Positions 1 through 64,000 of a DNA stretch of 64,000 nucleotides are shown piece by piece. Source of the DNA: Paracidovorax avenae ATCC 19860 (GTDB lineage Bacteria > Pseudomonadota > Gammaproteobacteria > Burkholderiales > Burkholderiaceae_C); the NCBI RefSeq assembly GCF_000176855.2, contig NC_015138.1:2852001-2916000 (forward strand). The letters are read 5' to 3'. Numbering within the stretch: position 1 is the first letter of the stretch; each line of letters starts with the position of its first letter. The position numbers and the translations under genes were made by a program. The notes under the pieces are model-generated. The model made no database searches. It was not told the DNA's origin and saw only the letters and a program-made list of their open reading frames with translations.

Positions 1-1811
1 GCGGCCAGGGAATTGGAGGGCCCCCGCACGCAACCCAGCAGGCGGGCCGTTTCGTGGGGGACGGTGCGAAAGCTGGTACCGGCGCCGGCGCACGCACCGA
101 GCGGCGAGGTGTCCAGGCCGTCCTGCAGCGACGCCAGCGCCTCCATCGTGCCGAGCAGGACCGTAGCCTGGGCCGCCAGGTAGTGTCCCGCCGTACCGGG
201 CATCGCCACCTGGTACTGGCTGTGGATGGGCAATATCGTGTCCACCGTGGCTTCGGCCCGCTGCAGCAGTGCCTCGCCGAGTTGCTGGGCGCGGTCCATG
301 GTGCCCGCGATGGCCTGTCGGAGCGTCAGCAGCAGGTGCGTCGCATTGATGTCGTTGCGCGAACGCGCGGCCTGGACCATGCCGCCCGTGGCCTCCCCGC
401 ACCGGTCGATGACGTAGTGCTCGTAGTCGAAGTAATCGCCGCGGCCGGAGGCATGGGCGCGCAGCAGTTCCGGCTCCGCCTCCGCCGCCAGCACCGCCTC
501 CCGGAGCGCGCTGAACTGCCCGGCGGACAGGATGCCCTGGCTGCGCAGCATCAGCAGGTGGGACTTCTCGATCGGGAACAGGCTGCCTGCCAGGCTGCCG
601 GGCCGGAATGCGCAGCGCTCGCCCAGCGCGATGCGGCGGACCGTGGCCGCGTCCGGCGGGGGCACCTCCGGTGGCGCGTAGAGCACCTGCGAACGGCTGC
701 GCAGCGACAGCGCCGAGCGCAACGCCGACGATGCCGTGCGGCCGCCGGCAATCACGTAGCCGGCGCGGTCGGAGAAGTCGAAGCGGCCCTGGTTGGTGCC
801 GCCCTCCCGGAATGCGCCGGCATCCGTGGCGTCCTCCGGGAAATCGATGCCCAGGTAGCGGCGCCCGACCTCGGGGACGATGAAGGCGACGGCGGCATGC
901 AGGGCGGGCTCCGGCACGGCGAACTGGCTGCGCCCGGCCAGGTGGCTGCGCACGTACAGGTCGGCGACGGACCAGCCGAAGGCCTGCTCCAGCAGGCGCG
1001 GGATCATGCCGCCCGCGAGCCGGGCATTGATCTCTATCACCGTGGCGATATCGCCCTGGAGCTTGACCTCGGTGTGCGCAGGCCCGAAGGCATAGCCGAC
1101 CGCGTCGAGCGCCCGGGTGACGGTCTCCACGATCCTGCGGGCCGCGTCCGGACTGATGTCCGCGGGGAGCACGTGCGCGAGTTCCAGGAAGTGCGGGGGC
1201 TGCGTGAGGTATTTGCGCGTGACCGCGAGCACGTGGTGCCCGGCGCCGTCGCTGAAGGTTTCCACCGAGAACTCGGTGCCTTCCACGAAGCGCTGCGCGA
1301 TCCAGGGCCCCTCCTGCGCATCGGGCATGCCGCGGGCCTCGGTGACGAGCCGCACGCCGATGCTGCCGGTGCCCTGCCGTGGCTTGACGATCGCGGGAAA
1401 CCCGATGCCGTCCATGTCCGCGGCAGAGCGGACCTCCCGCGTCGCCGGGTACGGCACGCCACGCGCCTGCAGCACCTCCCCGAGCAGCAGCTTGTCGCGG
1501 CACAGGGCGATCGCGGCGGACGGATTGCAGGGCAGTCCCAGCCGCTCCGAAAGGCGCGCTGCCATCTCGATGAAGCCGTCGCTCGTGGAGGCGACGTACC
1601 GGATGGGGCCGATGCCGTACACGGCCTGCACCAGCGCATCGAGCGACCGCGTGTCGCAGGCGATGATGGACAGCCCCTCGGGCAGCCGGCCGGAGAAGCC
1701 ATAGCGGGCCGGGTCCCGGACCAGCCAGTAGACGGCGTCGTACCGGCACGAGGTCTCCAGCAGCCGGTGGCCGAAGCCGGTGGTGTTGGACTCGATATAG
1801 ACGATCGCCAT
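1..1811 (-). CDS. ATP-grasp / argininosuccinate-lyase-like fusion enzyme (3' end beyond window)
   Basis: The frame is open from ATG 1811 to the window edge, so 603 residues are visible and the C-terminus is missing. Residues 1 to about 400 form an ATP-grasp module: lysine 143 sits in IVKPRQGTGSIGV and E260/N262 in the metal-binding EINARLAGG. A fumarase/ASL-superfamily domain follows, with SRNDINATH at 484-492 (ASL signature SRNDQ), then MPGTAGHYLAAQ and LGCVRGPSNSL. Fusions of this kind are known at nearly 900 residues, so roughly a third is missing. ASL-type domains split N-substituted aspartates into fumarate and a free amine; the ATP-grasp half could ligate an amino acid. The start lies 3 nt after the stop of the PLP-enzyme gene, so the two are probably translationally coupled. 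Domain calls are firm; the substrate is inferred. Confidence 0.85.
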   Translation of the reverse strand, partial: MAIVYIESNTTGFGHRLLETSCRYDAVYWLVRDPARYGFSGRLPEGLSIIACDTRSLDALVQAVYGIGPIRYVASTSDGFIEMAARLSERLGLPCNPSAAIALCRDKLLLGEVLQARGVPYPATREVRSAADMDGIGFPAIVKPRQGTGSIGVRLVTEARGMPDAQEGPWIAQRFVEGTEFSVETFSDGAGHHVLAVTRKYLTQPPHFLELAHVLPADISPDAARRIVETVTRALDAVGYAFGPAHTEVKLQGDIATVIEINARLAGGMIPRLLEQAFGWSVADLYVRSHLAGRSQFAVPEPALHAAVAFIVPEVGRRYLGIDFPEDATDAGAFREGGTNQGRFDFSDRAGYVIAGGRTASSALRSALSLRSRSQVLYAPPEVPPPDAATVRRIALGERCAFRPGSLAGSLFPIEKSHLLMLRSQGILSAGQFSALREAVLAAEAEPELLRAHASGRGDYFDYEHYVIDRCGEATGGMVQAARSRNDINATHLLLTLRQAIAGTMDRAQQLGEALLQRAEATVDTILPIHSQYQVAMPGTAGHYLAAQATVLLGTMEALASLQDGLDTSPLGACAGAGTSFRTVPHETARLLGCVRGPSNSLA

Positions 1812-1814
1812 GGC

Positions 1815-2819
1815 TCAGCCGAACGCGTGGATCTCGGCACGGTTCCAGGCCATGCAGGCCCAGTCGCTGCCCGCCCTCTCCGACCGCGGATGCCGGACCT
1901 GCACCGGCCGGACCTCGAAGTGGTCCGCGCACGGAGGGTCGCTGGCATAGGTGGTGTCCACGTAGCGCGACCCGTCGTCCGGACTCACGAAGACGATGGG
2001 CGTGGTCGGGTACTGCGCCTGCAGGCTTCCCGCCACGGCGTAGGCCGCCCCCGTGGTGGGTCCCCGGAAATGGCCCGTGGTCTTGTAGAGGTGGCGGGTG
2101 TAGTGGTCGGCCAGGGCGGCGCTGATCCAGTGGACGTGGTCGAACATCGCGTGCTTCAGGTTGCCCGGCATCACGGTGTTGCCCAGTCCCCGCAGCGGGC
2201 GCGGGCCGTCGGGCTGGCCGAACAGGATGCTGTTGAACGTGTCCACGCCGACCAGCGTGCAGTCGGCGCCGGCCGCGCGCAGCGCCCCGGCGAGGCCGCA
2301 GCTCGAGCCGCCGGAACCCACGGGCGCCACGAGGACGACCGAGTCGCCGACCAGGTCGCGCAACTGGCGCCCGATGCCCTCGTAGGCCAGCGAGTTGTCC
2401 TCGTTGTCGTACTGCCGGCACCAGAACGATCCGGGTTCGGACTCCAGGATCTCGTGGAGCCTGTCCAGCCGGGCCTTCTGGTAGCCCTGGCAACCCTTCT
2501 TGTCGGTGACGATCTCCACGCGCCCGCCCAGCATCTCGAGCTGGCGCCGGTAGCTGTCGTCGATCGCCGGGTCGCTGATCGCGATGAAACGCGAGTTCAT
2601 GCGGTTGCAGACCATGGCCATGCCAAATGCGAAATTTCCGCTCGAGGTCTCGATGACGCTGCCGCCGGGCTTGAGGTCGCCGCGGGCGATCGCCTTGTGG
2701 ATGATGAAGTGCGCGGGCACGATCTTCATCGCCTTGAACGCCAGCATGTGCATTCCCTCGTCCAGGGGAAAGACGACGGCGTCGCGCATGGCATCGAGGG
2801 GGGATTCGTAACGGAGCAT
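1815..2819 (-). CDS. PLP-dependent enzyme, cysteine synthase/SbnA-like (beta-replacement)
   Basis: A 334-residue fold-type II PLP enzyme. ETSSGNFAFG matches the substrate-binding loop of cysteine synthases and VAPVGSGGSSCG the phosphate-binding glycine loop. The usual SVKDR lysine motif is replaced by FKAMKIVPAH near residues 28-37, so K32 (or K29) is the likely Schiff-base lysine and the protein is a divergent branch. Family members displace a beta-leaving group such as phosphate or acetate from an activated serine or threonine. ATG 2819 is chosen because it lies 7 nt after the kinase stop; the frame extends further upstream but that would overlap the kinase gene. It is the middle gene of a kinase - PLP enzyme - lyase operon, which suggests amino-group transfer onto a phosphorylated hydroxy-amino acid. 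Substrate not proven. Confidence 0.8.
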   Translation of the reverse strand: MLRYESPLDAMRDAVVFPLDEGMHMLAFKAMKIVPAHFIIHKAIARGDLKPGGSVIETSSGNFAFGMAMVCNRMNSRFIAISDPAIDDSYRRQLEMLGGRVEIVTDKKGCQGYQKARLDRLHEILESEPGSFWCRQYDNEDNSLAYEGIGRQLRDLVGDSVVLVAPVGSGGSSCGLAGALRAAGADCTLVGVDTFNSILFGQPDGPRPLRGLGNTVMPGNLKHAMFDHVHWISAALADHYTRHLYKTTGHFRGPTTGAAYAVAGSLQAQYPTTPIVFVSPDDGSRYVDTTYASDPPCADHFEVRPVQVRHPRSERAGSDWACMAWNRAEIHAFG

Positions 2820-2826
2820 CTGCGAT

Positions 2827-3726
2827 CTAGGCGGTGGTGTAGAGGTGGGTGGAGATGTCGAGGGCCTGCAGCCGCTTCTGGGCATGGAAAGCCTTGGCGG
2901 CGCACTCGGGATCGCGCGCGCCGTAGAGCAGGCCGATATAGGTGCCCGAATGCGCGGCCACCATGCCCAGGGCGCCGGTCTCTTCCTTCAGGGCGCGGAG
3001 GTGGCCGATGTGCGGATGGGGGTTGAAAGCCTGCGCGATCTCGCAGCTGCGCGTCGCGACCTCGCCGATCCTGCGCAGGTCCGCGGCGCGGGCGGCGGAT
3101 TTCATGTCGTCAAGCAGCGCGTGGTACTCGGAGCACAGGGCGCTGGAGACCGCGCACCGCGTCCGGTTGAACTCGATCGTGTCGCATTCGCCGCCGCGGT
3201 CGATCCCGACGATCATGAGTTCAGGTGTCTCCCCCAGTTGCTCATCGAGCTTCACTTCGCGGTGGTAGAACGAAACGATGCCGTCGTACATGACCCCGTC
3301 GGTAGGCTCGATGCCGCGGAGGATGGACTCGATGGTCTCGGCCTCCGGTTCCCGCCCGTGCGCGCGGGCTGTCGCCCGGATGACGGCCACCATGTCGGCG
3401 GAGGAACTGGCGAGCCCCTTGCCCGCCGGGAAGACCGACTGGAAATGCAGCCGCCCGCCCGGCGGCAGGCCGTGCAGGCGCAGGTAGTCCTGTGCGGCGC
3501 GGCAGGCCTTGGTGCGGCAGGCGATGTTGCAGACCACCACGGGCCCGTCCGTCACCTGGAATTCGACGATGGACATGAGATTGACCGGCAGGGTCACCAG
3601 GAAGTGCCGCCCTCCCGGCAGCACCCCCTGCATGAGCTCGCCGAACGTGCCCCGGCACTGGCCGGTGGCCCGCAGCGGCGGCCATGCGGTGGACTGAAGC
3701 GCTTCTCCTCGTTCTCGTGGAACCAT
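2827..3726 (-). CDS. GHMP-family kinase, PduX/L-threonine-kinase-like
   Basis: A 299-residue GHMP kinase, the length expected for PduX. The N-terminal GTFGELMQG resembles the GELIQG segment of PduX, and FPAGKGLASSSADM is the ATP-binding GHMP motif (PxxxGLxSSA). PduX phosphorylates L-threonine to O-phospho-L-threonine for cobalamin synthesis, but no cobalamin gene is nearby. Here the kinase leads an operon with a PLP beta-replacement enzyme and an ASL-like fusion, so making a phosphoserine or phosphothreonine intermediate for a diamino acid is more likely. The start at 3726 has a good ribosome-binding site (AAGGAG, about 5 nt upstream). Family assignment is strong; threonine rather than serine or homoserine as substrate is inferred. 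Confidence 0.8.
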   Translation of the reverse strand: MVPRERGEALQSTAWPPLRATGQCRGTFGELMQGVLPGGRHFLVTLPVNLMSIVEFQVTDGPVVVCNIACRTKACRAAQDYLRLHGLPPGGRLHFQSVFPAGKGLASSSADMVAVIRATARAHGREPEAETIESILRGIEPTDGVMYDGIVSFYHREVKLDEQLGETPELMIVGIDRGGECDTIEFNRTRCAVSSALCSEYHALLDDMKSAARAADLRRIGEVATRSCEIAQAFNPHPHIGHLRALKEETGALGMVAAHSGTYIGLLYGARDPECAAKAFHAQKRLQALDISTHLYTTA

Positions 3727-3773
3727 GTTTCTCCTTGTTGTGCGGGCTCCCAGTCCCTTTGTCCAGCAAGGCT

Positions 3774-3798
3774 AAACGCCGGGCGATGGCGTTTTTTT
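3774..3798 (+). terminator. Rho-independent terminator in divergent intergenic region
   Basis: Stem AAACGCC (3774-3780) and GGCGTTT (3788-3794), loop of 7 nt, with seven consecutive T (3792-3798) on the plus strand. No plus-strand gene ends before it: the kinase gene is read leftwards and hppA starts 200 bp later. It may end antisense transcription leaving the kinase operon or define a short RNA. Confidence 0.55.
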
Positions 3799-3845
3799 CC
3801 AAAGATTGCTCAGTCCTGTCGAGAAATTGCTGTGCAGCGGCGCTC

Positions 3846-3874
3846 TTGCGGGCGGCTTCCGGCCGGCGTACATT
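3846..3874 (+). promoter_or_regulatory. Candidate hppA promoter
   Basis: TTGCGG (3846-3851) and TACATT (3869-3874) are separated by exactly 17 bp, matching sigma-70 geometry with partial consensus. Transcription from about 3881 would give hppA a leader of roughly 120 nt containing the pseudoknot at 3930-3969. By inspection only. Confidence 0.35.
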
Positions 3875-3929
3875 GGGACTGTTGGCCAATCGTCTCCACC
3901 CGCCGTCGCGGGCCGATGGGCACGAGGAA

Positions 3930-3969
3930 GCAACGCAGCGGAAACACCCGCGATGCGTTGCGTGTTTCC
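3930..3969 (+). promoter_or_regulatory. Putative H-type pseudoknot in hppA leader
   Basis: Two perfect stems interleave. Stem 1 is GCAACGC (3930-3936) with GCGTTGC (3955-3961). Stem 2 is GGAAACAC (3940-3947) with GTGTTTCC (3962-3969). The loops are 3 nt and 7 nt and the two 3' arms abut, which is good H-type pseudoknot geometry. It ends 34 nt before the hppA start codon. I cannot match it to a named riboswitch class. Confidence 0.45.
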
Positions 3970-4003
3970 TTTCCGTGCATCCCTTGGACAGGAGACGACG
4001 AGC

Positions 4004-6091
<2,088 letters not shown>

Positions 6092-6213
6092 GCCGGCTGC
6101 AGCCGCCATGAAAGCCCGGAGACCATGGGATGGCCGCCCGCAGGCGACAAGCCAGCGGCCTGGCCTGGGGTAAGGTGGCCCGTTCCCCTTGTCCTCCCCA
6201 GAAAGGCTGTCCG

Positions 6214-7599
6214 ATGCCGCTGCATGCATCCGCGCGATCCCTCCCCGTTTTCCGCCAGTCGCCCGCCGGCTGGAAACCTGTGCTGGCGGCCGTACTGGCG
6301 CTCGGCGTGCTGGCCTCCGGCCCGGCCTCTGCCCAGTCCACCGCACCGCAGCCCGGCGCCAGCCCGGCCGTGCAGGGCACGCTGCAGGCCGTGCGCTCGG
6401 CCCCGGCGGTGCGGCAGGTGCTGGACGACCTGCGCACCGACCACGCCCGCGCCATCGACGAGCTGCGCCACCTGGTGCAGATACCGGCGCCGCCTTTCAA
6501 GGAGCAGCGCCGCGCCGAATACGTGGTGAAGCGATTCCGGGAACTGGGCCTGGCGGACGCCGCCATCGACCAGGAAGGCAATGCCGTGGGCGTCCGCAAG
6601 GGCTCGGGCAATGGTCCCCGGCTGGTGGTGTCTGCGCACCTCGACACCGTGTTTCCCGAAGGCACCGACCTCAGCGTGCGCGAGGATGGCGGCCGGCTGT
6701 ACGCCCCCGGCATCTCGGACGACACGCGCGGCGTCACCGTGCTGCTCTCCTGGCTCAAGGCGCTCAACGAACGCCAGCTGCAGACGGTGGGCGACATCGT
6801 CTTCGTGGCGAACGTGGGCGAGGAGGAACTGGGCAACCTGCGCGGCATGAAGGCACTGTTCCGCGAGCATGCGGACATCGACGGCATGGTCGGCCTGGAG
6901 CCGGGGGATGGCGACGGCATCCTGAACCAGGGCACGGGCAGCCACCGCTACGAAGTGGCCTTCAAGGGGCCGGGCGGCCACAGCTTTGCGGCCTTCGGGC
7001 AGGTGCCCAGCGCCATCCACGCGATGGGCCGCGCGATCGCGCACATCGGCGACGTGCAGGTGCCTTCCGATCCCAAGACCACCTTCACCGTGGGCAAGGT
7101 GGGCGGCGGCACCTCCGTGAACACCATCGCGGGCGACGCCACGATGGCCGTGGACATCCGCTCCAACGCCCTGCCCGCGCTGCTGCAGGCCGAAAAGGAC
7201 ATCATGGCCGCCATCCAGCGCGGCGTGCAGGAAGAGAACCGCCGCTGGAACACCGCCGCGAAGATCACGGCCGAGCCGAAGATGATCGGCGACCGCCCGG
7301 CCGGCGCCACCGCCGCCGGCGAGCCCATCGTGCAGGCCGCCGTGGCATCGGTCATCGCCTCGGGAGGCAAGCCCACCCTGCGCGCGGCCAGCACCGACGC
7401 CAACGTGCCCATGGGGCTGGGCATCCCCGCCATCATCCTGGGCAGCGGCGGAAGGACCGGCGGCTTCCACGCGCTGGGCGAGTGGTTCGAGCCCGGCGAC
7501 GCCTGGAAGGGCGCACAGACCGGGCTCGCCACGGTGCTCACGCTGGTGGGTGTGCAGGGCGTGAGCGAGCCGGTACTGGCCAGACGCCCACGCCGCTGA
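6214..7599 (+). CDS. Exported M20-family metallopeptidase
   Basis: A 461-residue M20/M25/M40 zinc peptidase. A signal peptide covers about residues 1-42 and ends in ASGPASA. The di-zinc site is visible: H142 in SAHLDTVFPEG, D169 in GISDDTRG, the catalytic/ligand pair E203-E204 in NVGEEELGN, E in GLEPGDGD, and the C-terminal histidine in GGFHALGEW. The dimerisation (lid) domain sits between, with a GGTSVNTIAG turn. The enzyme probably trims peptides or amino-acid conjugates in the periplasm. The start at 6214 is preferred because it begins the signal peptide and has GAAAGG nearby. Exact substrate unknown; relatives include tripeptidase- and carboxypeptidase-type enzymes. Confidence 0.9.
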   Translation: MPLHASARSLPVFRQSPAGWKPVLAAVLALGVLASGPASAQSTAPQPGASPAVQGTLQAVRSAPAVRQVLDDLRTDHARAIDELRHLVQIPAPPFKEQRRAEYVVKRFRELGLADAAIDQEGNAVGVRKGSGNGPRLVVSAHLDTVFPEGTDLSVREDGGRLYAPGISDDTRGVTVLLSWLKALNERQLQTVGDIVFVANVGEEELGNLRGMKALFREHADIDGMVGLEPGDGDGILNQGTGSHRYEVAFKGPGGHSFAAFGQVPSAIHAMGRAIAHIGDVQVPSDPKTTFTVGKVGGGTSVNTIAGDATMAVDIRSNALPALLQAEKDIMAAIQRGVQEENRRWNTAAKITAEPKMIGDRPAGATAAGEPIVQAAVASVIASGGKPTLRAASTDANVPMGLGIPAIILGSGGRTGGFHALGEWFEPGDAWKGAQTGLATVLTLVGVQGVSEPVLARRPRR

Positions 7600-7614
7600 G
7601 GGAAAGGCCCCGGG

Positions 7615-8151
7615 TCAGGCCTGCGCCGGGCGGCCCGGCCGCTCGTTCAGGCGCACCGGGCCCGAGCGTGCCTCGACCGCCGCCTGTACTTCGCGACGCA
7701 GCCCGAGCGCGAAGCCGATCTCGGCCGCCACGAAAAGCGGCCCGACGATCAGGCCCACAAGGTCGTCCACGAAGGCGGGCTTGCGGCCTTCGTAATAGTG
7801 GCCCACGAACTGGATCACCCAGCCGACCACGAACAGGCCCAGGCCCGCCCCCAGCCACGGCGCAGTGCCCTGCGCCGCGAGCCACTGGCCCACGGCCAGC
7901 ATGGCGGCCAGCACCGAGGCCATCGCGAGCCCGTAGCGCACATCGAGCCGGAAATAGAACAGGCTGGCGGCCAGCGCCGCGGCCAGGGCGGGCGATACCG
8001 GCAGCAGGCCGCCGGCCAGCCACGCCGGACGCGACAGCAGCACCGTGACGGCCAGCATGATCATCGGCACGCCGACGAAATGGGTCTGGATATTGCGCGG
8101 ATCGCGGTGGTAGTCCGCGTACTGCGACAGGTGGTCGATCAGGGTTTTCAT
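7615..8151 (-). CDS. Mpo1-like (DUF962/YGL010w) membrane protein
   Basis: A 178-residue protein with about four hydrophobic segments. Conserved histidines lie in ADYHRDPRNIQTHFVGVP near the N-terminus and in FVGHYYEGRKPAF near residue 120, the pattern of the DUF962/Mpo1 family. Yeast Mpo1 is an Fe(II)-dependent dioxygenase acting in alpha-oxidation of 2-hydroxy fatty acids; the bacterial role is not established. The start ATG 8151 has GCAGGAGA upstream. Divergently arranged with the Crp/Fnr regulator at 8278, so regulation by that neighbour is possible but unproven. Confidence 0.85.
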   Translation of the reverse strand: MKTLIDHLSQYADYHRDPRNIQTHFVGVPMIMLAVTVLLSRPAWLAGGLLPVSPALAAALAASLFYFRLDVRYGLAMASVLAAMLAVGQWLAAQGTAPWLGAGLGLFVVGWVIQFVGHYYEGRKPAFVDDLVGLIVGPLFVAAEIGFALGLRREVQAAVEARSGPVRLNERPGRPAQA

Positions 8152-8277
8152 GGAGCGTCTCCTGCGTGGCGGCCCTCTCGGTCGGGGTGCCTGGAGCGAA
8201 TAATCCGCAGTGGCCGCTGCGCCGTCTGTCGGCCAGCCGACACAACCCGCCGGAGCGGGCCGCCCCTGTCCTGCCGC

Positions 8278-8997
8278 ATGACCGACACCCTGACTTCCGC
8301 CGCGGACCATCTCGCCACGCTCGCCTCGGGCCGGTGGTTCGCTTCCCTGCCCCCCGGGCTGGCCGGCGCGCTCGCCGGCATGGCGCACATGCGCGCACTG
8401 CAGCCCGGGCAGGCGCTCTTCCTGCGGGGCGATCCGCCGTGCGGGCTGTATGCGGTGGTGCGCGGCGCGATCGACATCTCCGGCATCGGCGGCAGCGATC
8501 CGCAACCGCGCGCCGCCCTGCTCACGAGGCTGGAGCCACCCGCCTGGTTCGGGGAAATCGCGGTCTTCGACCGGGCCGCGCGCACGCACGACGCGCATGC
8601 GGCCGAGCCCGGAGCCCTGCTGCTGCACGTGCCGCAGGCTCCCCTGCTGGCCTGGCTCGCGCAGCATCCGGAGCACTGGCACGCCCTGGGCATGCTGCTG
8701 GCCGACAAGCTCCGCACCGCCTTCGTCGCGCTGGAAGAACTCGCGCTGCTGCCCGCGCCCCGGCGCCTTGCCCGGCGGCTGGTGCTCATGGCCGAGGGCT
8801 ACGGGCAGTGGGCCGGCGAAGGGCGCTCGCGCCGCCAGCTCTCGCTGTCGCAGGAGCAGCTGGCGCTGATGCTCGCGCTCTCGCGCCAGACCACCAACCA
8901 GATCCTGCGCGACCTGCAGGGCCGCGGCCTGCTGCGCATGCACCGCGGCAGCATCGAGATCCTGGACCTGGCCGGCCTGCGCGCTGCCTGCGGCTGA
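8278..8997 (+). CDS. Crp/Fnr-family transcriptional regulator
   Basis: A 239-residue regulator. An N-terminal cyclic-nucleotide-binding-type beta-barrel (about 20-140) carries PGQALFLRGDPPCGLYAVVRG. A C-terminal winged helix has LSLSQEQLALMLALSRQTTN, the HTH_Crp recognition pattern, followed by ILRDLQGRGLL. There is no N-terminal cysteine cluster as in FNR, so it is unlikely to sense oxygen through an iron-sulfur cluster; the ligand is unknown. It lies divergent from the Mpo1-like gene and upstream of an aldehyde dehydrogenase, its most plausible local targets. ATG 8278 starts the family-like N-terminus; no clear ribosome-binding site is visible. Confidence 0.88.
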   Translation: MTDTLTSAADHLATLASGRWFASLPPGLAGALAGMAHMRALQPGQALFLRGDPPCGLYAVVRGAIDISGIGGSDPQPRAALLTRLEPPAWFGEIAVFDRAARTHDAHAAEPGALLLHVPQAPLLAWLAQHPEHWHALGMLLADKLRTAFVALEELALLPAPRRLARRLVLMAEGYGQWAGEGRSRRQLSLSQEQLALMLALSRQTTNQILRDLQGRGLLRMHRGSIEILDLAGLRAACG

Positions 8998-9017
8998 CTG
9001 TCGGGGCGCGCGTGCCG

Positions 9018-9023
9018 CACAAT
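9018..9023 (+). promoter_or_regulatory. -10-like CACAAT 7 nt before the aldehyde dehydrogenase start
   Basis: CACAAT ends 7 nt before ATG 9031, the distance normally found between a -10 hexamer and the transcription start. There is no Shine-Dalgarno sequence in between, so the mRNA may be leaderless. Confidence 0.35.
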
Positions 9024-9030
9024 GGCCCGC

Positions 9031-10464
9031 ATGCAATACCACCACATTGCCAATGCCGCCGCGCCTTCCACCGGCGGCCGCACCCTGCCGGTGATCGATC
9101 CCTCCGACGGCCAGCCCTACGACGAGATCCAGCGCGGCACGGCCGAGGACATCGACGCGGCCGTGCGCGCGGCACGGCACTGCCACGACACCGTGTGGCG
9201 CGCGCTCGCGCCGGCCGAGCGGGGACGGCTGCTGATGCGCCTGTCGCAGGCCGTGGCGGCCCATGCGGAGGAACTGGCGGACATCGAACGGCGCGACTGC
9301 GGCAAGCCCACCCGGCAGGCGCGCGCCGATGCCATCGCGCTGGCGCGCTACTTCGAGTTCTACGCCGGCGCCTGCGACAAGCTCCATGGCGACACCATCC
9401 CCTACACGGATGGCTACAGCGTGCTCACCTGGCGCGAGCCGCACGGCGTGACGGGGCACATCGTGCCCTGGAACTATCCCATGCAGATCTTCGGGCGCTG
9501 CGTGGGCGGCGCGCTGGCCGCCGGCAACGTCTGCGTGGTCAAGCCCTCGGAGGATGCCTGCCTCTCGCTGCTGCGGGTCGCGCAATTGGCCACCGGGGCG
9601 GGTTTCCCGCCGGGCGCGATCAACATCGTGACGGGCTACGGGCACGAGGTGGGCGAGGCGCTGGCACGCCATCCCGGCATCGACCACATCAGCTTCACCG
9701 GCAGTCCGCGCATCGGCACATTGATCCAGCAGGCTGCGGCCGAGCGGCACTGCCCGGTCACGCTGGAGTTGGGCGGCAAGAGCCCGCAGATCCTGTTCGC
9801 GGATGCCGACCTGGACGCCGCCCTGCCCGCGGTCGTCAACGCCATCGTGCAGAACGCGGGCCAGACCTGCTCGGCCGGTTCGCGGGTGTTGATCGATGCG
9901 CTCATCTACGAGCGGGTGCTGGAGCGGCTGGCCGGCCTGTTCGAGGCGCTGCGCGTCGGGCCCGCTGCCATGGACCTCGACCTGGGGCCGCTGATCCGCC
10001 AGAGCCAGCAGCAGCGCGTGTGGGATTTCCTCTCCGACGCGCAGGTGGCGGGCATACCCGTCATGGCGCAAGGCACCGTGGTGGATGGCGCACCGCAGAC
10101 GGGCTTCTACCAGGCGCCCACGCTGCTGCGCGACGTGCCTGCGGACCATCGCCTCGCGCAGGAGGAAATCTTCGGCCCCGTGCTCTCGGCCATGCCTTTC
10201 GAGGACGAGGACCATGCCGCGCAACTGGCCAACGCCACGCGCTTCGGCCTCGTGGCCGGCGTGTGGACGCGCGACGGCGGGCGCCAGTTCCGCATGGCAC
10301 GGCGCATTGCCAGCGGCCAGGTGTTCATCAACAACTACGGCGCCGCCGGCGGCGTGGAACTGCCCTTCGGCGGGGTGAAATCCAGCGGCCATGGCCGCGA
10401 AAAGGGCCTGGAGGCGCTGCACGGCTTCACCACGCTCAAGACCGTGGCCATCCGGCACGGGTGA
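9031..10464 (+). CDS. Aldehyde dehydrogenase family protein
   Basis: A 477-residue NAD(P)+-dependent aldehyde dehydrogenase. VPWNYPMQIFG is the family N-terminal signature, FTGSPRIG the nucleotide-binding turn, LELGGKSPQ holds the general-base glutamate and NAGQTCSAGSR the catalytic cysteine. EEIFGPVLSAM and PFGGVKSSGHGREKG are typical of betaine- or aminoaldehyde-type members. The start at 9031 (MQYHHIAN) aligns best with family N-termini; an alternative ATG exists at 9022. Neither has a ribosome-binding site, but a -10-like hexamer lies just upstream. The substrate cannot be named from sequence; semialdehydes or betaine aldehyde are possible. Confidence 0.9.
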   Translation: MQYHHIANAAAPSTGGRTLPVIDPSDGQPYDEIQRGTAEDIDAAVRAARHCHDTVWRALAPAERGRLLMRLSQAVAAHAEELADIERRDCGKPTRQARADAIALARYFEFYAGACDKLHGDTIPYTDGYSVLTWREPHGVTGHIVPWNYPMQIFGRCVGGALAAGNVCVVKPSEDACLSLLRVAQLATGAGFPPGAINIVTGYGHEVGEALARHPGIDHISFTGSPRIGTLIQQAAAERHCPVTLELGGKSPQILFADADLDAALPAVVNAIVQNAGQTCSAGSRVLIDALIYERVLERLAGLFEALRVGPAAMDLDLGPLIRQSQQQRVWDFLSDAQVAGIPVMAQGTVVDGAPQTGFYQAPTLLRDVPADHRLAQEEIFGPVLSAMPFEDEDHAAQLANATRFGLVAGVWTRDGGRQFRMARRIASGQVFINNYGAAGGVELPFGGVKSSGHGREKGLEALHGFTTLKTVAIRHG

Positions 10465-10479
10465 GCCCGCGCGGAGCCC

Positions 10480-11409
10480 TCAGCCCAGCGCGGTGTCGAG
10501 CAGCATCATCAGCACGAAGCCGATCATGAGCCCGCCGGTGGCCCAGGCCTCGTGCCCCTTGCGGTGCGACTCGGGAATGATCTCGTGGCTGATGACGAAC
10601 AGCATCGCCCCGGCGGCGAAGCCCAGGCCCCAGGGCAGCAGCCCGGCCGACAGGCCGATGACCGAGGCGCCGAGCACCGCGCCCAGCGGCTCCACCAGGC
10701 CCGAGGCCATGCCCAGCAGCACGGCTAGCCAGCGCGGGTAGCCTGCCGCGAGCAGAGCCACCGCCACCACCAGGCCTTCGGGCACGTCCTGGATGGCGAT
10801 GCCGGCCGTGAGCGTGCCGGCCTGCAGCGGGCTGGTGCCGCCGTAGGCCACGCCGATCGCCAGCCCCTCGGGCAGGTTGTGCAGCGCGATCGCGAAGACG
10901 AACAGCCAGGTGCGCCGCAGCGTGCGCGGCGAGGGGCCGCCCTCCACCCCCTTGATGAAATGCTCGTGCGGCAGCACGCGCTCCATGGCGAGCAGCGCCA
11001 GGCCGCCCAGCAGGATGGATGCGCCGATGATGCCCCCGGCCGCCCAGCCCCCCGCGCCGTTGGCTTTCGCGGCTTCCAGGCCAGGAAGGATGAGCGAGAA
11101 GGAACTGGCCGCCAGCATCACGCCGGCCCCGAAGCCGAAGAGCGTGTCCTGCACCCGCTCCGACAGGCGCTGCGAGAACACCACGGGCAGCGTGCCCAGC
11201 GCCGTCGCCAGCGCCGCGACGAGGCCGCCCTGCCAGGCCTGTGCCACGCGCGGATTCGCCTGGAGGAACTGCGTGAACTGCAGCGCCAAAACCACGGCGC
11301 CCGCCAGGGCGATGGCCAGGCCCAGCCAGCGGCGGAGGCTCCAGGCGGGGCGGCGCAGGGAAAGCGAGTTCTGGGCGGGCATGGGCGGAGGCTCCGGCTG
11401 GGTTGTCAC
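10480..11409 (-). CDS. ZIP-family divalent metal transporter
   Basis: A 309-residue inner-membrane protein with about eight helices, the same size as the structurally known Bordetella ZIP. Metal-site helices are visible: HNLPEGLAIG and IQDVPEGLVVA carry the His/Asn/Glu and Gln/Asp/Glu ligands, and SHEIIPESHRKGHE is a further histidine-rich segment. These proteins move Zn2+ (also Cd2+ or Fe2+) into the cytoplasm. It is convergent with the aldehyde dehydrogenase (15 bp gap) and reads in the same direction as the adjacent superoxide dismutase. No Zur or Fur site is obvious directly before it. Confidence 0.92.
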   Translation of the reverse strand: MTTQPEPPPMPAQNSLSLRRPAWSLRRWLGLAIALAGAVVLALQFTQFLQANPRVAQAWQGGLVAALATALGTLPVVFSQRLSERVQDTLFGFGAGVMLAASSFSLILPGLEAAKANGAGGWAAGGIIGASILLGGLALLAMERVLPHEHFIKGVEGGPSPRTLRRTWLFVFAIALHNLPEGLAIGVAYGGTSPLQAGTLTAGIAIQDVPEGLVVAVALLAAGYPRWLAVLLGMASGLVEPLGAVLGASVIGLSAGLLPWGLGFAAGAMLFVISHEIIPESHRKGHEAWATGGLMIGFVLMMLLDTALG

Positions 11410-11457
11410 GATGGAAGATCCCGGTGCGTTCAGGCGAAAGGGGCTGTGCCGGCGGGA

Positions 11458-12090
11458 TCAGCCGCGCGCCTGCGCATACCGGCGCGCGACCTCATCCCAC
11501 CGGATCACACGATAGAACGCGGCGATGTATTCGGGGCGCCGGTTCTGGTACTGCAGGTAGTAGGCGTGCTCCCACACATCGAGCCCGAGGATCGGCGTGT
11601 GGCCGGACAGCAGCCCGGCCATGAGCGGGCTGTCCTGGTTGCCGCTGCTCTCCACCGCCAGTCGGCCGGCACCATCGACCACCAGCCAGGCCCAGCCGCT
11701 GCCGAAGCGGGTCAGCGCCGCCTTGGTGAAGGCCTCCTTGAACGCATCGAAACCGCCGAGGTCCCGGTCGATCGCCTCGCCGAGCGCACCGCCCGGCTGT
11801 CCGCCTCCGCCCTGCCCTTCCGGCGCCATCACGGTCCAGAACAGGCTGTGGTTGGCATGGCCCCCGCCGTTGTTGCGCACCGCCGTCTGCAGCGATTCCG
11901 GCAGCGACTGCAGGGCTGCCACGAGCGTTTCCACCGGCGTGTCGGCATGCGGTGTGCCTTCCAGCGCCGCATTCAGGTTGTTGACGTAGGCCTGGTGGTG
12001 TTTGCTGTGGTGGATCTCCATGGTGCGCGCATCGATGTGCGGCTCCAGGGCGTCATAGGCATAGGGCAAGGCGGGAAGCGTGTGCGGCAT
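11458..12090 (-). CDS. sodA: Superoxide dismutase, Mn-type
   Basis: A 210-residue cytoplasmic Mn/Fe superoxide dismutase. The four metal ligands lie in [23 protein letters not shown] and [20 protein letters not shown], with the glutamine on the C-terminal domain, is characteristic of Mn-type enzymes; Fe-type enzymes usually carry their active-site glutamine in the N-terminal half. ATG 12090 is preferred because AAAGTGAG lies just upstream; a GTG at 12099 is an alternative. A Fur-box-like site stands 46 bp upstream, so expression when iron is scarce is likely, with Mn replacing Fe in superoxide defence. Confidence 0.92.
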
Positions 12091-12136
12091 GTGGCTCACT
12101 TTCGGGCAGGACGGATGGAAGAAGAATCAATCGCAT

Positions 12137-12155
12137 TTGAATGATAATTATTCCT
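12137..12155 (-). promoter_or_regulatory. Fur-box-like operator before sodA
   Basis: The 19-bp window contains AATGATAATTATT, matching about 12 of 19 positions of the Fur consensus (GATAATGATAATCATTATC), in an AT-rich pocket of an otherwise GC-rich region. It lies between sodA and the end of the GntP-family gene. Confidence 0.6.
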
Positions 12156-12192
12156 ATTGTCATTTGCGTCAAGTAGGACATTGCCCTTCCGT

Positions 12193-12215
12193 GGCAGGCA
12201 AGCAGGCAGCCTGCC
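12193..12215 (-). terminator. Possible hairpin terminator after the gntP-family gene
   Basis: GGCAGGC (12193-12199) pairs with GCCTGCC (12209-12215) around a 9-nt loop, 6 bp past the permease stop codon. No U tract follows, so termination may need Rho. Confidence 0.3.
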
Positions 12216-12221
12216 TCGCCG

Positions 12222-13622
12222 TCAGGCCAGTGGCGGCAGCAGGTTCATCAGCATCACCATGGCCAGTCCCACCAGGGCCACGATGGACTGCACCATCGAA
12301 ATCGTCTTGGTGGCCTCGCCCATGTCCATGCCGAACGATTCCTTCACCAGCCAGAAGCCGGCGTGGTTGGCATAGTTGAAGAAGAGCGATCCACAGCCGA
12401 TGGACAGCGCCAGCAGCGGCTGGTTCACCGCCGTGCCGGATGCGGCCAGGGGCGCCAGCAGGCCGGCCGCGCCCACGATGCCCACGGTCGCCGAGCCGGT
12501 GGAGACGGACAGCAGCATGGAAATCAGCCAGCCCAGCAGCAGCGGGGACACGGGCCACTGGTGGCTCAGGTGGACGATGGCGTCGCCCACGTGCGCGTCG
12601 GTGAGCACCTGCTGGAAAGCGCCGCCACCCGCGATGATGAGCAGCACGTTGGCGATCGGCTTGATGCTGTCGCCCAGGGCCTTGCGCACGGCCTCCGGCC
12701 GGCCGGGCCGCAGCACCAGCACGGCGAAGAGGACACCCAGCAGCATGGCGACGATCGGATGGCCCACGAAGGCGGCGAAATGCAGCAGGGCGGAACCCTT
12801 GGGCAGCAGCACCTCGCCCAGCGCGTGCAGCAGCATCAGCAGGGCGGGCGCCAGGGCGGCCAGCACGCCCTGGCCGATGCCGGGCGGGTTCTGGCGCACG
12901 GGCTGCGCCGCAGGGCCGCCGGCATCGGCCGCATCGGGTGCGTATTGGGCAACCAGGGCGTCGTCAGGGCGCACCTTCAGGCGCCGGGCGATGAACGTGC
13001 CGTACACCGGGCCGGCCAGCACGATGGCGGGGATGGCAGCGATGAAGCCGTAGATCATGGTGGCGCCGACGCTGGTCTTCAGCGTGGCGATGGCCGTGAG
13101 CGGGCCGGGATGGGGCGGCACCATGCCGTGCATGGCCGCCAGGGCGGCGATCACCGGCACCCCGACATAGACGTAGGCCGAGCCGCTGCCCTTGCGTTCG
13201 GCCTCCAGCTTGCGGGCCACCCCGAAGATCAACGGCAGCAGCACGACCAGGCCGACCTCGAAGAACATCGGGATGCCGATGACGAAGGCCACGCCCGCCA
13301 TGGCCCACGGCAGCATCTTCGTGGAAGCGCGGTCCAGGATGGCGCTCGCCAGGCGGTCGGTCACGCCCGAATCCGCCAGGATCTTGCCCAGCATGGCCCC
13401 CAGCGCCACGACCAGCCCCACCGCGCCCAGCGTCTTGCCGGCCCCTGCGGAAATGGCCCCGACAAGCTTGTCCAGCGGCATGCCCGTGAACAGGCCGGCG
13501 GCCACCGAAACGATCAGCAGCGCCAGCAACGGATGCAGCCGGAGGCGGGACACGATGAGCGCGACCAGCGCGAGCACGCTGGCCAGCGCCGTGACCAGCA
13601 GTTGAATGTCCTGAGAGTTCAT
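12222..13622 (-). CDS. GntP-family gluconate/organic acid permease
   Basis: A 466-residue polytopic permease with about 12 to 14 hydrophobic helices. HGMVPPHPGPLTA and the GIPMFFEVGLVVLLPL helix are typical of GntP-family gluconate:H+ symporters; SVSTGSATVGIVGAAG is another conserved loop. Family members import gluconate, fructuronate or D-serine, so gluconate is likely but unproven. No gluconate kinase or dehydratase adjoins it, so it is an orphan transporter. ATG 13622 starts the standard N-terminal helix; the ribosome-binding site is weak. Divergent from the LodA-like gene across 213 bp. Confidence 0.9.
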   Translation of the reverse strand: MNSQDIQLLVTALASVLALVALIVSRLRLHPLLALLIVSVAAGLFTGMPLDKLVGAISAGAGKTLGAVGLVVALGAMLGKILADSGVTDRLASAILDRASTKMLPWAMAGVAFVIGIPMFFEVGLVVLLPLIFGVARKLEAERKGSGSAYVYVGVPVIAALAAMHGMVPPHPGPLTAIATLKTSVGATMIYGFIAAIPAIVLAGPVYGTFIARRLKVRPDDALVAQYAPDAADAGGPAAQPVRQNPPGIGQGVLAALAPALLMLLHALGEVLLPKGSALLHFAAFVGHPIVAMLLGVLFAVLVLRPGRPEAVRKALGDSIKPIANVLLIIAGGGAFQQVLTDAHVGDAIVHLSHQWPVSPLLLGWLISMLLSVSTGSATVGIVGAAGLLAPLAASGTAVNQPLLALSIGCGSLFFNYANHAGFWLVKESFGMDMGEATKTISMVQSIVALVGLAMVMLMNLLPPLA

Positions 13623-13835
13623 CGGAAGAGCCGGATCGGGATGGAAGATGGTGGAGCCGCATCCTACCGGGCCGCCACTTTTCCCGACGGAGCCCGGTGA
13701 AACCCTGAGAACTCCCCGCTGGCGAATCCGCACAATGGAACGCGCTGCGCACCCGCCACTCCGGCAGGCGTGCAGCCAACGACAGACCAACGACGACCGG
13801 CCGGCAGCCGGCACGGCCACCAAGAGAGGGTTCCC

Positions 13836-15848
13836 ATGCAAGACAGCACATCTCCCGCCTCCGGGGCGGGTACGGATACGCGCATCGTGCGCGCTGCCAT
13901 CCATCCCGCCATCGGCATCGCCCGCGTCGGCAACAGCCGGGAGGCGTTCTACGTCGGCCCGCAGGTCACCCATCCCGCCCCCCGGGAGCCCGGCTTCTAC
14001 CGCGACCCCACGGGAGCGCTCAAGCGCGAGGCGGCCGAGTTCCGTGTCTATGGCTACAACGCCGCGGGCGAAGTCGTCCGGGAACTGGTCTCCCCTGCGG
14101 ATGACGTCTGCTGGGAGGTCCATGTAGCCAACCGCAAGGCGGCCTGGTACCAGTGGCAGATCGCCATGGACATCCCGGAGGCAGCCAAGGTCGTACTGCC
14201 CCGCCGCAATGCCAACGTGACGGCCACCGCGCGCGATACCCTGGCCATCGATGCCGGCGCGCAGCGCATCCAGGGCCCGCATGCCGCCGCCGTCGCGTGC
14301 ACGGGCCACTTCACCGGCGTGGCGGTGCAGATCGGGGAACTGCGCACCGACGGCCAGGGCCGGTTGCTGTTTCTGCCCGGCCACGGCGTCTCCGCATCGC
14401 CCACAGGCAGCCCGATCTTCATCGAGGGAGACGACAACTCCTTCATCAATGCCGACGGCTGGTACGACGACACCTGCGACGGCCCGGTCTCTGCCACCGT
14501 ACGCATCGATGGGCAGCCGGTTCCGGTGGAAGGCGCCTGGGTGGTCAGCGCCCCGCCCAACTACGCTCCCCAGGTCAAGGCCGAACGCACGCTGTACGAC
14601 CTGCTGCACAGTCTCTACGTGCAGGCAGGCTGGCTGCCCTTCCCGCAGGAGATCTCGTTCACGCGCGATGTGTACCCCATCCTGCAGCGGCTCTCGGGCC
14701 TGCAGTGGGTCAACCAGGGATTCGCGACGCAGTTCGGCCACAACGGCGTTTTCGATTTCGAGAACCCGGCGTTGATCGAGCGCCTCGCCGCCCTGCCCCC
14801 GGCCGGCGCCTATGACCCGAACGCGGAAGTGCGCCGGCAGGTGTTCAACAGCTTCCGGCCTCCCGAGCCGGCGGACGGCAACCAGATGCCCTGGCCCTGG
14901 ATCTACGGCGACGCCATGACCTATCCTACGGGCCAGAGCCCGCGCCAGAACGCCGCCATCAGCCAGACCCAGAGCGACATCCTGGCCCGCTGGGCGGACG
15001 GCCGGTTCACTGCGGACTGGGGCCAACTGCCCGCCCCTGCGGACCACATCGACGCCGTGCCGCTGCAGGAGCAGCCGGCCATGCTCGACCGGGCCGCCCT
15101 GGATTTCTGCCTGGCCGATGCCTTCCACCCCGGCTGCGAGCTGACCTGGCCAATGCGCCACCTCACCCTCTACAGCGCACCCTTCCGCATCCGCCGCCGG
15201 CCGGCAGGCGAAGTGGAGCCGGACTACGGCAAGACGCTCGACCAGGCGACCGCGCTCTCGGCGAACGGGCCGCTGTATGCGCAGGGCCCCGGCGACCTCA
15301 ACCGCTGGATGGGCCTGCCCTGGCAGGCCGACACGGCCTTTTGCCGCGCGGGCTACGACACGCATTACGACCCGTTCGCCCCCGCCTTCTGGCCCGCCCG
15401 TGTGCCCAACCAGGTGCTCGCCGAGCAGGACTACGCCATCGTGATGGACTCCGGCCAGCCGCCCGAGCGCCGCGTGGAGGCGTTCACGAACCGCACCAAC
15501 TGGAACAAGCCGCTGCCCGAACCCACGGCCGAAGCGATGACCACGATGGTGCGCATCTTCGGGTCCATGGGGCTGCTGGAAGTGCGCCCGGGCGTGAAAG
15601 ACGATCCGCGTTTTCCCGCCACGATGATGGTGGCTGCCTATGGCCCCGACGTGGCGCCTGCCGACGCCCGTAGCACGGCCGGCACGGTCGCCGCACCGGC
15701 CGGCGATGCCGTGCGGCCCATGGGCTTGCAGGCCAGCGCACCCGCAGCGGCAACGGCCCGCCCGCTGCCATCCGGCGCCAACTTCCGCTCGCACGACGAA
15801 GCGCGCAGGGCGCCCCTGCCCGTCCGCAAGGGCCCGCCCCGGGCATGA
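13836..15848 (+). CDS. LodA/GoxA-type CTQ-dependent amino acid oxidase
   Basis: A 670-residue LodA-family protein. LodA (L-lysine epsilon-oxidase) and GoxA (glycine oxidase) carry a cysteine tryptophylquinone made from their own side chains. Both expected sites are present: C434 in AFHPGCELTWPMRH and W496 in GLPWQADTAFC, 62 residues apart (65 in LodA). The N-terminus HPAIGIARVGNS is the usual family start. No Sec signal is visible. The products are an aldehyde or keto acid, ammonia and H2O2, so family members act as antimicrobials. ATG 13836 has GAGAGG upstream. The next gene overlaps by 4 nt and encodes the expected maturation flavoprotein. The substrate amino acid cannot be told from sequence. 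Confidence 0.88.
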   Translation: MQDSTSPASGAGTDTRIVRAAIHPAIGIARVGNSREAFYVGPQVTHPAPREPGFYRDPTGALKREAAEFRVYGYNAAGEVVRELVSPADDVCWEVHVANRKAAWYQWQIAMDIPEAAKVVLPRRNANVTATARDTLAIDAGAQRIQGPHAAAVACTGHFTGVAVQIGELRTDGQGRLLFLPGHGVSASPTGSPIFIEGDDNSFINADGWYDDTCDGPVSATVRIDGQPVPVEGAWVVSAPPNYAPQVKAERTLYDLLHSLYVQAGWLPFPQEISFTRDVYPILQRLSGLQWVNQGFATQFGHNGVFDFENPALIERLAALPPAGAYDPNAEVRRQVFNSFRPPEPADGNQMPWPWIYGDAMTYPTGQSPRQNAAISQTQSDILARWADGRFTADWGQLPAPADHIDAVPLQEQPAMLDRAALDFCLADAFHPGCELTWPMRHLTLYSAPFRIRRRPAGEVEPDYGKTLDQATALSANGPLYAQGPGDLNRWMGLPWQADTAFCRAGYDTHYDPFAPAFWPARVPNQVLAEQDYAIVMDSGQPPERRVEAFTNRTNWNKPLPEPTAEAMTTMVRIFGSMGLLEVRPGVKDDPRFPATMMVAAYGPDVAPADARSTAGTVAAPAGDAVRPMGLQASAPAAATARPLPSGANFRSHDEARRAPLPVRKGPPRA

Positions 15849-17005
15849 ACGCGGCCGGCACGGTCTTCGACGCGGCGATTGCCGGCGCGGGCCCGGCGGG
15901 CGCGGCCTGCGCGGCCGTGCTGGCGCGCGCCGGGTGGCGCGTGCTCCTGGCCGATGCCGGGGGCGAGCGGGATGCGCGCATCGGCGAAAACCTGCCGCCC
16001 GCGGTGTGCCACCTGCTGGCGGAGTTGGGCCTGCGCGAAGCGGTGCGCGCCGACGGGCACCGCCCATGCCTGGGCAGCTGGTCCAGTTGGGGCGATGCGT
16101 CCGGCCGGGCCAGCGACACGCTGCGCCAACTGCAGGGCGACGGGGTTCAGCTCGACCGGGCACGCTTCGACGAGCGCCTGAGGGCGGCCGCCCTGCTGGA
16201 TGGCGTGCGGTTCTGGCCATCCACCCATCTGCAGATCGACCGGCCCGCGGAAGACGGCCTTCCCCACGCGGTCCGTGCCCGGGCAACGAGCGGAGGAGAC
16301 ACCGTACAGGTCGGCGCACGCTGGTTCATCGACGCCACCGGGAGGGCCGCCGCCCCGGCCTGCCGGCTCGGCGCCCGCCGCGAGCGCCATGACGCCCTGC
16401 TCGCCTTCCACCTGCGCCTGGAGAGCAGCGGCCGCAACGACCGCGACGGCCGCACATGGATCGAAGCCGTCGAGGATGGCTGGTGGTACAGCGTGCTGCT
16501 GCCCGGCGGGGAGCGGGTCGTTTCCTTCCTGGGCGATGCCGATCTCGTCGATCGCCGCACGCTGCTCTCCGGCGACGGCCTCTGGAGCCAGCTCCAGTCC
16601 ACGGAGCACCTGCGCGCGCTCTGTGCAGCGCATGGTTACCGGCCCTGCGCCGCCGTCCAGGGCGCGGACGCCTGCAGCTCCGAGCTCGACCAGCCTGCAG
16701 GCCACCGCTGGCTGGCCGTGGGCGATGCCGCCCAGGCCTTCGATCCGCTGTCGTCCAAGGGCATCGGCAACGCGCTCCATACCGGGCTGTGCGCCGCCAG
16801 GGCGATGCTGGCGGCCGAGGGCGGCGATGCGGGTGCCACCGGACGGTATGCCGCCCACCTGCGGGACATCCACCGTGTGTACCGGGCCCAGCTGGCAGCC
16901 GTCTATGCACAGGAACGGCGTTGGGCCGGCCAGCCGTTCTGGGCGCGCCGCCACGCACGGGCCGTCACGGCGGCCCATCCGCCCGTGGCCGCTACACTGG
17001 CCTGA
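15845..17005 (+). CDS. LodB-type FAD-dependent maturation protein
   Basis: A 386-residue FAD-binding protein of the tryptophan-halogenase-like/geranylgeranyl-reductase superfamily. GAGPAGAACAAVLARAGW is the dinucleotide-binding motif at the N-terminus and VGDAAQAFDPLSSKGIGNAL the second FAD motif near residue 300. LodB and GoxB are needed in the cytoplasm to generate the quinone cofactor in LodA-type oxidases. The ATGA overlap with the preceding gene indicates coupled translation, as in the known lodAB operon. The role is assigned by family plus context. Confidence 0.85.
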   Translation: MNAAGTVFDAAIAGAGPAGAACAAVLARAGWRVLLADAGGERDARIGENLPPAVCHLLAELGLREAVRADGHRPCLGSWSSWGDASGRASDTLRQLQGDGVQLDRARFDERLRAAALLDGVRFWPSTHLQIDRPAEDGLPHAVRARATSGGDTVQVGARWFIDATGRAAAPACRLGARRERHDALLAFHLRLESSGRNDRDGRTWIEAVEDGWWYSVLLPGGERVVSFLGDADLVDRRTLLSGDGLWSQLQSTEHLRALCAAHGYRPCAAVQGADACSSELDQPAGHRWLAVGDAAQAFDPLSSKGIGNALHTGLCAARAMLAAEGGDAGATGRYAAHLRDIHRVYRAQLAAVYAQERRWAGQPFWARRHARAVTAAHPPVAATLA

Positions 17006-17051
17006 GCGCCGGGCATCCCCCGGCTGTCCGCCCCCGAAGGAGTCACACGCC

Positions 17052-17822
17052 ATGCGCGTTCCAGGCAAATCCACCATCGTCACCGGCGCCGGCGGCGGCA
17101 TCGGCGAAGGCATCGCGCGGCGGCTCGCGGCCGAAGGCGGCCTCGTCATCGTGAACGACATCCGGCCCGACGCCGCCGAGCGCGTTGCGGCCGCCATCCG
17201 CGGCGACGGGGGCACCGCCCACGCCTTCGCGGCGGACGTCACGCGGTCGGACGAGGTGCGGGCCCTGGTGGCCGAGGCGGTATCCCGCCATGGTGCGCTC
17301 GACGTGATGGTCAACAACGCCGGCTGGACGCACCGCAACCGTCCCATGCTCGAAGTGACCGAGGAGGAATTCGACCGCGTGTACGCGGTCAACGTCAAAA
17401 GCATCTACCTGTCTGCGCTGCACGCGGTGCCCGCGATGCGCGGCAACCCGCAGCGGCGCGGCGGCTGCATCATCAACATCGCATCCACCGCCGGGCTGCG
17501 GCCGCGGCCCGGGCTGACCTGGTACAACGGCTCGAAGGGCGCGGTGATCGTCACCAGCAAGTCCATGGCGGCGGAACTCGGCCCGGACAACATCCGGGTG
17601 AACTGCATCAACCCGGTGTTCAACCCCGACACCGGCCTGGCAGCAGAGTTCGCGGGCGGAGAGCTCGACGATGCCCGGCGGGCGAAGTTCCTGGCCACGA
17701 TACCGCTCGGCCGCTTTTCCACGGCGCTGGACGTGGCGAACGCAGCGCTCTACCTGGCGAGCGACGAGGCCGCGTTCGTGAGCGGCACCTGCATCGAGGT
17801 GGACGGAGCCCGCTGCGTCTGA
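17052..17822 (+). CDS. SDR-family oxidoreductase
   Basis: A 256-residue short-chain dehydrogenase. [10 protein letters not shown] is the nucleotide-binding turn, NNAG follows near residue 90, and the catalytic set is S in IASTAGL plus YNGSKG (Y-x3-K) near 155-165. D40 in VNDIRP suggests NAD(H) preference. The C-terminal [13 protein letters not shown] is standard for FabG-like members. GGAG precedes the start by about 10 nt. It lies 46 bp after the LodB-like gene in the same direction, so it could act on an aldehyde made by the oxidase, but that is inference. Confidence 0.88.
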
Positions 17823-17827
17823 CGCAG

Positions 17828-18157
17828 TCAGGTGAAGGTGTTGAGGCGCGTGCCCAGCGTGCCGAACGTCGCCAGGGCCGGTTCGGCAAACGGCAGCGAT
17901 TGCAGCAGGGTGGCCTCCAGCGTGCCCGCGGTGGCCAGCGTGGGGTCCAGGGAAGGCAGCGGGTCCAGCAGGCTGTCTTCCAGCGTACCGAAGGGCACGA
18001 GGGAGGGGCCGGTGACGGACACGGGCTGCAGCAGGGCCGACACATCGGACTCCTGCACGGCGAGCGAATTCCGGAGGGCCCCCGCGGCGCTGCCGCTGCG
18101 GTCCTGGTAGGCAAAGCTGGCCGTGTTCACGATGGATTGGTAGATGGAGACGTCCAT
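17828..18157 (-). CDS. Small protein with YjfB-like N-terminus and internal repeats
   Basis: A 109-residue acidic protein. The first 45 residues ([18 protein letters not shown]..., ...[15 protein letters not shown]) resemble the YjfB 'putative motility protein' pattern, although the match is weak. The rest is a degenerate repeat of about 20 residues built on FGTLxxxLLxxLPxxxP, seen three times ([38 protein letters not shown]). GGGAG lies about 6 nt upstream of ATG 18157, supporting a real gene. There is no signal peptide and no motility gene nearby. Function unknown. Confidence 0.6.
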
Positions 18158-18325
18158 GTCAACTCCCGTTGCCGCCGGTATCCGCATTGTGCCCCCGCCG
18201 GCGTCCGGGGGCCATGGCCTCTGGCGCTTGGAGGTCCGGGCCCGCAACAGGTTCCGCAAGTGCCGGCGAAATTGACGGGCATCAATATTCCACCGTCCGT
18301 CCATACCCCTACTGCGGCCATGCGG

Positions 18326-18331
18326 CAGAAT
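18326..18331 (+). promoter_or_regulatory. -10-like CAGAAT 6 nt before moaA
   Basis: CAGAAT is followed by CCCGCC and ATG 18338, leaving no room for a ribosome-binding site. The same arrangement precedes dnaX (TAGAAT, CCCGCGG, ATG). It suggests leaderless transcription; no clear -35 is seen. Confidence 0.35.
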
Positions 18332-18337
18332 CCCGCC

Positions 18338-19480
18338 ATGGCCGAACGTGTGATTCCGCTCGTGGACCAGCGCATCGCCGCGCTGCGGCCACGCATGCCC
18401 GAAGGACCCTTCGCCGGGCCCGACGGGCACCTGGCCGATGCGCTGGGCCGGCCCCTGCGCGATTTGCGCATCAGTGTCACAGACCGCTGCAATTTCCGCT
18501 GCAGCTACTGCATGCCCAAGGAAGTCTTCGGCAAGGACTATCCCTACCTCTCCCACGGCGACCTGCTCAGTTTCGAGGAGATCTCGCGCCTGGCGCGGGT
18601 CTTCCTGGCCCACGGCGTGCGCAAGATCCGGCTCACGGGCGGGGAGCCGCTGCTGCGGCGGCACCTGGAGAACCTGGTGGAGCAGCTCGCGGGGCTGCGC
18701 ACCACCGAGGGGCGTGTGCCCGACCTGACGCTGACCACCAACGGCTCGCTGCTCGCCCGCAAGGCCCGGGCCCTGCGCGATGCGGGGCTGGCGAGGCTCA
18801 CCGTCAGCCTGGACAGCCTGCAGGACAGCGTCTTCCGCCGCATGAACGACGTGGACTTTCCCGTCGCCGAGGTGCTCTCCGGCATCGAGGCCGCCCAGGC
18901 GGCCGGGTTCGAGCGCATCAAGGTCAACATGGTGGTCAAGCGCGGCACCAACGACCACGAGATCGTGCCCATGGCCCGCCATTTCCGGGGCACCGGCATC
19001 ACGCTGCGCTTCATCGAATACATGGACGTGGGCGCCACGAACGGATGGCGCATGGACGAGGTGTTGCCGTCGGCGCAGGTGATCGACCGGCTCCGGCAGG
19101 AACTGCCCCTGGTGCAGCTGCCGCCCGCGGCCCCCGGTGAAACCGCCGAGCGCTGGGGTTATGCCGACGCGCTGGGCCGGCACGATCCTGGCCAGGGAGA
19201 AGTGGGGACGATCAGCAGCGTCACCCGCGCGTTCTGCGGCGATTGCAACCGCGCCCGGCTGTCGATGGAAGGCCGGCTCTACCTGTGCCTCTTCGCCACG
19301 CAGGGCTGGGACCTGCGCGCGCTGCTGCGCGGCGGGGCCGCCGACCCCGCCCTGGCGGCGGCCATCGCCGGCATCTGGCAGGGCCGTACCGACCGCTATT
19401 CCGAACTGCGGGGCAGCCTGCCGCCGGCCACCGGCGCGCCGGCCGCGCGGCGCGTCGAGATGAGCTACATCGGCGGATGA
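18338..19480 (+). CDS. moaA: GTP 3',8-cyclase MoaA (molybdenum cofactor step 1)
   Basis: A 380-residue radical-SAM enzyme that converts GTP to the 3',8-cyclised precursor of cyclic pyranopterin. The N-terminal cluster motif CNFRCSYC follows [10 protein letters not shown]; the C-terminal substrate-side cluster is [18 protein letters not shown]. The tail ends in the required GG (EMSYIGG). ATG 18338 ([11 protein letters not shown]) is preferred over ATG 18320 because a -10-like hexamer lies between them. It is first in a run moaA-mobA-GNAT-moeA read in one direction with short gaps or overlaps. No moaC or moaE is in the window. Confidence 0.96.
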
Positions 19481-19496
19481 GACACGGGGGGCCAAG

Positions 19497-20147
19497 GTGA
19501 TCGGCCGTGCGGACATCGCCGGCATCGTCCTGGCCGGCGGCCAGGGCTCGCGCATGGGCGGGCTGGACAAGGGACTGCAGCCCTTCCGGGGCCGGCCGCT
19601 CGCCGCGGTCGCGCTGGAGCGGCTGCGCCCGCAGGCTGCGCCCGGAAAGCTCTCGGTCAGCGCCAACCGCCACCTGGACCGTTACGCCGCACTCGGCGTG
19701 CCCGTGCTGGGTGACGCCCTGCCCGGCCATCCCGGGCCCCTGGCCGGCATCCTGGCAGGCCTGCAATGGTGCGGCACGCCCTGGCTGCTGGCCGTCCCCT
19801 GCGATACGCCCTGCTTCCCGCCCGACCTTGGCGACCGGCTGGCCGAAGCCGCCATGGCAGCGGGCGCGGACATCGCCATCGCGGCAGCCCCCGAAGCCGT
19901 GCCGGCCGGCCCCCCTGCCGCCGGGCCGGCACCGCTGCGCCGGCACCCGGTGGCCTGCCTGCTGCGCGCGGGCCTGCAGGACGACCTGCGGGGCTACCTG
20001 GACGGCGGCGGGCGCAAGGTGCTGGACTGGATGGGCCGACACGCCCTGGCCACGGCCACCTTCGACCGGCCGGGAGACGACCCGCACGCCTTCCGCAACG
20101 CCAACACCCTGGACGAACTGCACCGCCTGGAAACCGACACGGCATGA
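19497..20147 (+). CDS. mobA: Molybdenum cofactor guanylyltransferase MobA
   Basis: A 216-residue nucleotidyltransferase that joins GMP to molybdopterin to form the bis-MGD precursor. The N-terminal IVLAGGQGSRMGGLDKGL is the GTP-binding signature, and AVPCDTPCFPPDL carries the metal-binding aspartate near residue 100. The start is GTG 19497, behind a GGGGGCCAAG purine stretch 17 bp after moaA. The gene ends with an ATGA overlap into the GNAT gene. Presence of MobA implies that the host uses dinucleotide-form molybdoenzymes. Confidence 0.95.
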   Translation: MIGRADIAGIVLAGGQGSRMGGLDKGLQPFRGRPLAAVALERLRPQAAPGKLSVSANRHLDRYAALGVPVLGDALPGHPGPLAGILAGLQWCGTPWLLAVPCDTPCFPPDLGDRLAEAAMAAGADIAIAAAPEAVPAGPPAAGPAPLRRHPVACLLRAGLQDDLRGYLDGGGRKVLDWMGRHALATATFDRPGDDPHAFRNANTLDELHRLETDTA

Positions 20148-20731
20148 ACCCGACCGCCCCTGCCCTTTCCGTGTCCGGCGGCCCCTCCGGGCCATCCGGG
20201 ACGCCGGCCGCGCGCATCGGCCTGCTGGACGCCTCCCATGCAGCGGCCTACAAAGCGCTGCGGGATGCCGCGCTGCTCGCCACACCGGAGGCCTTCACGT
20301 CGGACTACGCCAGTGCGGTCGGCAGGCCGGCCGAATCCTATGCGGCACGCTTCGGCACGCCAGGCTCGGGCCTCTTCTTTCTCGGTGCATTCGATGCAGC
20401 TTCCGGCGAACTGCTCGGCAGCGTGGGTTGCGAGCGACAGGAGCGCCTGCAGCAGCGGCACTGCGCCCTGGTGATCGCCATGATGGTCGCCCCGCACGCC
20501 CAGCGGCGCGGCATCGGCCGGCAACTGCTGCGCGCCTGCATCGAATACGCCATGCAGATGGACGGGCTCGAACTGCTGGAACTGTCGGTGACCGCCGTCA
20601 ACGGGAACGCCGTGCGGCTCTACGAGAGCGAGGGCTTCCGCCCCTGGGGCCTGTTGCCGGGCGCCATCCGGGTGGCCGGCATCCCCTACGACAAGCTTCA
20701 CATGTACCGCCTGCTGCCCCGAGCCACATGA
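20144..20731 (+). CDS. GNAT-family N-acetyltransferase embedded in the Moco operon
   Basis: A 195-residue GNAT acetyltransferase. VIAMMVAPHAQRRGIGRQLL is the acetyl-CoA-binding motif A (QRRGIG) and SVTAVNGNAVRLYESEGF the motif B region. The first 25 residues are Pro/Gly/Ser-rich and probably flexible. It overlaps mobA by ATGA upstream and moeA by ATGA downstream, so it is translationally coupled to cofactor genes. Substrate unknown; a protein or small-molecule acetylation linked to cofactor synthesis is possible, but it could equally be a passenger gene. Confidence 0.88.
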   Translation: MNPTAPALSVSGGPSGPSGTPAARIGLLDASHAAAYKALRDAALLATPEAFTSDYASAVGRPAESYAARFGTPGSGLFFLGAFDAASGELLGSVGCERQERLQQRHCALVIAMMVAPHAQRRGIGRQLLRACIEYAMQMDGLELLELSVTAVNGNAVRLYESEGFRPWGLLPGAIRVAGIPYDKLHMYRLLPRAT

Positions 20732-22089
20732 GCCCCACGACCTTCCGCCCAGGCGACACGCCACCCCTATCGGCGTCGCCCGCCACGTCCCCGGCAGCCA
20801 CCGTGGCGCACGACCTGCCCGTGGACGCCGTGCATGCGCGGCTCGCCGCACTCGTCGAACCGGTGCGCGGCATCGAAGAGGTGGGCATCTTCGCCGCGCT
20901 CGACCGCATCCTCGCCGAGGACGTCGTCTCGCCCATGGACGTACCTCCGCGCGACAACTCCGCCATGGACGGCTTCGCCTTCGACGGCGCTGCCCTGGTG
21001 GACGGGCAGCCGCTGACCCTGCAGGTGGCCGGCACCGTCCTCGCCGGCCACCGTTGGCAGGGGGGCCTCGGGCCGGGCCAGTGCCTGCGCATCATGACCG
21101 GCGCAGTGATGCCGCACGGAGCCGACACCGTGGTTCCCCAGGAAGCCATCCTCACCGCGCCCCCCTCGGGCGGGCCGGAGAGCATCACCATTCCCGCGGG
21201 CGTGGTCCGCCGGGGCGACCACCGCCGGCGCGCGGGCGAAGACCTGGCGCGCGGCCGGACCGCCCTCGCCAAGGGAACCCGGCTCGCGCCGGCCGCGCTC
21301 GGGCTGCTGGCGAGCCTCGGGCAGGACACGGTGCCCGTCGTGCGCCGCCTGCGGGTGGCGGTCTTCTCCACGGGGGACGAGATCCTCAGCCTGGGAACGC
21401 CCTGGCGCGAAGGGGCGGTGTACGACAGCAATCGCTACACCCTGTTCGGGCTGCTGGCACGCATGGGCGTGGAGGCCGTCGACCTCGGCGCCGTTCCGGA
21501 CGAGCCGCAGGCCCTGGAATCCACGCTGCGCGCGGCGGCGGCGGCGGCGCGTGCCGACGCCATCGTCACCAGCGGTGGCGTCAGCACGGGTGTCGCCGAC
21601 CACACGCGCACGCTGCTCGACCAGCTCGGCCAGGTGGAGTTCTGGCGCATCGCCATGCGGCCGGGCCGCCCGATGGCCGCGGGCCGCATCCCGCGCCCGG
21701 AGGGGGCCGCCAGCAGCGAAGCCGGAGCGGACGGCGGCGCCGTGCTGTTCGCGCTGCCCGGCAATCCCGTGGCGGCGATGGTGGCTTTTCTCGTCTTCGT
21801 GCGGCCGGCGCTGTGGCGGATGATGGGCTGCGAGCCCATGGCACCGCCCGCGTTGCGCGCCCTCGCGGCCGAACCGCTGCACAAGCGCCCCGGACGCACC
21901 GAATACCAGCGCGGCATCGTCTTCCAGGATGCGGACGGCGCCCTGCGCGTGCGCACCACCGGGCCACAGGGCTCCGGACTGCTGAGCTCCATGGTGCAGG
22001 CCCACGGGCTCATCCTGCTGCCGCACGCCCGCGGTCCTGTCGCCGTGGGCGAGCCGGTGGACGTGCTGTTGTTTGACGGCATGCTCTGA
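20728..22089 (+). CDS. moeA: Molybdopterin molybdenumtransferase MoeA
   Basis: A 453-residue enzyme that inserts molybdate into adenylylated molybdopterin. DVPPRDNSAMDGFAF is the N-terminal signature (aspartates of the active cleft); GDEILSLG, then TSGGVSTGVADH and ALPGNPVAAMVAF, form the MoeA/MogA-like domain. The N-terminal 30 residues are low-complexity, longer than in E. coli MoeA. The start ATG 20728 overlaps the preceding stop. Last gene of the Moco run. Confidence 0.96.
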   Translation: MSPTTFRPGDTPPLSASPATSPAATVAHDLPVDAVHARLAALVEPVRGIEEVGIFAALDRILAEDVVSPMDVPPRDNSAMDGFAFDGAALVDGQPLTLQVAGTVLAGHRWQGGLGPGQCLRIMTGAVMPHGADTVVPQEAILTAPPSGGPESITIPAGVVRRGDHRRRAGEDLARGRTALAKGTRLAPAALGLLASLGQDTVPVVRRLRVAVFSTGDEILSLGTPWREGAVYDSNRYTLFGLLARMGVEAVDLGAVPDEPQALESTLRAAAAAARADAIVTSGGVSTGVADHTRTLLDQLGQVEFWRIAMRPGRPMAAGRIPRPEGAASSEAGADGGAVLFALPGNPVAAMVAFLVFVRPALWRMMGCEPMAPPALRALAAEPLHKRPGRTEYQRGIVFQDADGALRVRTTGPQGSGLLSSMVQAHGLILLPHARGPVAVGEPVDVLLFDGML

Positions 22090-22148
22090 CACGGGCAGGC
22101 CCGGGCCGGGCGTACCCTTGCAGCCATCCCCACCGACCGGAAAGCCCC

Positions 22149-22502
22149 ATGCCCTATACCGCCCAGCACCTCGCCGAAGCCCCCACGCGGGAGGACATCG
22201 ACCGCCTGCAGGGCGCGTCCGTCCTGGAGTTCGGCACGCCCTGGTGCGGCTACTGCCAGCGCGCGCAGCCGCTGATCGAAGCTGCCCTCAAGGACCACGA
22301 TGCCATACAGCACATCAAGGTCGAGGACGGCCCGGGCCGGCCGCTGGGCCGCAGCTTCGGCGTGAAGCTCTGGCCCACCCTGGTCTTCCTGCGCGACGGC
22401 AAGGAGATCGACCGCGTGGTCCGCCCGCAGGACGCGGCGGCCCTGCAGCCGGGCATGCAGGCCATCGCCCATGCGCCGGCCATCAGCATCGGTCCGGCCT
22501 GA
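22149..22502 (+). CDS. Thioredoxin-like protein
   Basis: A 117-residue single thioredoxin fold. The redox motif is WCGYC near residues 36-40, with the cis-proline in KLWPTLVFLRDGK. There is no signal peptide, so it is cytoplasmic. The CGYC dipeptide differs from the CGPC of classical thioredoxin (trxA at 41179), so redox potential or partners probably differ. It lies 59 bp after moeA in the same direction with GGAAAG upstream. Role unknown; a disulfide reductase for a limited client set is plausible. Confidence 0.88.
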   Translation: MPYTAQHLAEAPTREDIDRLQGASVLEFGTPWCGYCQRAQPLIEAALKDHDAIQHIKVEDGPGRPLGRSFGVKLWPTLVFLRDGKEIDRVVRPQDAAALQPGMQAIAHAPAISIGPA

Positions 22503-22529
22503 CCCGGCGCCGCAGGTCGGACCGAAGGC

Positions 22530-23009
22530 CTAGGCCCGTCCCAGGGCCTTGTCCACGCCCTTGTTGGCGAGTGCGTCCGCGCGTTCGTTGCCGGGGTCGC
22601 CCGCATGGCCCTTCACCCACCGCCAGTCGATCACATGGCCGCCACCGGCCACCAGGTCATCGAGCCGCTTCCACAGCTCCACGTTCTTCACGGGCTGGCC
22701 GGATGCCGTTCGCCAGCCCTTTTTCTTCCACCCCTGGATCCACTCCGTGATGCCCTTGCGCACGTACTGGCTGTCGAGGTAGAGCGTGACCGCGCACGGG
22801 CGCTTGAGCGCACCCAGGGCCTCGATCACGGCCAGCAGTTCCATGCGGTTGTTGGTCGTGCCCAGCTCCCCCCCGAACAACTCCTTTTCCAACGCGCCCG
22901 AGCGCAGCACCACACCCCAGCCGCCGGGTCCCGGATTGCCCTTGCAGGCCCCGTCGGTATAGATCACAACCTGATTCAAAACTCGCTCGCTTCCTTTGTC
23001 GTCATTCAT
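22530..23009 (-). CDS. rnhA: Ribonuclease HI
   Basis: A 159-residue type 1 RNase H that degrades RNA in RNA:DNA hybrids. The catalytic DEDD set is visible: D in [16 protein letters not shown] in NRMELLAV, D in YLDSQYV and D in [24 protein letters not shown] is the basic hybrid-binding protrusion. ATG 23009 ([10 protein letters not shown]) gives an N-terminus about 13 residues longer than the core; a TTG at the [10 protein letters not shown] core is possible. It lies 13 bp after the methyltransferase gene in the same direction. Confidence 0.95.
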
Positions 23010-23022
23010 ATCTTCCGCTTCT

Positions 23023-23862
23023 TCACCGGCCGCCCCGTCGCGCGCCGCCGGGCTGCGGCCCAGCGCGCTGCGCCACCGGCACGGTCGCGGCGCGCGCCTG
23101 CGGCGCCTGGCCGGTGCGCCAGGACGGCTCCAGCAGGCGCATGCCATGCACGCGCTTGACGGCCACCACCATGTAGGCGGCCCCGAGTATCGGCCACCAG
23201 CGCGCCCCCACGGCATCCAGCCATTCGTACCGGTCGAGCCAGCGCGCGCTGCGCACCGCAGGACGGTAGGCACCGAAGCTGATGGTCTCGATTTCGAAGT
23301 TCAGCAGCCGCAGCCAGTCGCGCAGCCGCCAGTGGCCGATGAACTCACCCACGTCGGGCAGGTAGAGCTGTCCCCCGGCCCCAAGGCGCTGGTACAGCCG
23401 CACGCGGCGCTGGCGCAGGCCCCAGAGGCTCACGGGATTGAGCCCGCTCACCACCAGCCGCCCTTCCGGCATCAGCACCCGGTGTACCTCGCGCAGCGCG
23501 GCATGCGGATCCACGCTGAGCTCCAGCGCGTGCGGCAGCAGCACCAGGTCGAGGCTGTTTTCCGGAAACGGCAGCGCCACCGGGTCGGCCAGCAACGCCG
23601 CGCGGACGGCGCCGTCCGCCGGTCCGGTTTCGGTCTCGGCCGGCGGCGGCCACAGCAACGCTTCGGCAGCGCCGAGCGCCAGCCAGCGGTGCGGCATGCG
23701 GTTGGCCCGCAGCCCCTGCAGGCCGGGCATGCCCAGCTGCAGCGCATGGAAGCCGAACACGTCGGCCACCATCTCGTCGTAGCGCTCCTGCTCCCACGCC
23801 AGCAGGTAGCGGCCGGGCGGTGAGTCGAACCAATGGTGCAAACCTATAATTTCGTCGCTCAT
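23023..23862 (-). CDS. SAM-dependent methyltransferase (class I)
   Basis: A 279-residue protein with a class I methyltransferase core: [22 protein letters not shown] (near 95-115) is the acidic loop plus beta-4 region, and [20 protein letters not shown] the post-core helix and strand typical of UbiE/Methyltransf_11 proteins. The usual motif I glycine loop is weak, which is common in this betaproteobacterial group found beside rnhA and gloB. The C-terminus is Arg/Ala/Gly-rich and disordered. ATG 23862 shares two bases with the oppositely directed gloB start codon. Substrate unknown. Confidence 0.8.
23845..23850 (+). promoter_or_regulatory. Consensus -10 TATAAT immediately before gloB
   Basis: A perfect TATAAT ends 10 nt before the gloB ATG, so the transcript would have a leader of only a few nucleotides and no ribosome-binding site. 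The element lies inside the first codons of the divergent methyltransferase gene. Confidence 0.5.
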
Positions 23863-24643
23863 GAACTTGCTGCCGCTGCCCGCTTTCACCGACAACTACA
23901 TCTGGATGCTGCATGACGGCCGCTCGGCCGCCGTGGTCGATCCAGGGGAGGCCGGCCCGGTGCTGCAGGCCCTGCAGCGCCATGGCCTGGCACTGCAGGC
24001 GATTCTAGTCACGCACCACCACGGCGATCATGTCGGCGGCGTGGCGGCGCTGCGCGAGGCCACCGGCGCACTGGTGTACGGCCCGGCGCGCGAGTCGATC
24101 CCGCAGCCGGCGCAGCCGCTGGCCGATGGCGGCACGCTGCAGGTGCTGGGCCTGCAATTCTCGGTGATCGACGTGCCCGGCCACACGGCAGGGCACATCG
24201 CCTACTACGCCGCGGACGCCGCGGGCGGCCCGCTGCTCTTCTGCGGCGACACGCTGTTCTCGGGCGGGTGCGGCCGGCTCTTCGAGGGCACGCCCGCCCA
24301 GATGCAGCATTCGCTCGACCGGCTCGGCGCGCTGCCGCCGGAGACACGGGTGTGCTGCGCCCACGAATACACACTTTCGAACCTCGCTTTCGCGCGGGCC
24401 GTGGAACCCGGCAACACGGCGCTGCTCCAGTACAGCCATGACTGCGAGGCGCTCCGCGCCGCCGGGCAGCCCACCCTGCCCTCGCGGCTCGGCACGGAGC
24501 ATGCCGTGAACCCCTTCCTGAGGACGCGGGAGCCCGGCGTGGCCCGTGCGGCTCAGGCTTTCGCACCAGGCACCGACACCGCCGACCCGGCCTCGGTGCT
24601 GGCGGCGCTGCGCCAGTGGAAAAACGAATTCCGACCGACCTGA
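23861..24643 (+). CDS. gloB: Hydroxyacylglutathione hydrolase (glyoxalase II)
   Basis: A 260-residue metallo-beta-lactamase-fold enzyme that hydrolyses S-D-lactoylglutathione, completing methylglyoxal detoxification. The dinuclear metal motif is [11 protein letters not shown] near residues 48-58; [21 protein letters not shown] and CAHEYTLSN supply further ligands. The C-terminal NPFLRTRE helps bind glutathione. The start [15 protein letters not shown] is the standard family N-terminus. No glyoxalase I gene is in the window. Followed 4 bp later by the lytic transglycosylase gene. Confidence 0.96.
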
Positions 24644-24647
24644 CCCC

Positions 24648-26192
24648 ATGAAACTCCTGCACATCCTGGGCCTCGCGAGCGTGCTCTGGCTCACCGGCTG
24701 CGCGGCGCCCGGCACCCCCGGCAAGGACGCCCCGGCCACCCCCTCCAGCACGACGGGCGGCACCGCGCCCACCCCGCCCACGGCCGGCTCGCCTCCGCTG
24801 CGTCCCATCACCGCCGCGGACGCAAGCCACTTCGGCGTGGCCTCGCTGGCCGCGCCCACCGACCTGTGGGACCGCATCCGCCGCGGCTTCGCCATGCCGG
24901 ACCTTGACCAGGACCTGGTGCGCGACCGCGAGCTCTGGTATGCGAGCCGCCCCGACTACATGCAGCGCATGACCGAGCGCTCCAGCAAGTACCTCTTCCA
25001 TATCGTGGAGGAACTGGAGTTGCGCGGCATGCCCACCGAATTGGCGCTGCTGCCCTACATCGAGAGCGCCTTCAACCCCATGGCGGTGTCCAGCGCCAAG
25101 GCCGTGGGCATGTGGCAGTTCATGCCCGCCACCGGCAGCGACTACCAGCTCAAGCAGAACGCCTTCCGCGACGACCGGCGCGACGTGCTCGCTTCCACCC
25201 GCGCGGCGCTGGACTACCTGCAACGGCTCTACGGCATGTTCGGCGACTGGCACCTGGCCCTGGCCGCCTACAACTGGGGCGAAGGCAACGTGAGCCGCGC
25301 CATCGCGCGCAACCAGAAGATGGGCCTGGGCACCAGTTACACCGAGCTGAACATGCCGGCAGAAACCCGCCTGTACGTGCCCAAGCTGCAGGCGGTGAAG
25401 AACATCGTCGCGCACCCGGAGCGGTTCAACACCGAGCTGCCGCTCATCGAGAACCATCCCTACTTCCAGACGGTGGACATCACCCGCGACATCGACGTTT
25501 CGCTGGTGGCCAGCCTGGCGGGCGTGCGCGAGCAGGATTTCCGCGAACTCAATCCCTCGCTGCACAAGCCCATCATCCTCGCGGCCGGCATGCCGCAGAT
25601 CCTGCTGCCCTGGGACAACGCGCAGGTCTTCCGCAAGAACCTGGAGGCCTACACCGAAGGCCAGTACGCGAGCTGGACGGTCTGGAGCGTGCCGACCACG
25701 ATGAGCGTGTCGGCGGCGGCGCAGCGCGTCGGCATGAGCGAGGCCGACCTGCGCAACGTGAACAAGATTCCGCCGCGCATGCTCATCAAGGCCGGCTCGG
25801 CCCTGATGGTGCCCCGCGGCAACGCGACGCAGGCAGACGTGCCCGGGCAACTGGCCGACAACGGCCAGGTCGCCTTCACTCCCGAGATCGTCACCCGCCG
25901 CACCACGGTGCGCGCCGGCAAGCGCGACTCGGTGGCCACCATCGCCCGGCGCTACAAGGTCACCACCGCGGACGTCGCGACCTGGAACGATGTGAAATCC
26001 ACCGCGTCGTTCAAGGCCGGCGAGGCCGTGGTGGTGTATCTGCCGGTGCGCATGACCTCCGGCGCCTCGGCCAGCAGCGGCAACCGCAGCAGCCGCCAGT
26101 CGGCCGCGCCGTCGAAGGGCACTGCGAAGAAGGCTTCGGCGCCCGCGCCGTCCCGCAAGGGCGGGACCCCGTCGCGCGTGAAAAAACGCTGA
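24648..26192 (+). CDS. mltD: Membrane-bound lytic murein transglycosylase D-like lipoprotein with LysM domains
   Basis: A 514-residue outer-membrane lipoprotein that cleaves peptidoglycan glycan strands. The signal ends in LTGC with the lipidated cysteine at position 18. The SLT domain (about 105-250) has the catalytic glutamate in LPYIESAFNP, followed by SAKAVGMWQFMPATG and LALAAYNWGEGNVSRAI. Two LysM-like repeats follow, around 345-385 and 420-465 (second: RRYKVTTADVATWNDV). The tail is Ser/Lys-rich and basic. ATG 24648 is the only start giving the lipoprotein signal and lies 4 bp after gloB. Confidence 0.94.
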   Translation: MKLLHILGLASVLWLTGCAAPGTPGKDAPATPSSTTGGTAPTPPTAGSPPLRPITAADASHFGVASLAAPTDLWDRIRRGFAMPDLDQDLVRDRELWYASRPDYMQRMTERSSKYLFHIVEELELRGMPTELALLPYIESAFNPMAVSSAKAVGMWQFMPATGSDYQLKQNAFRDDRRDVLASTRAALDYLQRLYGMFGDWHLALAAYNWGEGNVSRAIARNQKMGLGTSYTELNMPAETRLYVPKLQAVKNIVAHPERFNTELPLIENHPYFQTVDITRDIDVSLVASLAGVREQDFRELNPSLHKPIILAAGMPQILLPWDNAQVFRKNLEAYTEGQYASWTVWSVPTTMSVSAAAQRVGMSEADLRNVNKIPPRMLIKAGSALMVPRGNATQADVPGQLADNGQVAFTPEIVTRRTTVRAGKRDSVATIARRYKVTTADVATWNDVKSTASFKAGEAVVVYLPVRMTSGASASSGNRSSRQSAAPSKGTAKKASAPAPSRKGGTPSRVKKR

Positions 26193-26238
26193 TGGAGCGC
26201 TGACGAAGGCGCGCTGGCGGGGCGCCGCCCTGCGCCCG

Positions 26239-26391
26239 TCAGATCCTCAGGTTGTGCATGCCTACCAGCCCGAGCACGCCGATGAGGATGAGGTAGATCG
26301 CCACGATGAAGTTGAGCAGGCGGGGCATCACCAGGATGAGGATGCCGGCGATGAGGGCCACGAGCGGGCCGATGCTGAGGTTCAGTGTCAT
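26239..26391 (-). CDS. Small membrane protein, DUF3096-like
   Basis: A 50-residue protein starting MTLNLSIGPLVALIAG and ending VGMHNLRI, composed of two hydrophobic helices (about 7-22 and 27-44) joined by MPRLLNF. This matches the small DUF3096 inner-membrane family. GAGGAAAC lies about 8 nt before ATG 26391. It converges on the mltD-like gene, 46 bp away. Function unknown. Confidence 0.75.
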   Translation of the reverse strand: MTLNLSIGPLVALIAGILILVMPRLLNFIVAIYLILIGVLGLVGMHNLRI

Positions 26392-26566
26392 GGGAGAAGT
26401 TTCCTCGGAGAACGGGGTAGAAAGGGGGTAAAGGCTGGATGCAGCCGTCCACAGCGCGGCCGGCCGGTGCCCGGATGCCGATGGCCGGGCAGTGGCCGGA
26501 ATCTAACGCCGCGCCGTGGCGCAGCGGTGTCGGACCATGGCGCCACTTGGAGTCCTGCCGGCGTTC

Positions 26567-27628
26567 TCAGGCGTTGAACTTCGCCTTGGCCTTGCGCGCG
26601 TATTCATTGGTGTAGGTGCGCCCCAGCTCCACCTTGGAGGCCGCCCATTCCGGCCGCAGCCGCGCCAGCGCGCGCAGGGCCGTGGCGGGGCCGTCGTCGG
26701 GCATCATGCCGTCCGGGGAGAAGGTGTCGCGCACCTTGTGGAACGCGGCCATGTAGGCGCTGCGGTCGCCCAGCAGGTCGTCCTGCGGCACCACGCGCAT
26801 GAGGTCCGCGGCGCTGGCCGTCTGCAGCCACTTGAGCGCATGCACCATGGCATGCACGAGCGCCTGCGACACGGCGGCATTCTGCTGCACGAACGCCCGG
26901 GGCGCATACAGGCTGGATGCCGGCATGGTGCCGCCGAAGAGTTCCTGCGACGCCTTGAGGGTGCGCGTGTCGCAGAGCAGCCGCACCTCTCCGTGCTGCT
27001 CGAGCACGCTCACCACGGGATCGGCATGGCACAGCGCATGGATGCGGCCCTGCCGGAGCGCGGCCAGCGCGCCGCGGCCCGAGGCGCCCACGCCCACGAA
27101 GGAGATGTACTCCAGCGACGCACCATTCTGCGACAGGGCCAGCTGTGCCAGCATGTGCGTGGACGAGCCGGCCGCCGTGACCCCCACCCGCAGGCCCTTG
27201 AAGCTCTGCACGCTCCGCATGGGCCAGCCGCGCGTGGAGGCAGCGAACGCCAGTTGCGGGGCCCGACCCAGCAACACCAGGGCGCAGTCATCGTGCCCGT
27301 GCAATTGCCGGCGCAGCGTATGGTCGTAGCCCCCGCAGCACACATCCGCAGCGCCCTGCTGCACCGCCTGCAGCGCGAGCGCGCCCCCGGCGTAGTCCTG
27401 GATGACCACGTCCAGGCCCTCTGCACGGAAGAAGCCCAGCTGCCATGCCACGGTGAGGGGCAGGTAGTAGAGCAGGCCTGCACCGCCCACGGCCACGCGC
27501 ACCTGCCCCCGGGATGCCACGCCGAACTGAGGCACCAGTGCCTGCGCACCACCACCTGCCAGACCTGCCAGGGGCAGGGACAGGGCCATGGCGCCCAGGC
27601 GGCGGCGGCTGAAGGACGGCGGAGTCAT
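26567..27628 (-). CDS. ABC-transporter substrate-binding protein, NMT1/SsuA-like (orphan)
   Basis: A 353-residue periplasmic protein. The N-terminus FSRRRLGAMALSLPLAGLAG is a twin-arginine-type signal. The mature part has the NMT1/THI5-like pattern: YYLPLTVAWQLGFFRAEGLDVVIQDY, then FKGLRVGVTAAGSSTHM and FVGVGASGRGALAALRQG. Relatives bind sulfonates, nitrate or pyrimidine precursors for uptake. No permease or ATPase gene is adjacent, so it must work with a distant transporter. A 15-bp palindrome sits in its promoter region. Ligand unknown. Confidence 0.88.
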   Translation of the reverse strand: MTPPSFSRRRLGAMALSLPLAGLAGGGAQALVPQFGVASRGQVRVAVGGAGLLYYLPLTVAWQLGFFRAEGLDVVIQDYAGGALALQAVQQGAADVCCGGYDHTLRRQLHGHDDCALVLLGRAPQLAFAASTRGWPMRSVQSFKGLRVGVTAAGSSTHMLAQLALSQNGASLEYISFVGVGASGRGALAALRQGRIHALCHADPVVSVLEQHGEVRLLCDTRTLKASQELFGGTMPASSLYAPRAFVQQNAAVSQALVHAMVHALKWLQTASAADLMRVVPQDDLLGDRSAYMAAFHKVRDTFSPDGMMPDDGPATALRALARLRPEWAASKVELGRTYTNEYARKAKAKFNA

Positions 27629-27646
27629 GGAAGGGAGCGGGATTTA

Positions 27647-27661
27647 TGCTGCACTGCAGCA
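27647..27661 (-). promoter_or_regulatory. 15-bp palindrome in promoter of solute-binding-protein gene
   Basis: TGCTGCA and TGCAGCA flank a single C, 19 bp before ATG 27628. On the minus strand CATAAA, a -10-like element, follows directly, so a bound regulator would block the promoter. Confidence 0.4.
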
Positions 27662-27792
27662 ATCGTGCCCGAAAAGCGCCCGGCCAGTACTGGGGAGAAT
27701 CCCTGTAAACCGCAAGGAAACGCAATAAACCGAAGCCGGCGCGGGCCCGGCGGCCGGTACCCGCGGTACCGCGCCCTGCCCGCGAGCCCAGG

Positions 27793-28197
27793 TCAGCGGT
27801 AGCCGAGGAAGAAAATGGCCGCGTTGACCGCGAAGGCCCCGAGCCAGACGGCGCTGCGGATGGTGGGCATGTCGGAGACGTACATCAGCACATAGAACAT
27901 CCGCAGCATCACGAACGCCAGGGCCAGCAGGTCCAGCAAGGTCTGCGCGGCACCGAGCTGGTGCGCGACGATCACCGCGCCGATGAAGAACGGCAGGCAC
28001 TCGAAGGTATTGGCCTGCGCTGCGAGCGCCCGGGCGCGCCAGTCGGTCTGCCGCGCAGCCCAGCCGCGCGGATCGCGGTTGTCCGCAGCCCTGAATCCGC
28101 CGCGCTTGGCGAGCATGGCACAGGCGATCGGCATGAGCGCCATCGCGAAAACGCACCAGTACGCCACGGTGAAGCGGGCGATGTGCAGGGAATTCAT
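27793..28197 (-). CDS. MAPEG-family membrane protein
   Basis: A 134-residue protein with four hydrophobic helices, of the MAPEG superfamily (membrane-associated eicosanoid/glutathione metabolism proteins). The signature region NRDPRGWAARQTDWRARALAAQANTFECLPFF lies near residues 39-71, with the conserved RAxAAQxNxFExLPxF core. Bacterial members may have glutathione-dependent activities but are poorly characterised. It lies 33 bp after recR and reads in the same direction, so it may share its transcript. Confidence 0.85.
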   Translation of the reverse strand: MNSLHIARFTVAYWCVFAMALMPIACAMLAKRGGFRAADNRDPRGWAARQTDWRARALAAQANTFECLPFFIGAVIVAHQLGAAQTLLDLLALAFVMLRMFYVLMYVSDMPTIRSAVWLGAFAVNAAIFFLGYR

Positions 28198-28230
28198 GTC
28201 GATCTTCCAGAAAGCCTGGCGCAGTCCGGG

Positions 28231-28830
28231 CTACCGCCGGTCCACGAGGGCATGGGCAATGGTGCCCAGGTCCACGTATTCCAGTTCGCTGCCCACCGGC
28301 ACGCCGCGCGCCAGGCGCGTCACGTGCATGCCGCGCGCCTTGAGCGTTTCGCTGAGGGCATGCGCGGTCGCCTCGCCCTCGGCCGTGAAATTGGTGGCGA
28401 GGATGACTTCCTGGACCACGCCGTCGCCGGCACGTTCCAGCAGCTTGCCGAAACCGATGTCCTTCGGGCCGATGCCGTCCAGCGGCGACAGCTTGCCCAT
28501 CAGCACGAAGTACAGCCCCCGGAAGGCGCCGGTGCGCTCGAGCGCGGCCTGGTCCGCAGGCGTCTCCACCACCGCCAGCCGCGAGGCGTCGCGCGACGGA
28601 TCGAGGCAGGTCGAGCAGACCTCGCCCTCGGTGAAGGTATGGCAGCGCGCGCAGTGCCGCACCGACTGTGCGGCGTCGTGCAGCGCGCGCGACAGCACTT
28701 CGGCGCCCTGCCGGTCGTGCTGCAGCAGGTGGAACGCCATGCGCTGGGCCGACTTCACGCCCACCCCCGGCAGGCGCCGCAGCGCCTGCACGAGGGCGTC
28801 GAGCGAATGCATGTCGGAGCCGGACGCCAT
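28231..28830 (-). CDS. recR: Recombination protein RecR
   Basis: A 199-residue DNA-binding protein that helps RecO load RecA on gapped DNA. An N-terminal helix-hairpin-helix ([17 protein letters not shown]), a four-cysteine zinc finger ([16 protein letters not shown]) and a Toprim domain beginning near [12 protein letters not shown] are in the usual order. ATG 28830 starts 17 bp after ybaB; a GTG at 28839 is the longer alternative. The dnaX-ybaB-recR order is a widely conserved operon and is intact here. Confidence 0.95.
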
Positions 28831-28847
28831 GGCGGGCACGGCGCCGG

Positions 28848-29180
28848 TCAGAACGGGAACTTCATGCCGGGCGGCATGCCGGGCATGCCCGCGGTCAGCT
28901 TGCCCATCTTCTCCTGCGAGGTTTCCTCGGCCTTGCGCACTGCGGCATTGAAGGCGGCGGCCACCAGGTCTTCCAGCATGTCCTTGTCGTCCGACAGCAG
29001 GCTCGGGTCGATGGTGACGCGCTTCACGTCGTGCTTGCAGGTCATCAGCACCTTGACGAGGCCGGCGCCGGACTCGCCCTCGACCTCGATCAGGGCGAGT
29101 TCGTCCTGGGCCTTCTTCAGGTTGTCCTGCATGGCCTGGGCCTGCTTCATGAGGCCGGCGAGTTGTCCTTTGTTGAACAT
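28848..29180 (-). CDS. ybaB: YbaB/EbfC nucleoid-associated protein
   Basis: A 110-residue DNA-binding protein with the family start [18 protein letters not shown] and the conserved core [15 protein letters not shown]. It binds DNA as a tweezer-like dimer. The tail [13 protein letters not shown] is the usual flexible C-terminus. AAGGAA lies 5 nt before ATG 29180. Middle gene of dnaX-ybaB-recR. Confidence 0.95.
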
Positions 29181-29301
29181 GGGGTTCCTTTTCTCTGGGG
29201 GTCGAAGACGAAAGCGAAAAATCAGGCGAGGCCGGCGGGACGGCGCGCCGGGCGGCGAGCCCGGAGGGTGCGGAGCACCATGCAACCGTTCATGCGGGCC
29301 T

Positions 29302-31323
29302 TCATGCGGGTTTGATGCTGCCAGGGACGATTCTCGCCCCGAAGTCCCGCACCAGCGCCTGCACGTAGGGATCGTTTTCCACGATCTCCTGCGCACGCCG
29401 CTGGCGCTCCGCGGCCGCATGGGCATTGCGCCGCGCAGGGCTGTCGATGACGGCGCCCACCTCCACGCTGATCTGGCGAACGAAGCCGGCCGCCTCCAGC
29501 GCGGCGCGCAGGCGCTCGCGGGCCGTGGGCTGGTTGAGCGACTCGCGCTCCACGCGCAGCAGCCAATGGTCGGCATCGCGGGCCACCAGCTGGGACTGCA
29601 GGGCGAGTTCGCGCACCAGCGCATTGATGGCCTCGGCCGCAACGAGCTGCATCACGGTGGCATGCCAGACATCGCCCTCTTCCGTCGGCGTGTAGCGGGC
29701 CGAGGCCGGCAGGGCGCCGGGCACGGCCGCCGGCTGCAGCCGCATGCCGGGCTCGGGGGCGACCCGCACCGGAATGGCCACGAAGTCCGGGGGGCTCACG
29801 GCAGGTGGCGCCGCCTCTGCGGGGCGGTGCACCTGCAGGTCGGCCGGCGTCCTGACCGGCAGGCGCACGGCCGCCGCCACGGCGGTGCCGGACGACGGCT
29901 CCTGCACGGGGGCCGGTGCCGCCGTGGAAGCGAGCTCGGCTGTCTGGGGGGCATCGTCCGCCCAGGAGGCATCGCCGGAAGATGGCTCCTGCGGCGCGGG
30001 GGAAAGCGGTGCGGGCCCGGGCGCGTGCGCTTCGGCAGGCCGGGTTTCCGGCCCGGGCAGTGCGGCGGCGGGCTCCACAGGCGCGGAGGCTGCCACGGAT
30101 GCGGGAATGGACGGTGCAGGTTCCGCGGCGGATGCCGACGCAGTCTCAGGTGCCGGAGGCTGCGCCTGGGGCGGTTTCAGTGTTTTTTTTTCCGCTGGGG
30201 GCGTTCCACCCTCTGCCGCAGGCTTGAAGGCCAGCAGCCGCAGCAGCGCCATGGTGAGGGCCGCGTACTCGTCGGGCGCGAGGCCCAGTTCCGTGCGTCC
30301 GTGCAGGCAGATGCTGTAGAGCAGTTGCGTCTCGTCGGCAGGCAGCGTGCCGGCCAGCCGCGCGATTTCGGAAGCCTCCGGATCGGCGGGATCCACCGCA
30401 TCGGCCATCTGCGGCACGGCCTGGAATACCGCCATGCGCTGCAGCACGGCGCTCATTTCCTCGAGCGTGGAGGCGGCGGACAGCCCGTGCATGCGCAGGG
30501 ACTCGGAAGTCTCCACTACCGTGCGGCCGTCGCCGCTCGCCAGCGCGTCGATGAGGCGGAACACGTAACTGCGGTCCACGCTGCCCAGCATCTGGCGCAC
30601 GCCGGCTTCCTGGAGCTGGCCGCTGCCGAAGGCGATGGCCTGGTCGGTGAGCGACAGCGCATCGCGCATGGAGCCGCGCGCCGCACGCGCCAGCAGCCGC
30701 AGCGCCTGCGGCTCGGCCGGCACGCTTTCCTGGGCCAGAACGCGGGTGAGGTGCTCCAGCACGGTTTCCGGCGCCATGGGCCGCAGGTTGAACTGCAGGC
30801 AGCGGCTGAGCACGGTGACCGGCACCTTCTGCGGGTCGGTCGTGGCCAGCACGAACTTCAGGTATTCGGGCGGCTCCTCCAGCGTCTTGAGCATCGCGTT
30901 GAACGCGGTGTTCGTGAGCATGTGGACCTCATCGATCATGAAGACCTTGAAGCGGCCCTGCACGGGCTTGTACACGGCCTGCTCCAGCAGGCCCTGCACC
31001 TCGTCCACGCCGCGGTTGGAGGCGGCATCGAGCTCGGTGTAATCGACAAAGCGGCCGGCATCGATGTCCCGGCATGCCTGGCATACGCCGCAGGGCGTGG
31101 CGGTGATGCCGCCCTGCCCGTCCTCGCCCTGGCAGTTGAGCGACTTGGCCAGGATGCGCGACACCGTGGTCTTGCCCACCCCCCGCGTGCCGGTGAAAAG
31201 GTACGCATGGTGCAGGCGCTGCTGGATGAGCGCATTCGAGAGCGCCTGCACCACATGTTCCTGCCCGACCATCTCCGAGAAGGTCTTGGGGCGGTATTTG
31301 CGGGCGAGCACGAGATAGGACAT
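29302..31323 (-). CDS. dnaX: DNA polymerase III subunits tau/gamma
   Basis: A 673-residue clamp-loader subunit. The AAA+ domain has GTRGVGKTT (Walker A, about 45-53), a zinc module ending [19 protein letters not shown] (Walker B) and SRCLQF (sensor/arginine finger). Domain III ends near residue 375, followed by a Pro/Ala-rich linker and a C-terminal domain that should bind the polymerase. A run of nine A covers codons 378-381; a one-base slip either way ends translation at 381 or 392 residues and would give a gamma-like form (see findings). ATG 31323 gives the standard [12 protein letters not shown] start; a -10-like TAGAAT lies 7 nt before it. Confidence 0.96.
30183..30191 (-). other. A9 slippery tract in dnaX
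   Basis: Nine consecutive A on the coding strand (codons GAA AAA AAA ACA, residues 378-381). Loss of one A reaches TGA at 30179-30177; gain of one A reaches TGA at 30148-30146. A run of nine A in Thermus dnaX is known to cause transcriptional slippage. Confidence 0.7.
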
Positions 31324-31330
31324 CCGCGGG

Positions 31331-31336
31331 ATTCTA
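31331..31336 (-). promoter_or_regulatory. -10-like TAGAAT 7 nt before dnaX
   Basis: On the minus strand TAGAAT is followed by CCCGCGG and ATG 31323. The spacing places the transcription start at or next to the start codon, without a ribosome-binding site. No strong -35 is visible. Confidence 0.4.
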
Positions 31337-31442
31337 CGGGGGTCGCCAGCCCCTGTAGGGCGCGCGGCGCCGCTAACATTTGGTGACAGGGTACTGCCGG
31401 GCATTTCCGCAACGGCCACCCGCTCCGGGAAAAGAGACCATC

Positions 31443-33068
31443 ATGGAAAGAAACACGCCTTGGCTCGCCCGCATGGGCATCGCACGCCGCCTGGGCCTGC
31501 TGATCGGCTGCGCCCTGCTGGGCATCGCGCTGATCACCGCCGTGCTGCTGGCCTCCGAACGGACACTCATCATGGAGGAGCGCCAGGCCGGCGTACGGCA
31601 GACGGTGGAAGTCGCCCACAGCCTGGTCGCCCGCTACCATGCCCTCGCCGCGGAGGGCAAGGTCACCGACACCCAGGCCCGGCAGATGGCCATGGACGCC
31701 CTGCGCGCCATGCGTTACAGCGGCAGCGAGTACCTGTGGATCAACGACATGGGGCCGGTCATGCTCATGCACCCCATCCGTCCCGAGCTGGAAGGCAAGA
31801 ACCTGGCGGCAAACCAGGATCCGACCGGCAAGCACCTGTTCGTGGCCTTCGTGGACATGGTCCGGCAAAGCGGCGCGGGCTTCGTGCCCTACCTGTGGCC
31901 CAAGCCGGGCGCCACGGAGCCGGTGCCGAAAATATCGTACGTCAAGGGCTTCGCCCCCTGGGGCTGGGTGATCGGCTCCGGCGTGTACGTGGACACGGTC
32001 GCCGCCACGGTGAATGCACGCATCCTGCGCTTCGGCATGGGCGCGCTGGTGCTGGCCGGACTGCTGCTGGCGCTGGGCCTGCTGATCGCCCGCAGTCTGG
32101 TGCGCGAACTCGGCGGCGAGCCGGGCGAAGCCCTGCGCATCAGCGAGGCCATCGCGCAGGGCCACCTCGCCCAGCCGATCGCCCTCAAGCCGGGCGACCA
32201 GTCCAGCGTGCTGCACGGACTGGAGCGCATGCGCCAGAGCATCGCCCACATCGTGGCCGAGGTGCGCTCCGGCACCCAGTCGATTAACACCGCATCGGCC
32301 GAGATCGCGGCCGGCAACAACGACCTGTCCGCCCGCACCGAGCAGCAGGCCGGGGCCCTGCAGCAGACGGCCGCCTCGATGGAGCAGCTCGCCAGCACCG
32401 TGCGCCACAACGCCGACAACGCCCGCCACGCGGCGCAACTGGCGGGCTCCACGTCCGAGGTGGCGCAGCGCGGGGGCGCGATGGTCGGGCAGATGGTCAG
32501 CACCATGGGCGCGGTGACCGATTCCTCCCGGCGCATCGTGGACATCATCGGCGTGATCGACGGCATCGCGTTCCAGACCAATATCCTGGCGCTCAACGCG
32601 GCCGTGGAAGCGGCGCGCGCGGGCGAGCAGGGCCGCGGTTTCGCGGTGGTCGCCAGCGAGGTGCGCAGCCTGGCCCAGCGCTCGGCATCGGCCGCGAAGG
32701 AGATCAAGCAGCTGATCGACACCTCGGTGCAGCAGGTGGGCGAAAGCTCCCGCCTGGTGAACCAGGCCGGCACGACCATGGGCGAGGTGGTGGAGAGCGT
32801 GCAGCAGGTGGCACGCCTGATCCAGGAGATCGCCTCCGCCAACCAGGAGCAGGCCGCCGGCATCGACCAGGTGAACCAGGCCGTGACCCACATGGACCAG
32901 GCCACCCAGCAGAACGCCGCGCTGGTGGAACAGGCCACCGCAGCGGCCCAGTCACTAACCACCCAGGCCTCGCGGCTGGAGCAATTGGTGGGTGTTTTCC
33001 GGATCACGGCACCGGTGGACGGGAATTTGCCCGGAGACGTCCCCGGCATTGGGTACAATCCGACGTGA
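31443..33068 (+). CDS. Methyl-accepting chemotaxis protein with Cache-type sensor
   Basis: A 541-residue receptor. TM1 lies about 16-38. A periplasmic single-Cache (sCache_2-like) domain of about 150 residues contains [18 protein letters not shown] and [17 protein letters not shown]2 is near 200-220. A degenerate HAMP segment follows, then the cytoplasmic signalling coiled coil with the hairpin tip [20 protein letters not shown]. There is no C-terminal CheR pentapeptide of the NWETF type. AAGAGA precedes the start. Ligand unknown; sCache_2 domains often bind small organic acids. Its stop codon overlaps the 5' end of the SRP RNA. Confidence 0.93.
33054..33059 (+). promoter_or_regulatory. -10 element for the SRP RNA gene
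   Basis: TACAAT inside the last codons of the chemoreceptor gene, 8 nt before the predicted RNA start. A TTGCCC at 33027-33032 is 21 bp upstream, longer than ideal, so the -35 is uncertain. Confidence 0.45.
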
Positions 33069-33160
33069 CGGGCCTCCCCGCATGGGGAAGCGGCCAACCG
33101 GGTCAGGTGGGGAACCAAGCAGCCCTAACCGTGGAGCCAGTGCCGGGGGTAAGGCTCGTC
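33067..33160 (+). ncRNA. ffs: Signal recognition particle 4.5S RNA (small bacterial type)
   Basis: The RNA has the conserved SRP apical domain at 33101-33124: GGTCAGGT, a GGAA tetraloop closed by GG/CC, then CCAAGCAGCC, closely matching E. coli 4.5S RNA (GGTCAGGTCCGGAAGGAAGCAGCC split across its loop). The ends pair as ACGGGCC (33068-33074) with GGCTCGT (33153-33159), giving a hairpin of about 92 nt with no Alu domain. It works with Ffh to target membrane proteins. Ends are estimated from pairing. A small CGCGC/GCGCG hairpin at 33171-33184 follows, without a T tract. Confidence 0.93.
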
Positions 33161-33188
33161 AACTTCATTCCGCGCCAGTGCGCGCCCC

Positions 33189-34568
33189 TCATGCCTGCAG
33201 CCATTGCAGAACGCCCTGCCCCGCCACCGCGCCGGTGGCCATGCAGGCGGTGAGCAGGTAGCCCCCTGTCGGGGCTTCCCAGTCCAGCATCTCTCCCGCA
33301 CAGAAAACGCCCGGCCAGGTCGCCAGCATGCCGTGGGCGTCCATCGCCTCGAAGGCCACGCCCCCGGCCGTGCTGATGGCCTCGTCCAGCGGCCGGCAGG
33401 CCACCGCGGTCACCGGCACCGCCTTGATCGCGTGCGCCAGGGCCCGGGCATCCTGCATGCCCTCCTTGCCCAGCTGTTCATAGAGCACCGCGGCCTTGAT
33501 GCCGTCGAGGCCGAGGCGGCTCTTGAGGTGGCTGCTGAGGCTCCGCGAGCCGCGCGGATGCCGCACGTCCTTTTCCACGCGCTCGGGCGTGTGGTCCGGC
33601 AGCAGGTCCAGGTGGAAGGTGGCATGCCCATGGGCGGCGATCTCATCGCGCAGCAGGGCGGATGCCGCATACACGAGGCTGCCCTCCACACCGGACGCGG
33701 TGGCCACGAACTCGCCGCGGCGGTGGAAAGACCGTCCCTGGCTGTCGGTGAAATGCAGGGCCACCGACTTGAACGGCTGCCCGGCGAAGCGCTCGGCGAA
33801 GTGCGGCGTCCATCCCACCGGCGGAGCGCCACGCCCCAGGAGCGCCTGCAGGAACTCGCGCCGGCTGGCGTCGGCCGGTGCGCCGGGGCCCAGCACATCG
33901 AAGCCGCAGTTCGCAGGCCGCAGCGGCGCCACCGCCACGCCCCGGGCCTCCAGCCACGGTACCCAGGCCCCGTCGGAGCCCAGGCGCTGCCAGCTTGCGC
34001 CGCCCAGCGCCAGCACCGCAGCGCAGGCATGTACCTGCACTTCGCCCGCGGGTGCAGCGAAGCGCAGCGCGACCGGCCCGGGCGCGGAGCCGGCGGCAGC
34101 TGCGACTTCCGGGGCGCCCTCGGAGCCGAGCCAGCGGTGCCGCATGTGGAACTGCACGCCCATGCCGCGCAGCCGGTGCAGCCAGGCCCGCAGCAGCGGC
34201 GCGGCCTTCATGTCCACCGGGAAGACGCGGCCGGAGGTGCCGACGAAGGTCTCCACGCCCAGCGCCCGCGCCCAGTCGCGCAGGGCGTCGGGACCGAAGG
34301 CGCGCAGCCCGGCCTCCAGGGTACCGGCGCGGTCGCCATAGCGCTCCAGGAAAGGGCCGAACGGCTCGGAGTGCGTGAGGTTGAGCCCGCCCTTGCCTGC
34401 CAGCAGGAACTTGCGTCCCACCGAAGGCATGGCGTCGAACACATGCACGGACAGGCCGCGCGCGGCCATCACCTCGGCCGCCATCAGGCCCGACGGCCCG
34501 CCGCCGACCACGGCCACATCACAGGTCGGAAGGCCGGTGGCCGGCAGGGAAGCGGAAGAAGACGACAT
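33189..34568 (-). CDS. BaiN/HI0933-like NAD(P)/FAD flavoprotein (TIGR03862 type)
   Basis: A 459-residue flavoprotein. VAVVGGGPSGLMAAEVMAAR is the FAD-binding turn near residue 20; GRKFLLAGKGGLNLTHSE is the conserved HI0933-family segment; the C-terminal GVFCAGEMLDWEAPTGGYLL is the second FAD-binding motif. Family members are oxidoreductases of unclear substrate; BaiN-like proteins have been tied to reductive steps on steroids, but that should not be assumed here. It follows the addA-like gene by 45 bp in the same direction. Confidence 0.85.
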   Translation of the reverse strand: MSSSSASLPATGLPTCDVAVVGGGPSGLMAAEVMAARGLSVHVFDAMPSVGRKFLLAGKGGLNLTHSEPFGPFLERYGDRAGTLEAGLRAFGPDALRDWARALGVETFVGTSGRVFPVDMKAAPLLRAWLHRLRGMGVQFHMRHRWLGSEGAPEVAAAAGSAPGPVALRFAAPAGEVQVHACAAVLALGGASWQRLGSDGAWVPWLEARGVAVAPLRPANCGFDVLGPGAPADASRREFLQALLGRGAPPVGWTPHFAERFAGQPFKSVALHFTDSQGRSFHRRGEFVATASGVEGSLVYAASALLRDEIAAHGHATFHLDLLPDHTPERVEKDVRHPRGSRSLSSHLKSRLGLDGIKAAVLYEQLGKEGMQDARALAHAIKAVPVTAVACRPLDEAISTAGGVAFEAMDAHGMLATWPGVFCAGEMLDWEAPTGGYLLTACMATGAVAGQGVLQWLQA

Positions 34569-34613
34569 GGCGGTGCGGACAGTGGGCGTGGGGTGGAAGG
34601 GAACGGGCGGGTA

Positions 34614-37600
34614 TCAATCGAACAGCGAGCCCTGCACGGGCTTGGGCCCCGGTGGAGGCGGCGCGGCGGCCGCGGGCGACGGGCCGGCCGCCGGGGTGGG
34701 CGATGGTAAGGGCTGCGCGGGCGCCGGCACGCCCCGGGCGGAAGAATCCACCTCCACCATGCGGCCATCGCCGGTCAGGAAGGCCGCGCGCACGGGCTCT
34801 CCGGGGAACTGGCCCTGCACGGCCTGGCGGTAGCGGCGCATCTGCTCCACCAGTTCCGCCTGCCGCTCGGGGTTCGCCGCGCTCTTGTAGTCCAGCACCC
34901 ACCATTCTCCGCGCCCGCCGGTGGAGCGGCGCACGAGCCGGTCGATGCGCAGGGTCTGTCCGCGGTGGACGATGGGAGCTTCGTCCATGGCCAGTTCGAT
35001 GTCGGCGCTGTTCCAGGCCCAGGCGCCCTCGCCCTGCAGGATGCGGGCCGCCATCACCGCGGCGCGTTCGGCCAGTTCGGGAGGCAGTTCGAAATCCCGG
35101 GCCAGCTGCAGCAGGCGCGCGCGCGGCCAGCCGGCAGAGCTTCCCGCGGCCCCGCCGCGCAGCCTGCCCGCCAGTCCCGCCTGCTCCAGCAGCTGGTGCA
35201 TGGCCTCGCCCTGCCGGGATGCCGGCGTGGAGGGCGCACGGCGTTCCCGGGGGAGCCCGGCAACCGCCGCTCCGGCTTCGGCCTGTGCACCGGCCTCTGC
35301 CTCTGCCCCGGGCGGTGGCCCCATCGGCAGCGGCGGGGCGTCCTGCCAGCCGGGCAGTTCCGGCAACTGCGCATCCACCACGGCGCGCAGTCCGTCCTCC
35401 GCGCCGCCCGCCGGTCCGGAGAGGTCCTGCGGCACGTCGGCCGCCAGGGGTGCGACCCGGTTCCACCAGCTGCCCGGTGCGGATTGCGACGCGCGCACGC
35501 ACGACAGCGCCAGGCAGTGGCGCGCGCGCGTCATGGCCACGTACAGGGTATTGATCTCCTCGCGCTGGCGCTCCGCCTGCTCGGCGGCCAGCGCATCGGC
35601 AGCGCTCGGCGGGGGCGACGCCTCGCTCGCGAGGAACACGAAGCGGCGCGGGGCCGGCAGTTCGCCGGGCCAGTCCACCAGCACGCCCATGGTCTCGGCC
35701 TTCTGGGCGCGGCCATCGGTGTCCAGCAGCAGCACGGCGTCCGCCTCCAGCCCCTTCGCACCGTGGATGGTCAGCAGGCGCACGGCATCCGCGTCCACGC
35801 GGCCCGGCGCCCGCTGTCCCGGCCGCTTCAGGGCGCGCACGAAGGCATAGGGCGTCAGGTAGCGGCCACCGTCCTGCTGCAGCGCCGCCGACAGCAGTGC
35901 GCGCAGGTTCGCCAGCACGCCGGACCGCAGCGGCGCGGGGGAAGCGGCCGCATACCGGGCCAGCACGTCGCGGTGCCGGTAGATCGCGTCCAGTGCATCG
36001 TGGGGCGGCCATTGCTCCACCCAGTGGCGGTAGAGCCGCAAATCGTGCGACAGGCCGGGCATCTCGGCGTCCAGCAGGGCCCGGTCCGCCAGCAGTTCCA
36101 GCCATCCCGGCACGCCGCCCTCCTGCAGTCCGCGGGCCGCGCCGCGCTCCGCGTCCCGGCGGGCCACCGCCACGCGCACCAGCAATGCATCGTCCATGCC
36201 GAACAAGGGAGAACGCAGGGCGCGGGCCAGGGACAGATCGTGCCCCGGAGAGACCAGCACATCCAGCAGGGCCACCACATCCTGTACTTCCGGGGCCTCG
36301 CACAGTTCCACCTTCTCGGGCTGCACGCACGGCAGGTGCAGGTCGCGCAGGGCATCCTGCAGGGCCGACAGGCGGTCGCGCTTGCGCGCCAGCACCATGA
36401 TCTGCCTCGCCGGCACGCCGGCTGCGATCTGGCCGGCCACCCAGCGGGCAGCCTGCTGGCACTCGCGCATGCGCAGGGTCTCTTCCGCCTCGTGGCGGGG
36501 CTGGACCAGGCTGTCGCGCCAGGCCAGCCGGTCGGGCCGGGCATCCGGCCCCCCGGCCTCGTTTTCGTCATCGTCCGCGGCGTCTTCGATCGGCGGCAGG
36601 CGCAGCAGCCCCCCCGCGTCCCGCGATTCGGTCGTATGGTCGCGGAAGCCCGCGTAGTCGCCCTGAGCCTGGGCAGCGCCCATGACGGCATTGACCGCGG
36701 CGATCACTTCCGGGGCATTGCGGCGCGTGTGGTCGCAGGCCAGCAGGTCGCCGCCCATGCCCTGGCGCACGAAAGCCTGCGCCGCACGGAACACCTGGGG
36801 TTCGGCGCGGCGGAAGCGGTAGATGCTCTGCTTGGGGTCGCCCACGATGAACACGCTGGGCGGATGCTGCCCTCCTCCGGTGCCCACGTAGCTGGCGAGC
36901 CAGGCATGCAGCGCCTGCCACTGCAGCGGGTTGGTGTCCTGGAATTCGTCGATCAGCAGATGGCGAACGCGCGCGTCCAGGCGCTCCTGCACCCAGCCGC
37001 TGAGCACGGGGTCGGACAGCATCACCAGCGCGGTGCGCTCCACGTCGTTCATGTCCACCCAGCCCCGGTCGCGCTTGAGCGCGCCGAACGCCGCCACCAG
37101 CGCCCGGGTCAGCCGCGCCATGCGCTGCTGGTGCAGCCATGCCTCGTGCTGGCGCCGCGCGAGGCACAGGGCCTGCAGCTCCCGCTCTGCCTCCTGCGCC
37201 GCGGCGAATTTCTCGAGATGGCGGGTGAGCCGGTCCTCCCTGGCGACGAAGAGCGCGCCCCGCAGCGCCTCCAGCCGCTCCTCCAGGTCCGTTGTGTCGC
37301 AGAACGCCGTGACGATGGCGTCCGCGGCCTTCTGCGGCGTCTTTCCGGACTCCGAGCCCAGCGCCGCGGCCCAGGCCAGCCAGCGTGCGCGGCAGTCCTC
37401 GGCCGCGAGTGCCTGTGCGGGATGCTCCAGGCCCGCCCACTGCGGGGACTGCGCATGGAACGGCGGGACCGAGGCATCGACCACGCCGCCCTCTTCCGCC
37501 AGTTCGAACTCCACGCGCTTGGACAGGGCCGACTCCAGCGCCTTGCGGGTCTGGGAGCGGCCATGCAGGGACACGGAATCGGCGAAATCCCCCCCCAGGC

Positions 37601-38162
37601 CGGCATCGGCGGCCACCTGCTGCAGGAACAGCGGCCACACCCGGCGCACGGCCTCGGCATCGTCTTCCAGCAGCTCGTAATGCAGCGGCAGCCCGCGCGA
37701 TTGCAGCACCGCCAGCGGCGCGGTACCGAGCAGCGCGGCGAACCAGCTGTGGAAGGTGCGGATCTGCACCGGCCGACCCGCGCCCAGCACCTGCAGGAAC
37801 AGGCCCTGCAGGCGCGCGCAGGCTTCTTCCGTGGCCTGCTCCGCCGGAATGCCGCGGGCCTGCAGTTCCCCCCGCAGCGCCGGCAGCGGCGTGCGGGAGA
37901 AAGCCTCCAGCCACTCCAGCAGGCGCTGCCGCATCTCGCCCGCGGCCTTCTTGGTGAACGTGATCGCAAGGATCTCGTGCGGCTCGCAGCCCTCCAGCAG
38001 CGCACGCAGAATGCGGGACACCAGCATCCACGTCTTGCCCGCGCCCGCGCAGGCCTCCACCGCCACGCTGCGGGCAGGATCGCAGGCAATGGCGTAGAAA
38101 GCCTCCCGCTCCACGGGCTGGCCGTTGTGTTCATAGGCGGCCTGCACACGCATCTCCATCAT
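34614..38162 (-). CDS. addA: UvrD-type helicase-nuclease, AddA-like
   Basis: A 1182-residue SF1A helicase fused to a PD-(D/E)XK nuclease. VEACAGAGKTWMLVSRI (about 36-52) is Walker A, followed by ILAITFTKKAAGEMRQRL (motif Ia). HLLIDEFQDTNPLQW is motif II, IVGDPKQSIYRFRRAEPQ motif III, LLTIHGAKGLEADAV motif V and NTLYVAMTRARHCLAL motif VI. Near the C-terminus LRIDRLV and WWVLDYKS form the nuclease core. With the AddB-like partner it should resect double-strand ends for RecA. The gap to the upstream addB-like gene is unusually long (248 bp). Confidence 0.9.
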   Translation of the reverse strand: MMEMRVQAAYEHNGQPVEREAFYAIACDPARSVAVEACAGAGKTWMLVSRILRALLEGCEPHEILAITFTKKAAGEMRQRLLEWLEAFSRTPLPALRGELQARGIPAEQATEEACARLQGLFLQVLGAGRPVQIRTFHSWFAALLGTAPLAVLQSRGLPLHYELLEDDAEAVRRVWPLFLQQVAADAGLGGDFADSVSLHGRSQTRKALESALSKRVEFELAEEGGVVDASVPPFHAQSPQWAGLEHPAQALAAEDCRARWLAWAAALGSESGKTPQKAADAIVTAFCDTTDLEERLEALRGALFVAREDRLTRHLEKFAAAQEAERELQALCLARRQHEAWLHQQRMARLTRALVAAFGALKRDRGWVDMNDVERTALVMLSDPVLSGWVQERLDARVRHLLIDEFQDTNPLQWQALHAWLASYVGTGGGQHPPSVFIVGDPKQSIYRFRRAEPQVFRAAQAFVRQGMGGDLLACDHTRRNAPEVIAAVNAVMGAAQAQGDYAGFRDHTTESRDAGGLLRLPPIEDAADDDENEAGGPDARPDRLAWRDSLVQPRHEAEETLRMRECQQAARWVAGQIAAGVPARQIMVLARKRDRLSALQDALRDLHLPCVQPEKVELCEAPEVQDVVALLDVLVSPGHDLSLARALRSPLFGMDDALLVRVAVARRDAERGAARGLQEGGVPGWLELLADRALLDAEMPGLSHDLRLYRHWVEQWPPHDALDAIYRHRDVLARYAAASPAPLRSGVLANLRALLSAALQQDGGRYLTPYAFVRALKRPGQRAPGRVDADAVRLLTIHGAKGLEADAVLLLDTDGRAQKAETMGVLVDWPGELPAPRRFVFLASEASPPPSAADALAAEQAERQREEINTLYVAMTRARHCLALSCVRASQSAPGSWWNRVAPLAADVPQDLSGPAGGAEDGLRAVVDAQLPELPGWQDAPPLPMGPPPGAEAEAGAQAEAGAAVAGLPRERRAPSTPASRQGEAMHQLLEQAGLAGRLRGGAAGSSAGWPRARLLQLARDFELPPELAERAAVMAARILQGEGAWAWNSADIELAMDEAPIVHRGQTLRIDRLVRRSTGGRGEWWVLDYKSAANPERQAELVEQMRRYRQAVQGQFPGEPVRAAFLTGDGRMVEVDSSARGVPAPAQPLPSPTPAAGPSPAAAAPPPPGPKPVQGSLFD

Positions 38163-38410
38163 GGGTGTTCATCACTGCGGCAATCGCCAACGCCAGCGGC
38201 GCTTGAGACCGGCGCGACCCAGGCCAGCAGACGCCGCGCAAGGGCCGCCCCGCCGCGCTGGCGTCGTCCTCCTGCCCGCGAAGCGCAGCGTAGCGAGAGC
38301 GGGGGCTGAGGGCCGCGGCTCCGAGCCTGCCGGCGCAGGGTCGGACGTGTCCGAAGGGCTGTCGCCTCTGGCGGCTGCACGGAGGCGCGCAGCGCCCCAG
38401 GGGAGTGGTT
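38163..38410. other. 248-bp GC-rich spacer between addB-like and addA-like genes
   Basis: No convincing gene. It contains several small inverted repeats, including TCGGAC/GTCCGA around a GT (38341-38354) and a CCCGC...GCGGG pair near 38275-38300. Short open frames here lack ribosome-binding sites and family resemblance. It may be an intergenic repeat element or a separate addA promoter. Confidence 0.4.
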
Positions 38411-41062
38411 TCAATCACTCCAGAAATCCTTTCGGCACAGCCCGCGGGCGGCACAGTAGTCGCACACCGCTCCCTCGCCGAGCGCGGGCAGCGGGGCACC
38501 TTCCGCGATGCGGGCGAAGTCGTGCAACAGGCCCTCGACCAGCTGGTCGCGCAGCGCCACCACGTCTTCCTGCTCGAAGCTGCGGGTCTCGCCCCGCTCG
38601 CCGACATTCACGTAGAGGGCGCGCAGCGTGTCGTCGCCCAGCAGAGCGGCATAAAAGGCAAGCTGCGTGTCTTCGGTGCCGGCAGCGATGCGGCGCCGGG
38701 TCGCGGACTCGCCCTCGGTCTTGTAATCGATCACCATCACCGTGGGCGGCTCGCCGGGTGCCTGGCCGCGCACCGCGTCCACCCGGTCCAGGGTGCCGAT
38801 CAATTCGAGGGGCCCGAGCGGCTGTACGCATCGCCGCTCCGCCTCGCGGAACCGCGCGCCGCCGGCCTCGTGCCCCGCCAGCCAGCGCAGGTAGCCTTCG
38901 CGCAGGGCCGGCCAGCCAGCCGCGAACGGCAGGAACTCGCCCGCCGACAGCCGCTGGGCCCGGGTCGTGGCCTCGGCCGCGGCATCCAGCAACTGGCGGC
39001 GCGTGGCGGTGTCCTCCACCGGGGCATCGCGCAGGCCTTCGTGGAAGCGCTGCAGGACGGCATGCAGCCAGTTGCCGAAGTCGCGCTTGTCCACCTCCGC
39101 GCCCAGTTCGTCCGATTCCTGCAGGCCCAGCAGCCGCAGGGCAAAGAAACGGTAAGGACAGTGCCGCAGGTCCGAATAGGCCGACGAAGACACCCGCGCC
39201 AGGGGCAGCGCGTCGCCGCGCGGCAGGGGCCGGGGCACCGGCGATGGCGCTACGGTACGCAGTTCGCGCGGATCGATTCCCGCGCGGCGGCCCCCTTCGG
39301 CCTGCAGGGCCAGCACCAGCGGACTGGCCAGCAGCGGCTCGCCCCCCTCGTCGCCGATGCGCCACAGCACGTCCACGTGGCCGACCGACAGCGCGTGCGC
39401 CCAGGCAGCGCGCTGCGCGGCCTCCAGGTCCTTGCGCATGGGCAGTCCCAAAATCTCGCGCTGCTCCCGCGTCCAGGCACCAGGAGGCTCCGGCGCGGCC
39501 TGCAGGCGCTTCTCGTCGCATCCGGCAGCGACCAGTGCCGCGAACGGCCGCGCCAGCATCTGCGGCAGGGGCACCACGACAGCATCCGGGGTTCCATCGC
39601 CGCCGAATTCGGGGCGGAAGCGCCCCGCCTCCAGCACCTCGTCCGCCCAATGCACGAACTCGGCCAGTGCCATTGGCCGGCCGGAGACATCCAGCCCGCG
39701 CCACTCGCCTTCCTGGGCCAGGTCGAGCCGCAATTCCGCCAGCACGCGCAGTCCTGCCGCATCCTCCTGCAGCCGCTCCCGCTGGCCCGTGGCCTGCAGC
39801 AGCGCCCGCAGCGCCGCGAGCCAGCCCGGCAGGTCGCGCGGTGCCTGCATCGCAGCGCGCCACGCCTCCGTGCGCCGCACCAGCGTGCGCCAGCCCTCCA
39901 AGGCGCAGGGGCCCGGAACGTCCAGGCCTTCCGCACCGGTCGTGTCCTGCGCCGGCCCCGCAGCCAGCCCGGCGCTGCGAACGGCCGCCGGCCAGTCGCC
40001 CATGCCCGTGCGCCGCAGCCAGCGCTCGGCCTGCCGCAGCGCCTCGGCATCGGCGGCGGGCACGTGCTTGAGCCAGTCGAGCACCGCATCGCCGGAGGCA
40101 TGCGCCATGCAGGCGCGCAGGGCCGCCATCACCTGCGCCCCCGCCCGGGTGGTGGACAGCGTCCAGCCGTTCTCGTCGTGCACGCCCACGCCCCGCCCTG
40201 CCAGCAGCGCGCTGATGCGCCGCGTCAGCGCCCGGTCGATGGCCGCCAGGGCCACCGGCGTGCGGCCTTCGGCCACGTGCCGCAGCACGCACGCGGCCGC
40301 CCTCTGGGCCTCGTCTTCCGCATCTGCAGCGGCATGCAGCGCCACGTCGCCAGCGGCAAACGCCGCACGGGGCCCATCCGGGCCGCCTGCTCCGGGGGCG
40401 GGACACAGCGGCAGCACGCAGGCACGGTCGGCTCCCCAGAGGGCGCACAGCGCATGTGCCAGCGGATCGGGCTGGAATCCATCCAGCACCACCAGCACCG
40501 GGGCCGAGGCGCGCACGCGAGGCTCGAACAGCACGTCGGTGGCGTGGCGCGTGGCCAGGGCCCATTCCAGCGCGATGCGGGCGACCGCCGATTCGTAGCG
40601 CAGTGCCGCGCCCTCGGCCGCGGGGGGCAGCAGCGGCCGCACCCTGCCGGCCCAGGCCTCGCGGTCCGCGGGAGGCACCGCCGCGACCGCCGGCGCCAGC
40701 TGGCAGGCGGCATCGAGCAGCGGCCCCGCCAGCACGTCGCGCTGCCCGCCCAGTCCCGCGCGGTCCAGCAGGGAACGGGCGGTGAGCGTGTCCCGCGCCG
40801 TGTCGCGCGCCAGGTCGTCGCCCTCGGGCACGAAAGGCGCCAGGCGCGCGGCCCAGTTGCGGGTGGTCTCAAAGCGCGGTGCGAAGCCGTCCGGAAAGGC
40901 CTTCGCCCAGCGGCGCTGGGCCTCCCCCATGAGCTGGGCATAGGGCACGAGCACCACCGCCGCGCCCGCGGGCTGCCCGGTGCCGCGCATGAAGCGCTCC
41001 AGGCGGCCGAGCAACACCTTCCACGCATCGTCCCGCGATTCGGTTTTCGCTATGACTGTCAT
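38411..41062 (-). CDS. addB: PD-(D/E)XK nuclease, AddB-like
   Basis: An 883-residue protein. The N-terminal half is a degenerate, inactive helicase-like fold (AAVVLVPYAQLMGEAQRRW near residues 30-50, no Walker A). The C-terminal nuclease has IGTLDRVDA, then VMVIDYKTEG (catalytic D...D-x-K), preceded by SAYSDLRHCPYRFFA and followed by CDYCAARGLCRK. These four cysteines (first in RHCPYRF, three at the end) match the iron-sulfur staple of AddB-type nucleases. ATG 41062 (MTVIAKTESRDD) is preferred; the longer frame would run into the trxA promoter. A 19-bp palindrome overlaps the start codon. Confidence 0.87.
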   Translation of the reverse strand: MTVIAKTESRDDAWKVLLGRLERFMRGTGQPAGAAVVLVPYAQLMGEAQRRWAKAFPDGFAPRFETTRNWAARLAPFVPEGDDLARDTARDTLTARSLLDRAGLGGQRDVLAGPLLDAACQLAPAVAAVPPADREAWAGRVRPLLPPAAEGAALRYESAVARIALEWALATRHATDVLFEPRVRASAPVLVVLDGFQPDPLAHALCALWGADRACVLPLCPAPGAGGPDGPRAAFAAGDVALHAAADAEDEAQRAAACVLRHVAEGRTPVALAAIDRALTRRISALLAGRGVGVHDENGWTLSTTRAGAQVMAALRACMAHASGDAVLDWLKHVPAADAEALRQAERWLRRTGMGDWPAAVRSAGLAAGPAQDTTGAEGLDVPGPCALEGWRTLVRRTEAWRAAMQAPRDLPGWLAALRALLQATGQRERLQEDAAGLRVLAELRLDLAQEGEWRGLDVSGRPMALAEFVHWADEVLEAGRFRPEFGGDGTPDAVVVPLPQMLARPFAALVAAGCDEKRLQAAPEPPGAWTREQREILGLPMRKDLEAAQRAAWAHALSVGHVDVLWRIGDEGGEPLLASPLVLALQAEGGRRAGIDPRELRTVAPSPVPRPLPRGDALPLARVSSSAYSDLRHCPYRFFALRLLGLQESDELGAEVDKRDFGNWLHAVLQRFHEGLRDAPVEDTATRRQLLDAAAEATTRAQRLSAGEFLPFAAGWPALREGYLRWLAGHEAGGARFREAERRCVQPLGPLELIGTLDRVDAVRGQAPGEPPTVMVIDYKTEGESATRRRIAAGTEDTQLAFYAALLGDDTLRALYVNVGERGETRSFEQEDVVALRDQLVEGLLHDFARIAEGAPLPALGEGAVCDYCAARGLCRKDFWSD

Positions 41063-41066
41063 AGCG
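41048..41066. repeat. Perfect 19-bp palindrome over the addB start codon
   Basis: CGCTATGAC (41048-41056), T, GTCATAGCG (41058-41066). The addB ATG (41062-41060) lies in the right arm. It may act as an operator for the divergent addB/trxA pair, as a translation-blocking hairpin, or be a copy of a dispersed repeat. Confidence 0.6.
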
Positions 41067-41178
41067 CCTGAGTCGCTATCCACCACATCGAGCAGGGAAT
41101 GTCTTTCTGTCACAATCCCAGGACTGTATCCGCACCTTTCCCCACAATCCATTTCTTCGCCTCCACAAGGAACGCGCC

Positions 41179-41511
41179 ATGGCCAGCGAACTGATCAAAC
41201 ACATCTCCGACGCCAGCTTCGAAGCCGACGTGCTGCAACCCGGCACCACGGTACTGGTGGACTACTGGGCCGAATGGTGCGGCCCGTGCAAGATGATCGC
41301 CCCCATCCTCGACGAGGTCGCGGACTCCTACCAGGGCAAGCTCACCGTCGCCAAGATGAACGTGGACGAGAACCGCGAAGTGCCCGCCAAGTTCGGCATC
41401 CGCGGCATCCCCACGCTCATGCTGTTCAAGGACGGCCAGCTCGCCGCCACGAAGGTCGGCGCGATGAGCAAGGCGCAACTCACGTCCTTCATCGACCAGC
41501 AGCTCGCCTGA
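41179..41511 (+). CDS. trxA: Thioredoxin 1
   Basis: A 110-residue thioredoxin. The redox-active WCGPC lies in [15 protein letters not shown] (about 28-42) and the cis-proline in [13 protein letters not shown]. The sequence is close to canonical bacterial TrxA; it serves ribonucleotide reductase, methionine sulfoxide reductase and others. AAGGAA lies 8 nt before ATG 41179. CACAAT elements at about 41113 and 41143 could be -10 boxes. Divergent from addB and followed by rho after 264 bp. Confidence 0.97.
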
Positions 41512-41525
41512 GCCGCTTTCAGCTC

Positions 41526-41561
41526 CCGGTGCGCCAGGCCTGCATGCCGCTTGCGCACCGG
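41526..41561 (+). terminator. Hairpin after trxA
   Basis: CCGGTGCGC (41526-41534) pairs perfectly with GCGCACCGG (41553-41561) over an 18-nt loop, 14 bp past the trxA stop. There is no T tract, so it may stabilise the 3' end or aid Rho-dependent termination. Confidence 0.4.
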
Positions 41562-41634
41562 CCCGCCCCCTTCCGGCAGACACTTGCTGTCGGCACCCGC
41601 GCAGAGACCCTGATGAGCGGTCGTCTTTTCCTGT

Positions 41635-41640
41635 CATAAT
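41635..41640 (+). promoter_or_regulatory. Candidate -10 element of rho
   Basis: CATAAT, a good -10 match, lies in the trxA-rho spacer and would give rho a leader of about 130 nt. No convincing -35 is seen at 17 bp. Confidence 0.35.
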
Positions 41641-41753
41641 CCGCATCGATCACCGGGCCAGCCCAGCAACGGCCCCCGTCGCAGATCCCCCAGACCCGCC
41701 TGGACGCCATGAGCAGTCCCCACGGCATGCGGTCTCCTCCTGAATTCCTATTT

Positions 41754-41768
41754 ACTCCGTTCCGGAGT
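41754..41768 (+). promoter_or_regulatory. Hairpin sequestering the rho ribosome-binding site
   Basis: ACTCCG (41754-41759) pairs with CGGAGT (41763-41768) around TTC. The right arm contains GGAG, the Shine-Dalgarno sequence 8 nt before the rho ATG at 41776. The structure would limit rho translation. Confidence 0.45.
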
Positions 41769-41775
41769 CACCCCC

Positions 41776-43038
41776 ATGCATCTAAACGAACTCAAGGCAC
41801 TGCACGTGTCCGAAGTGCTGAAGCAGGCCGAAGAGCTGGAGATCGAGAACACCGGGCGCATGCGCAAGCAGGAGCTGATGTTCGCGATCATCAAGAAGCG
41901 CGCAAAGGCGGGCGAGCAGGTCTTCGCCGACGGCGTGCTGGAAATCCTGCCCGACGGCTTCGGCTTCCTGCGCAGCCCGGACACGAGCTACACCGCGAGC
42001 ACGGACGACATCTACATCTCCCCCAGCCAGGTGCGCCGCTTCAACCTGCACACGGGCGACATGATCGAGGGCGAGGTCCGCACGCCGAAGGACGGCGAGC
42101 GCTACTTCGCGCTGACCAAGCTCGACGCCGTGAACGGCGGCCCGCCGGAGCAGAACAAGCACAAGGTCATGTTCGAGAACCTGACCCCGCTGTTCCCCAA
42201 GGAGCAGATGAAGCTCGAGCGCGACATGAAGGGCGACGAGAACATCACGGGCCGGATCATCGACATCATCGCCCCCATCGGCCGCGGCCAGCGCGCGCTG
42301 ATCGTCGCGCCGCCCAAGAGCGGCAAGACGATGATGATGCAGCACATCGCCCACGCCATCACGGCCAACAACCCCGACGTGCACCTGATGGTGCTGCTGG
42401 TGGACGAGCGCCCCGAAGAAGTGACCGAAATGCAGCGCACGGTCAAGGGCGAGATCATCGCCTCCACCTTCGACGAGCCCGCCGCCCGCCACGTGCACGT
42501 GGCCGAAATGGTGATCGAGCGCGCCAAGCGCCTCGTGGAGCTCAAGAAGGACGTGGTGATCCTGCTGGACTCCATCACCCGCCTGGCCCGCGCCTACAAC
42601 AACGTCGTGCCCTCCTCCGGCAAGGTGCTGTCGGGCGGCGTGGACGCCGCTGCGCTGCAGCGCCCCAAGCGCTTCTTCGGCGCCGCGCGCAAGGTGGAAG
42701 AAGGCGGCTCGCTCACCATCATCGCCACGGCCCTGGTGGACACCGGCAGCCGCATGGACGAAGTGATCTTCGAAGAATTCAAGGGCACCGGCAACAGCGA
42801 AATCCACCTGAACCGCCGCCTCTACGAGAAGCGCGTGTTCCCGGCGATCGAGCTCAACAAGAGCGGCACGCGCCGCGAAGAGCTGCTGCTGCCCCCGGAA
42901 ATCCTGCAGAAGACGCGGATCCTGCGCCAGTTCCTCTACAACATGGACGAGATCGAAAGCATGGAACTGATGATCAAGAACATGAAGGCCACCAAGACCA
43001 ACGTCGATTTCTTCGACATGATGCGCCGCGGCGGCTGA
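41776..43038 (+). CDS. rho: Transcription termination factor Rho
   Basis: A 420-residue hexameric RNA helicase, the usual length. The N-terminal OB-fold RNA-binding domain has [13 protein letters not shown] (about 63-75). The ATPase has Walker [13 protein letters not shown] near 177-188 and Walker [17 protein letters not shown]; the secondary-site Q- and R-loops follow ([21 protein letters not shown]). It starts [18 protein letters not shown], the standard N-terminus. The leader is about 130 nt if transcription starts after CATAAT at 41635, and its ribosome-binding site is in a hairpin. Confidence 0.98.
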
Positions 43039-43069
43039 TCCGCGCTGCGCACTCCTGCGAAGGGCCCCG

Positions 43070-43102
43070 GGGCCCCGCCACGGCAACGCGGCGGGGCCCT
43101 TT
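43070..43102 (+). terminator. rho terminator
   Basis: GGGCCCCGCC (43070-43079) pairs perfectly with GGCGGGGCCC (43090-43099), followed by TTT. It lies between the convergent rho and sbcC genes and can serve both strands, although the T tract is short. Confidence 0.7.
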
Positions 43103-43122
43103 CGTATTCCGGCATCCGGGCG

Positions 43123-46100
43123 TCAGGCGCCGCCGGCCACGGCGAAGCGCCGATCCAACGCGCTGTAGCCCAGGCCCACGCCCTTGCGCACGCGGATCTG
43201 CACGGGAATGCGGTCCTTCACGGCTTCCACATGGCTGATGATGCCGATGGTCTTGCCGCCGGACTGCAGGCTGTCCAGCGCATCGAGCGCGATCTCCAGC
43301 GTGTCCGGGTCGAGCGTGCCGAAACCTTCGTCGAGGAACAGCGAGTCGATGCGGGTCTTGTGGCTCACCAGGTCGGAGAGCGCCAGTGCCAGCGCCAGGC
43401 TGACGAGGAAGCTCTCGCCACCCGACAGCGTGCGCGTGTCGCGCGCCACGTCGGCCTGCCAGGTGTCGATCACCTCCATCTCGAGTTCGCCTCCGGCGCG
43501 GCGAGCGAGCTGGTAGCGGCCGTGCAGCCGCTGCAGCCGCAGATTGGCCAGGTGCACGAGGTGATCCAGCGTCAGCCCCTGGGCGAACTTGCGATATTTC
43601 GCTCCGTCGGCGGAGCCGATAAGGCCGTTCAGGTGCTGCCACGCGTCGGCATCGGCCTCGAGCGCCGCGATTTCCGTCAGCAACGCCTGCAAGCTCTCGC
43701 GCCGGCGCGCGTCTTCCCGCAGCCTGCCGGCGATCTCTCCCTGGCGCTGGGCGGCCTGCGTGCTCTGCGCCTCCAGATCGGCCAACTCTGCCTCCACCTC
43801 AGGCAACAGGCGGTCCGATAACGGTGCGGACAGCAGCGCGTCCAGACCTTTTGCGGCTTCGTGGTGCAGCGCCTGCGCAGTGGTGAGCGCCTGCCGGGCG
43901 CTTTCCACGCCATCCTGCAGGGCCTGGCGCTCTGCCGGATCCAGCCGCGCCGCCAGGAAGTCTTCGGCGTCCGTGAAGGGACTTTCTGCCAGCGCGGTGG
44001 TCCAGGCGGCAGCGCTGCGTGTCACCTCTTCGGCCGCCAGGACCTGTGCCTGCTGCTGTGCATCCCGCGTGCCGCCCAGGGTGGCCAGGGCAGCGGCATG
44101 GGTCTGCACGGCCTGTGCCGCTTGCTGCAGCAGATCCTCCAGTCGTTCGGGTGCCATCCCTTCGCCGTCCGGATGCCCGACGCCCTCCTTGCGCAAGGTG
44201 TTGCCTTCCGAGGCCACAAGCAGCGCATCCCGCCGCTGCGCCCACTGTTGCGCCACGGCGTCTGCATGCTCCGCCCTCTGCTGCTGCAGCGGCAGTTGCG
44301 CCAGCAGGCCCTGCCTGTGGGCGCAGTCGGCCTGCCATGCCTCCAGTTCGCGCGTCCGATCCTGCAGCCAGCGCCCCGGTTGTGCAGGCAGGTCGTACCC
44401 GTGGTCGGCGAGTTCCCGCGCCAGTTCGCCCTCAATGTTCTTCAAGTCTGCCGCCAACCGATCCAGCGCCTCTGCCAGCGACTGCAGTTGCTGCTTCTGG
44501 GCCTGGAGGTCCCGCTCGGCCAGCGCCCGTGCCTGCCGCGCCGCGCCGGCATCGCGCTCGGCCTGTTGCAGCGCGCGTTGCGCCGCTTCGCCGCGCTCGC
44601 GCGTCCGGGCCAATTCAGCGCCATGGGCCTGCACCTCGGCCGCGGTCCCGGCATGCCGGCGCTGCGCGTCTTCCAGCAACACGCTGTCGGTGCGATCGGC
44701 GGGCCATTCCAGGGCTGCGCACAGCGTCTGCCACCGGTCCTCCAGCTCTGCCACCGCGCGCTCGCCAGCCGCTGCGTCCTCCTGGGCGCGCGTCTGCTGC
44801 GCACGCAGCGCGGCCAGCGTGGCTTCGGACTGCCGCCGCTCGTCGGCGATGGCGTCCAGCGCGCGCCTTGCGCTCTCCAGCGCCGCTTCGGTGGCGGACA
44901 CGTCCAGGGCTTCGTAGGCCGCCAGGGCCGGGTGTTCGGTGGCACCGCAGAGCGGGCAGGATTCGCCGGGGCGCAGTTGCTGCCGGTGGGATTCCAGCGA
45001 CTGGATGCGCCGCTCCTGCGCAAGCAGGCGTTCCTGGTCGCGCACGCGCTGCTGGCCGTCGGCATGCCGCATGGCGAGCTGCTGCAGCGATGCTTCCAGC
45101 GCAACCACCCGCCCTTGCCGCTCCGACTGTTCCGCCGATCGCCGCGCCTGTTCCACCCGCTGTGCTGCGATGCGATCCCGGCATTCCCGCGCCTGCCCCC
45201 AGAGATGCCCCAGCCTGGCGAGCCGCAGTGGCTCTTCGCGCCAATAGGCCTCATCCCGGCCCGCCAGGCGCTCCACGTAGGCGCCGCGGGCTTGCTCTGC
45301 GCCCACTTGCGCATCGGCCTGCACGGCGTCGGCATGCCGCGCAGCCTCACCCGCGGCCTGCAGCAGCCGTTCCTGCCCGGCGCACCGGTCGGCCATCTCC
45401 TGCCGCTGTGCCTGCGTCCGCCCGATCTCTTCCTGTAGCCGGGCCCGGGCCTGGAAACGGCTTCGCCAGTCGCCCAGCCGCTCGGCGAGCGCCGTATGGC
45501 GCGGATCGTCGATGCCCCCGGCTTCCAGCGCCGCCAGGGCCTCGCGGCCCGCCTGCCACTCGCCGAGCCGCAGCACCGCGAGATGCCTGCTCACCGCGGC
45601 CGCACGGCCCAGCGCCAGGGCATGCGCCGTGGCGGCTTCGGCCAGCCGGTCGGTGCTTTCCCGCAGCCGCAGCGCACAGGTGGCCTCCGCCTGCTGCGCC
45701 GACTGCCACGCCGCGTGGACGGGTGACAGGCGCATGGCCGGCTCGGCGCGCCGCAGGCGCTGAACGTCGGCATCCCGCGCGGCCCAGGCACCTTCCGCGG
45801 CGATGGCGCCGGCCTGTGCGGCAGCACTGCGCTGCCGCGCCCGCTCCACCGCACCGAACCACTCGCGCTCCTTCTCGGCCTCGGCGCGCCGGGCACGCAG
45901 AGCGCCCAGTTGCGCCTCCAGGCCCGCCGCTTCCTGCTCCAGCGCGCCGCGGGCCGCCGCGTCCAGCAGCTCGACGCCTCCGGCCCGGGCGCGCGCCGTC
46001 TCCAGCGCGGCCCTCGCGTCGCGCGCGCGCTCGTGCACGCGCTGCGAGATACGTCCGTAGATGTCCGTGCCCGTCAGCTCTTCGAGCAGTTCCGCACGCT

Positions 46101-46614
46101 TGCCGGCCGGCGCCTCGAGGAAGGCCGCGAAGCCACCCTGGGCGAGCAGCATCGACTTGGTGAAGCGCCCGAAATCCAGCCCCGTCAGCGTTTCGACGTG
46201 CTTCAATTTTTCCTGCACCTTGCTCGTGACCGGGCGGGCCGTGCCATCAGCTGCAAGGATCTCCGCCAGTTCCACCTGCGCGGGCTGCAGCGCGCCGTCG
46301 GGCCGGTCCCGGGCACGCCGCTGGCTCCAGAAGGCCCGATAGCGCCCCCCGGGCACGGCGAACTCCACCTCGGCGAGGCATTCGGCGGTGTGCCGCGTCA
46401 TCAGTTCGTTGCCCCCCTGCGAGACGCCGCCGATGCGCGGCGTCTGGTGGTAGAGCGCCAGGCAGATCGCGTCGAGCAGTGTGGTCTTGCCCGCGCCCGT
46501 GGGCCCGGTGATGGCAAACAGCCCGCCGTCCGAGAACGGCACCTGCGTGAAATCGATGCGCCACTCGCCCTTCAGCGAATTGAGGTTCTTCAATCGCAGC
46601 GACAGAATCCTCAT
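43123..46614 (-). CDS. sbcC: Exonuclease subunit SbcC (Rad50-like)
   Basis: A 1163-residue SMC-like ATPase. GPTGAGKTTLLDAICLALY (about 36-54) is Walker A. Two long Ala/Arg/Glu-rich coiled coils flank a zinc hook, CPLC, in LRPGESCPLCGATEHPAL. The C-terminal lobe has the signature LSGGESFLVSLALALALSDL and Walker B LFLDEGFGTLDPDTLE. With SbcD it cuts DNA hairpins and protein-blocked ends. ATG 46614 overlaps the sbcD stop codon by ATGA. Confidence 0.95.
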   Translation of the reverse strand: MRILSLRLKNLNSLKGEWRIDFTQVPFSDGGLFAITGPTGAGKTTLLDAICLALYHQTPRIGGVSQGGNELMTRHTAECLAEVEFAVPGGRYRAFWSQRRARDRPDGALQPAQVELAEILAADGTARPVTSKVQEKLKHVETLTGLDFGRFTKSMLLAQGGFAAFLEAPAGKRAELLEELTGTDIYGRISQRVHERARDARAALETARARAGGVELLDAAARGALEQEAAGLEAQLGALRARRAEAEKEREWFGAVERARQRSAAAQAGAIAAEGAWAARDADVQRLRRAEPAMRLSPVHAAWQSAQQAEATCALRLRESTDRLAEAATAHALALGRAAAVSRHLAVLRLGEWQAGREALAALEAGGIDDPRHTALAERLGDWRSRFQARARLQEEIGRTQAQRQEMADRCAGQERLLQAAGEAARHADAVQADAQVGAEQARGAYVERLAGRDEAYWREEPLRLARLGHLWGQARECRDRIAAQRVEQARRSAEQSERQGRVVALEASLQQLAMRHADGQQRVRDQERLLAQERRIQSLESHRQQLRPGESCPLCGATEHPALAAYEALDVSATEAALESARRALDAIADERRQSEATLAALRAQQTRAQEDAAAGERAVAELEDRWQTLCAALEWPADRTDSVLLEDAQRRHAGTAAEVQAHGAELARTRERGEAAQRALQQAERDAGAARQARALAERDLQAQKQQLQSLAEALDRLAADLKNIEGELARELADHGYDLPAQPGRWLQDRTRELEAWQADCAHRQGLLAQLPLQQQRAEHADAVAQQWAQRRDALLVASEGNTLRKEGVGHPDGEGMAPERLEDLLQQAAQAVQTHAAALATLGGTRDAQQQAQVLAAEEVTRSAAAWTTALAESPFTDAEDFLAARLDPAERQALQDGVESARQALTTAQALHHEAAKGLDALLSAPLSDRLLPEVEAELADLEAQSTQAAQRQGEIAGRLREDARRRESLQALLTEIAALEADADAWQHLNGLIGSADGAKYRKFAQGLTLDHLVHLANLRLQRLHGRYQLARRAGGELEMEVIDTWQADVARDTRTLSGGESFLVSLALALALSDLVSHKTRIDSLFLDEGFGTLDPDTLEIALDALDSLQSGGKTIGIISHVEAVKDRIPVQIRVRKGVGLGYSALDRRFAVAGGA

Positions 46615-47831
46615 GCCGCCCCCTCTTCCTGCAGATCGGACAGCACGCCCCGGTGCATGGCCGAGAGCCGCTCCCGCAGCGCCTCGTCCAGCGATTCCTC
46701 CTGCAGGCGGCGCTCGAACACGTCGCCGGGGGCCAGTTCGTCGAGCGTCTCGCGGGCGATGGGCACGAGGGCGGGAGCGGCGCCGCCGCGCGCGCGGCGC
46801 ACCCGCAGCACCTCCACGGGCAGGCCGTCGGCCATCGCCGTGACGCGCGCCTGCAGGTCGGGCAGGTAGTCGTCGCCGGCCACCTCCACGTCGAGCCAGG
46901 CGGGCGTTTCCTGTGTGCCGGCCCGCGCCGCGGCGGTAAGCGCCGCTGGCAGGGTGGCAAGGCTGCCGCGCAGCGAAGCCATCGGCTGGAAGCACGGCAC
47001 CGGCAGCGGCGCGACCGACTGCAGGCCCGCCAGGTCGAAATCCACCTGCAGCACCTCCTTGCGCTGCGCGGCCTCGTCGAAGCCCAGCGGTATCGGCGAT
47101 CCACAGTAGCGGATGTGCTCGTTCCCGCCCACCTTCATCGGCTGGTGGATGTGCCCGAGGGCGATGTAGTCCGCCGCAGGAAATGCATCGGTCGGGAAGG
47201 CCTCCAGCGTGCCGACGTAGATGTCCCGGACGGCGTCGCCGCCCGTGGCGCCCACGGTGGCGAGGTGGCCGGTGGCCACGATCGGCAGTCCGCCCAGCGA
47301 CGCGCTGCGTTCGCGTGCCATATCGAAGAGCGCAGCGTAGTGCGCGCGGATCGCCTGCTGCAGCGCCATCCGCTTGTCTGCGGCGCTCTCGCCGGGCAGG
47401 CTGAGCAGCAGCTCCCGCGGGCGCAGGTACGGCACCGCGCACAGAACCGCGCCCGGCCCGCCGCTGCGCCGATGCAGCACCAGCACCTGCTCCGCGGGCG
47501 TGGCGGCCGCGCAGGGCACCACGCGGGTGCCCAGTTCGGCCAGCAGCGCGCGGCTCTCGCCCAGCACCGCGGCAGAATCGTGATTGCCGCCCAGCACGAC
47601 CAGTGCCGTCCCGGCCTCGCGCAGCGACAGCACGGCGTGGTGATAGAGCTCGCGCGCATGGCTGGGCGGTGCCGATGTGTCGAACACATCGCCGGCCAGC
47701 AGCACGGCATCCGCCTGGCAATCTGCCGCCTGCGCGGCCAGCCAGTCGATGAACGCACGGTGCTCGGCCTGGCGGCTCTTGCCCATGAAATGCTGGCCCA
47801 GGTGCCAGTCGGAAGTGTGCAGCAGACGCAA
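46611..47831 (-). CDS. sbcD: Exonuclease subunit SbcD (Mre11-like)
   Basis: A 406-residue Mn2+-dependent nuclease. Phosphoesterase motifs are in order: HTSDWHLGQHF, LLAGDVFDTSAPP, LGGNHDSAAV, then ATGHLATVG and IALGHIHQPMKVG. The natural N-terminus (M)RLLHTSDWHLGQ begins at TTG 47831, because the only nearby ATG is out of frame; the frame stays open to 47933 without a good start. First gene of sbcDC, with a 4-nt overlap into sbcC. Confidence 0.93.
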   Translation of the reverse strand: MRLLHTSDWHLGQHFMGKSRQAEHRAFIDWLAAQAADCQADAVLLAGDVFDTSAPPSHARELYHHAVLSLREAGTALVVLGGNHDSAAVLGESRALLAELGTRVVPCAAATPAEQVLVLHRRSGGPGAVLCAVPYLRPRELLLSLPGESAADKRMALQQAIRAHYAALFDMARERSASLGGLPIVATGHLATVGATGGDAVRDIYVGTLEAFPTDAFPAADYIALGHIHQPMKVGGNEHIRYCGSPIPLGFDEAAQRKEVLQVDFDLAGLQSVAPLPVPCFQPMASLRGSLATLPAALTAAARAGTQETPAWLDVEVAGDDYLPDLQARVTAMADGLPVEVLRVRRARGGAAPALVPIARETLDELAPGDVFERRLQEESLDEALRERLSAMHRGVLSDLQEEGAA

Positions 47832-47980
47832 GATGGAAGGGTTCCCATGGAAGGCCCCGCACTCGGGGCTGGCGCTTCTTTGCGCGGGTATGCGATAATG
47901 GTAGGCTTTTTCGAAGCGGAAAGTGCGTCGCAATGGGTGCGGCGTGGCTACCGCAGCAGCCCCCTTGAAAGGACCATGCC

Positions 47981-48241
47981 ATGAAAGAAGGCATTCACCC
48001 CAACTACCGCGAAGTGCTCTTCGTGGACCTGTCCAACGGCTTCAAGTTCGTCACCCGTTCCTGCGTGAACACGAAGGAAACCGGCAAGACCGACGACGGC
48101 CGCGAACTGCCGCTCTTCAAGCTGGATACCTCCAGCGAATCGCATCCTTTCTACACCGGCACGCAGAAGTCGGTGGACAACATGGGCGGCCGCGTCGAGC
48201 GCTTCCGCAACCGCTTCGGCAAGACGGCCGCCGCGAAGTAA
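47981..48241 (+). CDS. rpmE2: 50S ribosomal protein L31 type B
   Basis: An 86-residue L31 lacking the CxxC zinc motifs of type A, hence the zinc-independent (C-) type; it starts MKEGIHPNYREVLFVDLSNG and has SHPFYTGTQKSVDNMGGRVE. In many bacteria this paralogue replaces zinc-containing L31 when zinc is scarce, though some species have only this one. GAAAGGA precedes ATG 47981. GATAAT at 47894-47899 could be its -10, giving a leader of about 75 nt. Followed by a strong terminator at 48308. Confidence 0.96.
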   Translation: MKEGIHPNYREVLFVDLSNGFKFVTRSCVNTKETGKTDDGRELPLFKLDTSSESHPFYTGTQKSVDNMGGRVERFRNRFGKTAAAK

Positions 48242-48307
48242 TCCAGCGGTCCACCGGACCCGGGGTGGCACGGATGGCCGCACGGCATTCCGCACCCGCA
48301 TCCCGCC

Positions 48308-48341
48308 AAAGGCAGCCCGGCACGTCCGCGCTGCCTTTTTT
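48308..48341 (+). terminator. rpmE2 intrinsic terminator
   Basis: AAAGGCAGC (48308-48316) pairs with GCTGCCTTT (48330-48338) and a T tract runs on to 48341. A clear Rho-independent terminator 67 bp after the stop. Confidence 0.9.
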
Positions 48342-48415
48342 GCTGCCCGGCCCGCCGGCTGGCTCCGCGCAGGTTTTTGCCTTTATTCTCGATCGATTTC
48401 TTCGGCACTGAACGC

Positions 48416-50161
48416 GTGAATCCTCCGACCCCTGCCATCGTGACCCAGGACGCCGTGCGGCCGCTGCCGCGCTGGGCGCTGTTGCTGCTGTGCCTGGCCT
48501 ATGTCGTGCCCGGCTTCGTGGCCCGCTCGCCCTGGAAGAACGCGGACGTGACCGCGTTCGGCTACATGATGGAACTGGCGCGGGGGAACACGCCCTGGAT
48601 GTCGCCGACCCTGGGCGGCATGGCGCCCGACACCGACGGGCTGCTGCCCTACTGGCTCGGCGCGCTGGCCGTGCGGGCCGCACCCGCCTGGCTGTCCGCG
48701 GACATGGCCGCCCGGCTGCCATTCGTCGCGCTGCTGGCGCTCACGCTCGCCGCCACCTGGTGGGGCATGTACCACCTCGCGCGCAGCCCTGGCGCGCAGC
48801 CGGTGGCCTTCGCCTTCGGCGGGGAGGCCTCCCCCTCCGATTACGCGCGGGCCATGGCCGACGGCGCGCTGCTCGCGCTGCTGGCCTGCCTGGGGCTCGC
48901 CCAGCTGTCCCACGAGGTCACCAGCTATCTCTCGCAACTGGCCTGCACGGCACTGCTGTTCTTTGCCGCAGCCAGCCTGCCGCGCCGCCCGTTCATCGCC
49001 CTGGCGGCCGCCAGCCTCGGCCTGCTCGGGCTGGCCCTGAGCGGCGCGCCGACCATGGCGGCCCTGCTCGGCGGCGGCGGTGCGCTGCTGGTGGCCTTGA
49101 CCGCCCGCGATCCTGCCGAGCCGGATCCACGGGGCGCCGCACGGCCCGGATGGGTGTGGGGGCTGGCGCTGGCCGTGCCGGTGCTGCTGGTGGCGGCGCT
49201 GTCCACGGCACTGGACCTGTGGCGCTGGCGCGTCCTTCCGGCGAGCGAGGTCAAGGAATGGGGCAGCCTCGCACGCCTGCTGGTCTGGTTCGCGTGGCCC
49301 GCCTGGCCCCTGGCGCTGTGGACGGTCTGGCGCTGGCGCCGGCAGATTTTCAGCCGCACGCTCCACCGCCACCTGCTGCTGCCGCTGTGGTTCGTCGGCG
49401 TCACCGTCGCGGGCTGCCTGACGACGAGCCCTGCCGACCGGGCCCTGCTGCTCGGGCTGCCGGCCCTGGCCACGCTGGCCGCGTTCGCGCTGCCCACGCT
49501 GCGCCGCGCCATCGCTTCGCTGATCGACTGGTTCACCCTGCTGTTCTTCAGCGTGTCGGCCATCACCATCTGGGTGATCTGGGTGTCCGTGCAGACGGGC
49601 GTGCCCGCGAAGCCGGCAGCCAACGTCGCCAAGCTCGCGCCCGGCTATCCCACAGGGTTTTCCGCCGTGGCGTTCGGCGTGGCGCTGGCCGCCACCGCGG
49701 TGTGGTGCGCGCTGGCATGGTGGCGCGCCGCGCGCAACCGCACGGAAATCTGGAAGAGCCTGGTGCTGCCGGCCAGCGGTGCCACGCTCGCGTGGCTGCT
49801 GCTCAACACGCTCTTTCTTCCCATACTGGACTACGGCCGCAGCTACCGGCCGCAGGTGGAGAATCTTGCGCGCGTGCTCGGTCCCGAGCCGGGCTGCGTG
49901 CTCGTCTATGGCTTGAGCCGCGCCCAGATCGCCGGGCTGCAATACCACGGTGGCTGGAACCTCCAGCCCGTGGCGCTTCCCTCGGAAGTGCGGGAGAGCC
50001 GCTGCGAGTGGCTGGTGGCCGATGCCGGCGTGCAGGCCACGGTCCACGAACTGGCCCGCGGCCGCGGCTGGCACCGCACCGCGGTGCTGCCCCGCCCCAC
50101 CGACAAGAACGACCAGCTCCTGGTGCTGCGCCGCCGGCCCTCCGTGGCCGGGCAGCCCTGA
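48416..50161 (+). CDS. Polytopic membrane protein, ArnT/PMT-like glycosyltransferase candidate
   Basis: A 581-residue protein with about 11 hydrophobic helices and a soluble C-terminal part from about 480. The N-terminal loop FGYMMELARGNTPWMSP...DTDGLLPYWLGALAVR resembles the first periplasmic loop of GT39/ArnT-type glycosyltransferases, where an early acidic residue is catalytic, but the usual DE pair is not clear. The start is GTG 48416 (MNPPTPAIVTQD); a longer frame to 48377 is less likely. It overlaps the MATE gene by 1 nt (TGATG), so they form an operon. Substrate unknown. Confidence 0.65.
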   Translation: MNPPTPAIVTQDAVRPLPRWALLLLCLAYVVPGFVARSPWKNADVTAFGYMMELARGNTPWMSPTLGGMAPDTDGLLPYWLGALAVRAAPAWLSADMAARLPFVALLALTLAATWWGMYHLARSPGAQPVAFAFGGEASPSDYARAMADGALLALLACLGLAQLSHEVTSYLSQLACTALLFFAAASLPRRPFIALAAASLGLLGLALSGAPTMAALLGGGGALLVALTARDPAEPDPRGAARPGWVWGLALAVPVLLVAALSTALDLWRWRVLPASEVKEWGSLARLLVWFAWPAWPLALWTVWRWRRQIFSRTLHRHLLLPLWFVGVTVAGCLTTSPADRALLLGLPALATLAAFALPTLRRAIASLIDWFTLLFFSVSAITIWVIWVSVQTGVPAKPAANVAKLAPGYPTGFSAVAFGVALAATAVWCALAWWRAARNRTEIWKSLVLPASGATLAWLLLNTLFLPILDYGRSYRPQVENLARVLGPEPGCVLVYGLSRAQIAGLQYHGGWNLQPVALPSEVRESRCEWLVADAGVQATVHELARGRGWHRTAVLPRPTDKNDQLLVLRRRPSVAGQP

Positions 50162-51543
50162 TGCCGTCCGAGCGCGCCCAGGTCGCGCGCCACGCGGCCA
50201 CCGTGCTGGCGGGGCAGCTCGCCGTGATGGCGTTCGGCGTGACCGACACCATCGTCGCCGGCCGCCATGCGCCCTCCTCCCTGGCCGCGCTGTCGATCGG
50301 CTCGGCCGTCTATGTGAGCGTCTATGTCGCCCTCATGGGCGTACTGCAGGCGCTGCTGCCCATCTGGGCGGAGCAGCGCGGCGCGGGCCACACCACCGAG
50401 ATCGGCCGCACGGTGCGCCAGTCCCTGTACCTCTGCGCGCTGGCGAGCCTGCTGGGCATGGCTGTGCTGCTGTCGCCCGGCGCCATCCTGCGCTGGACGG
50501 AGGTTCCCGCCGGCCTGCGCGCGGAGGTGGGCCGCTACCTCACGGTGCTGGCCGCGGCCCTGCCGCCGGCCCTGGCCTTCCGGCTCTACACCACGCTCAA
50601 CCAGGCCCTGGGGCGCCCGCAGCTGGTCACCTGGCTGCAACTGGGTTCGCTGGCAGTGAAGATCCCCCTGTCCATCGGCTTTACCTTCGGGTTCGCCGGG
50701 CTGCCCGCACAGGGCGCCGTCGGATGCGCCTGGGCCACGCTGGTCGTGAACTACCTGCTGCTGGGCATCGCGCTGTGGCTGGTCCGCTCGTCGGCGATGT
50801 ATGCGCCGCTCGCGCTCTGGAAGCGCATGGAGCGCCCCGACCCGGCCCAGATCGGGCGCTTCGCGCGGCTGGGCGTTCCCGCCGGGCTGGCCGTGATGGT
50901 GGAGGTCACCTCCTTCACGCTGATGGCGCTGTTCATCGCCCGGCAGGGCACGGTCGCCGCCGCGGCGCACCAGATCGCCTCGAACCTCGCCGCCGTGCTC
51001 TACATGGTTCCGCTTTCGCTGGCCATAGCCACCAGCGCCCGGGTCAGCTACTGGCGCGGGCGCGCGGACGAGGCCATCGCCCGGAAGGTGGCGTGGATGG
51101 GGTTGCGCATGGCGGGCACCATCGCCCTCGTGCTGTCCGGCCTGGTCCTGCTGGCACGCCACGGCCTGGCGAGCCTCTACACCTCCTCGCCCGACGTGCT
51201 GGCCATGGCCGGCGGGCTGCTGGCCTGGGTGGCGGCCTACCATGTCGCCGATGCGCTGCAGACCTTCTGCGCGTTCGCCCTGCGCTGCTACCGGATCACC
51301 ATCGCCCCTCTGGCTACCTATGGGGTGCTGCTCTGGGGCGCCGGACTGCCGGCAGGCTATGTGCTGGCCTACGTGGGCCTGGCCGGGCACCCGCCGCAAC
51401 AGTCGCCCGCCGCTTTCTGGATCGGCGGGGCGCTGGCGCTGGGCATGACGGCCGCGGTGTTCATTGCGATGCTGGCGAGGGCATTGCGGAAGGCCCGCTC
51501 GCCGGGCCCGCACCCGGCTTCGGCAGGGCGAGGGCGGGCTTAG
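50161..51543 (+). CDS. MATE-family efflux transporter
   Basis: A 460-residue inner-membrane exporter with 12 hydrophobic helices in two MatE repeats; GQLAVMAFGVTDTIVAGRHA is the first-helix signature and PAGLAVMVEVTSFTLMALFI its counterpart in the second half. MATE proteins expel cationic drugs or metabolites using Na+ or H+. The C-terminal 20 residues are Pro/Gly/Arg-rich. The last 83 bp overlap the 3' end of phoR on the other strand. Substrate unknown. Confidence 0.9.
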   Translation: MPSERAQVARHAATVLAGQLAVMAFGVTDTIVAGRHAPSSLAALSIGSAVYVSVYVALMGVLQALLPIWAEQRGAGHTTEIGRTVRQSLYLCALASLLGMAVLLSPGAILRWTEVPAGLRAEVGRYLTVLAAALPPALAFRLYTTLNQALGRPQLVTWLQLGSLAVKIPLSIGFTFGFAGLPAQGAVGCAWATLVVNYLLLGIALWLVRSSAMYAPLALWKRMERPDPAQIGRFARLGVPAGLAVMVEVTSFTLMALFIARQGTVAAAAHQIASNLAAVLYMVPLSLAIATSARVSYWRGRADEAIARKVAWMGLRMAGTIALVLSGLVLLARHGLASLYTSSPDVLAMAGGLLAWVAAYHVADALQTFCAFALRCYRITIAPLATYGVLLWGAGLPAGYVLAYVGLAGHPPQQSPAAFWIGGALALGMTAAVFIAMLARALRKARSPGPHPASAGRGRA

Positions 51544-52894
51544 CCTGTGCACCACGCACTGCCGCGCTGCGCTGGATGCGGTGCGCCGGGAACGTGACGG
51601 AAAACACGGAGCCCTTGCCCACGGTGCTTTCGATGCCCAGCGACGCCGAATGGCGCTGCACCACATGCTTGACAATGGCCAGTCCGAGCCCGGTGCCGCC
51701 GGTGTCGCGCGAACGGCTGCGGTCCACGCGGTAGAAGCGTTCGGTCAGCCGCGGAATGTGCACGGCCTCGATGCCGGGGCCCGTGTCGCGCACGGAAAAG
51801 CGGCCGCTGCCGTCGGCCAGCGTCTCCCAGGCCACGGTGATGCGGCCGCCTGCGGGCGTATAGCGCACCGCGTTGCCGATCAGGTTGGCGAGCGCGCTCT
51901 GCAGTTCGGCCGCCACCCCGACCAGCTGGCCGGCGCCCTGCAATGCCTCGGCCGGAGGAAACTCCAGCACATGGCCCGCCGACTGGCTGCGGGTGAGCAG
52001 CGCGGACAGGCCTCGGGCCTCGTCCTCGCAGCGGCGCAGCAGCGCATCCACCGGCGTGCATTCGGTCAAGCCGGGCGGCGGGCTGCCCTCCAGGCGCGAA
52101 AGGGTCAGCAGGTCCTGCACCACGCTCTGCATCCGGCCGGCCTGTTGCGACATCATGTTCAGGTAGCGTGCGCGCTCTTCCGAGGACAGCGGCAACGTCT
52201 GCAGGGTTTCCACGAAGCCCATGAGGACGGTGAGCGGCGTGCGGATCTCGTGCGACACGTTGGCCACGAAATCGCGGCGCATGGCCTCGGCCTGCTCCAG
52301 CGCCGTCACGTCGCGCGACAGCAGCAGCTTGCGGCCGTCTCCGTAGGGGTGCAGGTGGACGGAAATGCGCACCGGCCGGGAAGCCGTGCTCTCGCGCCCC
52401 TGCAGCACCACGTCCCTGGAAAAATCCTGGGCGGCGTAGTAGGCGCTGAATTCGGGATCGCGCAGCAGGTTGCCGATCGACTGGCCCATGTCGCGCGCGG
52501 CATCCAGGCCGAACTGCGTGACCGCGATCTGGTTGCACCACTCGATGTGGCCCTCGGCATCGAGCAGCACCACGCCATTGGGCGTCGCCTGCAGTGCCGC
52601 GAGGATCTCCTGCAGGCGCGCATCGCTGGCGGCGATGTCGGCCTGGTTCTGGCGCAGCAGGCGGCGCGTCCTGTCGGCAGCCTCGCCCCACACGCCCCTG
52701 AGCGAGGGGCAGCTGGCGAGGTCGCCATCGCGCAGCCAGCGCAGCACGCGGGAGCCGCGCCACAGATCCCACAGGAACCAGAGCCAGACGCCCGCGAAAA
52801 CCGTGGCCACCGCGCCATGGAAGCCGCCCCAGAGCCACCCGAGCAGGAGACCGGCGGCCTGGAAGGACAGGAAGAAAATGCAACGCCAAACCAT
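51461..52894 (-). CDS. phoR: Phosphate regulon sensor kinase PhoR
   Basis: A 477-residue histidine kinase. Two N-terminal helices anchor it (about 5-45), then a PAS domain (LQEILAALQATPNGVVLLD near 94-112), HisKA with the phospho-acceptor in FVANVSHEIRTPL, and HATPase_c with NLIGNAVRYTP, DTGPGI and GGTGLGLAIV. It senses PstSCAB/PhoU state and phosphorylates PhoB. The last 28 residues are Pro/Ala/Ser-rich and overlap the MATE gene. phoB lies 103 bp upstream with a strong hairpin in the gap. Confidence 0.95.
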   Translation of the reverse strand: MVWRCIFFLSFQAAGLLLGWLWGGFHGAVATVFAGVWLWFLWDLWRGSRVLRWLRDGDLASCPSLRGVWGEAADRTRRLLRQNQADIAASDARLQEILAALQATPNGVVLLDAEGHIEWCNQIAVTQFGLDAARDMGQSIGNLLRDPEFSAYYAAQDFSRDVVLQGRESTASRPVRISVHLHPYGDGRKLLLSRDVTALEQAEAMRRDFVANVSHEIRTPLTVLMGFVETLQTLPLSSEERARYLNMMSQQAGRMQSVVQDLLTLSRLEGSPPPGLTECTPVDALLRRCEDEARGLSALLTRSQSAGHVLEFPPAEALQGAGQLVGVAAELQSALANLIGNAVRYTPAGGRITVAWETLADGSGRFSVRDTGPGIEAVHIPRLTERFYRVDRSRSRDTGGTGLGLAIVKHVVQRHSASLGIESTVGKGSVFSVTFPAHRIQRSAAVRGAQAKPALALPKPGAGPASGPSAMPSPASQ

Positions 52895-52902
52895 GGAATC
52901 CG

Positions 52903-52928
52903 GGAGGGCCCCGCGGGGCCCCTCCCCG
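52903..52928 (-). promoter_or_regulatory. GC hairpin between phoB and phoR
   Basis: GGAGGGCCCC and GGGGCCCCTCC form a stem with one bulge, ending about 9 nt before the phoR ATG. No Shine-Dalgarno is seen between. It could reduce phoR translation relative to phoB or stabilise the upstream transcript. Confidence 0.4.
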
Positions 52929-52997
52929 TCCGCACTCCGCTGCCTTGTTGTCAGATAACGAAAAGGGAGGCCACCGGCGGGCGGCCCCGGCCGCCGG

Positions 52998-53705
52998 TCA
53001 GGCTCGCATCAGGGCGGCAGGCTGGGCCGTGAGCCGGTAGCCCGCGCCGCGCACGGTCTCCACCATGGCGCCTGCGACGCCCAGGGCCTCGCGCAGGCGC
53101 TTGACGTGCACGTCCACCGTGCGCTCCTCGATGAAGACATGGTCGCCCCACACCTTGTCGAGCAGCTGCGCCCGGCTGTGGACGCGTTCGGGGTGCTTCA
53201 TGAGGTAGTGCAGGAGCTTGAACTCGGTCGGACCGATCTTGAGCTGCTGTCCCTGGTAGGTCACGCGGTAGGTGCCGGCGTCGAGGATCAGGTCGGAGAT
53301 GGCCACGGTATCGGTGGCCTGCTCGGGCGCCCGGCGCCGCAGCACGGCACGGATGCGCGCCAGCAGTTCCTGGGTGGAGAACGGCTTGGTGATGTAGTCG
53401 TCCGCCCCCGCGTCGAGGCCGGCCACCTTGTCGGGCTCGTCGCCGCGCGCCGTGAGCATGAGGATGGGAATGGGTTTGGTACGCGCATCCGCGCGCCACT
53501 TGCGCGCGAGTTGCAGGCCGCTCTGGCCGGGCAGCATCCAGTCCAGCAGGATGACGTCCGGCAGCACCGCATCCAGCTCGCGCTGGGCGGATTCGCCGTC
53601 CTCGGACCAGATGGGCTGGAATCCGTTGTGGCGCAGGTTGACGGCGATCAGCTCGGCGATGGCGGATTCGTCTTCGACGATGAGTACGCGGGGAAGTCTC
53701 TTCAT
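52998..53705 (-). CDS. phoB: Phosphate regulon response regulator PhoB
   Basis: A 235-residue OmpR-family regulator. The receiver has acidic pocket IVEDESAI, phospho-acceptor D in VILLDWMLPGQSG (near 55) and K in YITKPFSTQELLARI. The C-terminal winged helix ends VFIEERTVDVHVKRLREAL and GAGYRL. It binds Pho boxes, candidates for which lie before pstS, ppx and ppk. It lies 15 bp after phoU in the same direction. Confidence 0.97.
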   Translation of the reverse strand: MKRLPRVLIVEDESAIAELIAVNLRHNGFQPIWSEDGESAQRELDAVLPDVILLDWMLPGQSGLQLARKWRADARTKPIPILMLTARGDEPDKVAGLDAGADDYITKPFSTQELLARIRAVLRRRAPEQATDTVAISDLILDAGTYRVTYQGQQLKIGPTEFKLLHYLMKHPERVHSRAQLLDKVWGDHVFIEERTVDVHVKRLREALGVAGAMVETVRGAGYRLTAQPAALMRA

Positions 53706-53720
53706 GGAGGGGCAGGCCTT

Positions 53721-54422
53721 TCAGAGCACGGCCGACTCGATCTCCTCGAGGGCCGTGTGGCGCACGTCCTTGCCCTTGACGAGGTAGATGATGAGTTCGG
53801 CCACGTTTTTGGAGTGATCGCCGATGCGCTCGATGGCCTTGGCCAGGAACAGCAGGTCCAGGCTCGCGGAAATCGTGCGGGGGTCTTCCATCATGTAGGT
53901 GATGAGCTTGCGCACGAAGCCGTCGAACTCTCGGTCGATGAGGTCGTCTTCCTTCAGGATGGCCACGGCCGCCTTGGTGTCGAGGCGGGCGAACGCGTCC
54001 AGGGCCTTGCGCAGCAGGCCCGACGCCAGGTCGGCCGCGACGCGCAGGTCGGTGGTGGGCAGCGAGCGGGCGGAGCCGCTCTCGATGATGGACTTGACCA
54101 TGCGGGCCATCTTGTTGGCCTCGTCGCCCATGCGCTCGAGGTTCGCGGTCGCCTTGGAGAAGGCGATCAGCAGGCGCAGGTCACGGGCCGTGGGCTGGCG
54201 GCGCGCGATGATGGACGAGAGCTCATGATCGATCTCGACCTCCATCGCGTTCACGCGGTGCTCGGTGGTGGCGACCTGGTCGGCGGCCTCCACGCTGAAC
54301 TGCGACAGCGCGTAAATGGCCTGGCGGATCTGGGATTCGACCAGCCCGCCGAGCTCCATCACGCGTGCGGAGATGCTGTTGAGTTCGCTGTCGAACTGGG
54401 AGGAAAGGTGTTTCTCGGGCAT
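53721..54422 (-). CDS. phoU: Phosphate transport regulator PhoU
   Basis: A 233-residue all-helical protein with two PhoU repeats; metal-site motifs such as DEANKMARM and ERIGDHSKNVAELI are in the expected places. It links PstB activity to PhoR, keeping the regulon off when phosphate is ample. AGGAGA precedes ATG 54422. It is 19 bp after pstB. Confidence 0.96.
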   Translation of the reverse strand: MPEKHLSSQFDSELNSISARVMELGGLVESQIRQAIYALSQFSVEAADQVATTEHRVNAMEVEIDHELSSIIARRQPTARDLRLLIAFSKATANLERMGDEANKMARMVKSIIESGSARSLPTTDLRVAADLASGLLRKALDAFARLDTKAAVAILKEDDLIDREFDGFVRKLITYMMEDPRTISASLDLLFLAKAIERIGDHSKNVAELIIYLVKGKDVRHTALEEIESAVL

Positions 54423-54441
54423 GCGGAGTCTCCTGGTCCGT

Positions 54442-55224
54442 TCAGCCGAAACGGCCGGTGATGTAGTCTTCGGTTTCCTTGCGCTGGGGCTTGAAGAACA
54501 TCTGCTCGGTCTCGCCGAACTCCATCAGGTCACCCAGGTACATGTAGGCCGTGTAATCGCTGCAGCGGGCTGCCTGCTGCATGTTGTGCGTGACGATCAC
54601 CACGGTGTATTCGTTCTTCAGCTCGGCAATCAGTTCCTCGACCTTGGCCGTGGAGATCGGGTCCAGCGCCGAGCACGGCTCGTCGAGCAGCAGCACTTCG
54701 GGCTTGATGGCGATGCCGCGTGCAATGCACAGGCGCTGCTGCTGCCCGCCGGACAGGCCCGAGCCGCTCTGGTGCAGCTTGTCCTTGACCTCGTTCCAGA
54801 GGGCCGCCTTGCGCAGCGCCCACTCCACGCGATCATCCATGTCCGTGGCGTTGAGGCTCTCGAACAGCTTCACGCCGAAGGCGATGTTGTCGTAGATCGA
54901 CATCGGGAACGGCGTCGGCTTCTGGAACACCATGCCGACCTTGGCGCGGATCAGTGCCACGTCCTGCTTGCTGGTCAGCAGGTTCTCGCCGTCCAGCAGG
55001 ATCTGCCCTTCCGCGCGCTGCTCGGGGTAGAGCTCGTACATGCGGTTGAAGGTGCGCAGCAGCGTGGACTTGCCGCATCCCGACGGGCCGATGAACGCCG
55101 TGACCTTCTTCTCGGGAATGTCCAGGTTGATGCCCTTCAGGGCATGGAACTTCCCGTAGTAGAAGTTCAGGTCGCGAACCGTGATCTTGGAGGTGCCGGC
55201 GGCGCCGGTGTTTTTCGTGGACAT
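54442..55224 (-). CDS. pstB: Phosphate ABC transporter ATP-binding protein PstB
   Basis: A 260-residue ATPase. Walker A is [12 protein letters not shown] (about 46-57), the Q-loop is in [15 protein letters not shown], the signature is [16 protein letters not shown], Walker B is [13 protein letters not shown], and the switch histidine is in [13 protein letters not shown]. It powers PstC/PstA. Start ATG 55224 lies 36 bp after pstA. Confidence 0.98.
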
Positions 55225-55260
55225 GGGAAATGGGTCCGATCTGTGGCGGATGGGTTTGTC

Positions 55261-56145
55261 TCAGGACTTCTGGCGCGTCAGCACGCGGGCCAGGATGTTG
55301 AGGCCGAGCACGGCGAGGGTGATCAGGAACACGCCGGCCCATGCCAGCTCCTGCCAGTTCTCGTAGGGGCTCATCGCAAACTTGAAAATGGTCACCGGCA
55401 GGCTGGCCATGGGCTTGGACAGGTCGGCGTTCCAGAACTGGTTGTTGAGCGAGGTGAACAGCAGCGGAGCGGTCTCGCCGGCGATGCGGGCCACGGCGAG
55501 CAGCACGCCGGTGATGACGCCGGCGCGGGCGGCGCGCAGCGTGACCAGGGTGATCACCTTCCACTTGGGCGTGCCCAGGGCGTAGGCGGCCTCCCGCAGG
55601 CTGGCAGGCACGAGCATCAGCATGTTTTCGGTCGTGCGGATCACCACCGGGATGACGATGAGCGCCAGGGCCAGGATGCCGGCATAGGCGGAGAAGCTCT
55701 TGAAGCGGGCGACCACCACGGCATACACGAACAGGCCGATCACGATGCTGGGAGCCGACAGCAGGATGTCGTTCACGAAGCGGGTGCACGATGCGAGCCA
55801 GCTGCGCTGGTCGTATTCGGCGAGGTACACGCCGGCCATGATGCCGATGGGCGTGCCCACGAACGTGGCCAGCATCACCATCACGAACGAGCCGAAGATG
55901 GCGTTGGAGATGCCACCGGCCTCGTTGGGCGGCGGGGTCATCTCGGTGAAGAGGGTGACGCTCAGGCCGCCCACGCCCAGGCGGACGGTTTCCCAGAGGA
56001 TCCAGATCAGCCAGAACACCCCGAACGCCATGGCCGCGAGCGACAGGGCCAGGGCGATGGTGTTCACGCGCTTGCGGCGGGCATAGCGCGCCTGGCGGCT
56101 GCTGGCCAGCTCGGCCGCGGAAATGAGTTGCTGCGAGGTGCTCAC
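55261..56145 (-). CDS. pstA: Phosphate ABC transporter permease PstA
   Basis: A 294-residue permease with six predicted helices. The EAA-type loop interacting with PstB is in [21 protein letters not shown] loop after TM1 contains [17 protein letters not shown], typical of PstA. The start is GTG 56145, overlapping the pstC stop by 4 nt (GTGA). Confidence 0.97.
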
Positions 56146-57155
56146 GAGCGGGCTCCTTCGTTCTTCTGCAGGCGCGACAGCAGGATCTTGGACATCGACA
56201 GCACCACGAAGGTGATGAAGAACAGCACCAGGCCCAGGTAGATCAGCGACGCCTGGTGCAGGCCTTCGCCGGCTTCCGCGAATTCATTGGCCAGCGCCGA
56301 GGTGATGCTGTTGGCGGCCTGGAAGACCGACAGCGAATCGAGCTGGTTCATGTTGCCGATCACGAAGGTGACGGCCATGGTCTCGCCCAGGGCGCGGCCC
56401 AGGCCCAGCATGATGCCGCCCAGCACGCCGGTCTTGGTATAGGGAAGGACCACCTTCCACACCACTTCCCAGGTCGTCGAGCCCAGGCCGTAGGCGGATT
56501 CCTTGAGCAGCGCCGGGGTGACTTCGAACACGTCGCGCATCACCGAGGCGATGAACGGGATGATCATGATGGCCAGGATGATCCCGGCCGAAAGAATGCC
56601 GATGCCCACGGGCGGGCCGGACACCAGGGCGCCCAGGTAGGGCACGCCCGACAGCAGCGACTGCAGGGGCTGCTGCACCCAGGTGGCGAGGATGGGGCCG
56701 AACACCATCAGCCCCCACATGCCGTAGACGATGGAGGGCACGGCGGCCAGCAGTTCGATGGCCGTTCCCAGCGGGCGCTTGAGCCAGGCGGGGGACAGTT
56801 CGGTGAGGAAGAGCGCGATGCCGAAGCTCACGGGCACGGCGATAAGCAGCGCGATGATCGACGTGGCCAGCGTGCCGTAGATCATGACCAGGCCGCCGTA
56901 GTCGTTCTGCACCGGGTCCCAGACGCTGCGGCCGAGGAAGCTCACGCCGTACTTGTGGATGGACGGCCACGCGCCGATCACGAGCGAGACCAGGATGCCG
57001 ATCAGGAGCGCCAGGGTCAGCATGGCAGCGCCCCGGGCGAGCCACGCGAAAATGCGGTCCGCCACCGCTCCGGAGAGCAGTGGCGCGCGGGACGGTGGAG
57101 TGGTTCGGGGAGCGCTGGCGCTGCGCTGCAGCGGCGTCGCGGGAGGTGCGGACAT
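56142..57155 (-). CDS. pstC: Phosphate ABC transporter permease PstC
   Basis: A 337-residue permease with six helices; the EAA-like loop is [20 protein letters not shown], and [20 protein letters not shown] is the family loop after TM1. ATG 57155 is chosen; GTG codons at 57167 and 57197 are in frame, and AAAAGG sits before the former, so the protein may be 4-14 residues longer. A strong hairpin separates it from pstS. Confidence 0.96.
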
Positions 57156-57191
57156 GGTGCTGGACACGGAGGGTGGCCTTTTCAGGTTTGC

Positions 57192-57222
57192 GGCCACCCC
57201 CGCCTGCGCGGCGGGGGTGGCC
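57192..57222 (-). promoter_or_regulatory. 13-bp stem-loop between pstS and pstC
   Basis: GGCCACCCCCGCC (57192-57204) pairs perfectly with GGCGGGGGTGGCC (57210-57222), loop TGCGC, 7 bp past the pstS stop. No U tract follows. It should protect the pstS 3' end and dampen readthrough to pstCAB, as expected where far more PstS than permease is needed. Confidence 0.7.
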
Positions 57223-57229
57223 CGGGGAC

Positions 57230-58270
57230 TTACTTCAGCGGGATGGCCTTGCCGGAAGCGTCCTTGATCTCATCCCAGGACTTGAGCACGACGGCCTTCA
57301 CGCTGTCGGGCATGGGCACGTAGTCGAGATCGGCGGCGGTCTTGTCGCCGTTCTTGTAGGCCCAGTCGAAGAACTTCAGCGACGTGGCGGCCTGGGCGGG
57401 CTTGTCCTGGACCTTGTGCATCAGGATGAAGGTGGCGCCGGTGATGGGCCACGATTCCTTGCCCTTCTGGTTCGTCAGGATCTGGTAGAAGCTCTTGGAC
57501 CAGTCGGCGCCGGCGGCAGCGGCCTTGAAGGCGGAATCGTCGGGCGAGACGAAGCTGCCTTCGGCGTTCTGCAGTTGCACGTAGGTCAGCTTGTTCTGCT
57601 TGACGTAGGCGTACTCGACGTACCCGATGGAGTTCGGCAGGCGGCCGACGAAGGCGGCGACGCCCTCGTTGCCCTTGCCGCCCGCGCCCGTGGGCCAGTT
57701 CACGGCCGTGCCTTCGCCCACCTTGGTCTTCCACTCCTCGTTCACCTTCGACAGGTAGTTCGTGAAGATGAAGCTGGTGCCGGAGCCGTCGGCACGGCGC
57801 ACCGGGGCGATCTGCGCGTCCGGCAGGTTCACGCCGGGGTTGAGGGACTTGATGGCCGGGTCGGTCCAGTTGGTCACCTTGCCCAGGTAGATGTCGCCGA
57901 GCACCTGGCCGCTCAGCTTGATCTGGCCGGGGGCGATGCCCTTGATGTTGACCACCGGCACGACGCCGCCGATGACGGTGGGGAACTGCACCAGGCCCTT
58001 CTTGGCCAGGTCTTCGTCCTTCAGGGGGGCGTCGGACGCGCCGAAGTCCACCGTCTTCGCCTCGATCTGGCGCAGGCCGGCGCCCGAACCCACGGACTGG
58101 TAGTTGATCTTGACACCGGTTGCCTTGTTGTAATCGGCCGCCCACTTGGAGTACAGCGGAGCGGGGAAACTGGCGCCGGCGCCCGTGGCCTCCTGCTGGG
58201 CCCACGCGGCGGAGAACGCACCCGCCGAGACGACACCCGACACCAGAATCCGAATCACAGACAGTTTCAT
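57230..58270 (-). CDS. pstS: Phosphate-binding periplasmic protein PstS
   Basis: A 346-residue binding protein. The Sec signal runs through SAAWA near residue 24. Phosphate-binding segments are [36 protein letters not shown] and [15 protein letters not shown]. Mature ends are standard. It is first in the pstSCAB-phoU-phoB-phoR run and follows a Pho-box-like promoter; GAGGTT lies before the start. Confidence 0.98.
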
Positions 58271-58307
58271 GAGGGAACCTCTTGGTTGAAAAGAATCAGT
58301 GGTGCGG

Positions 58308-58341
58308 ACTGTAGGAGCGCTTTATGACAGGACTGTGACGC
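58308..58341 (-). promoter_or_regulatory. Pho-box promoter of pstS
   Basis: On the minus strand GCGTCAC-AGTC-CTGTCAT gives two half-sites 11 bp apart; the second matches the 7-bp consensus CTGTCAT fully. TACAGT, a -10 match at 58313-58308, follows after 10 bp, as expected for a PhoB-dependent promoter. The start codon is 38 bp beyond. Confidence 0.75.
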
Positions 58342-58400
58342 GCCGTCCAGCCTGTCATGGATGGCCTCCCCAGGGAAACCGGCCGCTTTCGCGGCCCCGG

Positions 58401-58434
58401 AAGTCACGCGAATGTCATGATTCCGCCTTACTCT
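58401..58434 (+). promoter_or_regulatory. Pho-box promoter of ppx
   Basis: AAGTCAC-GCGA-ATGTCAT on the plus strand has GTCA cores exactly 11 bp apart (58403 and 58414). TACTCT (58429-58434) follows 10 bp after the second half-site, the same spacing as at pstS. The first half-site is weaker. The ppx ATG is about 140 bp downstream, leaving a long leader. Confidence 0.6.
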
Positions 58435-58572
58435 GGACATCCGCGACAAGGCTGCATGCCGGTGCCGGCCGCCTGGCCCGCCCGCCCGTGCAGCACCCAC
58501 CGATCACCCCCGGGCAGGCCTTGCCCGCGGGTGCGCGCCCGCTTCGCCCGGGCGTGGAAAAAAGGGAGTGCT

Positions 58573-60093
58573 ATGCTGCGCCGCCAGAAAAACCAGCGCG
58601 CAAGGCGCGACAACATGCACGACGGAACATTGCTTGCCGCGGTGGATCTCGGATCCAACAGCTTTCGCCTCGAAATCGGACGCTTCGAGCACGGACTGAT
58701 ACGCAGGATCGAATACCTGAAGGAAACCGTTCGCCAGGGCAACGGCCTGGACGAGGAACGCAACCTCACGCCCGACGCCATGCAGCGCGGCTGGGACTGC
58801 CTCGCACGGTTCGCCGAGCGCCTCAAGGGCTTCCCGGCCGAAAGGGTGCGCGCCGTCGCCACCCAGACGCTGCGCGAGGCGCGCAACCGCGACGCTTTCC
58901 TGCAGCGCGGCAGCGCCCTGCTGGGCCACCCGATCGACGTGATCTCCGGCCCCGAGGAGGCCCGCCTGATCTACCAGGGCGTGGCCCACCTGCTGCCGCA
59001 GTCGGACGAACGCCGGCTCGTGGTGGACATCGGCGGCCGCTCCACCGAGCTGATCCTGGGCCATGGCTTCTCGGCCGATACCGTGGCCTCGTTCCGCGTG
59101 GGCAGCGTGGCCTGGTCCACCCGGTACTTCCCTGACGGTGCCTTCACCCCGGAATCCTTCCGCACCGCGGAGATCGCGGCCAAGGCCGTGCTGGACGAGG
59201 CGCTCAACACCTACCGGCCCCAGGCCTGGGACGTGGCCTACGGCTCCTCCGGCACCGCCGGCGCGATCGGCGACATCCTGGCCGTGCTGGGCGGCCCGCC
59301 CGGCCTGATCACCCGGCCCGGGCTGGACTGGCTGCAGGAGCAGTTGCTGCGCGCCCGCACGGTGGACAAGGTGCGGCTGGAGGGCCTGAAGGAAGACCGC
59401 CGGGCGGTGATCGGCGGCGGCCTCAGCGTGCTGCGCGCCGTATTCGACCTGCTGGACATCCGCGAGATGCAGGTGGCCCAGGGCGCCTTGCGCCAGGGTG
59501 CCCTGTACGACCTGCTGGACCGCGAACAGCATGCCGACGACCTGCGCTCCTCCACCGTGATCGGACTCATGGAGCGGTTCCGCGTGGACGTGCGGCATGC
59601 CGAGCGCGTGGCCCGCACGGCCGCCCTGCTCCACCAGCAGGCCTGCCCCGGCGGCGCGGAGCAAAGCCACAGGGAACTCGTCTGGGCCGCGCAGTTGCAC
59701 GAAATCGGCTGCATCGTCTCCCATGGCGACCACCACCACCACGGCGCCTACCTGCTGGACCACACCGACGCGGCGGGCTTTTCCGTGTCGGAACTGCGCC
59801 ACCTCGCCCGGCTCGTGCAGGGCCACCGGGGCAAGGTGCGCAAGCTCGAGGCCGACATCGACGATCCGCGGCTGGCCCACCAGCTGGCGTGCCTGCGCAT
59901 GGCCGTCGCCCTGTGCCACGCCCGCCGCGATCCGGACCTGGAAGGCGTGGCCCTGGTCCGGGACGGCCACCGCTTCGTCGCGTCCGCCCGCCCTGGCTGG
60001 GCCGCAGCCTATCCGCAATCGGCCCACCTGCTGCGCGAGGAAGGCACTGCCTGGCAGCGGACCGCCTGGGAATTCGTGGCCGAATTGCCCTGA
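58573..60093 (+). CDS. ppx: Exopolyphosphatase Ppx/GppA family
   Basis: A 506-residue ASKHA-fold phosphatase that releases phosphate from polyphosphate ends (or acts on pppGpp). The N-terminal phosphate loop AAVDLGSNSFRLEI lies near 20-33; VVDIGGRSTEL is the second nucleotide-loop, with E in ISGPEEARLIYQG between. A C-terminal HD-type domain has LHEIGCIVSHGDHHHHGAYL. ATG 58573 is chosen because AAAGGGAG sits 7 nt upstream; MHDGTLL at 58615 is a shorter alternative. It faces away from pstS, with its own Pho-box-like site. Confidence 0.94.
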   Translation: MLRRQKNQRARRDNMHDGTLLAAVDLGSNSFRLEIGRFEHGLIRRIEYLKETVRQGNGLDEERNLTPDAMQRGWDCLARFAERLKGFPAERVRAVATQTLREARNRDAFLQRGSALLGHPIDVISGPEEARLIYQGVAHLLPQSDERRLVVDIGGRSTELILGHGFSADTVASFRVGSVAWSTRYFPDGAFTPESFRTAEIAAKAVLDEALNTYRPQAWDVAYGSSGTAGAIGDILAVLGGPPGLITRPGLDWLQEQLLRARTVDKVRLEGLKEDRRAVIGGGLSVLRAVFDLLDIREMQVAQGALRQGALYDLLDREQHADDLRSSTVIGLMERFRVDVRHAERVARTAALLHQQACPGGAEQSHRELVWAAQLHEIGCIVSHGDHHHHGAYLLDHTDAAGFSVSELRHLARLVQGHRGKVRKLEADIDDPRLAHQLACLRMAVALCHARRDPDLEGVALVRDGHRFVASARPGWAAAYPQSAHLLREEGTAWQRTAWEFVAELP

Positions 60094-60137
60094 CGTCCCG
60101 GTGGCGCAAAGCCGCAAAAACATGCAGGCTCATCCAT

Positions 60138-60162
60138 AACGGTATAAACTGTTTATATCGTT
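60138..60162 (+). promoter_or_regulatory. 25-bp operator-like palindrome before the Ala/Lys-rich protein gene
   Basis: Arms AACGGTATAAAC (60138-60149) and GTTTATATCGTT (60151-60162) flank a single T; 11 of 12 positions pair, the other being G-T. It ends 19 bp before ATG 60182 and is the most AT-rich stretch nearby, probably covering the -10 region. A dimeric repressor site, perhaps autoregulatory, is likely. Confidence 0.65.
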
Positions 60163-60181
60163 TTACTCTGGATGGCCTGCC

Positions 60182-60688
60182 ATGTCCGACACCACTTCTT
60201 CCGCCCCTGCCACAGCTGCCGCCGAAGCGGCCTCCACGCCGGCAGCCGCACCGGCATCCGCCGCGAAGCCGGCCAAGTCCGTCAAGAACGAGAAGGCCAC
60301 CAAGCCCCCCCGTGCGGCAGGCAAGCGCAGCAGCGCGCCCGCGGCGGCCAAGAGCAAGCCCGCCGCCAAACAGGCACCCGCCGCGCGCGAGGCCAAGGCG
60401 AAGAAGCCCAAGCTCGTGCGCGACAGCTTCACGATCCCGAAGGAAGAGTACGCCGCGATCGAAGGACTGAAGCAGCGCCTGGCCCTGCTGGGCACACCCG
60501 CGAAGAAGAGCGAGCTGCTGCGCGCCGGCCTCGTGCTGCTGGCCAGCCTGTCGGATGCCGCGCTGGCCAAGGCCATGCAGGCCATTCCGTCCATCAAGAC
60601 GGGCCGCCCGAAGTCCGAGCCGGCAGAGACCGCAGCCGCCGCCAAGCCTGCCAAGGCCCCGAAGGCGCGCGCCGCCGGCAAGGCCTGA
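60182..60688 (+). CDS. Ala/Lys-rich protein with conserved RHH-like C-terminal domain
   Basis: A 168-residue protein. Residues 1-75 are Ala/Lys/Pro-rich, like histone-H1-type or AlgP-like tails. Residues 78-145 are a compact conserved region: LVRDSFTIPKEEYAAIEGLK followed by GTPAKKSELLRAGLVLLASL and IKTGRPKSE. The strand-then-helix order and KSELLRAGL resemble ribbon-helix-helix DNA-binding domains. The tail is again Ala/Lys-rich. No enzyme motif. A large palindrome sits in its promoter, consistent with autorepression, and phosphate genes flank it on both sides. Function inferred only. Confidence 0.75.
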   Translation: MSDTTSSAPATAAAEAASTPAAAPASAAKPAKSVKNEKATKPPRAAGKRSSAPAAAKSKPAAKQAPAAREAKAKKPKLVRDSFTIPKEEYAAIEGLKQRLALLGTPAKKSELLRAGLVLLASLSDAALAKAMQAIPSIKTGRPKSEPAETAAAAKPAKAPKARAAGKA

Positions 60689-60740
60689 CACCCTCCATGC
60701 CCGGTGCAGTACCGGGCGCATGCGGGCGCCGTTGCCCGGA

Positions 60741-61205
60741 CTACAGGAAATCCGGCGCCTGCACGGCCATGAGGATGGTTTCCGCCACCTCGGCGCGCGC
60801 GCGCCGGCGCAGCCACCACACCGCGCCCTTGCGGATGGCGCAATCCGGAGAGCGCAACCCGAGCAGTTCGGCCGCGGCCTGCCCCAGCATGGGCTGGTGC
60901 CCCACGACCAGCACCGCGCCGCGCGCGTGCGGCCACTGCACCAGTTCCAGCAGGTCCGCCGCGGTGCCTCCGGGCAGCAGTTCCGCACGCAGCTTGTATT
61001 TGCGCCCCAGCGCCTTGGCCGTGGCCTCGGTCCGCAGGGCCGGACTCGCCAGCACGCGCAGGCCGTCCGGCAACCGCCGGTCCAGCCAGGCCGCCATGCG
61101 TGCGGCCTGCTTCTCGCCCCGGGGCGTCAATGGCCGCTGCAGGTCCTCATCGCCTTCGCGGGGCTCCTCCGCCTCGGCGTGCCGCCACAGGATCAGGTCC
61201 ATCAT
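60741..61205 (-). CDS. sixA: SixA-type phosphohistidine phosphatase
   Basis: A 154-residue histidine phosphatase. LILWRHAEAEEP holds the catalytic RH(G/A) motif near residue 8; LTPRGEKQAARMAAWL, SPALRTEATAKAL and VVGHQPMLGQAA with the second catalytic histidine follow. SixA removes phosphate from histidine of HPt domains or phosphotransfer proteins such as NPr. ATG 61205 overlaps the ppk stop codon (ATGA), so it is translated with polyphosphate kinase, a recurring association. Confidence 0.93.
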   Translation of the reverse strand: MMDLILWRHAEAEEPREGDEDLQRPLTPRGEKQAARMAAWLDRRLPDGLRVLASPALRTEATAKALGRKYKLRAELLPGGTAADLLELVQWPHARGAVLVVGHQPMLGQAAAELLGLRSPDCAIRKGAVWWLRRRARAEVAETILMAVQAPDFL

Positions 61206-63355
61206 GCCCTGGCCGCCGAGGGCGCAGTGCCGGGCGGGCCGTAGCGCAGCATCAGCGCCTGCTGGGCACCGTTGCCCGACACCGGGTGCGGTGCCCGCGC
61301 ATAGGAGCCGTCGGACTGCAGCGTCCAGGCATCCTTGTCGTCGTGCAGGTAGGCGACCAGGCACTCGTCGATGATCCGCTGGCGCAGTTCGGGGTCGTCC
61401 ACCGGCCAGGCGAGCTCCACGCGCCGCAGCATGTTCCGGTTCATCCAGTCGGCGCTGGACAGCAGCAGCTGCTCCTGGCCGCCCGCGCGGAAATAGAACA
61501 CCCGCGTGTGCTCCAGGAAGCGTCCGATGATGGAGCGGACGCGGATGTTGTCGGTCACGCCCTCGCGCTGCGCCGGCAGCATGCAGGCACCGCGCACGAT
61601 CAGGTCGATGCGCGCGCCTTTCTGCCCGGCGGCGACGAGCGCGTTCATGAGCGCCTCGTCGGTCAGTGCATTCATCTTTGCCACGATGCGCGCGTCTTCC
61701 CCGCGCGCGGCGGCATCGCCCACGGCCGCGATCATTTCCTGCAATTGCCGGTGCAGGTGGAAAGGCGCCATCACCAGGCGCTTGAGCCGGGGCAGCTTGT
61801 TCTGGCTGGCCAGGTGGTTGAACACGGCATCCATGTCGGCCGTCGTGTCCGCATCGGCGGTGAAATAGCTCAGGTCGGTGTAGAGCCGTGCCGTGCGGGG
61901 GTTGTAGTTGCCGGTGGAGAGATGCCCGTAGCGGCGCAGCTGCTTGCCCTCGCGGCGGGTCACCAGCAGCATCTTGCCGTGCGTCTTGAGGCCCACCACC
62001 CCATAGACCACCTGCGCACCGATGGACTCCAGTGCCTCCGCCCAGTTGATGTTCGCCTCTTCGTCGAAGCGGGCCTTCAGCTCGACGACGGCCATCACTT
62101 CCTTGCCGCGGCGCACGGCCTCGCGCAGCAGTTCCATCATCTCGGAATCCGCGCCCGTGCGGTAGATCGTCTGCTTGATGGCCAGCACCTGCGGGTCGTT
62201 CACGGCCTCGCGCAGGAACTGCAGCACCGAGTCGAAGCTCTCGAACGGCTGGTGCACCAGGATGTCGCGGCGCCGGATCTGCTCCATGAGCGGAGCGCCC
62301 GCCTGCACCTGCCGGGGCCAGGCCGCGCGCCAGGGCGGAAACAGCAGCGCGGGCTCGTTGACCAGGTCCACCAGCTGCGTGAGCCGCACCAGGTTCACGG
62401 GACCATGCACGCGGAACAGTGCCGCATCGGGCAGCGCGAACTGCGACTGCAGGAAATCGGAGAGAAAACGCGAGCAACTGGCCGACACCTCCAGGCGCAC
62501 CGCCTGGCCGTAATGGCGGTGCTGCAGGCCCTGGCGCAGCGCCGTGCGCAGGTTGCGCACGTCGTCCTCGTCCACGGCCAGGTCGGAATGGCGCGTCACG
62601 CGGAACTGGGAGAACTCCGTCACATCGCGCCCGGGGAACAGTTCGCTCAGATGTGCCCGCACAATGCTGGACAGACTGACGCACTGCGCCCCTTGCGGCG
62701 CCACCTTCACGGGCAGCCGCACCAGCCGCGGCAGCACGCGCGGCACCTTGACGATGGCGATCTCGTTCTCGCGCCCGAAAGCGTCGTTGCCCTTGAGCCG
62801 CACGATGAAGTTCAGCGACTTGTTCGCCACCTGCGGGAAGGGGTGGGCCGGATCCAGCCCCACCGGTACCAGCAGCGGGCGCACCTCGCGCTCGAAGTAG
62901 TCGCGCACCCAGCGGCGCTGCTCGGGCGAGCGCTCGCCATGGGAGACGATGTGGATGCCCTGCTCCGCGAAGGCCGGCATCAGCGACTCGTTGTAGAGCG
63001 CGTACTGGCGGGCCACGAGGTCGTGCGCCTTGTTGGACAGCGCCTCGAAGGAAGCCACCGTGTAGGGTCCCTTGGTCTCTCCGCTCTGCGCCGCCGTGAT
63101 GTGCGGCGCGGCGCGCACCTCGAAGAACTCGTCGAGGTTGGACGACACGATGCACAGGTAGCGCAGCCGCTCCAGCAGGGGCACGTCGATGCGCGTCGCC
63201 CAGTCGAATACCCGCTCGTTGAATGCCAGGATGCTGTGGTCGCGGTTGAGGAACGCGATGCCGGACGCATCGGACAGGGGCTCGGGGACCGCCAGGAGGT
63301 CCTGCGCACCTGCGGAGGAAGCCGGTTCTGGGGAGAGCGTGGACGAAGAGTGCAT
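61202..63355 (-). CDS. ppk1: Polyphosphate kinase 1
   Basis: A 717-residue enzyme that polymerises phosphate from ATP. The N-domain begins IAFLNRDHSILAFNERVFDW near residue 40; SNLDEFFEVR and PVGLDPAHPFPQVANKSLNF follow. The autophosphorylated histidine is in KTHGKMLLVTRREG and the second catalytic histidine in YGHLSTGNYNPRTARLYTD. ATG 63355 is preferred: the upstream in-frame ATG codons at 63406 and 63427 overlap or precede a Pho-box-like element, so they are probably not in the mRNA. sixA overlaps its stop. Confidence 0.96.
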   Translation of the reverse strand: MHSSSTLSPEPASSAGAQDLLAVPEPLSDASGIAFLNRDHSILAFNERVFDWATRIDVPLLERLRYLCIVSSNLDEFFEVRAAPHITAAQSGETKGPYTVASFEALSNKAHDLVARQYALYNESLMPAFAEQGIHIVSHGERSPEQRRWVRDYFEREVRPLLVPVGLDPAHPFPQVANKSLNFIVRLKGNDAFGRENEIAIVKVPRVLPRLVRLPVKVAPQGAQCVSLSSIVRAHLSELFPGRDVTEFSQFRVTRHSDLAVDEDDVRNLRTALRQGLQHRHYGQAVRLEVSASCSRFLSDFLQSQFALPDAALFRVHGPVNLVRLTQLVDLVNEPALLFPPWRAAWPRQVQAGAPLMEQIRRRDILVHQPFESFDSVLQFLREAVNDPQVLAIKQTIYRTGADSEMMELLREAVRRGKEVMAVVELKARFDEEANINWAEALESIGAQVVYGVVGLKTHGKMLLVTRREGKQLRRYGHLSTGNYNPRTARLYTDLSYFTADADTTADMDAVFNHLASQNKLPRLKRLVMAPFHLHRQLQEMIAAVGDAAARGEDARIVAKMNALTDEALMNALVAAGQKGARIDLIVRGACMLPAQREGVTDNIRVRSIIGRFLEHTRVFYFRAGGQEQLLLSSADWMNRNMLRRVELAWPVDDPELRQRIIDECLVAYLHDDKDAWTLQSDGSYARAPHPVSGNGAQQALMLRYGPPGTAPSAARA

Positions 63356-63386
63356 GGAAGGCAAATTGTCAGTACCGGAATCAGTT

Positions 63387-63422
63387 TTAGTATTAGTCTC
63401 GACCATGACATTTTCATGACAT
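63387..63422 (-). promoter_or_regulatory. Pho-box promoter of ppk
   Basis: On the minus strand ATGTCAT-GAAA-ATGTCAT (63422-63405) is two near-consensus half-sites 11 bp apart, the clearest of the three in the window. TACTAA (63392-63387) is a -10 candidate 12 bp downstream; AATACT at 10 bp is another. Transcription near 63380 would give a 25-nt leader to ATG 63355. Confidence 0.75.
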
Positions 63423-63478
63423 GTCATCGACGCTGTCACGAACAGATTTGCAACGATCATCCAGCGCCGGGACAGCGG

Positions 63479-64000
63479 TCATCCGAGGAAATGCTTGCGA
63501 TAGCGGGGAGGCAGGTCCTCGATGCGCATCAGCATCGGCAGGTCGGCGGTGTTGAAATCCGGATCCCAGGCGGGCGCGCCGAGCACCCGGGTGCCCAGGC
63601 GCAGGTAGCCCTTGATCAGCGCTGGTGGCTCCACCGGCAGGGAGCCGTCGAGCTGGTCCACCGGAAGCGGCAGGCGGGGCTGCACCTCGTATTCGGGGGG
63701 CGCCATGTAGCCGGCCTTGAGCTGGTTCCAGATGCTGGCGGCGGCGTTGCCGCTGAGCACGCCGTTGTGCAGCATGGGGATGCTCGCGCAGCCGATCATC
63801 ATGTCCAGCCCGTTGCGCACCATGAAGTCGGCCAGCGCGCCCCACAGGGTCATGATGACCCCGCCGTGGCGGTAGTCGGGATGCACGCAGCTGCGGCCCA
63901 GCTCCACCATGCGCCCGCGCAGGTGGGCGAGGCGCGACAGGTCGAACTCGGTGTCGCTGTACAGGCCACCCGCCCGCTGCGCCTGGGCGGGCGTGAGCAC
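63479..64000 (-). CDS. olsB: OlsB-like N-acyltransferase (5' end beyond window)
   Basis: The C-terminal 173 residues of a GNAT-type acyltransferase of the ornithine-lipid OlsB/hemolysin family. VELGRSCVHPDYRHGGVIM is the acyl-carrier-binding motif, GLDMMIGCASIPML the next strand, and PPALIKGYLRLGTRV with DFNTADLPMLMRIEDLP the conserved C-terminal block. OlsB transfers 3-hydroxyacyl groups from ACP to ornithine. The frame stays open to the window edge, so the start is missing. It reads toward ppk; ornithine lipids replace phospholipids under phosphate limitation in several bacteria, which fits the location. Confidence 0.8.
   Translation of the reverse strand: MLTPAQAQRAGGLYSDTEFDLSRLAHLRGRMVELGRSCVHPDYRHGGVIMTLWGALADFMVRNGLDMMIGCASIPMLHNGVLSGNAAASIWNQLKAGYMAPPEYEVQPRLPLPVDQLDGSLPVEPPALIKGYLRLGTRVLGAPAWDPDFNTADLPMLMRIEDLPPRYRKHFLG

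Follow-up and report, generated by a model that had tools for sequence, protein, structure and literature searches.

A mobile operon of Paracidovorax avenae that may direct synthesis of a formylated 2,3-diamino acid compound

Introduction

What compound is made by the tightly spaced genes that open a 64,000-nucleotide stretch of the Paracidovorax avenae ATCC 19860 genome? The window, as we call this whole stretch (C1:2852001-2916000 of genome G000, one contig), begins with genes for a kinase, a PLP enzyme and an ATP-grasp/lyase fusion, which a preliminary description had read as a route to a 2,3-diamino acid. Our best explanation, plausible if tentative, is a mobile island whose genes produce a small formylated 2,3-diamino acid compound, move it out of the cell and protect the cell from it. 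The island's host is a plant-associated bacterium.

Results and Discussion

The three genes are real and were placed correctly, and the gaps of 7 and 3 nt between them were reproduced with the likely starts. For the PLP enzyme, a longer ORF runs from 2885, and homologues align only from its residue 23. The genes are coupled as described, but the unit is larger than three genes and comprises five co-directional genes and a convergent regulator. Leftward extension, proposed as a way to NRPS or siderophore genes, led instead to a formyltransferase, a tRNA deacylase and the regulator just past the window's edge. The features are as follows (positions without prefix are those of the window).

2827-3726, minus: GHMP kinase, PduX-like, predicted; 299 aa; the operon's first gene; PF00288
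1815-2819, minus: SbnA-like PLP beta-replacement enzyme; 334 aa from the likely start; PF00291
1-1811 in the window (whole gene C1:2851241-2853811), minus: ATP-grasp/argininosuccinate-lyase-like fusion; 856 aa
C1:2850426-2851241, minus: formyltransferase; PF00551; left of the window
C1:2849402-2850367, minus: DTD2-like tRNA deacylase; PF04414; left of the window
C1:2848493-2849383, plus: AraC regulator, convergent; HTH_18; left of the window
3806-6091, plus, divergent: membrane H+-pyrophosphatase, a flank outside the operon and the island's right border; PF03030
ORF C1:2847671-2848375: soluble inorganic pyrophosphatase, a flank and the island's left border; PF00719 and NF002317, both over cut-offs

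With a size of about 7.6 kb, the operon block forms a mobile island. The fusion is carried by 4 of the 17 genomes of the genus Paracidovorax, and in the four non-carrier regions inspected the same two pyrophosphatase genes are present and the block between them is missing. Five Burkholderiaceae loci have the P. avenae gene set together with a LysE/RhtB-type exporter gene, making six operon genes and the regulator. The exporter gene is also present in the Halomonas and Salinicola operons, where the deacylase gene is missing (a genome-wide search of these carriers found none), and there is no exporter gene in the Paracidovorax operons. Consequently, neither the deacylase nor the exporter is indispensable. 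The neighbouring genes scanned encode DNA polymerase III alpha, an HD-domain protein, pyrophosphatases and an M20 peptidase, with neither NRPS genes nor a GntG-type aldolase among them.

Pfam searches matched every domain expected in the three proteins, namely GHMP_kinases_N (PF00288, E = 1.6e-9), PALP (PF00291, E = 3.7e-32) and, in the fusion, ATP-grasp_4 (4.6e-18) and Lyase_1 (2e-13). Some homologues of the kinase bear the source names "L-threonine kinase" or "uncharacterized protein involved in propanediol utilization," in agreement with its earlier description as PduX-like. Its glycine/serine-rich ATP motif and HSG motif are conserved among relatives, and the homologue names and GHMP motifs predict an L-threonine or hydroxy-amino-acid kinase. 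The best NCBIfam match of the PLP enzyme is TIGR03945 (SbnA; E = 9.8e-59), although the model's cut-off is missed (198.9 bits vs 349.95), and SbnA ranks first among its PDB matches, followed by CmnB; both results favor the SbnA-like assignment. In the alignment of the PLP enzyme with SbnA, the lysine of SMKDR falls on that of AMKIV and is presumably the PLP-binding lysine. It is kept in 14/14 enzymes compared (the P. avenae copy among them), and 13 of these also share the change behind it, so the motif is common to relatives and not the oddity of this copy that had been supposed.

The fusion, initially regarded as a novelty, is already covered by an existing model, PRK02186/NF002563, whose cut-off of 625 bits is passed by the whole protein (876 bits) and by its in-window part (640.8). 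The cut-off for ArgH proper (TIGR00838) is missed by the whole fusion (187.5 bits vs 279.5). In fold comparisons, the ATP-grasp half matches the L-amino acid ligase 3VOT; for the lyase half, the matches are argininosuccinate lyase and EDDS lyase (22-23% identity to the latter). The lyase motifs were aligned in 49 rows: 46 fused proteins from databases plus three other sequences. The catalytic serine, Lys and Asn of the GSSxMPxKxN loop are kept in 49/49 rows, as expected of the argininosuccinate-lyase-like half that had been proposed. The usual Thr-His pair, which we take to be T161-H162 in duck numbering, is replaced by Ser-Gln in 45 of the 46 fused database proteins (P. avenae included) and by Thr-Gln in one, so the leaving group of the lyase may differ. 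The Ser-Gln pair accompanies fusion to ATP-grasp. Fifteen of 16 fused lyases fall in one clade (96/97), and a single origin for all 16 appears in 30% of bootstrap trees.

The four module enzymes (kinase, PLP enzyme, ATP-grasp and lyase) occur together in 17 of the 20 loci scanned, both with and without an NRPS context, and the P. avenae locus has all four. In Streptomyces and Kitasatospora the module adjoins NRPS genes; the fusion partner of the ATP-grasp in Streptomyces globosus and Kitasatospora is the PLP enzyme, not the lyase, and further such proteins were seen. Since the module turns up in other places, some of them with NRPS genes alongside, the idea of a 2,3-diamino acid has a sound basis and the module is not new. 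What is new here is the formyltransferase, exporter and tRNA deacylase around a known module, without an adjacent NRPS. The formyltransferase matches PF00551 (E = 3.5e-15, Pfam), and its Asn-His-Asp, presumably the catalytic residues, is kept in 8/8 sequences compared.

From gene content, order, conservation and mobility, the fusion and deacylase folds, and the intact kinase, PLP and formyltransferase motifs, we infer the following route, including its substrates, step order, ATP-grasp step, deacylase role and product. The GHMP kinase would phosphorylate L-threonine (serine being less likely), the SbnA-like PLP enzyme would swap the phosphate for the amine of aspartate, and the lyase half would free fumarate to leave 2,3-diaminobutyrate (or 2,3-diaminopropionate). 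The ATP-grasp half, with its complete L-amino-acid-ligase fold, might then add a second amino acid or otherwise activate a carboxylate, and the formyltransferase would cap a free amine with a formyl group. Where present (Burkholderiaceae, Halomonas, Salinicola), the LysE/RhtB-type exporter would remove the product, and the DTD2-like deacylase would free the producer's mischarged tRNA of the diamino acid or a derivative of it. On the best reading, the product would be 2,3-diaminobutyrate (or diaminopropionate) in formylated form, as a derivative or dipeptide.

The deacylase matches PF04414 at 80.8-83.4 bits (gathering cut-off 33.6) and has the fold of DTD2. It matches 2GFQ, which we take to be a DTD2 entry, and 1YQE, taken as DTD2 through its family, over the whole length (TM 0.81-0.84 when scaled by target length, with 16-18% identity between the compared structures). 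The NCBIfam equivalog cut-offs of the PRK03995 models are missed (41.9 vs 272 at best). In Acetoanaerobium noterae, a homologue with 35% identity begins 56 bp after a gene for diaminopropionate ammonia-lyase (TIGR03528, 573.5 vs cut-off 532.25), and this one genome is the single independent link between deacylase and diaminopropionate outside the operon. It is possible, though doubtful, that the DTD2-like enzymes of bacteria form a clade dedicated to deacylating diaminoacyl-tRNA, clearing 2,3-diamino acids, or formyl derivatives of these, that synthetases take for natural amino acids. They would thereby provide the island with self-immunity to an exported antimetabolite that fouls translation, and would guard the diaminopropionate-handling cell in Acetoanaerobium.

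Alternatively, the deacylase may be an ordinary D-amino-acid proofreader that travels with the operon by chance and is unconnected to the product. DTD2 enzymes act on D-aminoacyl-tRNA (PMC10942605, in excerpt), the gene is missing from the Halomonas and Salinicola operons, and TIGR03528 is over its cut-off in 0/11 operon carriers. However, PF04414 is present once, at the operon, in 9/9 Paracidovorax and Burkholderiaceae carriers tested and in 0/3 Paracidovorax non-carrier genomes, and the Acetoanaerobium neighborhood is a separate one. Moreover, the clade reads THWSG where 1YQE, the sole archaeal sequence aligned, reads THHGP. We consider chance travel somewhat unlikely.

An aspartate relay ending in an amide would assign the ATP-grasp and lyase differently. 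The kinase and PLP enzyme would use another nucleophile to form a beta-substituted amino acid, the ATP-grasp would couple aspartate to a carboxylate, the lyase would free fumarate to leave a primary amide, and the formyltransferase would cap an amine. SAICAR synthetase and adenylosuccinate lyase produce a primary amide in this way in purine synthesis, by aspartate coupling and fumarate loss. Across the 20 loci the lyase is never found without the ATP-grasp (the ATP-grasp is without the lyase once), a pattern that a joint ATP-grasp/lyase step explains no worse than does loss of fumarate from the PLP product. The kinase and PLP enzyme stand alone in two loci. The fusion lies mainly in one lineage, and the Ser-Gln change tracks it. 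Nevertheless, we regard the relay as unlikely. The loci are few and were picked by similarity, the ATP-grasp half has an L-amino-acid-ligase fold, and the ATP-grasp/PLP fusions of S. globosus and Kitasatospora mean that fusion does not single out the lyase. In uridyl peptide antibiotics, the carboxylate of DABA must presumably be free for loading, and we take the module there to be the same as here. DABA is their central block, with chains on both amines (PMC10643210, in excerpt).

The hydroxy amino acid could also be serine, yielding 2,3-diaminopropionate, or another, with the chemistry otherwise unchanged. SbnA and CmnB, which the PLP enzyme matches best in the PDB, both belong to diaminopropionate pathways, and the deacylase neighbor in Acetoanaerobium is a diaminopropionate ammonia-lyase. 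This substitution is still decidedly unlikely: the names of some homologues place the kinase with PduX, an L-threonine kinase, and a serine route would have no need of a dedicated kinase because O-phosphoserine is already a primary metabolite. Supply of a building block to a siderophore or non-ribosomal peptide made elsewhere in the genome is very improbable, since, despite the NRPS genes beside the module in Streptomyces and Kitasatospora and seven condensation-domain matches in the P. avenae genome (six at C1:4.135-4.156 Mb, one at 5.257 Mb), these domains lie at least 1.28 Mb from the operon (the distance of the nearest), its scanned neighbors are not NRPS genes, and it has its own regulator and, in relatives, its own exporter.

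If the island does make a formylated 2,3-diamino acid compound, it would offer a compact way to a formylated diamino acid or dipeptide that bypasses NRPS, and one that horizontal transfer has carried through Burkholderiaceae, Paracidovorax and salt-loving Halomonadaceae. A function would also be suggested for a bacterial branch of the DTD2 family of archaea and plants, together with an example of tRNA editing as self-protection. Should the reading of the DTD2-like clade be true, tRNA editing would be the resistance mechanism of a cluster for a new formylated diamino acid made without NRPS. Five purified proteins could address the role of the ATP-grasp in the recurrent module.

Comparison with known systems

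By gene content, the operon resembles the presumed four-enzyme 2,3-diaminobutyrate module of the uridyl peptide antibiotics (pacidamycin, napsamycin, sansanmycin). We take the DABA genes of the pacidamycin cluster to be an argininosuccinate-lyase homologue, a kinase, a PLP/ATP-grasp protein and an aldolase. Plasmids of Streptomyces and Kitasatospora carry clusters with NRPS, lyase, kinase and PLP/ATP-grasp genes, with an aldolase in two of them. A gene proposed for DABA, itself a homologue of npsG, was needed for mureidomycin activity (PMC4572928, in excerpt). Unlike these clusters, the operon is missing the adjacent NRPS and aldolase, its ATP-grasp is fused to the lyase instead of the PLP enzyme, and a formyltransferase, a tRNA deacylase and, in relatives, an exporter are added. 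The preliminary description had also drawn a parallel with DabA-C; in the excerpted text of one review, DabB is compared with the deaminase VioK rather than with a lyase (PMC4052310).

The SbnA/SbnB and CmnB routes use a PLP enzyme of the same family; however, no SbnB-type dehydrogenase is among the operon genes, which have a kinase and a lyase instead. The fold of the lyase half is shared with EDDS lyase, including 6G3I, which holds N-(2-aminoethyl)aspartate, so this fold can handle N-alkyl aspartates, but the fused lyases differ in having Ser-Gln for Thr-His. The deacylase shares its whole-length fold and PF04414 with archaeal/plant DTD2 (GEK1), and the TH, EIGS and GGxH motifs with 1YQE, but sits here inside a biosynthetic operon.

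Finally, the gvg cluster for 4-formylaminooxyvinylglycine (FVG), a non-proteinogenic amino acid carrying a formyl group, is small and horizontally transferred; a formyltransferase is postulated for its last step, and at least one of its LysE exporters is needed for export and survival (PMC8067088, PMC8064604, both in excerpt). As excerpted, its gene table lists a carbamoyltransferase, an aminotransferase, an amidinotransferase and others, without the kinase/PLP/ATP-grasp/lyase module or a tRNA deacylase, and only the formyltransferase, plus LysE in relatives, is shared with the operon. This pairing of formyltransferase and LysE nonetheless provides a precedent for the export of a formylated amino acid (PMC8067088, in excerpt).

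Gene content of the operon

The preliminary description placed coupled genes for a kinase, a PLP enzyme and an ATP-grasp/lyase fusion 7 and 3 nt apart and proposed a 2,3-diamino acid pathway. The placement was borne out, with all three genes in minus orientation and the PLP-enzyme start behind these gaps chosen from homologues, and HMM checks (Pfam, NCBIfam) confirmed the three families. The novelty lies in the genes beyond the window edge, out of sight of that description, where we examined 12 kb of left flank (within L002, the operon's own locus). The features are as follows.

2827-3726, minus strand: GHMP kinase
1815-2819, minus strand: SbnA/cysteine-synthase-family PLP-dependent synthase
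1811 to past the left edge, minus strand: ATP-grasp/lyase fusion, 856 aa complete, its stop overlapping the formyltransferase start
Next after the fusion: formyltransferase, 271 aa (PF00551, 3.5e-15)
After the formyltransferase: DTD2-like protein of the archaeal/plant D-aminoacyl-tRNA deacylase family, 321 aa (PF04414, 1.3e-22 on a longer ORF)
Beyond the deacylase, convergent: AraC-type regulator
Far left: soluble pyrophosphatase, HD-domain protein and DNA polymerase III alpha gene
Right: H+-pyrophosphatase and M20 peptidase

An ORF on the left (L002 3690-5258), probably a spurious one, had no family match. NRPS or siderophore genes, which a leftward extension might have revealed, were absent from the neighbouring genes scanned on either side (to about 7.6 kb on the window side). 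The genome is a single contig (C1) of 5,482,170 bases, with the window at C1:2852001-2916000. Condensation domains matched at seven places in it: six of these lie at C1:4.135-4.156 Mb and the seventh at 5.257 Mb, and the nearest is 1.28 Mb from the operon. A promoter and terminator scan of the operon gave nothing telling (two promoter-like sites vs 0.6 expected; one terminator-like site vs 3.3 expected).

Distribution and mobility of the operon

Taken together, the genes form a real biosynthetic operon of five to six genes, and a mobile one. The named proteins closest to the fusion come from Paracidovorax oryzae (94%) and P. cattleyae (91%), and within the genus 4 of 17 genomes encode it. The flanking H+-pyrophosphatase gene has a long match in 13 of the 17. 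Nine non-carriers have that gene, and in the four of their regions that we inspected, the two pyrophosphatase genes lie without the roughly 7.6-kb block (L002 8230-15845) between them; in the closest, the flanks are 93-94% identical. Outside the genus, the operon has relatives in 5 of 299 putative Burkholderiaceae genomes searched, at 62-63% identity, where an extra LysE/RhtB-type exporter gene lies between the formyltransferase and deacylase genes. Halomonas dongshanensis and a Salinicola-like genome of the same family (2 of 151 searched) have the exporter and lack the deacylase; Paracidovorax operons have the deacylase and lack the exporter. All of these loci share the four core genes and an AraC regulator. 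The best models for the exporter are cysteine/O-acetylserine and homoserine/threonine exporters, with scores below their cut-offs.

Third-position GC content shows plain signs of horizontal transfer in Salinicola (operon genes 0.49-0.57 vs flanking genes 0.82-0.90) and Halomonas (0.44-0.52 vs 0.72-0.75); in Paracidovorax there is no difference (0.86-0.93 vs 0.87-0.93). A search for the fusion across the order returned only our own genome among 399 at E 1e-70. Plasmids held no copy of the operon at E 1e-60, and weaker limits recovered the wider module only.

The four-enzyme module in other loci

By module we mean kinase, PLP enzyme, ATP-grasp and lyase, fused or separate. It was complete in 17 of 20 loci scanned, a non-random sample that was selected through a match to one module protein and includes some close relatives. 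L067, a rhizobial kinase locus with no module partners annotated, was excluded from this count, as were L058 and L061, scanned for operon gene content only. The four genes are separate in Azospirillum and Sulfuriferula, while Sinorhizobium and Mesorhizobium plasmids encode the ATP-grasp/lyase fusion; two plasmids, one from Mesorhizobium and one from Paraburkholderia, encode only the kinase and PLP enzyme. In Streptomyces and Kitasatospora, a PLP/ATP-grasp fusion or separate genes adjoin NRPS genes, which supports the making of a non-proteinogenic amino acid. Genes of such modules presumably serve 2,3-diaminobutyrate (DABA) in uridyl peptide antibiotics. DABA is named as the central building block of these antibiotics in a passage of PMC10643210, and text from PMC10714638 agrees and derives it from threonine and ammonia. 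An excerpt of PMC4572928 makes mureidomycin activity dependent on a gene proposed for DABA, and part of a review assigns DabABC to DABA formation from threonine (PMC4052310).

Several other loci were of interest in their own right. L062, from a putative Burkholderiaceae genome (8625-19949), carries a version of the module of lower identity, accompanied by a second lyase, an argininosuccinate synthase homologue, a formyltransferase, a methyltransferase and an MFS transporter, and is a second, more distant cluster type; its ArgG/ArgH-like pair and formyltransferase hint at an amidine or guanidine product. On Pantoea agglomerans plasmid pNBBC01-3 (L069 6992-14410), a kinase, PLP enzyme and ATP-grasp occur with no lyase, alongside a glutathione-synthetase-like ATP-grasp, an MFS transporter, an M17 peptidase and a methyltransferase, in what looks like a small peptide cluster. 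Mesorhizobium loti pML2037 (L070 6995-10257) pairs a kinase with an SbnA-like PLP enzyme and has neither ATP-grasp nor lyase; the pair adjoins a transketolase gene and a convergent gene that is threonine-synthase-like; kinase-PLP matches at the same spacing recur on several further Mesorhizobium plasmids. The module on Sulfuriferula nivalis plasmid SGTM_pl1 (L074/L031) is accompanied by an iron-containing redox enzyme, a PhzF-like protein, a second ATP-grasp and an MFS transporter, with an acyl-homoserine-lactone synthase in the vicinity, and represents an uncharacterised small-molecule cluster.

A bacterial DTD2-like deacylase

The deacylase model (mean pLDDT 95.6) resembles archaeal 2GFQ and 1YQE across almost its full length (TM 0.81-0.84 by target length, 16-18% identity). 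W90, H91, E146, T148, H149, D172, E174, G176, S177 and H239 are practically invariant among 117 database deacylase sequences, including our own, and these sequences have THWSG at the site of THHGP in 1YQE. Among 14 control genomes, PF04414 was found in four archaea only. It occurs once per genome, at the operon, in all nine Paracidovorax and Burkholderiaceae carriers tested, and is absent from the three Paracidovorax non-carriers tested, the genome of L062, and the Halomonas and Salinicola-like genomes. Database matches of the fusion and of the deacylase share eight apparent source genomes, five by strain name, which suggests that the two are linked in those strains.

Across the phylum, the deacylase search returned our own genome and no other among 398 at E 1e-25, and viral contigs gave no match. 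The plasmid collection contained one record with a homologue (35%), from Acetoanaerobium noterae (L077 5715-7927), where in this one genome the gene directly follows a diaminopropionate ammonia-lyase (equivalog TIGR03528, 573.5 vs a cut-off of 532.25 bits). The ammonia-lyase is not a general companion, as none of 14 genomes, 11 of them carriers, scored above cut-off, with weaker matches in two carriers. DTD2 is described from archaea and land plants in the part of PMC10942605 consulted, which reports removal of aldehyde adducts of D-aminoacyl-tRNAs for DTD2 only; tolerance of N-modified aminoacyl groups is thus on record in the family. Searches of open-licence literature brought up no recognised account of this operon, nor any of bacterial DTD2 in gene clusters.

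Catalytic residues

The PLP lysine, described earlier as lying in an altered motif peculiar to this copy, is intact: AMKIV aligns with SMKDR of SbnA, and lysine is present in 14 of 14 enzymes. Residues behind it are changed in 13 of the 14, so the altered motif is a trait of the wider group. The formyltransferase retains Asn-His-Asp in eight of eight sequences. In the lyase, the serine loop is retained in all 49 aligned rows, and 45 of the 46 fused database proteins have Ser-Gln in place of the Thr-His pair (fused matches P0029 and P0052, below 800 aa, were excluded from this alignment); stand-alone lyases among the 20 module loci retain Thr-His. In a tree that excluded the Kitasatospora lyase (L076), in which the loop pattern was not found, 15 of 16 fused lyases form one clade (support 96/97), and 30% of bootstrap trees recover a single origin for all 16. 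A long branch, of 1.75 changes per site, leads to the operon's own lyase group with its Ochrobactrum relative, consistent with a change of substrate.

One half of the fusion model (mean pLDDT 89.7) resembles L-amino acid ligase 3VOT (TM 0.80-0.84 by target length) and the other argininosuccinate and EDDS lyases. A role of the fusion in arginine metabolism was rejected, given an ArgH score of 187.5 vs a cut-off of 279.5. Elsewhere in the genome, a stand-alone argininosuccinate-lyase-like protein (C1:1884435-1886000; L030 9435-11000) scores 382.6, above that cut-off; a LysR regulator adjoins it and a TctC-type binding protein is nearby, an arrangement similar to that in L032, L033 and L034. It may be a catabolic enzyme for N-substituted aspartates rather than ArgH.

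Proposed pathway and comparison with known systems

The reaction scheme originally proposed for the kinase, PLP enzyme and fusion is plausible and has partial support. The kinase would convert threonine to phosphothreonine, the amine of aspartate would take the place of the phosphate through the PLP enzyme, and the lyase would release fumarate to leave DABA; serine in place of threonine is an open alternative. The ATP-grasp half, which might couple or activate the product, is the weakest point of this mechanism. From sequence, its persistent pairing with the lyase is also compatible with an aspartate-relay amidation by the two domains. Under the DABA pathway, the formyltransferase would cap the product, the exporter would remove it from the cell, and the deacylase would clean tRNA. 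For export plus formylation, FVG provides a close precedent: in the portions of PMC8067088 that describe it, survival depends on at least one LysE exporter of a pair, and the last step is postulated to be that of the formyltransferase.
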